Of a stretch of 64,000 nucleotides of DNA, positions 1-64,000 are shown in pieces. Source of the DNA: Cherax quadricarinatus (Eukaryota; Arthropoda; Malacostraca; Decapoda; Parastacidae). Position 1 is the first letter of the stretch. Each line of letters begins with the position of its first letter. Below the pieces are notes generated by a model. The model did no database searches, was not told the origin of the DNA, and saw only the letters and a list, made by a program, of their open reading frames with translations. The stretch lies in NCBI RefSeq assembly GCF_038502225.1, contig NC_091300.1, forward strand, positions 43,879,688 to 43,943,687. The letters are read 5' to 3'. Made by a program: the position numbers and the translations under genes.

Positions 1-22
1 TTGCATATAGCATACCTTCATT

Positions 23-70
23 GTGTGTGTGTGTGTGTGTGTGTGTCTGTGTCTGTGTGTCTGTGTCTGT
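23..70. repeat. (GT)n microsatellite
   Basis: GT/TG run with a few CT interruptions. It abuts the 3' tail of a minus-strand family A LINE fragment, as most GT runs in this window do. Confidence 0.9.
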
Positions 71-1007
71 GAATATTCACCTAATTGTGGTTGCAGGGGT
101 CGAGATTCAGCTGTGTGTGGGTATGTGTGTGTGCGCACGTGTGCGTGTACTCGCCTAGTTGTACTCACTAGCTGTGGTTGCAGAGATGGATCCTGCCTCC
201 ACTACATTTCCCAGACTATTCCACTGCCTGACAACTCTATGACTGAATACTTCTTAACATCCCTGTGATTCATCCGAATCTTCAGCTTCCAACTGTGACC
301 CCTTGTTGCTTTGTCCCATCTCTGGAACATCCTGTCTCTGTCCACCGTGTAGATTCCTCTCAGCATTTTGTATGTCGTTATCATATCCCCCTTATCTCTC
401 CTGGCCTCCAGTGTCGTCAGGTCGATTTTCCTTAACCTCTCCTCGTAGGTCCTGAACGATTCCTTATTAAGATGTTGGAATGCTGTTCTTAGGGTTGCCA
501 GGCGCCCATATGCTGCAGCAGTTATTTAGTTGATGTGCGCCTCAGGAGATGTGCCCTGTGTTATACTCACCCCACGATCCCTTTCCTTGAGTGAGATTTG
601 TAGTCTCTGGCCCTCCTAGACTGTACTCCGTTTGAGATCTTTGCCATTCCCAATCATGTCTTTGCATCTGGTGGGGTTGAACTCCAGGAGCCAGTTGCTG
701 GATCAGGCCTGCAGCCTGTTCAGATCCCATTGTAGTTCTGCCTGGTCCTCGTCAGTTTGAATTCTTCTCATCAACTTCACATCATCTGCAAACAGTGACA
801 TTTTTGAGTCTATTCCTTCCGTCATGTCGCTCACAAATACCAGAAACAGTGCCGGTCTTAGAACTGACTAATTTGGAACCCCGCTCATCACAGGAGCCCA
901 CTCTTGACACCTCATCACGTATCAGGTATTCTCTGATCCATTGCAGTGCCTTCCTTGTTATACCTGCTTGGTCCTCCAGCTTCTGCACTAATCTCTTGTG
1001 TGGAACT
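71..1007 (-). pseudogene. LINE family A copy 1, 5'-truncated 3' fragment
   Basis: Read on the minus strand this is the 3' part of a CR1-like non-LTR retrotransposon. It matches the near-complete copy at 8725-13440, from the RT thumb region (encoding VPHKRLVQKLEDQAGI) to the 3' tail. The coding frame is broken by many indels, and only about 100 codons stay open (782-1090, minus). The 3' tail (rich in GTGAGTAC) is partly duplicated at 71-180. At 1007/1008 the RT sequence jumps directly into the 3' UTR-proximal part of a second copy. Dead relic. Confidence 0.85.
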
Positions 1008-2199
1008 GCCTCCACTACATCACTCTCCAGATTGTTCTTCCTGACAACTATGTCACTGAAGAAATATTTCCTAACATCCCTATGACTCATCTGAGTTTTT
1101 AACTTCCTTTAGTGACCCCTTATTACTGTATCCCATCTCCGAAACAGTCTGTCCCTGCCCAACTTGCCAATTCCTCTCTGTATTTTATGATTTTATGTCG
1201 TTATAGCTCCCCTAATCCTCCTTTCCTCCAGTGTCGTGAGGTTGATTTCCCTTAACCTCTCCTCATCGGACATACCCTTTAGCTCCCGGACTAGTCATGC
1301 TGCAAACTGTTGCACTTTCTATAATTTCTTGACGTGCTTGACCAGATGTGTGTTCCATAATGGTGCCGCATACTCCAATATGAGCCTGACGTACACAGTG
1401 TAGAGTGTCTTGAAAGACATCTTACCTAGGTGTCGAGACGCTATTCTCCAAAGGTTTGCCAGCGCTCATAAGCTGCAGCAGTTATTTAGTTAATGCGTGC
1501 CTCAGGAGATATGCTCGGTATGATACTCACCCAAGATAATTTTCCTTGAGTGAGATTCACATCCTTTGGCCTCCCCTTGTATGTACTCCATCTGCGGGCT
1601 TCTTTGATTTTTCCCCAATCCTCTTAATTTTACACTTTGTTGGGTTAAACTTTTGGAGCCATTTGTTGGACCAGGTTTGTAGCCTGTCCAGATCCCTTTG
1701 TAGTCCTACCTAATCCTCATCCACCTGAACTCTCCACATTACCTTTCAGATATTCCCTGACCTATTGCAGAGCCTTTCTTGCTATTCCTGCCTGCTCCTC
1801 CAGGTTTTGCACTACTCTCTTGTGTGGAACTGTGTTGAAAGCCTTCTTACAGTCCAAGAAAATGAAGTCTACTCACCCCTCTCTCTCCTGTCTTCTGTTA
1901 CCTTATCGTGAAACTCTAGTAGCTTTGTGACACAGGATTTCACCTCTCTGAAACCGTGCTGGTTTTAGCACGGTTTCTTCTCCTGATAATCTTTTCCATG
2001 ACTTTGCATACTATACATGTCAGTTACACTAGTCTGTACTTTAATACTGCTTGTCTGTCTCCTTTCTTTAAAACTGGGACAATATTTGCTGTCTTCCACA
2101 CCTCAGGTAGTTGCCCTGTTACGATAGATGTGTTGCAGATTGTTGTCAGAGGCACACACAGTACCTCTGCTCCCTCTCTCAGGACTCATGGAGAGAGGT
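1008..2199 (-). pseudogene. LINE family A copy 2, strongly diverged fragment
   Basis: Minus-strand family A copy, more diverged than its neighbours. It runs from the C-terminal RT domain up to the finger region (compare 10150-10240 in the full copy). Around 1740-1750 the stretch encoding the catalytic FADD region and the downstream YLSGRQQ segment is missing. No long ORF survives. Its 5' truncation point lies directly on the GT array at 2200-2260. Confidence 0.8.
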
Positions 2200-2213
2200 G
2201 GGTGGGTGGGTGT

Positions 2214-2260
<47 letters not shown>
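2200..2260. repeat. (GT)n microsatellite between two LINE copies
   Basis: Pure GT after a short GGGT-rich lead-in. Sense-strand reading is (AC)n directly following the 3' tail of LINE A copy 3. Confidence 0.92.
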
Positions 2261-2264
<4 letters not shown>

Positions 2265-3532
2265 CACCTAGTTGTACTCACCTAGTTGAGGTTGCAGGGG
2301 TCGAGTCCAAGCTCCTGGCCCTGCCTCTTCACTGGTCGCTACTAGGTCACTCTCCCTGAACCGTGAGCTTTATCATACCTCTGCTTAAAGCTATGTATGG
2401 ATCCTGCCTCCACAACATTGCTTTCCAAACTATTCCACTTCCTGGCTACTCTGTGGCTGAAGAAATACTTCCTAACATCCCTGTGATTCATCTGTGTCTT
2501 CAACTTCCAACTATGTCCCCTTGTTGCTGTGTCCCATCTCTGGAACATCCTGTCTTTGTCCACCTTGTCAATTCCTCTCAGTATTTTGTATGTCGTTATC
2601 ATGTCCCTCCTATCTCTCCTGTCCTCCAGTGTCGTCAGGTTGATTTCCCTTAACCTCTCCTCGTAGGACATACCTCTTAGCTCTGGGACTAGTCTTGTTG
2701 CAACCCTTTGCACTTTCTCTAGTTTCTTTACGTATGGTGCCGCATACTCCAATATGGGCCTAACGTACACGGTGTACAGGGTCCTGAACGATTCCTTATT
2801 AAGATGTCGGAATGCTGTTCTGAGGTTTGCTAGGCGCCCATATGCTGCAGCAGTTATTTGATTGATGTGCGCTTCAGGAGATGTGCCTGGTGTTATACTC
2901 ACCCCAAGATCTTTTTCCTTGAGTGAGCTTGTAGTCTCTAGCCCTCTAGACTGTATTCCGTCTGCGGTCTTCTTTGCCCTTCCCCAATCTTCATGACTTT
3001 GCATTTGGTGGGGTTGAACTCCAGGAGCCAATTGCTGAACCAGGTCTGCAGCCTGTCCAGATCCCTTTGTAGTTCTGCCTGGTCTTCGATCGAATGAATT
3101 CTTCTCATCAACTTTACGTCATCTGCAAACAGGGACACTTCAGAGTCTATTCCTTCCGTCAAGTCGTTCACAAATACCAGAAACAGCACTGGTCCTAAGA
3201 CTGACCCCTGTGGGACCACGCTGGTCACAGGTGCCTACTCTGACACCTCGCCACGTATCATGACTCGCTGCTGTCTTCCTGACAAAGTATTCCCTGATCC
3301 ATTGTAGTGCCTTCCCTGTTATCCCTACTTGGTCTTCCAGTTTTTGAGCTAACCTCTTGTGTGGAACTGTGTCAAACGCCTTCTTGTAGTCCAAGAAAAT
3401 GCAATCCACCCACCCCTCTCTCTCTCTCTTGTCTTACTGCTGTCACCATGTCATAGAACTCCAGTAGGTTTGTGACACAGGATTTCCCGTCCCTGAAACC
3501 AAGTTGGCTGCTGTTGATGAGATCATTCCTTT

Positions 3533-3536
<4 letters not shown>
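2261..3536 (-). pseudogene. LINE family A copy 3, 5'-truncated, RT domain to 3' tail
   Basis: CR1-like reverse transcriptase fragment on the minus strand, split by frameshifts into pieces at 3140-3409 (IFLDYKKAFDTVPHK), 2938-3228 (VPQGSVLGPVLF, SLFADDVKLMRRIHS) and 2342-3031 (YGRLANLRTAF, HSFKQRYDKA). The FADD catalytic box is intact here, unlike in the full-length copy. The 3' end carries two copies of a tail unit reading AACTAGGTGAGTAC in the sense direction, followed by (AC)n. The 5' end stops at a second GT array (3537-3630), so the copy has AC/GT tracts on both sides. Confidence 0.88.
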
Positions 3537-3629
<93 letters not shown>

Positions 3630-3630
3630 T
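3537..3630. repeat. (GT)n microsatellite
   Basis: About 94 bp of nearly pure GT at the 5' truncation point of LINE A copy 3. Confidence 0.95.
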
Positions 3631-4254
3631 AAACAAAAGATAGTGATTGGAAGTGAGGATGCGTGGAAACTCTTTCGTACACATTTCAGCCACGTAAGTT
3701 ATTATGGTGCTAACACCTGTACACTTGTATGTTAAATACTGCGGTACCAGCTGCCACTGTGACGCTGGTGTTCCCTCCCCAATCACCTCCATTTTGGTGT
3801 TACATTAATTTTCGAACCCCTCAATGCCGTTATCTGACTTTGGGAATAAATGTACCAAGAAAGTTGTAGTGTAGGAGATGATAGAAAAGGTACAGACAGT
3901 GGTGACTGGTACTACCTGTAACATTAGTGAATCATCACGTGGAAGCGCTAAACCTTTATAGCGCCTGTGGAATGAGATTCACACTCATTTGTTCCCGAGT
4001 ACTGTATATAATGTACACGTATAAACACTATAATCTGCGAGCAGCTCTCTCTTTCTCCTATTTTACATAACTGATCTACCTACAGCCACCCAACACAACC
4101 AGAACTCGCCACGTAGAAGTTGCTACTCTTACGAGCTCCACGAACAAGTGTATTGGTTGATTGATGCAGCTTAGGGCCTGTCGCACAGTGGACCTCGGTT
4201 TGAATCCCCGACCATTCTTCTGTTCATTCACTGATGGTGAATGAACATATCGTG

Positions 4255-4256
<2 letters not shown>
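3631..4256. other. intergenic stretch without recognised gene
   Basis: No ORF or element recognised. A weak tRNA-like B-box (GGTTTGAATCC) lies near 4197-4207, preceded by a possible A-box-like stretch, so a worn tRNA-derived SINE is possible at about 4150-4215. Confidence 0.35.

Positions 4257-4345
<89 letters not shown>
4257..4345. repeat. (AT)n microsatellite
   Basis: About 89 bp of pure AT dinucleotide; self-complementary and able to extrude as a hairpin. Confidence 0.95.
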
Positions 4346-4347
<2 letters not shown>

Positions 4348-4689
4348 ATGTAATGTAATAAAAGACTTCTGAAGTTCTTTTAGAGATAATTATTTTCACA
4401 TATCTTAGTAATACTTCCAGTTGGCTTCGATCAATGAAATATCCACATGAAGAGTTGTAATGTCTGGAAGTTTAGCTTCACATTTGATTTTTTATGTAGG
4501 TTGACGTGTTAGGTGACTTGCTGGACACTGTGTCGTTACTAATTCTATTTAGCCAACCAGGCGCTCACACCACCTCACCGACCTCATTGTTATATCAACA
4601 TAGAATCGCAAAACCTGTTACGGAGAATAATATGAAACTGTACAAGGACAAGCTGGGAAAAATAACCCAAGTTGCTATGTTATATTATT

Positions 4690-4832
4690 AACACATCGGC
4701 CGTCTCCCACCAAGGCAGGGTGGCCTGAAAAAGAATAACTTTCATCATCATTCACTCTATCACTGCCTTGCCAGAGGCTCATTTTCTCTACAGTTATAAA
4801 ACTGCAACATTAACACCTCTCCTTCAGAGTTA
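4690..4832. repeat. dispersed repeat R1, copy 1
   Basis: Contains CACCAAGGCAGGGTGGCC, then a TTCATCATCATTCACTC-like block and CTGCAACATTAACACC. The same order of blocks occurs at 50832-50985 and 51920-52195. It has no ORF and is short and non-coding. SINE or MITE is undecided because no clear tRNA head or terminal inverted repeat is visible. Confidence 0.75.
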
Positions 4833-4899
4833 CTATTGCAAACTTAAAATGTGGAATAATTTAAGACGCTAAAAACAGGTTAACGACATGATACCAACA

Positions 4900-6240
4900 T
4901 GGACAAGGACCCAGGGAAAGACATCACGCCTAATTCATTCCCTGAGGGTAAACTCTCAGAAGGAACTATGATTCTTTCATGCCACTCACACTTATTTATC
5001 CCATCTGCATTTGTATACCACACCTTCAACTTTTGGGGGGTACATTGGGGTTGAGGAAGTGGGAGACCTGATAAGGAACTATGAGTGGTTGCTGTGAGGG
5101 TGGAGTTTGTAATGAGGTGGGTGGGGGCATTGGATATGGGATGTGTGTTTTGGTTTAGAATGTTTGATTGCATTGGGGTAGTCCTGGTTGGGGGGCTTCT
5201 GTAGGTGGTTGTGAGGGAGGCTGTATTTGATCTTTCTCCTGATTCTGGGTTCTCCTGTCCATCTCCATCCTCACCTCTCTTTCCTCCTTTCGTCTTTGTA
5301 CAATCTCTCTTAGTTTCTGCCTTTCCTCTTGTGTTCTGTCATGATCAAGATACACCTTCTGGTACGGCATGTTCCTTAGTCTTGCTTTCTCCTGCACGAT
5401 CCTGTTCCGAGTTGATTCGGTCTTGAAAGTCACTTTCACTGGCCGGGCTCTCCTTGCAAACCTCCCTATTCTCCAAAAAATTACCAACTGTCTTATGTAA
5501 TCTTCTCCTATTGCCTTTATGATGCTTTCAAACCCATCTTTCTCCCCTTGTCTTCTTGCTTCGTAAGTTTCCCCTTCAACTTCCTGGAGCCCATAAACAA
5601 AGACTGACCTCTCCCTTTCATTCTCCCACTGTATATCCCTATGTGTTCCCTGATTTGGTTTAGTTTCCTCCATTGCAGCTTTCTTTTCTTTAGTTTCTTC
5701 ACTATCTATTGTCTTTGGGCTCAGTGGCCTGTCATTTTCCCTTCTCAGCTTTCCCTGGGCTTTGCTGTGGTTTGTTAGGGCCTCCACATATAGCTTAGTT
5801 CTTTCATTTTCTACAGTCCCCTCAATTGCTCCTGATGTGTTTCTCTCTTTTCCTCGGGCTCCACAATGGTCTGATAAGGCTTCTGCATGCAGTTTCACCC
5901 CTTCGTTCCCTAAAGTCCCCTTGTTTGTGACTGAGACAACAGTCTCTGATGTCATTCAATTGTTCTTTAGTTTTTTAGGCTGTTTCACATTTTTCAGTTC
6001 CTCTTCTAATCTCTGTATCCTAGCCTCTGTTGCTGTGACTTGCATCTCCCACTTCTTGCTTTCTGCATCTAACCTCTCTTCCATTCTCATGCTAAGTTCT
6101 TCTAGCTTCTTTCCCCATTCAATTTCCTTTTTCATGAGCTGTGCTGCCCAATCTTCCTTTGCAGATTCATCCTCCAGTCCCTTGGTTTTCCTTCCTGCCC
6201 TCTGGTAACCCGTTTTTTGTTTTGATAGCCACAGAATGAA
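4900..6240 (-). pseudogene. LINE family A2, ORF1 plus start of endonuclease (decayed)
   Basis: Minus-strand ORF1 of a diverged relative of the family A LINE. It starts near 6240 with a Glu/Lys-rich coiled coil (AQLMKKEIEWGKKLEEL, RIQRLEEELKNV). An in-frame TGA lies just before the ATG at 5955. It then continues as a 266-residue open stretch (5155-5955) with the SVFVYGLQE and RIVQEKARLR motifs that match ORF1 of the full-length copy ([18 protein letters not shown]). The beginning of the APE endonuclease is present ([12 protein letters not shown], about 5035) but breaks off near 4980. The rest of the element is missing. ORF1 of this type is presumed to bind RNA as part of the retrotransposon particle. 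Confidence 0.8.
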
Positions 6241-6284
6241 AAACTTATGTAATTCTGTGTGTTCGTTTTGTGGTGTGTTTGTCC

Positions 6285-6490
6285 GAGTGTGGGGGGAGGG
6301 AGGTAGAGGAGGAAGCTGTAGACAGAGGCTAAATGTGAGGGGTGGGGAGGGGGAATGAGGGGGGAATATGGGGAGTAGGAGGGAGAAGCAAAGGGGGAGA
6401 ATGGGAGATGGAGAGGGGGAGAGAGGGAGAGGTGGATCAGGGGAAAGAGTGGGGGATTGGTAGGGGAGGGTGAGGGGGAGAGTGTGGTTG
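6285..6490. repeat. GA-rich tract, 5' UTR-like of LINE A2
   Basis: Purine-rich (GGGAGGGAGG type) on the + strand, hence pyrimidine-rich in the sense of the LINE. The full-length copy has a longer equivalent at 12733-13440 in the same place, which suggests that a CT-rich leader is part of this LINE family. Confidence 0.65.
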
Positions 6491-7245
6491 TAAATGTGTG
6501 TGTGTAGCTGAATGAGGGTTTATTAAGTGGAATTGTGTATTGTGGTGTATGAGAGTGAATGTGGAGTTCAGTGGTCCCTTACCTGGCTTACCTGGCCCCA
6601 CCCTCCTGTGTCCTGACTCACACCTACCTGTTATACTGCCTTTACTTCTACCTAGTCTTACAGAATCCTGTCTCGCCTTGTTCTATAAATTACCAATTGC
6701 TATTCATTATTGAGTACTTGATAGCCTATTCTTTATTACACTAGGAGAGTTGGACCGTTCACAATCAGCTTGGCAGTTAATTGGAACCCAAAACACACAC
6801 CCAAACAACCACGCATAGGTGAATACTTGTGAACAACCTGTAGCAGCCTGTAGATTGTCCAGCTCGATGTGATGTTCTGGCATAGATCCGCCTCTGTTGC
6901 TTCTCGATATATAATGTACCCTATTCACTGTATTTCTTTCACTGGTCACATATCTGTTTCACTTTATTATCCTTCTTGGGTGACATGTGGCAACGTCACC
7001 TGAGCACACACACTAGGCCTGTCGACTCTGAATGCGCCTCCAAATATCCCTTTCTAGCTCACTTATAAAATTGTTGCTCTCCCCACACTTAAGTGGCTCA
7101 GGCAAATTGCAAATTGCTTCAAGGATTGTTCACTAACCTGACACACTTAGTGACCCTTGCAGTACACTTGGATAGCCCTCAGAAACATTTATATTTGTGG
7201 AGCACGGAAGGCGTGACTCGTGCACGATGCGTCCCTCAACTGTTC
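6491..7245. other. intergenic stretch, nothing recognised
   Basis: Only short open frames and no known element; composition is balanced. Ends where LINE A copy 4 begins. Confidence 0.4.
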
Positions 7246-7731
7246 ATGTGTGTACTCGCCTATTTGTACTCACCTATTTGTGGTTGCAGGGGTCGAGTCA
7301 TAGCTCCTGGCCCCGCCTCTTCACTGATTGCTACTAGGTCCTCTTTCTCCATGCTCCATGAGCTTTATCAAACCTAGTCTTAAAACTATATATGGTTTCT
7401 GCCTCTACTACATCACTTTCTAGGCTATTCCACTGCCTGACTACTCTATGACTGAAGAAATACTTCCTAACATCCCTTTGATTCATCTGAGTCTTCAACT
7501 TCCAATGATAACCTCTTGTTTATGTGTCCCATCTCTGAAACATCCCGTCTTTGTCCACCTTGTCTATTCTGCGCAGTATTTTATATGTCGTTATCATGTC
7601 TCCCCTGACCCTCCTTTCCTTCAGTGTCGTCAGGCCGATTTCCCTTAACCTTTCTTCGTAGGACAATCCCCTTAGCTCTGGGACTAGTCTTGTGCAAACT
7701 TTTGCACTTTCTCTAATTTCTTGACGTACTT
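7246..7731 (-). pseudogene. LINE family A copy 4, short 3' fragment
   Basis: Minus-strand C-terminal RT tail and 3' UTR of family A. It is 5'-truncated exactly where the GT run 7732-7749 and the tail of the next copy begin. Confidence 0.82.
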
Positions 7732-7749
7732 GTGTGTGTGTGTGTGTGT
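7732..7749. repeat. (GT)n at junction of LINE A copies 4 and 5
   Basis: Short pure GT run separating two head-to-tail LINE fragments. Confidence 0.9.
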
Positions 7750-8648
7750 ACTCACCTAGCTGTACTCACCTAGTTGAGGTTGCAGGGGTCGAGTCCCACC
7801 TCTTCACTGGTCGCTACTAGGTCACTCTCCCTGAACCGTGAGCTTTATCATACCTCTGCTTAAAGCTATGTATGGATCCTGCCTCAACTTAACATCGCTT
7901 CCCAAACTATTCCACTTCCTGACTACTTTGTGGCTGAAAAAATACTTCCTAACATCCCTGTGATTCATCTGTCTTCAACTTCCAACTGTGTCCCCTTGTT
8001 GCTGTGTCCCATCTCTGGAACATCCTGTCTTTGTCCACCTTGTCAATTCCTCTCAGTATTTTGTATGTCGTTATCATGTCCCCCCTATTCCTCCTGTCCT
8101 CCAGTGTCGTTAGGTCAGTTTCCCTTAACCTCTCCTCGTAGGACATGCCCCTTAGCTCTGGGACAAGTCTTGTTGCAAACCTTTCTCTAGTTTCTTTACG
8201 TGCTTGGCTAGGTTCCAAACTGGTGCCGAATACTCCAATATGGGCCTAACATACACAGTGTACAGGGACCTGAACGATTCCTTATTAAGATGTCGGAATG
8301 CTGTTCTGAGGTTTGCTAGGCGCCCATATGCTGCATCAGTTATTTGGTTGGTGTGTCTCAGATGTGCCTGGTGTTATACTCACCCCAAGATCTTTTTCCT
8401 TGAGTGAGGGTTGCAGTCTCTGGCCCAATAGACTGTACTCCGTCTGCTGTCTTCTTTGTCCTCCCCTAATCTTCATGACTTTGCACTTGGTGAGGTTGAA
8501 CTCCAGGAGCCAATTGCTGGAATAGGTCTGCAGCCTGTCCAGATCTCTTTGTAGTTCTGTCTGGTCTTCGACCGAATGAATTCTTCTCATCAACTTCACG
8601 TCATCTGCAAATATGGACGCTTTGGAGTCTATTCCTTCCGTCATGTCG
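7750..8648 (-). pseudogene. LINE family A copy 5, 5'-truncated fragment
   Basis: Covers the RT palm to the 3' tail on the minus strand: motifs like LMRRIHSVEDQTELQ and SSNWLLEFNLTKCKVM at 8336-8677, then the C-terminal block EERLRETDLTTLEDRR at 7949-8218. Several frameshifts. The truncated 5' end (8648) is fused to a 54-bp piece consisting only of another copy's 3' tail (8649-8702). Confidence 0.85.
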
Positions 8649-8724
8649 TGTGTGTACTCACCTAGTTGAGGTTGCAAGGGTCGAGTCCTAGCTCCTGGCC
8701 CTGTGTGTGTGTGTGTGTGTGTGT
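8649..8724 (-). repeat. isolated LINE A 3'-tail piece plus (GT)n
   Basis: 54 bp of family A terminal tail (TACTCACCTAGTTGAGGTTG on +) with nothing else of the element, then GT 8703-8724. This is either an extremely truncated insertion or a slippage/recombination product. Confidence 0.75.
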
Positions 8725-8804
8725 ACTCACCTAGTTGTACTCACCTAGTTGAGGTTGCGGGGGTCGAGTCCGAGCTCCTGGCCCCGCCTCTTCACTGATC
8801 GTTA

Positions 8805-10709
8805 CTAGGTCACTCTCCCTGAACCGTGAGCTTTATCATACCTCTGCTTAAAGCTATGTATGGATCCTGCCTCCACTACATCGCTTCCCAAACAATTCCA
8901 CTTACTGACTACTCTGTGGCTGAAGAAATACTTCCTAACGTCCCAGTGATTCATCTGTGTCTTCAACTTCCAACTGTGTCCCCTTGTTACTGTGTCCAAT
9001 CTCTGGAACATCCTGTCTTTGTCCACCTTGTCAATTCCTCTCAGTATTTTGTATGTCGTTATCATGTCCCCCCTATCTCTCCTGTCCTCCAGTGTCGTCA
9101 GGTTGATTTCCCTTAACCTCTCCTCGTAGGACATACCTCTTAGCTCTGGGACTAGTCTTGTTGCAAACCTTTGCACTTTCTCTAGTTTCTTTACGTGCTT
9201 GGCTAGGTGTGGGTTCCAAACTGGTGCCGCATACTCCAATATGGGCCTAACGTACACGGTGTACAGGGTCCTGAACGATTCCTTATTAAGATGTCGGAAT
9301 GCTGTTCTGAGGTTTGCTAGGCGCCCATATGCTGCAGCAGTTATCTGATTGATGTGCGCTTCAGGAGATGTGCCTGGTGTTATACTCACCCCAAGATCTT
9401 TTTCCTTGAGTGAGGTTTGTAGTCTCTGGCCCCCTAGACTGTACTCCGTCTGCAGTCTTCTTTGCCCTTCCCCAATCTTCATGACTTTGCACTTGGTGGG
9501 ATTGAACTCCAGGAGCCAATTGCTGGACCAGGTCTGCAGCCTGTCCAGATCCCTTTGTAGTTCTGCCTGGTCTTCGATCGAGTGAATTCTTCTCATCAAC
9601 TTCACGTCATCTGCAGACAGGGACACCTCAGAGTCTATTCCTTCCGTCATGTCGTTCACAAATACCAGAAACAGCACTGATCCTAGGACTGACCCCTGTG
9701 GGACCCCGCTGGTCACAGGTGCCCACTCTGACACCTCGCCACGTACCATGACTCGCTGCTGTCTTCCTGACAAGTATTCCCTGATCCATTGTAGTGCCTT
9801 CCCTGTTATCCCTGCTTGGTCCTCCAGTTTTTGCACCAATCTCTTGTGTGGAACTGTGTCAAACGCCTTCTTGCAGTCCAAGAATATGCAATCCACGCAC
9901 CCCTCTCTCTCTTGTCTTACTGCTGTCACCATGTCATAGAACTCCAGTAGGTTTGTGACACAGGATTTCCCATCCCTGAAACCATGTTGGCTGCTGTTGA
10001 TGAGATCATTCCTTTCTAGGTGTTCCACCACTCTTCTCCTGATAATCTTCTCCATGAATTTGCATACTATACATGTCAGTGACACTGGTCTGTAGTTTAA
10101 TGCTTCATGTCTGTCTCCTTTTTTAAAGATTGGGACTACATTTGCTGTCTTCCATGCCTCAGGCAATCTCCCTGTATTGAATATTGTTAGGGGTACACAT
10201 AGCGCCTCTGCTCCCTCTCTCAATACCCATGGGGAGATGTTATCTGGCCCCATTGCCTTTGAGGTATCTAGCTCACTCAGAAGCCTCTTCACTTCTTCCT
10301 CGGTTGTGTGCACTGTGTCCAGCACATGGTGGTGTGCCCTACCTCTCCGTCTTTCTGGAGCCCCTTCTGTCTCCTCTGTGAACACTTCTTTGAATCTCTT
10401 GTTGAGTTCCTCACATACTTCACGGTCATTTCTTGTTGTCACTCCTTCCTTCATTAGCCTGATTACCTGGTCCTTGACTGTTGTTTTCCTCCTGATGTGG
10501 CTGTACAACAGTTTCGGGTCAGATTTGGCTTTCGCTGCTATGTCATTTTCATATTGTCTTTGGGCCTCCCTTCTTATCTGTGCATATTCGTTTCTGGCTC
10601 TACGACTGCTCTCCTTATTCTCCTGGGTCCTTTGCCTTCTATATTTCTTCCATTCCCTAGAACACTTGGTTTTTGCCTCCCTGCACATTTGGGTAAACCA
10701 TGGGCTCAT
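8805..10709 (-). CDS. LINE A reverse transcriptase (ORF2 C-terminal part)
   Basis: 634-residue open frame encoding the RT that would copy LINE RNA at a nicked target. In order it shows a basic linker (residues 1-110), RT fingers (KAMGPDNISPW; NYRPVSLTCIVCKFMEKII), palm (GFRDGKSC; IFLDCKKAFDTVPHK; SGVPQGSVLG), the catalytic box near residue 366 reading SADDVKL instead of FADDVKL, then thumb and the C-terminal domain (YGRLANLRTAF; HSFKQRYDKAHG). The true start lies upstream; the ATG at 10709 only marks where the frame opens after a frameshift. Both catalytic Asp residues remain, but the Phe to Ser change beside them is unusual. Fragments elsewhere in the window keep Phe. Confidence 0.88.
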   Translation of the reverse strand: MSPWFTQMCREAKTKCSREWKKYRRQRTQENKESSRRARNEYAQIRREAQRQYENDIAAKAKSDPKLLYSHIRRKTTVKDQVIRLMKEGVTTRNDREVCEELNKRFKEVFTEETEGAPERRRGRAHHHVLDTVHTTEEEVKRLLSELDTSKAMGPDNISPWVLREGAEALCVPLTIFNTGRLPEAWKTANVVPIFKKGDRHEALNYRPVSLTCIVCKFMEKIIRRRVVEHLERNDLINSSQHGFRDGKSCVTNLLEFYDMVTAVRQEREGCVDCIFLDCKKAFDTVPHKRLVQKLEDQAGITGKALQWIREYLSGRQQRVMVRGEVSEWAPVTSGVPQGSVLGSVLFLVFVNDMTEGIDSEVSLSADDVKLMRRIHSIEDQAELQRDLDRLQTWSSNWLLEFNPTKCKVMKIGEGQRRLQTEYSLGGQRLQTSLKEKDLGVSITPGTSPEAHINQITAAAYGRLANLRTAFRHLNKESFRTLYTVYVRPILEYAAPVWNPHLAKHVKKLEKVQRFATRLVPELRGMSYEERLREINLTTLEDRRDRGDMITTYKILRGIDKVDKDRMFQRLDTVTRGHSWKLKTQMNHWDVRKYFFSHRVVSKWNCLGSDVVEAGSIHSFKQRYDKAHGSGRVT

Positions 10710-10788
10710 CCTGGCTTTTCATTATTCGTGTTACCCTTGGGTACAAACCTCTCCTCAGCCTCCTTGCATTTTGTTGCTACATATTCCA

Positions 10789-12732
10789 TCATCTCATTAA
10801 CTGGCTTCCCTGCCAGTTCTCTGTCCCACTGAACCCGTTCAGGAAGTTCCTCATTCTTGTGTAGTCCCCTTTCTTGTAGTTTGGCTTCATTCGTCCTGGC
10901 CTTCCTGCTTCTCCCTCCACTTGTAGCTCTACTGTGTATTCGAAGCTTAAAACCACATGGTCACTGGCCCCAAGGGGTCTTTCATATGTGATGTCCTCGA
11001 TATCTGCACTACTCAAGGTGAATACTAAGTCTAGCCTTGCTGGTTCATCCTCTCCTCTCTCTCTTGTAGTGTCCCCTACGTGTTGGTACATGAAGTTTTC
11101 CAGTACCACCTCCATCATCTTAGCCCTCCATGTATCTTGGCCCCCATGCGGGTCCAAGTTCTCCCAATCGATCTCCTTGTGGTTAAAGTCACCCATTATC
11201 AGGAGCTTTGCCCTGCATGCATGAGCTCTTCTGGCCACTCTAGCCAGTGTGTCAACCATCGCTCTATTGCTCTCATCATACTCTTGCCTTGGCCTCCTGC
11301 TGTTCTGTGGTGGGTTATACATCACTGCTATTACCACCTTGGGACCTCCAGAGTGAAGCGTTCCCGCTATGTAATCACTTTCTTCTCCGCTGTCTCCTCT
11401 CTCCAGCTCATCAAAATTCCAGCGATTTTTGATCAGCAATGCCACTCCTCCACCCCCCCTGTTCCCTCTGTCTTTCCTCAGGATTTGGTATCCTGTTGGA
11501 AAGATGGCATCTGTTATCATACCTGTAAGCTTGGTTTCTGTGAGAGCTATGATGTCAGGTGATGCTTCTTTGACTCTTTCATGCCACTCCTCCCACTTAT
11601 TTGTTATACCATCAGCGTTTGTATACCATACCTTCAGTTTCCTTTCCATCACTGTGGTTTGTGGGGCCTGTGAGGGTGGGAGACCTGGTGGCATACTGTG
11701 GGATTCTATAGCTCGGTGTTGGGTGGAGGCTGTGGGTATGGATTGTAGTGTGTGTTGGGATGGTGTGATAGGTTGTATGGTTCTGAGAATAGTTGTGTGT
11801 GTGCTTGCACTTGCTGTTCTGTTCTGCTGACTGACCTCTGCTGGTTCCATCCTTGTCTCTTTTCCTAGCTCCTTTCGCTTTTTTGTCCTCTCCCTCAGCT
11901 GCTGTCGTTCTGATTGTGTTCTGTCTCTGTCTAGGAACACCCTCTTGTACTCTTCTGAGTATTTCAATCGTGGTTTCTCTTGGAGGATCCTGTTCCGAAC
12001 TGTTTCCGTCCTGAGAATCAGCTTGATTGGTCGGTTTCTCCCCTTCGAGTACCCCCCTGTTCTCTGAAAATTTACAATCTCGTCCATCTCTTCACCTATT
12101 TCCATGATGATTTTCACAATCTCCTTACTTTCTTCCTGCTGCCTTTCAGTGTGTGTCCTTTCCTCTCTCTCCCGAAGCCCATGGATAAACACTGATTTTG
12201 CCCTTTCCTCCTCCCATTGCCTCACCCTCTGTGACTCTGGATCCTGCCTGTATGTGGTCAGTTTCTCCCTTGATTTCTCCAGTGGGTCTTGATAGCATGG
12301 TTGTGCCTCAGCGTTCGACCTATCACCCTCTCCATCTGCAACCAGCTGTTCTTCCCTTTCACTCCTTGGCTTTTTTTGGCAGGTTGATATGACCTTAGCA
12401 TAATTCATAATTCCTTCCTTCCTGTTCGGCCTCACAGCTTCATATGCTGTGTCTTCTCTGGTCACTGCCCCTGTAACTCGCTTCAGCCTATTTATCTCAA
12501 CTTCTAGGACCCTTATCTTGGCTACTGCAGTTTCGACTTGTGCCTCCCAATTCTTTGTCTCCTTCTCCAACCTCTTTTCCAATTTCACAGAGAGCTCTTT
12601 CTCCATTTTTTCAGAAAACTCCTCTAATTTTCTCTCCCACTCTTGTTCCATCCCTTTCCACTGCTCCTCCATCCACTCCTCCCTACCAGAACCATTCTCA
12701 TCTGATCCTTGGTTCCTGCGAGTCCCCACCAT
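10789..12732 (-). CDS. LINE A ORF1-endonuclease fusion frame
   Basis: Read from the ATG at 12732 (MVGTRRNQG), which follows a poly-A run in the sense strand, this gives 647 codons. The frame stays open upstream to 13077 but only through low-complexity Ser/Leu/Pro codons of the CT-rich leader, so I reject that extension. Residues 20-100 are a Glu/Lys coiled coil ([18 protein letters not shown] type). Residues about 180-260 form the ORF1 RNA-binding-like part ([20 protein letters not shown]). From about 366 comes an APE endonuclease: [40 protein letters not shown] (about 514), LDLVFT and [10 protein letters not shown] (about 589). The catalytic Glu, Asp and His positions look present. The frame ends 80 bp before the RT frame because of a frameshift near 10835. 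Confidence 0.85.
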
Positions 12733-13440
<708 letters not shown>

Positions 13441-13529
13441 GCGAGGTTCAGATGGTCAGTTCACAGGATGGAGTGAAATCCTGTGTATGTGTGTGTTTGC
13501 GTGTTTACTACAGCTTACAAGTGCTTGTT

Positions 13530-13581
<52 letters not shown>
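13530..13581. repeat. (GT)n microsatellite
   Basis: About 50 bp of pure GT, 90 bp past the 5' end of LINE A copy 6 and just left of the BEL/Pao insertion. Confidence 0.93.
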
Positions 13582-13591
13582 TGTGCCCCCA

Positions 13592-14619
13592 TGTGAAAAT
13601 TTGTGTGGACTGCCTCCAAGTGAGTTGCCTACCCTGGCAAACTCTGTTGACACCGAGCTCTGAGGTGGGTACCTCAGCCTCACAAGTGGCTTATAGGACA
13701 GATTTTCACAAATGATTGGTGTTACAAGAAAACTCGCCTGCATGCACATATAAAGGACTAACTTACTTGGTGTTGCAGCATATATCCTGATCTTCACTTC
13801 CCTAAGTTTAGCCTTAGTCCCTTTGGACTTCCTCTCAGAAACCACGTGCAACCGGGAGCCTTAATTCCTGCAATATTCAATCGTAATTAATGTCCTGCCT
13901 GCACCTCAGAAATTCCTATATCCAAGAGGGTATGTATCCCCTAGTACAACTATGCAGACTCAGACACTAGCTTCCAGACTGCTCTGTGACACTGGTACTT
14001 ACTGGGCATGCTCAACCTGTTGCAACTGGGCCCACAGATCAACTCACTCACAATCTCCCCAGACACTGGGCAGTAATCTACGAGAAACAGTGGAGGTTTT
14101 GTCTTACTGTATGGGCCTGACGGAGGAGGCCATCTATGGTACATCGAGGTGCCTCTACCAGATTTCCCCAGGTCTCAGATGTGAAGACACGTGGGGGGCG
14201 CCGTCTGCTGATCATGGCACGTGTTGTCCAGATGGTGTCTGTCTTAAGAAGGACGCTATTGTCTTTTAGACCCGCGCCTCGTCATTCAAGCTAGGGCTGC
14301 CAGTTCTCCCTAGCTAACTTATCCTAGTGTTTGCCTACATTATCGGCCTATTACTACCTATGTTAAGGTCTTAGGTCTACATTATTATTATCTACAGTTG
14401 CCTTAGTAACCTAATATTAATATACTAACAGTAAAACTACCTACTCCTTCCCTGAAGAATAAATCTATAAATTAAATACATGCCTACCAAGAATCCATCG
14501 CCAACCAGAGAGAATGCTTTCATGTTTGGGTGGGGTATAAGGGCCATCCAGCTCAGCCGTCCCGTACGGCCATGCTGGATCTGTCCTGTGGAACTTTAGG
14601 GACCAAATAAATTTCCACA
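13592..14619 (-). repeat. 3' LTR of BEL/Pao element
   Basis: 1028 bp, matching 21026-22044. It is preceded in sense by a short purine-rich tract (14620-14629 read on minus, GGCGGGAGGA), a plausible polypurine tract. Confidence 0.93.
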
Positions 14620-14706
14620 TCCTCCCGCCGGCGAAAGTAGGTGCTAAGTCTAGATCAAGTCTGCCTCCCGCAGGCCCTCCCAGTGGGCCCTGGACTTGAG
14701 CACCGT

Positions 14707-15426
14707 TCAACGGGTCGTCCAGCCGCTCAGCTCGGTCAGCCTCTGGTCTAATTTCTCATGTCCCGGTCCCACCGTGTGGACCTCGAGAGGTAAAAGTCTG
14801 TTGATGGGTCTTATAGTCTCGACATCATTCATTCTCACCTTCACCATTCTCAACCGCCCAGCCTTGTCTGGGTGGGTTGGCACTACCAGGCCAAGAGGCC
14901 AGTATGCCCGGGGCGCCTCGGATTCTACTAGCACCAGGTCCCCTTCACTTAGCATCATCTTATTTGCCTCGGGGTCGGCACCATAGAAATGTTCCCGCAA
15001 GGTTGTCAAGTAATCCCTGCGCCACACCTGGTTCCATTTGTCCAGGATGTTCACCAGTCTGTTGTGACTCCTGTGCAGTTCTTCATTGATGGGGGGACCA
15101 TCTGGCCCATAATAATCCAGCTCCTTGGAAGACTGACTCAAAATTGCAGGGAAGGGCTCAATCCTCCTTCCAAACAGCATGTGATTGGGGGTGAGAGCTT
15201 CCTGCTCATCAATCCCATTTTGTACGTAGGTCCGAGGCCTGTTATTGACTCTTGCCTCTATCTCAACTAACACTGTCCTCAGTTCATCAAAGCACGCTCT
15301 CCTGCCGTGCAAGACCTTCCGAATGCACCTTTTGACTGTGCCCACCATGTGTTCATAGAATCCCTCTTGCCAAGGCGCCCTGGGAGCTATGAACCTCCAC
15401 TCGCACTCTATTCTCTTCAGGTGTTC
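14707..15426 (-). pseudogene. BEL/Pao integrase C-terminal part after premature stop
   Basis: Same reading frame as the gag-pol ORF upstream, separated from it only by the TGA at 15427-15429. It encodes the end of the integrase core, with the APWQEGFYEHM motif that holds the third catalytic acid, then the basic C-terminal domain usual in BEL/Pao (LTPNHMLFGR; GDLVLVESEAPRAYWPLG). The frame ends at 14707. Without readthrough this part would not be made, so an encoded integrase would lack its catalytic Glu. Confidence 0.9.
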
Positions 15427-18400
15427 TCATACTTCTCCGTAGTCCCTAAGATTCCTGAAAACTTTATTGGCCGCCCTAAAGCTTGTGCCATTGTCCGAGA
15501 TAATCAATCGCAGGCACGAGAATCTGGCTGTAAACCTCCTGAACAGCTTCACGAAAGTCTCTGTTGACATATCTTCTGCCAACTCTAAATGCACCGCTTG
15601 AGTAGTGGCACAAGTAAACAGGCAGACATATACCTTCTGAGGGCCCACCCTATCGTCTCCTGGGTTCTTCAATGTGATAGCCCCAGTATAGTCTATTCCC
15701 ACAGTCTCAAAGGGCCTGTCACTATGTACCCACTCCTGAGGCAGCGGTGGTGGACCTGGGTATGGTAGGGTCCTCCCATCATACCGCCGGCAGACCGTGC
15801 AACTCTTTAGCACCCTTTTGACGGCAGCTCGACCCTTCAGTACCCAGTAATTCTGACGTAGGCAGGTGAGGGTATCTCCAAACCCCCCATGTAAGGTCCT
15901 CTGATGGGCATCTTGTATCAATAGCTCAGTCGCCCATCCCTCCTTTCCCAGTAGCACGGGATGTTTGGCCCCATAGCTGAGCTCAGAGTTTTGTATTCTT
16001 CCCCTGCATCTTATTAGCCCTGCATGATCTAGGAACAATCCCAATGAGTGAACCAATTTGCTGTTCCCTGAGTCGTCGTTGTTGGACACGTGTCCTGACG
16101 CCATAACCTGCTGCCTGGTCGCAAGTACTTCCAGCACTCCTGGAAACCTCTTCCTTTGGTACTGCCTTATCCAATATTCTCTGGGACCCACGAGAGACAA
16201 CTGTCGACCTTGGCTTACCTTGTCATGCAGCTTCCTCACAAATCGAAATACCATTTCCGTTACTCCTATAAATTTCCTCCATGAGGAGTAGCGCCTGGGG
16301 TCAAATAATTCAGTGTCGGGTTCCCCCGCAAAGTGTACTATGCTGCTGGTTGTCTCCACGAATTTCTGCTCCGGCCAGCAATCCCTTGCCGGTAACCAGT
16401 CTGGGCCTTTGAACCAAATCTCGCTTTTACTCAGCTTTTTGTGTGTCACCCCTCGGCTTATCAGGTCGGCTGGGTTTTGATCTGTAGGCACATACAGAAT
16501 TGTTGATGTTGACTGTAGTTCACGTATCTCCTTTACCCGATTCCTGACATAGGGGAGCTTAGACCTGTCGTTCTGGACCCACTGCAAGGCCACCTCCGAG
16601 TCTGTCCATACATAGGTGTGTGTCACCCTCAGATTACTCAACACCTCCTCTACGTACTTACCCAGTCTTGCTCCCAGCAACATCGCCGTGAGCTCTAGCT
16701 TTGGGATCGAGCAATCCTTCAGGGGTGTCACCCGCGCACGACTGGTGACCAGATTGACTTGGTCCCCGGCCACCAAATACGCTACTGCCCCATAGGCCCT
16801 GGAGGAGGCATCACAGAAGACGTGCAAGTCATAATCCCGCCCGGTACACCCGATGGACCTGGGGAATGTGAACTCATGCAATTCCGCTAGGTCTTTGCTA
16901 ACCAGATCCCACTCCTGGCAGACTGTTTCTGGCAGTGGGTCGTCCCAACCTAGGTTCAGCTCCCAGGTCTGTTGCACTAGCATCCTCCCTCGAATGGTGA
17001 TGGGTGTCAACAAGCCCAAAGGATCGAAGGCAGTCTGTACTTTGCTCAGCAAAGACCTCCTGGTCAGCTTCCCTTCCCCATCAGGTTTCCTCTTTAGCCT
17101 AAGTCTGTCTTCCTCGATTTCCCACTCCAGTCCCAACACCGATGTTACCTCAGGTACTGAGTAGCCAGCATAGTCACGTTCCACCGTGCCCTGCAACGTT
17201 GGATTGTTTGTCACCCATTCTCTCAATGGCATGTTAGCCGAGATCATCTCCTGAATAGACTCTCGGTAAATGTCCATCAACAGCCTTTCATCTGAGGTGG
17301 TACCTTGCATGTTGTCTACATAAAATAGGGTCTTCAGTAATTCTTTAAGCGGGCTGTTACAGTTCACAAGGTGGTAGTCTATGGTAGCCTGTAATAAGAA
17401 TGGTGAACTATTGGCTCCAAACAACACTGCCCTGAATCTGTAGGTATCATACCCTCGCTTGGGCACCTCCCTGTTAGCCAACCACAAGAACCTTGTGTAG
17501 TCCCTGTCTTGTGGCTGCAACCCAATACATAGGAAGGCTTTGCTAATGTCTGCCGCATAGGCGTACTGTTCTATCCTGAATCTCAACAACACATCTGCTA
17601 ATTTCTGCGTCAGGGAGGGCCCTGTGAGCAGACAGTCGTTCAACGATGGCTCTCGGGGACTCGCCTGCGAGCTGCAGTTGAAGACTACTCTGATGGGAGT
17701 GGTTACCGACTCCTTGGTGACTGCCATGTGTGGAAGATAATGGGTGTTTTCCCCAGGGCTGGCACTGGGCACTTTCTCAATGAACCCAAGGGCCAGCTGT
17801 TCCTTAATAATATCATCATATTTCTCCACCAGACCCTTCTTGGTCAGGCTGTTCACCAATGAATTCAACTGACCCCGTGCCTTCTTGAAATTAGTGGGCA
17901 GCATTGGGTGTCTCGGTTTCCATGGGAGTCGCACCCAGTACTGCCCGTCCCTGAACTGCACATGGTTCAAGTAAACTCGATATGTCTCTTCGTGTTCGGG
18001 GGGCTGCTGGTCACCTTTAATCCCTACTACATCCAGGTCCCATAGTTTATGGACCGGCTCACTGTCGGATATGCCAACTTGTGTCTCTGACAGACCTTCG
18101 TGCACACCAATCCGCATCACCAGTACAGCCTCAGTCGCTGTAATACCAGAGCCCTCCTTTCCCGGGGTCGCAGGGAAGTGAGCTGGTACTCTGCCTCCTA
18201 CGATGTACCCCGCTGGAGTCCTGTACAGGCCAACCCCCTCCTTGATAACCCTTCTCGTAGACACGAACTCGTCTATGTAATCCCCTCCTACCAAGATTCC
18301 TACATTACTAACGTTGTCTGTAGCAATGTCTGGTTCTGCTAGCTTCACACCCAACTCCCTCAAACGTTTGACTGCTGCAGCCAGTCCCTTAGTGGTAATG

Positions 18401-20091
18401 ATATTGGGCAGCCTCTTCACTATCAAGGCTGAAATTTCCCGTCGATGCCCGGCTAACCTGACCGTCACATTGACTACTGGATAAGACCTGCGTGGGACTT
18501 CCCCACCAAACCCTTCCACCTTCATGTCAACTTTACCAACTGTCTCCAGCTTCAATCTAGTTGCTAGACTCTCCACTATGAAGGATCTCTGTGCCCCACT
18601 GTCGAAGAACAAACGGGTCATTTCAGAATTCTTCCCGTTCGCAACCACCGCCATTCTGGTGGGCAAGGCCACCGAACCTTGAAACTGCTCACCAGAACAA
18701 ATTCTCGGTGCCGTACTCGCCACACTCATCACTACTTCAGACTTCTTCTTGCTCCCCGCCCTTTCTCGCGGTTTGCTCTCCTTAACTTGTGCTAATCTGG
18801 CGTCATTAGGACACAGTGCACTGTGGTGCTTACCCTTCCAGCAGCCCCGACACTCCCTGAGTTGGGCATTACAGTCCCTGGCAAAATGTTCTCCACAACA
18901 CTTGAAACAAAGTCTCAACTCCCTTAGTCGTTGAACCCTTTGGTTATAGGTGGTGAAGCTTGAACACCCTGAACTAGCATGTTCTTCTTCACAAAACGTG
19001 CACCGTCTCTTACTGGCCGCTTGAATGACTTCTCCCTTGGCTCTGGGGGTGGAGGACTTGTCCTGGGCATATGAGCCAACCCTAGTAGGAGGTGGTTTAG
19101 CTTTATCTCTCGAGTATCTGGAGGGGTTGATCGATTCCACCTTGGTCGGCAATTTCTCCCCCCGACCTATGCTCAGGTGAGACACGAGATCTCCCAACCC
19201 CTCAACGATCTGTTGTATTGTGAACCGGTTCGTCCGATATTTTAAGTGCAGCTCGTGCACTGTGGTGCCAGCCAGTTTCCTCTGAATCACCTGACTGATG
19301 AACCATTCCGACTTACCCCAATCATGTAAATCTTTAAGACTATTTGTCAAACTCATAACTTCGATTCGGAACTTCTCTAGGCTCTGACGGTCATGGCGAC
19401 AAGCCTCTAGATCCAACAACCGATAAAATATAGCTACCTTTATCTCCTCAGTGTTGCCAAACGTGTCCTTTAATTGGTCTTTGGCATGTTGGTAATTGGT
19501 GTCGGTGGTTTGGTAATGCCGGACCAAGTCCAAGGCTTTACCCTTGAGCTGTGAACGTAAATATTGTAATTTGACGGCATCTGACAAATCGTCTCTGTCA
19601 TCTATCTGGGCTTTAAACTGATCCCAGAAAGCAATGTACTCTGTTAAGGTTCCGTCGAACGTTGGTAAATTCAACTGGGGCAATCTGGGCAACACATTAA
19701 CAGGCGTGCTGTTGTTCGTGTTCCTTGAAACATTTGCTCCCCCTGCTGTACCGGCCTTCAAAGTTTTTATTAACTGCCTGCAGAGTCTCATCTCTGCTTT
19801 ACACTCTGCCCTTCGTTCATCATAGTCCGTCCGTGCTACTTCGACTGTATATTCAGACTCACCTGTAGTATAGGCCTCTGTCTCATAAAGGATAAATGAT
19901 CTCTCAAAGGCCTCCAGTCTTTGCTCCAAAGGTTTCAGGCAACTCTCTAGTTCCTCCCAGTCTACATCTGGATCTTGCCTGACCGTACGACACTCCTCAC
20001 ATGCTTTGCTCAGGCGCCCCTTATAGGCTCCCATAGACCGCTTTAACTGACTTAGAGCTGGGACAGCTGGTACTGCATCTTCACCTACCAT
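15427..20091 (-). CDS. BEL/Pao gag-pol polyprotein, truncated in integrase
   Basis: 1554 codons. Residues 1-115 are a coiled N-terminus (DUF1759-type gag; LPTFDGTLTEYIAFWDQF near 145). Cys-rich knuckles follow near 355-425 (CTFCEEEHASSGC; LCFKCCGEHFARDC; CRGCWKGKHHSALC). The aspartic protease has FFDSGAQ with Asp497. The RT palm contains YAADISKAF and the box FYVDNMQ with Asp926-Asn927, where YVDD is the usual form. RNase H has FCDASSRAYG, KLELTAM and WTDSEVALQW. The integrase has its HHCC finger (HQRTLHGG; CTVCRRY) and core acids Asp1467 (GIDYTG) and Asp1533 (SDNGTS), then a TGA. The start ATG at 20091 is supported by the gag-like N-terminus and by stop codons upstream. It is translated as one polyprotein in the family. 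Confidence 0.93.
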   Translation of the reverse strand: MVGEDAVPAVPALSQLKRSMGAYKGRLSKACEECRTVRQDPDVDWEELESCLKPLEQRLEAFERSFILYETEAYTTGESEYTVEVARTDYDERRAECKAEMRLCRQLIKTLKAGTAGGANVSRNTNNSTPVNVLPRLPQLNLPTFDGTLTEYIAFWDQFKAQIDDRDDLSDAVKLQYLRSQLKGKALDLVRHYQTTDTNYQHAKDQLKDTFGNTEEIKVAIFYRLLDLEACRHDRQSLEKFRIEVMSLTNSLKDLHDWGKSEWFISQVIQRKLAGTTVHELHLKYRTNRFTIQQIVEGLGDLVSHLSIGRGEKLPTKVESINPSRYSRDKAKPPPTRVGSYAQDKSSTPRAKGEVIQAASKRRCTFCEEEHASSGCSSFTTYNQRVQRLRELRLCFKCCGEHFARDCNAQLRECRGCWKGKHHSALCPNDARLAQVKESKPRERAGSKKKSEVVMSVASTAPRICSGEQFQGSVALPTRMAVVANGKNSEMTRLFFDSGAQRSFIVESLATRLKLETVGKVDMKVEGFGGEVPRRSYPVVNVTVRLAGHRREISALIVKRLPNIITTKGLAAAVKRLRELGVKLAEPDIATDNVSNVGILVGGDYIDEFVSTRRVIKEGVGLYRTPAGYIVGGRVPAHFPATPGKEGSGITATEAVLVMRIGVHEGLSETQVGISDSEPVHKLWDLDVVGIKGDQQPPEHEETYRVYLNHVQFRDGQYWVRLPWKPRHPMLPTNFKKARGQLNSLVNSLTKKGLVEKYDDIIKEQLALGFIEKVPSASPGENTHYLPHMAVTKESVTTPIRVVFNCSSQASPREPSLNDCLLTGPSLTQKLADVLLRFRIEQYAYAADISKAFLCIGLQPQDRDYTRFLWLANREVPKRGYDTYRFRAVLFGANSSPFLLQATIDYHLVNCNSPLKELLKTLFYVDNMQGTTSDERLLMDIYRESIQEMISANMPLREWVTNNPTLQGTVERDYAGYSVPEVTSVLGLEWEIEEDRLRLKRKPDGEGKLTRRSLLSKVQTAFDPLGLLTPITIRGRMLVQQTWELNLGWDDPLPETVCQEWDLVSKDLAELHEFTFPRSIGCTGRDYDLHVFCDASSRAYGAVAYLVAGDQVNLVTSRARVTPLKDCSIPKLELTAMLLGARLGKYVEEVLSNLRVTHTYVWTDSEVALQWVQNDRSKLPYVRNRVKEIRELQSTSTILYVPTDQNPADLISRGVTHKKLSKSEIWFKGPDWLPARDCWPEQKFVETTSSIVHFAGEPDTELFDPRRYSSWRKFIGVTEMVFRFVRKLHDKVSQGRQLSLVGPREYWIRQYQRKRFPGVLEVLATRQQVMASGHVSNNDDSGNSKLVHSLGLFLDHAGLIRCRGRIQNSELSYGAKHPVLLGKEGWATELLIQDAHQRTLHGGFGDTLTCLRQNYWVLKGRAAVKRVLKSCTVCRRYDGRTLPYPGPPPLPQEWVHSDRPFETVGIDYTGAITLKNPGDDRVGPQKVYVCLFTCATTQAVHLELAEDMSTETFVKLFRRFTARFSCLRLIISDNGTSFRAANKVFRNLRDYGEV

Positions 20092-21010
20092 AGTTGCGGT
20101 TTAGTTAAGATCATGGTACTAATTTGTACTTCAATTAGCCCACCCCACAGCACGAACGGTATTAGGTGAGAATGAACAAGTCTCAAGGCTTCTCAAGAAG
20201 CTTAACAAATCCCTTTATTATATTGACTCTACTCTGAATCAAAAATGTACACTGTTAGCTTTCAAATCCCAATCAAAATGTGTATCGGTGTGAAAGCTTA
20301 ACCTAGCACTTAACTGTACAATGCCAGCAAATAATTACAGGACTTAACCTAGTCTCAGGTATGATTCACAAATCCCACATTAACATGAATCAAAGACAAT
20401 GAAAATCACACAATAAAAGTGCAGTATACAAATTAAAATCACTTGGTTAACACAAGTAAATTCAACAATTCAACTTGTGAAACAGTAAATAATGTATGTA
20501 AACAGCTTGGCCTAATTGTGCCCAGCTTACTCTGTCTAGCGTGGATGGTTGGATAAGGTAAATCCTAACCAAACTAGTGTGCTATAACTTAAACCTGGCT
20601 TTATAACTCCCTGTAAATAATAACTAGGTTAAATATGTCCTAGCTACTATAACTTTTGTAAATATTGCACAAGCCTAGCCTAACTGTGGCTACCTTGCAA
20701 ATCCACTGTAAGTAATTAACACACAAGTCTCCTACTCTGGATTACTTTTAATCACTGTAAATAATTAAATTCACAAGCTTCTCTAGCCTACCTGGCCTGC
20801 CTGTAAATTACTGCAAATAGCAACTTCTGTGTATTGTCAGCTTGGCCTAGCCTCTGTAACTCTGGGCCTAGAGTGCTAACTTAACCTAACTTTTTTAAAC
20901 TGGTTCCTAACTGTGGCCTAGCTAAGATAGCTTAACCTAACTCTGTTAAACTGGTTCCTAACTGTGGCCTAGCTATGATAGCTTAACCTAGCTATTCCAC
21001 ATCACGGTTT
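20092..21010 (-). other. BEL/Pao untranslated leader, with internal tandem duplication
   Basis: About 0.9 kb between the 5' LTR/primer site and gag, AT-rich, with frequent CTTAACCTA-like words on +. A unit of about 55 bp is repeated in tandem at about 20878-20932 and 20933-20987 (shared GGTTCCTAACTGTGGCC). The long leader may hold packaging signals; that is inference. Confidence 0.7.
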
Positions 21011-21021
21011 TCGAAGGACCA
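21011..21021 (-). promoter_or_regulatory. primer binding site, tRNA-Tyr-like
   Basis: Four bases inside the 5' LTR, the sense strand reads TGGTCCTTCGA, complementary to a tRNA 3' end of ...TCGAAGGA-CCA. From memory, arthropod tRNA-Tyr ends CTCGAAGGA, so tRNA-Tyr is the likely primer for minus-strand DNA synthesis. Confidence 0.7.
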
Positions 21022-21025
21022 CTTT

Positions 21026-22044
21026 TGTGAAAATTTGTGTGGACTGCCTCCAAGTGAGTCGCCTACCCTGGCAAACTCTGTTGACACCGAGCTCTGAGGT
21101 GGGTACCTCAGCCTCACAAGTGGCTTATAGGACAGATTTTCACAAATGATTGGTGTTACAAGAAAACTCGCCTGCATGCACGTATAAAGGACTAACTTAC
21201 TTGGTGTTGCAGCATATATCCTGATCTTCACTTCCCTAAGCTTAGCCTTAGCCCCTTTGGACTTCCTCTCAGAAACCACGTGCAACCGGGAGCCTTAATT
21301 CCTGCAATATTCAATCGTAATTAGTGTCCTGCCTGCACCTCAGAAATTCCTATATCCAAGAGGGTATGTATCCCCTAGTATAACTATGCAGACTCAGACA
21401 TTAGCTTCCAGACTGCTCTGTGACAATGGTACTTACTGGGCATGCTCAACCTGTTGCAACCGGGCCCACAGATCAACTCACTCACAATCTCCCCAGACAC
21501 TGGCCAGTAATCTACGAGAAACAGTGGAGGTTTTGTCTTACTGTATGGGCCTGACAGAGGCCATCTACGGTACATCGAGGTGCCTCTACCAGATTTCCCC
21601 AGGTCTCAGATGTGAAGACACGTGGGGGGCGCCGTCTGCTGATCACGGCACGTGTTGTCCAGGTGTCTGTCTTAAGAAGGACGCTATTGTCTTTTAGACC
21701 CGCACCTCGTCATTCAAGCTAGGGCTGCCAGTTCTCCCTAGCTAACTTATCCTAGTGTTTGCCTACATTATCGGCCTATTACTACCTATGTTAAGGTCTT
21801 AGGTCTACATTATTATCTACAGTTGCCTTAGTAACCTAATATTAATATACTAACAGTAAAATTACCTACTCCTTCCCTGAAGAATAAATCTATAAATTAA
21901 ATACATGCCTACCAAGAATCCATTGCCGACCAGAGAGAATGCTTTCATGTTTGGGTGGGGTATAAGGGCCATCCAGCTCAGCCGTCCCATACGGCCATGC
22001 TGGATCTGTCCTGTGGAACTTTAGGGACCAAATAAATTTCCACA
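21026..22044 (-). repeat. 5' LTR of BEL/Pao element
   Basis: 1019 bp, near-identical to 13592-14619. It should contain the promoter; no convincing TATA box was picked out. Confidence 0.93.
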
Positions 22045-22049
22045 CCCCA

Positions 22050-22980
22050 CTTCTAAGTATTCATACTGCTAATAAATACCGGTAGATACCAGTAATTCTA
22101 AGCTTACCAATACTTGTAACACTTATCGATTCTACTTCTAAAATTCAGAAAGTAGCTAGGCTGTAAATTTTAGCTTGTCTCAGCTTAAGTGTCTGACGTT
22201 ATCCCTCACTACCGCTTTACTCCTTGCACTCTCGTCTATGCTATTTCTACTCTAATTCTGGTAATGGCTTGCAGGAGTGAGTGACCAGTATCTAACAGTG
22301 ATGCAGGACCAGAACTCAATCTTGCAAAATGCAACCTCAACAGGTAAAATACTTGCGCTGACAGCGATGTGATGACAAGTTGCCAGATGCTGATGACGTA
22401 GTCGTCGTACATAGGCCTTCTATCATTATTTTGTAACTCCTTCACTCGTGATGTTTATAACCATATATGCTCATGCATCCCGCGTTCCTCAAGTGATTTC
22501 ACTTTTCACTTATTACAGAATACACTTCACATTCGGTGTTACACTTTATATGTATAATGGCATACAAACTGCTGTGACGTCACTGCTTCAGTAGGCCTAC
22601 TGCCACCTTCCCTTGTTGTATATTTTATTTTTTCTTTCTCCTTTTGCTTATTAACTTTTTCACTCTCAAATTACGGTGCCCCACATTTCACTTATTAACC
22701 AAACGCTGGTAATTCTTGATCACCCGTTTCCACACTCACTTTGATCTTTTTATGTTTGTTTCTGTGTGGCAACAGTGCCTAGTAGATCCACAACGGCTTG
22801 GCACTTTAAAAAAAAAATACTGAATTCAGGTTTCCTCTCGAATTTTTTCAACTAATAACTATAGTTATCACTCGTAGGTTTGTTCACTGACTTTGTCACT
22901 ACCACTGATTACTGCTAGCGGTTATTGCATGCCTCAAAAACACGAAGGTTCTCGGAGCCTTGTGTACCCACGTCTGCACC
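22050..22980. other. intergenic stretch, nothing recognised
   Basis: AT-rich, no ORF above about 70 codons, no repeat recognised. Confidence 0.4.
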
Positions 22981-23410
22981 CATGTACTCACCTAGTTGAC
23001 TCACCTAGTTGAGGTTGTGGGGGTCGAGTCCGAGCTCCTGGCCCCGCCTCTTCACTGATCGCTACTAGGTCACTCTCCCTGAGCCGTGAGCTTTATCATA
23101 CCTCTGCTTAAAGCTATGTATGGATCCTGCCTTCACTACATCGCTTCCCAAACTATTCCACTTACTGACTACTCTGTGGCTGAAGAAATACTTCCTAACA
23201 TCCCTGTGATTCATCTGTGTCTTCAACTTCCAACTGTGTCCCCTTGTTACTGTGTCCAATCTCTGGAACATCCTGTCTTTGTCCACCTTGTCAATTCCTC
23301 TCAGTATTTTGTATGTCGTTATCATGTCCCCCCTATCTCTCCTGTCCTCCAGTGTCGTCAGGTTGATTTCCCTTAACCTCTCCTCGTAGGACATACCTCT
23401 TAGCTCTGGG

Positions 23411-23414
<4 letters not shown>
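22981..23414 (-). pseudogene. LINE family A copy 7, short 3' fragment
   Basis: Minus-strand C-terminal RT block (SYEERLREINLTTLEDRR; MITTYKILRGIDKVDKDRMF) and 3' UTR, very close to copy 6. The 5' truncation point is exactly at the large GT array, so AC repeats directly precede the RT fragment in sense. Confidence 0.87.
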
Positions 23415-23501
<87 letters not shown>

Positions 23502-23733
23502 TGTGTGTGTGTGTCTGTGTGTGTGTGTCTGTGTGTGTGTGTCTGTGTGTGTGTGTCTGTGTGTGTGTGTCTGTGTGTGTGTGTCTGTGTGTGTGTCTGT
23601 GTGTGTGTCTGTGTGTGTGTCTGTGTGTGTGTCTGTGTGTGTGTCTGTGTGTGTGTCTGTGTGTGTGTGTCTGTGTGTGTGTGTCTGTGTGTGTGTCTGT
23701 GTGTGTGTCTGTGTGTGTGTCTGTGTGTGTGTG
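23415..23733. repeat. (GT)n array with regular CT interruptions
   Basis: About 320 bp. After about 85 bp of pure GT it changes to units GTGTGTGTCT and GTGTGTGTGTCT, i.e. interrupted by CT every 10-12 bp. Long Cys-Val or His-Thr ORFs here are artefacts. Confidence 0.95.
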
Positions 23734-24047
23734 CATGCGCGCGCGTGCTTTTCCACAGCAACCTTTTCCTTACGCTTTGGAAGAACAGACATTATCCTTC
23801 CCATGCTATGACAAGAACAGGATATAACTCCTCCTTCCCCCACATTATATGCTTGAAAGGACAGGTAATAATAAGCCCCTCCAAAGCAAGTAAGAACACA
23901 GGAGCCCCTCTCTTCCCCTAACCCTCCCCCTCTTCCACACGTGTAGGCTATTAGATGCTATGAATCTCACCAAAAGAAGGCAATGCCTCCCCTGAACGTA
24001 TGTGTAATATGGACTGGAGTTTACTAATATAATAATCCCTACACAGG

Positions 24048-51593
<27,546 letters not shown>

Positions 51594-51919
51594 GTATGTA
51601 TTTTCCTTCCTTGTTCTCTCTCTGCTGTGTCTGTTAGCTTCTTCAGTCTCAAAGTCAGCTAAAATATCGAGAATATTTCTTTTCTACAATGATTATTGAC
51701 ATATTCAATAACTTAAGAGTAATAAAAATAAAAAGATTTAATAACTAAACTGTAAAGTAACTATTGTTTATCCAATGATTAAGCGTAGTTTAATAATTTG
51801 GTTTCATAAGTTTCTATACTAAAGATATTAGAATGAAAATGTTTTAGGTAAATTCTCACATTGCAAGTTTCCTTAGATAAAAAGAACAAAATTAATTGTA
51901 TATAAAAAGGTAATTTTTT

Positions 51920-52195
51920 TTAATAACACATTAGCAGTTTCCCACCAAGTCAGGAGGGGGGGACCGGGGGGGACCGGGAGGGGGGGACCGGGGGGGACCG
52001 GGGGGGGACCGGGGGGGGACCGGGGGGGGGACCGGGGGGACCGGGGGGGGGACCGGGGGGACCGGGGGGACCGGGGGGGGGGGGGACCGGGGGGACCGGG
52101 GGGGGACCCCCCAAAAAAGATAAACACTTTCACCATAATTCAGTCTATCACTATCTTACCAGAGGTGTGTCTACACTACAGTTAAAAACTGCAAC
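51920..52195. repeat. dispersed repeat R1, copy 3, with G-rich expansion
   Basis: Same ends as the other R1 copies, but where they have GGGTGGCC this one carries 51953-52108, about 15 units of GGGGGACC type with 5-11 G per run. Confidence 0.85.
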
Positions 52196-52570
52196 ATATA
52201 ATTTAAAAATGAAATTGATCTGACGAGGAAAGGTTAGACCCCCAAAATTTTTATCTTGTAACTAAAAAAAATTTCAATTTTTTGTGAATAAGGTGAACCT
52301 ACATTTAGTTAAATTGAATTGTCTAGGAATGTGAACATTGCTACAGGTGATTTTTTTTTTTTTTGTAAAAAAATACTGACGTTTATTGGTACGTTGAAAT
52401 ACCTGGCTGTGCGAGACACATTATGAAAGCATAAGAGAAGTTAACAGAATGAGTCAAGAAAAGTGACTGGTGCAATGTCAGTCTTGGTTAGCAGTAACAC
52501 GACAATAACAGATGTTGCTACAAGGTTGCATGAGGAAATGTTTGTATTATTAAGAATGTAATAATCATAA
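52196..52570. other. AT-rich stretch, nothing recognised
   Basis: No ORF or repeat recognised. Confidence 0.4.
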
Positions 52571-52571
52571 C

Positions 52572-52770
52572 CATAATTTTTAAAGAGGTGGATCAGTAAG
52601 CCAGCTGAAGGCCTCTTTCAGAGGACCAAAATCTCCAGCGGCTGATGATCATATGTTTCATCATATGAAACACTTGTCCTGTTTCCTGACAACTCTTACC
52701 TAGCCTAACCTAACCTAACCTAACCTAACCTTACCTAACCTAACATAACCTAACATAACCTAACCTAACT
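52572..52770 (+). repeat. dispersed repeat with (CCTAA)n tail, copy 1
   Basis: Body shares AAGCCAGC.GAAGGCCTC, CAAAA.CTCCA and TTGTCCTGTTTCCTGAC with the copy at 53868-54053; tail CCTAACCTAACC with a few CATAA variants (52703-52768). Confidence 0.82.
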
Positions 52771-53029
52771 ACGAATTTATGGACAGTATTATTGTGTAGA
52801 AAGCGTGAAAATATTTTAGAAATCTTTTTAAATACAAGTGATAACAATGCTGTGAAAAGATGACTGCAAAATTCTGACTGGTAAGAGTAAGGAGTGTGTA
52901 CGAGCAAATATATGCTAATGGTGAAGCATATTAGAGAAAATTTTAAGTAGGGAGAAATGAAAACACTAGAAGTAGGTCAACTGAGACTAGTAAACGGGAG
53001 ACGTCTCCTACATTTAATAAATTTGTCAA

Positions 53030-53465
53030 AATTTGCAATTGGTGGGCTATTACATGATCTTGAATGCACTAGACGAAAAAATGTAGATGCAATATACAAA
53101 CTTAATTAAAGCTTCAGACTATGTCTGGAACACGTGGAGGATCTTCTGGGTCTACGCCCCTGTGGGCAGATGGATGCCTTCTTTTTTAGCTGGACTTTTA
53201 ATGTGTCAAAAAGTGACATAAGGAGTTGCTACAGTGAGGGAAAAACAACTCTTCTTAAGGTACAATACTACTCTCCATAACTCATATTCATTAAGGATAA
53301 ATAACAATAGTTACTATCATAATTTGCAGACAATACTACAATTTGTATGACAGGCAGGATGACACCTTTGAAAACTATGCCAACACCAGTAATATTCTTG
53401 TCACTTGTGCTGTCTAGATTGGAATATTTTCTTTATACTAACAGCCCTTTTTAAGGTAGGCGAAA
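53030..53465 (+). pseudogene. LINE family B, old RT fragment
   Basis: Traces of LDALDEKNVDAIYT, SRLEYF and FKVGEI order on the + strand; heavily mutated. Confidence 0.6.
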
Positions 53466-53867
53466 TCACGTAGGAAAAAGGGAGAGAGACAAATCACAAG
53501 TTCCAAATGGAAAATACCCGAGGGGCTGGTCCCAGTTCTGGAAAAGAAACATTAATGCCGTGATCCATGCATTCTTTAAATGGAAATCAAACAAAATATT
53601 GGAAGTACCAAGGACCCAGACTAAGCCTAGTGTTGGTGGGAAACAGGGAAGCAGTAACTCGTATGACTGTTGAGTGAAAATGGAAAAATTTGGACTACCA
53701 TTATGGGTAACTGTAGTAAAGGGAGTAGACTGGCTAGAAAAAATATCACAAAAAAAATAACTACCACTACTGAGAAATAGGCATGAAATCAATTTAAATG
53801 GAAGTGTAAGGGGAAAATTAGCGTAGGCCTAGCGGCCGTGTGAGTGATAAAACAACGATCCCAGTAC
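53466..53867. other. possible 5' UTR region upstream of LINE B2
   Basis: No ORF identified. It ends in ACGATCCCAGTA, the left target duplication of the next repeat. Confidence 0.4.
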
Positions 53868-54053
53868 AGACTGGTTATAAATGACCATAATTTTTAAAGG
53901 GGTGGACCGGTAAGCCAGCGGAAGGCCTCGGTCAGATGACCAAAAGCTCCAAAGGCGGGTCATCATCTGACTAAGAACCGCGTCAGGAAACATTTGTCCT
54001 GTTTCCTGACGAACCTTACCTAACCTAACCTAACCTAACCTAACCTAACCTAA
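53868..54053 (+). repeat. dispersed repeat with (CCTAA)n tail, copy 2, with target duplication
   Basis: Flanked by ACGATCCCAGTA (about 53855-53866) and ACAATCCCAGTA (54053-54064), a 12-bp target duplication with one mismatch. Tail (CCTAA)n at 54016-54052. Behaves like a retroposed SINE. Confidence 0.82.
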
Positions 54054-54779
54054 CAATCCCAGTATAATGCAGTGAAAAGTGTATCTTGGACAAATATGGT
54101 GTATATCCTTTGTGATAACCAGTGGACAGCAGAATGATAAAAATACCAGTGATAAAATAAAAAGAAACTAAAAATAGTGCAGTGTAGCAGTGTGGGACAA
54201 TCTACTCGTCCTGGTGTTGACTTGTGTTTTAGTGTACACATAAATATTTCAGTTACCACATATAATAATCTGACTAGGATACCGATACATAGTGGAAGGA
54301 TCTAGTGAACCTAAATTGTCAGTGGAGCGACTCAAGGATAGTGATTAAACGTAATGAAAGTGTTTTAAACTAAAATGTGGCATCGCATGTGAGAAGTGCC
54401 ATGTACCCTGGGGTGTCGTGTTACAGCCATACTTCTGGCAGTGCCACCAGGCAACCACACAGGCCTACCATATACAACCATACAACATATACCCCATACC
54501 ACAATAACCCAATCAACATCAGTGTGAGGAATTCAATAAAATCAGTCAGGAATGAATCTGGAAAGAGTTATACAGTGAACAAACAAAATTAAATTCAATA
54601 ATGTAGTAACCCCCTATCCCCCAAAATTCACCCACTACCCACATGTTGCAAGCCTCGGTTTCTATAAATACATCTCGCATATTACTGTCACCAGTGAAGA
54701 GCAGAAAGGTTAAGTGAAAATCAGTTTATTTCTTCATGGCATACAGAGTGAGGTAGGATACGGGCAGGATGTCAGTACA

Positions 54780-55960
54780 GCATACCTGTGGGACATGTAA
54801 ACAAATCCTTGGAAGGAAATGCAGGATCACATGCAACCTGTGCTTCTCCATGCCTCATCTCTTGTGCAAGAAAAAACATTGCCTCAAAAAATTACATCAA
54901 ACTAGCAAGGTGCTTCTGGTTGTGCAATATAGATAAAGAACTATGGACAGGTATCAGAAAGGTACAAAGAAGAGTAATAAACAATAAAATAAACAAGAAA
55001 ATAAAGATGAACTCTTGGACAGTCCACCAAAGATATATAAAACATGGGAGGAAGAGACAGAAGGAGTGAACCATAAATTGCAGAATGCCAATACCACAAC
55101 AGATGACTCGAAACTATATAGTCACCCACTGAAAAAACACAGGAAGGAAAAACATCAGTTAACCCCCCCACCCCACATAGTGCAAACCCAGACCCATCCC
55201 CAAGTCCTAGCACTACTGCCCACAGTGCTGGTGCTGGTGCAGGCTCAGCCCCCAGCCCTAGTGCTGACTCAGTCTCGGCCCCCAGCCTTAGTGCCAGTCC
55301 AGACTCTGCTAGGGACTCTACCAGTCACCAATAAAACCTTAAATATACCACCATCATCGCACAAGACCATGGTTCACATTACAGATGTAGTGAAAGAGCT
55401 TCTTCTTCTGGGGAAAGTAGTTCCCTGGAAGCAAGACGGGGGTGGCCCTGGCTTGGACACTGACGATTACAGTACAGTTACTGCACAAATTGATAACACA
55501 CCTAAAAATTCTATCCAACCAAAAGCGAAATTGTGCAAATTCTGTTTGGGGCTTCTGTAAGCATAGAATATCAGGAAAAAACAAATGGGACATGCAACTT
55601 TGAGCATCCTGAAAAAAATGTTTTGACCTGTCTAAAGGAGTGTGTCGTTCTCCTTCCTGTAAATTCTTTCACACAAATGTGCCACTCGTCGGTCCTCCAA
55701 AAACAGTGTTACAACACCAGCTGTCCTGCTTACCATCTAAAAGGGACCAGGAGGTACAGACCTCACAAGACAAACAATAGTAGTTACGACAACCCCACTC
55801 CAAGTGATTTTTTAGTGGCAAGAAACGATAAAAGACAATGGAAGGAAATAAAAATAGTCCACCACCTTGGAGCCTTGTTGGACTGGAGGCACAGCCTGTG
55901 GCCCCCCCATGGCCCTCCAGAACCACAACTACTGATGCCAATAAAATTTTCCTAACAAAC
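54780..55960 (+). pseudogene. LINE B2 ORF1 with degenerate PHD and CCCH fingers
   Basis: CGTCKQILGRKCRITCNLC then, after a frameshift, ARCFWLCNIDKELW keeps the PHD pattern of B1. Next is a Val/Leu/Pro/Ala-rich repeat (55190-55310), then CKFCLG and TNGTCNFEHPEK of the CCCH finger (about 55535-55620), and Cys/His-rich CHSSVLQKQCYNTSCPAYH. Frames are broken. Confidence 0.7.
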
Positions 55961-55969
55961 ACAAAATAC

Positions 55970-56776
55970 AACCTCGTTCATATTTGTTAATATACAGGGC
56001 CTTAAGCCATCCACCAACAACAAAATACATTTTATCAGTGCACTTCTAAAGGAGTCAGATGTGGTGTTTGAAGCCTTCACAGAGACCCACACATAAGATC
56101 CCTTTGAGAAAGAAATATGGATAAATGGTTACAACCTTTTTAGATGTAACAGAAAGAACAGGCAACAAGGGAATGTTGGCCTGTATGTCAAAGAGTCGCT
56201 CATCTGCACGGAGATGCTGAACACCATAAATGATGCAGTTGAAGTTCTAACAATAAAGATCGAGACCCAAAACCTAGACATGGTGGTTGTATATAAGCCA
56301 CCAGATGCAACCTCCCAACACTTCAAGAAACAGCTACTGAAGATTGATTACTATCTGGAAAGCCTTCCAGCTCCATCACCAAACATCTTACTGGCATCTT
56401 ATGGCATGCGAAATGGAAGAATGTAGCTAATAATGTTATAGCAGAAACAATCCCTAGAGGCAGCACAGAAGAAAGGTCACACACACGAGCTACTAAATCT
56501 CTGCGATAAACACACCCTTAGTCAGCACATAGTGGAGCCAACAAGACTGGAAAACACACTTGACCTTATCTTCACAAATAATGAGGACTTGGTAAGAGAC
56601 ATAACAATATCAAAAACAACTAATTCCGATCGCAATCTAATCAAAGTTCAGACTTATATGCACAGTGATCTTGATCAGCAAAGTGCACGTAGCTGTGAGT
56701 GTGTCTTCACCAAATACAACTTCAACAACAAGAATATCATCTGGGACCAGGTGAACCATGTCTTAAATGAAACATG
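55970..56776 (+). pseudogene. LINE B2 APE endonuclease, N-terminal and middle part
   Basis: Pieces in changing frames: FEAFTETHT (E-T-H-T, equivalent of TETW), NRQQGNVGLYVKESL, VVYKPPDATSQHF, RLENTLDLIFTNNED. Keeps the N-terminal part that B1 lacks. The GDFN motif is damaged near 56395. Confidence 0.75.
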
Positions 56777-56849
56777 AACATTAAAATGGTATAAAATACC
56801 GACAGGTTGTTAGGTAAGACACATATGCCACAGTTAGGTATCTTTATTT

Positions 56850-56886
56850 CGAAACGTTTTGCCTACACAGTAGGCTTCCTCAGTCG
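56850..56886 (-). ncRNA. hammerhead core with broken GAAA (copy 5)
   Basis: As copy 4, but the first G of GAAA is A (T at 56860 on +), expected to abolish catalysis. A natural inactive comparison. Confidence 0.7.
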
Positions 56887-57278
56887 AGTACAGAAAAGTT
56901 GATAGAAGCAGAAGAGACTTGAAGACGATGTAATCAGTCCATCACCCTTAAAGTTTTGAGGTGGTCAGTCCCTCAGTCTGGTGAAGAGCATTGTTCCTTA
57001 GTCTGAAACAATATGGAGTTGAAGTGACAGGATGGAGCCTTATATAGCGCCAGGAGGTGAGACGTAGGTCACTAGTAGAAGTAAGAACGCAGATGTTGGG
57101 AGGTCAGGTCCCTCTCAAATCCAGCCGTTCTCACTAGTAGAGGTTGTCGAAGTTGATTGCAGGTCTGTACCAAGATACCCTTGTGTTGCAGTGTCTGACA
57201 GATTGAACATTAAAATGGTATAAAATACCGACAGGTTGTTATGTAAGACACATATGCCACAGTTAGGTATCTTTATTT

Positions 57279-57315
57279 CGAAACGTTTCGCCTACACAGT
57301 AGGCTTCCTCAGTCG
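57279..57315 (-). ncRNA. hammerhead ribozyme core (copy 4, minus arm)
   Basis: Minus strand: CGA stem I, CUGAGGA (57306-57312), stem II GCCUAC/GUAGGC, GAA-AC-GU-U, then UCG closing stem I. Same as copy 3 in inverted orientation. Confidence 0.77.
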
Positions 57316-57588
57316 AGTACAGAAAAGTTTATAGAAGCAGAAGAGAACGGCTGGATTTGAGAAGGACCTGACCTCCCAACATCTGCGTTCTTACTTCTAC
57401 TAGTGACCTACGTCTCACCTCCTGGCGCTATATAAGGCTCCATCCTGTCACTTCATCTCCATATTGTTTCAGACAACGGAACAATGCTCTTCACCAGACT
57501 GAGGGACTGACCACCTCAAAACTTTAAGGGTGATGGACTGATTACATCGTCTTCAAGTCTCTTCTGCTTCTATCAACTTTTCTGTACT

Positions 57589-57625
57589 CGACTGAGGAAG
57601 CCTACTGTGTAGGCGAAACGTTTCG
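57589..57625 (+). ncRNA. hammerhead ribozyme core (copy 3, plus arm)
   Basis: CGA (57589-57591), CUGAGGA (57592-57598), stem II GCCUAC/GUAGGC with a 3-nt loop (57600-57614), GAA-AC-GU-U with predicted cleavage after 57622, and UCG (57623-57625) pairing with CGA. Compared with copy 1, stem I (GGA/UCC) and stem II changed on both sides. Confidence 0.8.
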
Positions 57626-57667
57626 AAATAAAGATACCTAACTGTGGCATATGTGTCCTATCATAAG

Positions 57668-58331
57668 TGAAACATGTTGGGAAGGTATCTTAAATAACAT
57701 GGATCCAAACCAGTGCCTTGAAAGGATCAACTTTCTGGCAGCTGAAGTATATTCAAGGCATATTCCCCTAAGAAAGAAGAAGAGAAGAAATAAACTTGAG
57801 AAAGATGCTCCCTCTACAGAAGACGATGAAGAATAACTGAGCTCTTCAAGAACGCTAGATTATCTGATACACGGAAGGAAGCACTGGCCAGGGAAGTGGA
57901 AAGTATCGAACTTAAGTGAAAGGATTCTTGCAGGACCCAGGCGAGACTGGAGGAGGTAAAAGCGATTAGTGAAATTGAAAGAAATTCGAAATATTTCTTT
58001 TCATATGCCAAAAACAAGGCAAATACCACATTTAGTATCGGCCCTTGCTCAGACAAGATGGGACTTACACAGATGATAACAAAGAAATAAGTGAGAAACT
58101 GAAATCCCAATATGACTCTGTTTAGCTAGCCACTAATCAGTCTAAAGATAGACAATCCAAATGTTTTTTTTCATGAATGAGCCTCAAAACTCCATCAATG
58201 TATGCCAGATTTCCGACATTACCCTAACTCCAACAGACGTTGAGAAAGCCATTGACAACATGCCCATGCACTCAGCCCCAGGCCTAGACTTGTGGAACTC
58301 TGTGTTTATTAAGAACTGCAAGAAACCCCTT
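57668..58331 (+). pseudogene. LINE B2 linker and RT N-terminus
   Basis: NMDPNQCLERINFLAAEVYSR region (57651-57836), then 58161-58331 MNEPQNSINVCQISD, MHSAPGLDLWNSVFIKNCKK, cut by LINE D at 58331/58332. Confidence 0.83.
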
Positions 58332-58728
58332 TTCAAATTCAATTCAATTCAATTCAAAGTTTATTCTCTATAAGGATTACAATGCTGAGTTTACAGAAAT
58401 TTGGTTATTGTTTGGTTTACATGTAGTAAAATTGTGATTACAGAGTGTACCACTAGAACGCTTAGCATGGCTAGGCATTTCGGGCATACTTAGTTTTATT
58501 CTTAATTGTAAAATATTACAAATTATGAGGTAAGTTGGTCTTATGGCTAAGTGACTAAATACTAGTTTATGAGTTTAGCAATGTGAATGCTTTTGTTTTG
58601 GCACAGTATATAGTTTCAGTATTGGAGTATCACAGGATTCATTATTTTAAGACTGAGATTAATATTTCTGTTAATGGTCAAATGAGTGAGCGAGTGTAAG
58701 TGTGAACCACCAGGTGGTATTCGTGTAG

Positions 58729-60340
58729 TTAGTTGACGGGGTGTATCAGGGAGATAAGATGTTTTCTAATGGTAGTTTTGAAGGTGATGAATGTGTCTGC
58801 AGTTCTAGAGTTCTCAGGTAGGGTATTCCAGATTTTAGGGCCTTTGACATACATTGAATTTTTGTAAAGGTTTAGTCGGACACGGGGAATGTCGTAGAGA
58901 TGTTTGTGTCTGGTGTTATGCCTGTGGGTTCTGTCACAACTATCAAGAAAGCGTTTTAGGTCAAGGTTGATATTAGAGTTTAAGGCCCTGTAGATATAGA
59001 TTGCACAGTAGTAAGTGTGGATGTACTGAACTGGGAGTAAGTTTAGATCTTTGAAGAGTGGGGGGGTGTGCTGCCAGGGATGGGATTTAGTGATTATTCT
59101 TACTGCAGCTTTTTGTTGGGTTATTATTGGCTTTAGGTGTGTTGCTGCAGTTGATCCCCAAGCACAAATAGCAAAGGTGAGGTATGGATAAATAAGTGAG
59201 TGGTATAGCGTGAGAAGGGCATTTTGCGGCACGTAGTATCGTATCTTGGAGAGGATCCCAACCGTTTTGGATACTTTTTTGGCTATATGCTGGATATGGG
59301 TGCTGAAATTTAGGTTGTTGTCAAGGTATAAGCCTAGGAATTTTCCCCCATTATTTCTGGTAATTAGAGTGTTGTCAATCTTAATGTTAATTTGTGCATC
59401 TCCTGCTCTGCTACCAAACATAATATAGTAAGTTTTGTCAGTGTTAAGCGTAAGTTTATTGGCTGTCATCCAAGTCGATATTTTAATCAGCTCCTCATTC
59501 ACAATGGTGTTGAGGGTGGCAAGATTAGGGTGAGAGATGACATAAGTCGTGTCATCAGCAAAGAGAATGGGTTTCAGGTGTTGGGATACGTTTGGAAGGT
59601 CATTGATGTATATGAGGAAGAGCAGGGGACCAAGGACACTTCCCTGCGGAACTCCAGTATCAAGTGGCCGTGTTGCTGATGCTGTGTCTTTAATGGTGAC
59701 GTACTGATACCTATTAGTAATGTAAGATTTGAAATAAGCAAGCGCATGGCCTCTTATACCGTAGTGGTCAAGTTTGTGGAGTAGGATTTGGTGGTTTACT
59801 GTGTCAAAAGCTTTTCTTAGGTCAATAAAAATTCCTAGTGGATATTCCTTATTTTCCAATGCTGTGTAAAGCAGATCTAGCATTTTTATGATTGCATCAT
59901 TAGTGCTTTTATTTTTCCTGAATCCAAACTGGCAGGGGTTGAGTATGTTTTGAGCCGTTATAAATGAATACAGTCTCTTGTACACGAGTTTCTCAAAGAT
60001 TTTGGATAGCAATGGTAAGTTAGATATTGGCCTATAGTTGTTTAAGTCTGTAGGGTCACCACCTTTATGTATTGGTGTAACCCTTGCCATCTTGAGTAGT
60101 TTCGGGAAGGTGCTAGTCTCTATTGACTTGTTAAAAAGTAATGAAATAGCATGCGAAAGGACATGGGCCGCTCGCTTGTACAGTAATGGTGGGACATGAG
60201 ACAGATTCCCCGAGTTATTTTTAAGTGACTTTATGATCCCAATGACTTCCGTGGGCTCAGTTGGTGCAAGATAGAAGGAATTAGGGAAATTACCATCTAG
60301 GTAGTCAACGGCATGGGCATTGGTATGTGGGATTTTACTG
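58729..60340 (-). CDS. LINE D reverse transcriptase
   Basis: 453 open codons from the ATG at 60090, with the same frame extending back to about 60340. Order: MARVTPIHKGGDPTDLNNYRP, LPLLSKIFEKLVYKRLY, QFGFRKNKSTNDAI, GIFIDLRKAFDTVNH, TGVPQGSVLGPLLF, ILFADDTTYVIS (both catalytic Asp), WMTANKLTLNTDKTY, KFLGLYLDNNLNF, then the C-terminal domain ending TTIRKHLISLIHP. Full set of RT motifs without stops. Clade L2/CR1 by general look; RNase H is absent. Confidence 0.92.
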
Positions 60341-61684
60341 GCGAGATTTAGATCCTATGTTTGAGAAGAAGTCGTTTATCTTGTTAGCTGTGTCAGTGGG
60401 ATGTAGTGGTGTTTCATTAGGTTTAGTTAGGACAATATTCTTGGTTTTTCTCAGTTTGTGGGTCCCTAGAATCTGAGAGAGTGTTTTCCAGGTCTTTTTT
60501 ATATCTCCTCTAGTGTCTGTGAATCTACTGGAGTATAGTTTTTTGGCTTTTTTTATTGCTTTGGTGAGCGTTGATGAATAGTGTTTAAGAGTATCTTTGT
60601 GTATTAAGCCATGTCTATATTGCTTTTCATATTGGTGTTTCTTGTCTATGGATTTCAGAATGGTGCTGGTTAGCCATGGGCAACCAAGCCGTTTGTTTGT
60701 GATCTGTTTTGTTTTTATAGGACAATGTTTGTTGTATAGTCTAAGTAATTTGTTAAGAAAGATGTCTGTCCAGTCATCAATACCATTGGCCTTGGAGAAT
60801 TCTGTAGGCCAATCAACAGTCTCTAGGTCAGCTGTGAACTTCCTTACTGAGGCCTCGTCATGGAGTCTAAATGAGACTTTGTTGTATTCAAGTGGTGGTT
60901 TACTAATGTTTGTCAGGAGGAAGGTAGGGTAGTGGTCTGTAGTGCTATCTGTGATTATCCCTGATTTAATGGGGGCTAGTATATTGGTCCATATGTGGTC
61001 TATTATGGTTGCACTTGTCTCAGTGAGCCTGGTTGGTTTAGTTATTGTTGGTATGAGAAGTGTGTTGTTCATATTGTTGATGAAATCAGTTACAGGCTGA
61101 TCATCTAGTAAGCCAAGGTTGATGTTGAAGTCTCCAGCTAAGAGAAGGTGGTGCTTATTCATTTGTCTGTTTGTTATTAGTGACTTTAATTTCTCACTGA
61201 AATTTGGGATGTTTGTGTGAGGTATCCGGTAAATGGCACCGATTGTTATAGGCGTCTTAAGATTTTTTACAGTAAAATTAGCAAAAATGTATTCCCCATA
61301 TTCATCACTAAAGCAAGTGGTGCTAAGACAAGATAATTGGTTAGAGTAATAGATTGCAATACCACCCCCAACTTGGTTTGTTCTGCAGTTGTGAATTGCT
61401 GTGTATCCTGGTAGAGGGTAGATATCTATTGTGTCCTGCTTAAGCCAGGTCTCAGTAAGAATAATGCAGGAGAAGGGTGTCTTTAGTGATTCAAGGAGTG
61501 CTAGGAGGTCATCATAGTGTTTGCTTAAGGACCTGATGTTGTAGTTAAGTACTGATAGACTTTTAGCATTGTTTAGGATAGTGGTGGCTTGTGATGCTGT
61601 GTAATAAAGGCAGTTACTTTCCAATAGGTTTTGATTGGGTGTCAAATTATGGAGGTTTAGATCAGGGTCAACGTGATCAATCAT
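60335..61684 (-). CDS. LINE D APE endonuclease
   Basis: 449 codons from the ATG at 61684, only about 6 bp from the element's 5' edge. Motifs: LSVLNYNIRSLSKHYDDLL (Asn of the N-terminal motif), IILTETWLK (catalytic Glu), GGGIAIYYS, LLLAGDFNINL (GDFN), ATIIDHIWTN and STTDHYPTFL (SDH-like His). The linker to RT follows and ends at a frameshift (…FFSNIGSKS then stop, 60335). It would nick target DNA for target-primed reverse transcription. Confidence 0.92.
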   Translation of the reverse strand: MIDHVDPDLNLHNLTPNQNLLESNCLYYTASQATTILNNAKSLSVLNYNIRSLSKHYDDLLALLESLKTPFSCIILTETWLKQDTIDIYPLPGYTAIHNCRTNQVGGGIAIYYSNQLSCLSTTCFSDEYGEYIFANFTVKNLKTPITIGAIYRIPHTNIPNFSEKLKSLITNRQMNKHHLLLAGDFNINLGLLDDQPVTDFINNMNNTLLIPTITKPTRLTETSATIIDHIWTNILAPIKSGIITDSTTDHYPTFLLTNISKPPLEYNKVSFRLHDEASVRKFTADLETVDWPTEFSKANGIDDWTDIFLNKLLRLYNKHCPIKTKQITNKRLGCPWLTSTILKSIDKKHQYEKQYRHGLIHKDTLKHYSSTLTKAIKKAKKLYSSRFTDTRGDIKKTWKTLSQILGTHKLRKTKNIVLTKPNETPLHPTDTANKINDFFSNIGSKSRQ

Positions 61685-61689
61685 CTTCT

Positions 61690-63001
61690 AGGTGTGTGCT
61701 CTATGTATACTATGGAGAAGGAGCTCAGACATGGGTGAAATTCCACAGTCACTAAAAACAACGGATATAGCCCCACTCCATACAGGTGGCAGCAAAGCAT
61801 TAGCTTAGAACTATAGACCAATAGCTCTAACGCCCCACATTATAAAAATCTTTTGAAAGAGTGTTAAGAAGCACGACTGCATACAACTTGGATTCTCAGA
61901 AACTGCACAATCCGGGGCAACATGGGTTCAGATCAGGTTGCACCTGCCTCTCTCAACTACTGGATCACTATGATATGGTTTTAGATGCACTGGAAGAAAA
62001 ACAATGCAAATGTAATACACAATGACTTTGCAAAAGCTTTTGACAAGTGTAATAGCACACAAAATACGTGCTTAGGGAATAACTGGCAAAGTGGGAAGAT
62101 GGATCTTCAACTTTCTAACCAATCGAACACAAAGAGTAGTGGTCAACAGAATTAAATCGGAAGCTGCCATAGTAAAAAGCTCTGTTCCACAAGGCACAGT
62201 ACTCGCCCCCATCCTGTTCCTCATCCTCATATCAGACATACACAGAGATGTAATCCACAGCACCGACTGTCATCTATTGAGGACTCTGCTAACCTCCAAG
62301 AAGATATAAACCAAGTTTTCCAACGGGCATCGGAAAACAATATGATGTTCAATGAAGACAAATTCCAACTACTCCGTTATGGAAAACTGGGGGAGACAAT
62401 AACTAGAACTGACTATACTACAAACTCTGATCATACAATACATCGGAAAAATAATGTGAGGGATCTGGGAGTGGTAATGTCTGAGTATCTCACTTTAAAG
62501 AACCTCAACAATGCCACGATTACAACTGCAAAGAAAATAATAGGATGGACAATGAGAATGTTCAAAACAAGAAAGGCCAAGCCAGTTATGATCCCTTTCA
62601 AATCACTTGTTCACTCTAGGCTGGAATATTGCTGTACATTAACATCTCAGTTCAAAGCAGGTGAAATTGCAGATGTAGAGGGTGTACAGAGAACCTTTAC
62701 GGCACATATAAGTTCTATCAAACACCTCAACTACTGGGAACGCTTCGAAGCACTTGACTTATACTCGTTGGAACGCAGGCGAGAGAGATATATCATAATC
62801 TACACTTGGAAAATCCTAGAAGGGATGGTCCCAAGTCTTCACACAGAAATCACTCCCTACGACAGTAAAAGACTTGGCAGGCAGTGCAAAGTACCCCTAA
62901 TGAAAAGCAAAGGGGCCATTGGTACACCAAGAGAAAACACCGTAAGTGTCTAGGGCCCAAGATTGCTCAGCAGCCTCCTCATGCATAAGGGGAATTACCA
63001 G
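61690..63001 (+). pseudogene. LINE B2 RT remainder with catalytic box deleted
   Basis: CALCILWRRSSDMGEIPQSL, TTDIAPLHTGGSK, a stop, then SSVPQGTVLAPILF (62091-62309). Here the sequence jumps from HSTD to a later part, removing the FADD box. 62342-62953 encodes LRYGKLGETI, DLGVVMSEYLTL, SRLEYCCTLTSQFKAGEI, YSLERRRERYIIIYTWKIL. Truncated at about 63001. Confidence 0.86.
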
Positions 63002-63002
63002 T

Positions 63003-63745
63003 AGGCAGTGGTTGTAGATCATCTAAGTTCTCATCTCTCCATTCATTTACCAACTGATAGTGATTATTGTTAAATCGACGACTGATATTGTGGGAGATAA
63101 TTTTCTCCCATACATCACCCATCAAATTAGCCTGGTCCTGTGGATCATCAAGTTTAATCTCTACATCTTCATCATCCTCATCAGTGAAGGTATGAATTAG
63201 GTAGTTAGGAGCCTTGTGCTTTGGCCCTAACAGTTGTCGGATCTTACTCCAAAATTTTGTTGGCACACGTTTATACTGATTAGCTTGGAGAACTAGCAAT
63301 TTCCATAAGTCACGTTTGTGATGACTAATCATGTTAATTAATTCTTGCCTCAATCTGTGCAATGTAGCTACTGGTGGTTGTCGCGTTTGAAGATGCCTTC
63401 GACATTCTGCTTGATAATTTCTTAAAGCGTCTCTAATTTCCCTAGTAGGTTTATATTGTTGATAGATCTTTGTGGAAGCTAATTGGCAAGTTGCATTAGT
63501 AGCTTCAATTATTTGATTGTGGAGGGACCTGATCGCGTCATCAATTGCACTGGAAGGTAGATTTTCCAACGACACAATTTCATCGTCACCCAGAAATGCC
63601 CTGAAGGGGTCAAATCCTAGGGTGTTAAGATTGGGTTTAGGAGTTACAGGTATTCTAAATGGAGAAGTTTGTAGTTGTATTATAACAGGGATATGGTCAG
63701 ATCCTACGTTTCCACCAGGAGAGATACGACAGTGAAAGAGGTCAC
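63003..63745 (-). pseudogene. LINE family E-type endonuclease end and EN-RT linker
   Basis: Minus strand: GGNVGSDHIPVIIQLQTSPF (endonuclease C-terminal SDH motif, 63720-63660), then 198 open codons from 63575 with LRNYQAECRRHLQTRQPP and TKFWSKIRQLLGPKH, the linker typical of jockey/I-type LINEs. Stops at 63003 against LINE B2 and at about 63745 near the ribozyme segment. Confidence 0.75.
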
Positions 63746-63784
63746 AGTCTCTGCTATGACATTATATAACAGTAACAAGTTTGA

Positions 63785-64000
63785 AAGTTAAGACACATGT
63801 GCAACATCTGGATATCTTTATTGTAGACGTTTCGCCAACCAGTGGCTTTATCAATACAGATTCTAGGACATAATAGGAAGACAGTAGAACTATATACAAA
63901 AGATGAGGTAATCAGTCCCTCGGCCGAGGGACTGATTACCTCATCTTTTGTATATAGTTCTACTGTCTTCCTATTATGTCCTAGAATCTGTATTGATAAA
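63785..64000. mobile_element. hammerhead unit arm, perfect palindrome running off the window
   Basis: 63847-63923 and 63924-64000 are perfect reverse complements (77 bp each), centred on CTCGGCCGAG. The left arm continues with a minus-strand hammerhead and the AAGTTAAGACACATGTGCAAC end. The right arm must continue beyond 64000 if symmetrical. Confidence 0.88.
63822..63858 (-). ncRNA. hammerhead ribozyme core variant U3-A8 (copy 6)
   Basis: Minus strand: UGUA stem I, UUGAUAA core (63848-63854), stem II GCCA/UGGC, GAA-AC-GU-C, UACA closing stem I, then AATAAAG. Same paired C3U/G8A change as copy 2. Confidence 0.72.

Follow-up and report, generated by a model that had tools for sequence, protein, structure and literature searches.

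What kind of mobile element is the 891 bp insert at positions 56777-57667 of the window, the 64,000 nt stretch of Cherax quadricarinatus DNA analysed here, and which enzyme could move it? A first-pass annotation had described an ORF-less palindrome with hammerhead ribozymes on both arms, regarded its form as possibly undescribed and named no mobilizing enzyme. Sequence comparisons suggest, with a probability of about 0.85, that the insert, ORF-less and non-autonomous, descends from a Penelope-like element (PLE) and relies in trans on the GIY-YIG endonuclease and reverse transcriptase (RT) of PLEs in the same host. The best reading of its layout is that a hammerhead RNA, either multimeric or circular, served as the template for two-ended target-primed reverse transcription.

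Boundaries and composition of the insert

The insert interrupts a LINE copy (LINE B2), the flanks of which align to another, LINE B1, at 35428-35980 (72.9% identity) and 35988-36642 (70.3%). Removing the insert together with one copy of TGAAACATG renders this alignment gap-free across the junction, and the insert is absent from LINE B1; with TGAAACATG present on both sides, the proposed insertion into LINE B2 is borne out. The target site duplication (TSD) is perhaps longer if mismatches are allowed (TCTTAAATGAAACATG and TCATAAGTGAAACATG, 88% over 16 positions). No ORF of at least 40 aa lies wholly within the insert, two merely overlapping its edges, and it is therefore not an autonomous PLE, which would carry an ORF for RT and GIY-YIG domains; the earlier view that it encodes nothing stands.

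The description as a simple palindrome with two hammerheads has to be revised. The insert is composed of a 429 nt unit, present as 1.33 units head to tail followed by 0.74 of a unit in inverted orientation, such that inverted arms at 56815-57132 and 57343-57660 are 98% identical over 318 bp. A tail of approximately 30 nt is found on the left end only, and there are three minimal hammerhead motifs, the outermost having a mutated core. The individual features are as follows.

56777..57667, no strand: whole ORF-less insert, 891 bp, inside LINE B2
56768..56776, no strand: TSD, left copy, TGAAACATG, from the empty-site alignment to LINE B1
57668..57676, no strand: TSD, right copy, TGAAACATG, from the empty-site alignment to LINE B1
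56777..57205, minus strand: complete 429 nt unit, outer copy; the unit period recurs in genome copies
57206..57346, minus strand: 5'-truncated unit, head to tail with the outer copy
57343..57667, plus strand: inverted 5'-truncated unit, without a tail at its end; overlaps the minus-strand tandem by 4 nt
56777..56806, minus strand: 30 nt tail, left end only (unit positions 400-429)
56784..56804, minus strand: tail stem-loop, TGTCGGTATTTTATACCATTT; its 20-mers are exact in the host PLE L050 (by script), and the letters are identical in L051-L053
57429..57435, plus strand: TATATAA, putative promoter
57040..57046, minus strand: TATATAA, putative promoter
57592..57622, plus strand: hammerhead core, CTGAGGA, stem II and GAAACGTT, predicted cut at 57622/57623 (motif scan)
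57282..57312, minus strand: hammerhead core, inner copy, predicted cut at 57282/57281 (motif scan)
56853..56883, minus strand: hammerhead motif, outer copy, core mutated with AAAAC for GAAAC (motif scan)
57627..57632, plus strand: AATAAA immediately 3' of the plus-strand hammerhead
57272..57277, minus strand: AATAAA immediately 3' of the inner minus-strand hammerhead
56843..56848, minus strand: AATAAA immediately 3' of the outer minus-strand hammerhead motif

The TATATAA and AATAAA motifs are oriented outwards throughout, and the outward order of TATA box, hammerhead core and AATAAA in each arm had been read correctly; the motif scan also arrives at the cut between 57622 and 57623 that had been predicted.

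The hammerheads appear to be of the minimal type found in PLEs, as previously suggested, having a conserved core, stems I and II and a stem III reduced to ACGU without a loop, in place of the closed stem III of a canonical type I ribozyme. Four palindromic bases are too few to close stem III within one molecule; by description, this resembles a case from Lunse et al. in 2017, in which the shortness of stem III is said to prevent closure within a single molecule and to make a dimer necessary. Scanning for the core, stem II and stem I with an ACGU stem III identified six sites in the 64 kb window and two in 500 simulated 64 kb windows with the dinucleotide frequencies of the real one, a comparison that is not an independent test because the pattern was composed after the sites had been seen in the window. 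Pairing in stem I is maintained with differing bases across the families of the window (UCGA/UCGA, GGA/UCC and UGUA/UACA), and when the unit consensus is folded as a circle, stems I and II are present in the predicted minimum-energy structure, the whole-circle fold having a z of -2.4 relative to 100 shuffles. Rfam hammerhead families matched neither the window at the gathering threshold nor the insert at E <= 10, and exact-pattern scans of viral contigs and genome contigs gave no match. According to PMC7761336, minimal PLE hammerheads may act as dimers, and minimal hammerheads are present in thousands in many animal genomes, mostly dispersed in non-coding DNA.

Copies of the unit in the host genome

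Searching the 3.95 Gb host genome with the insert gave 3,303 first-look candidates, of which 40 loci were scored (260 matches); all 40 were retrieved with 1.5 kb flanks and read. Chains < 150 bp and most matches of < 90% identity were dropped, leaving 43 chains. Since the frequencies given here cover 40 scored loci out of 3,303 candidates for one particular query, they are not genome-wide, and the sample was selected by similarity to a query that itself has the inverted form and that, as locus L001, is one of the 22 canonical chains described below. The ORF-less unit occurs at many loci with its own 429 nt period, with up to six units head to tail per arm, and the hammerhead core is intact in 118 of 142 units.

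Inverted chains with outward-facing ends account for 32 of the 43, the other 11 being without inversion or otherwise arranged. By script, 22 of the 43 are canonical, meaning inverted with one tailed and one tail-less end, the tail being on the left in 11; nine have an atypical end (eight combined with a tail, one with a tail-less end), one has two tail-less ends (L043) and none has two tails. At L012, read by eye, a tail is apparent at both ends, with the left arm interrupted and the right arm more diverged, and the one-tail regularity of the sample hence has two exceptions, L043 and probably L012. At even odds, mixed ends in at least 22 of 23 chains would arise with a probability of 3e-6, or 2e-5 for 22 of 24 when L012 is included as two-tailed.

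Exact TSDs of at least 9 bp, ranging from 9 to 17 bp, were identified beside the unit ends in 20 of the 22 canonical chains, L001 included, with no exact duplication of 9 bp at L011 and L040; the corresponding figures are 6/110 for displaced controls and 3/21 for non-canonical chains. Two of these non-canonical duplications were discounted, that at L033 being a simple repeat and that at L042 lying within the tail, and the 17 bp duplication called at L026 is doubtful because it lies 22 bp away from the chain end. The claim that the insert is a mobile unit with its own boundaries was to fall if the other copies were always the ends of longer Penelope elements or lacked direct repeats; the duplications of the canonical chains uphold it.

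Penelope-like elements as candidate helpers

The layout of the insert, its tail and its duplications are already known from ORF-bearing Penelopes, which, according to PMC3846280, have two direct pLTRs and an adjacent inverted pLTR, a 9 bp TSD, an optional 31 bp tail on one inverted pLTR and a TATA box in the pLTR. Direct and inverted pLTRs like those of the insert are found both in Pen2a_Av of Adineta vaga (PMC3846280) and in the Poseidon element PAc of Anolis (PMC11167929). Outward ends, an optional tail of 30-40 bp at one end, short duplications and a TATA box in the pLTR are likewise common to the insert and Penelope/Poseidon PLEs; a hammerhead motif has also been reported in PAc and other PLEs, and PAc has an internal RT start. 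The genome copies of the unit display the same insertion signature, with tandem and inverted pLTR-like units, a tail at one end and a short duplication of variable length. Unlike Penelope/Poseidon PLEs, the insert has no ORF, its 429 nt unit is repeated head to tail up to six times per arm, AATAAAG follows its hammerhead and the corresponding reading frame of the unit contains stops. The suggestion of an undescribed form can therefore be retained only in part: the inverted layout is published for ORF-bearing Penelopes (PMC3846280), while a search of the open-licence literature alone, and thus a weak negative, revealed no account of PLE hammerhead families that share the layout but lack an ORF. 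The same literature, as an equally weak negative, yielded no quantitative account of the one-tail regularity.

A GIY-YIG search of the host genome returned 14,992 candidates, and all 150 that were scored lay above the cut-off. Open frames at these 150 loci extend up to 793 aa, save one of 1,945 aa, and the 27 pairs of GIY-YIG matches < 5 kb apart are all outward-facing. Four of the 27 pairs (L050-L053) were selected by us for reading, L050 being the one scanned for RT. Its 793 aa frame contains both RVT_1 and GIY-YIG, its arms of 1,478 bp are 99.9% identical, and it has a 13 bp duplication and one tail. All four loci share the layout of the insert and carry hammerhead-like motifs, with the tail stem-loop situated at one outer end only. 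A 13 bp duplication is also present at L052; one was searched for at L051 and not found. The left flank of L051 and the duplication of L052 both adjoin AGTCTGG, possibly a shared target sequence or a shared repeat.

An exact 20-mer, TGTCGGTATTTTATACCATT, is common to the unit and L050, and the region from hammerhead to tail is about 75% identical over 94 nt. The similarity continues for approximately 30 nt beyond the RT start (TGTCAGACACTGCA in the unit, TGTCAAACACTGCA in L050), through sequence that belongs to the ORF in L050 and has stops in the frame of the unit; the remainder of the unit has no match to L050 at E <= 0.01. By analogy with PMC11167929, the tail stem-loop would correspond to the RT start. 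The GIY-YIG/RT PLEs of the host genome are consequently a strong candidate for the enzyme moving the insert, a role for which no enzyme had previously been put forward; that the window contains no Penelope RT fits the Pfam scan, in which none of 27 frames, out of 39 of at least 150 aa, matches GIY-YIG.

Priming, template and alternative explanations

In vitro, a PLE protein cuts and extends both DNA strands, starts reverse transcription at two internal sites bounding the tail and depends on an RNA that includes the initial 172 nt of the ORF; the RT start site of PAc is equal for top and bottom strands, a strand indifference unlike the one-tail regularity of the host copies (PMC11167929). In the same study, the PAc hammerhead did not cut without the protein, its mutants inserted with equal efficiency and the hammerhead cut was not an end point of any RNA-seq read; the later steps of PLE insertion are stated to be yet to be validated. 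The role of hammerheads in PLEs is called a mystery in PMC7761336, which regards PLEs as no more than candidate movers of animal retrozymes.

The 429 nt unit appears to retain parts of a pLTR: a TATA box and a minimal hammerhead, together with the tail stem-loop and a little sequence 3' of the RT start. An ORF-less RNA that had kept these last two features would lend itself to being carried by PLEs. The PLE enzyme would cut both DNA strands, offset by about 9-17 bp, and reverse transcription of one shared template would then be primed by each free 3' end, starting in one case at the site beyond the tail and in the other about 30 nt upstream. Both first strands would pass the hammerhead, often copying more than one unit, before meeting and joining at short overlaps, the outcome being outward-facing arms of which one is tailed and one tail-less.

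Variants within loci bear on the nature of the template. Of 405 pairs of copies that share a rare variant, 152 fall within one locus (mean 9.1 and maximum 19 in 300 shuffles), 72 of these pairs being between opposite arms (mean 4.8 and maximum 14 in 300 shuffles). As rare variants are common to both arms far above chance, the arms appear to derive mostly from one kind of template. Across ten sites in the 22 canonical loci, the consensus base is present in 133 locus-site cells, whereas in 34 every unit of the two arms has one and the same non-consensus base; a further nine cells are mixed, including four from L040, the locus lacking a duplication in this respect. These sites were picked after inspection, the unselected test being the sharing among the 405 pairs. 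Templates were nevertheless not always uniform, as single-unit cases exceed those attributable to recurrent mutation (49 against an expected 5 or so). Inherited non-CpG variants, in 143 locus-by-variant cases, are present in all units of the locus in 72 and in some units in 71, and a perfectly uniform template in every insertion is accordingly rejected. Gene conversion alone is disfavoured as a source of the shared variants, since locus-private variants are found in all units in 11/235 cases, compared with the 72/143 of inherited ones. Together with the one-tail regularity, the variants shared between arms constrain the mechanism of PLE insertion.

Arm ends were mapped with the repeated unit as the query, a single-unit query having given partly artefactual ends at position 1. 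The hammerhead cut site is crossed by 58 of 66 arms and 42 of 66 are longer than 1.05 units, which argues against cut linear monomers as the usual templates. Stopping of the RT at the cut is unsupported, with 3/66 arm ends lying within 10 nt of it, approximately the number expected by chance. An excess of arm 5' ends (27/66) falls at unit positions 1-86, which make up one fifth of the unit and directly follow the RT start on its 3' side, and 24 of the 33 inverted junctions, one locus being counted twice, overlap by at least 2 nt.

One tentative proposal, to which we would give somewhat less than even odds, is that a circular 429 nt RNA made by the hammerhead is copied repeatedly by the trans-acting Penelope RT from both 3' ends of the staggered break, each with a fixed start. 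As the RT start lies inside the RNA, a lone linear monomer would shed its 3' part with each jump, a loss that tandem or circular templates would avoid, suggesting a testable purpose for the hammerhead. Were the circle to be real, PLEs would be the long-sought helper of ribozyme-bearing passengers in animals, and the PLE hammerhead would serve to provide a template that loses nothing despite the internal RT start. The template could instead be a multimeric but linear RNA transcribed from an array already in place, copied by the same PLE machinery with the hammerhead uninvolved in making it, a serious contender that likewise falls a little short of an even chance. Arrays of up to six units per arm are available as sources, the frequent crossing of the cleavage site and the 71 variants confined to part of a locus agree with such a transcript, and in vitro the insertion of hammerhead mutants like wild type has led to the suggestion that uncut RNA is the main substrate (PMC11167929). 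The rare variants common to units and arms, which coexist with frequent unit-private variants, and the intact cores of most units speak against this alternative, although both are also compatible with a linear template.

It is unlikely that the inverted arms arose through self-priming, by fold-back of first-strand DNA or an antisense transcript, in place of two independent primers. This origin has been suggested for head-to-head Penelope copies (PMC3846280), and would suit both a composite at 63.8 kb in the window, a perfect 284 bp palindrome centred on GGCC, and L025, the arms of which begin at an identical unit position; yet at most of the 33 junctions the arms end at differing unit positions (289 and 74 in L001) with short overlaps, and the outer ends are at two distinct sites where a simple fold-back predicts one turning point. 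Still less probable is LINE-driven movement of a metazoan type I retrozyme. The insert does resemble the metazoan non-LTR retrozymes of Cervera and de la Pena 2020 (PMC7229834) in its hammerhead units, which lack ORFs, lie in tandem and are a few hundred nucleotides long, 429 nt falling within the 150-450 bp range of animal retrozymes, in its duplications of > 4 bp and in being non-autonomous, and that source leaves both LINEs and PLEs open as helpers. Unlike these retrozymes, however, its hammerhead is of the minimal PLE type, with a stem III of just ACGU; its combination of inverted arms and a one-sided tail is characteristic of PLEs (PMC3846280); and it has TATA motifs, whereas retrozymes seem to be promoter-less (PMC7761336).

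Inverted arms and a short direct duplication would also be expected of a MITE-type DNA transposon, with the arms as terminal inverted repeats moved by a transposase, but duplications of 9 to 17 bp and arms from a fraction of a unit to six units contradict it, the ends are unlike, one having the 30 nt tail, and the arms are internal tandems; the chance of this explanation being correct is negligible. Long palindromes can be sequencing artefacts, and a hairpin chimera in the assembly, or a truncated relic of a longer PLE, would be highly improbable though not quite so remote. While 5' truncation is frequent in PLEs (PMC3846280), the duplications match at the outer ends of 20/22 canonical chains, the ORF-less unit recurs with its 429 nt period at many loci and both L001 flanks align to a LINE paralogue. 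The preferred reading, a PLE derivative moved in trans, concerns a family of hammerhead-bearing units that lack an ORF but display the insertion signature of PLEs, in a genome that has a PLE with a matching start stem-loop.

Related inserts and other features of the window

Besides the tandem, the third hammerhead and the mutated core, the first-pass inventory lacked three related inserts in the window.

31836..33617, no strand: second outward-facing composite, of a related family, with a tail on the left and none on the right
63783..64000, continuing to 64093, 93 bases past the window, no strand: third composite, a 311 bp insert with a tail on the right only
41558..41718, plus strand: lone hammerhead-and-tail copy, of the family of the 63.8 kb composite

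The second composite is flanked by the duplication ACTGAGAAAT (31826-31835 and 33618-33627) and the third, that containing the palindrome, by ACAGTAACAAGTTT (63769-63782 and 64094-64107). An isolated exact 22 nt match to the unit, GATGGACTGATTACATCGTCTT, is found at 38489-38510, and the window's other families have similar stretches upstream of their hammerheads.

Within the second composite, the interior (31928-33198, approximately 1.27 kb) matches 46205-46744 in part, at about 67%, and coincides partly with an RNase H frame (32709-33239, minus strand); it could be a fragment of a LINE picked up between the PLE arms, or could have inserted later. With this LINE-like interior, the composite may represent a case of captured sequence like the NRPS gene of A. 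vaga located between Penelope pLTRs, in which the pLTRs alone sufficed for integration in trans (PMC3846280). An inverted pLTR and a duplication are features of the NRPS case and of the insert at 56777-57667 alike, which differs in carrying no host gene.

Elsewhere in the window, a 724 aa open frame without a Pfam match occupies 27019-29190, and a BEL/Pao-type element at 15430-20100 (minus strand) has a 1,557 aa open frame with matches to Pao peptidase, protease, RT and integrase zinc-binding domains. Two LINE-type endonuclease/RT frame pairs are present on the minus strand, at 8808-13455 and 58732-61687.
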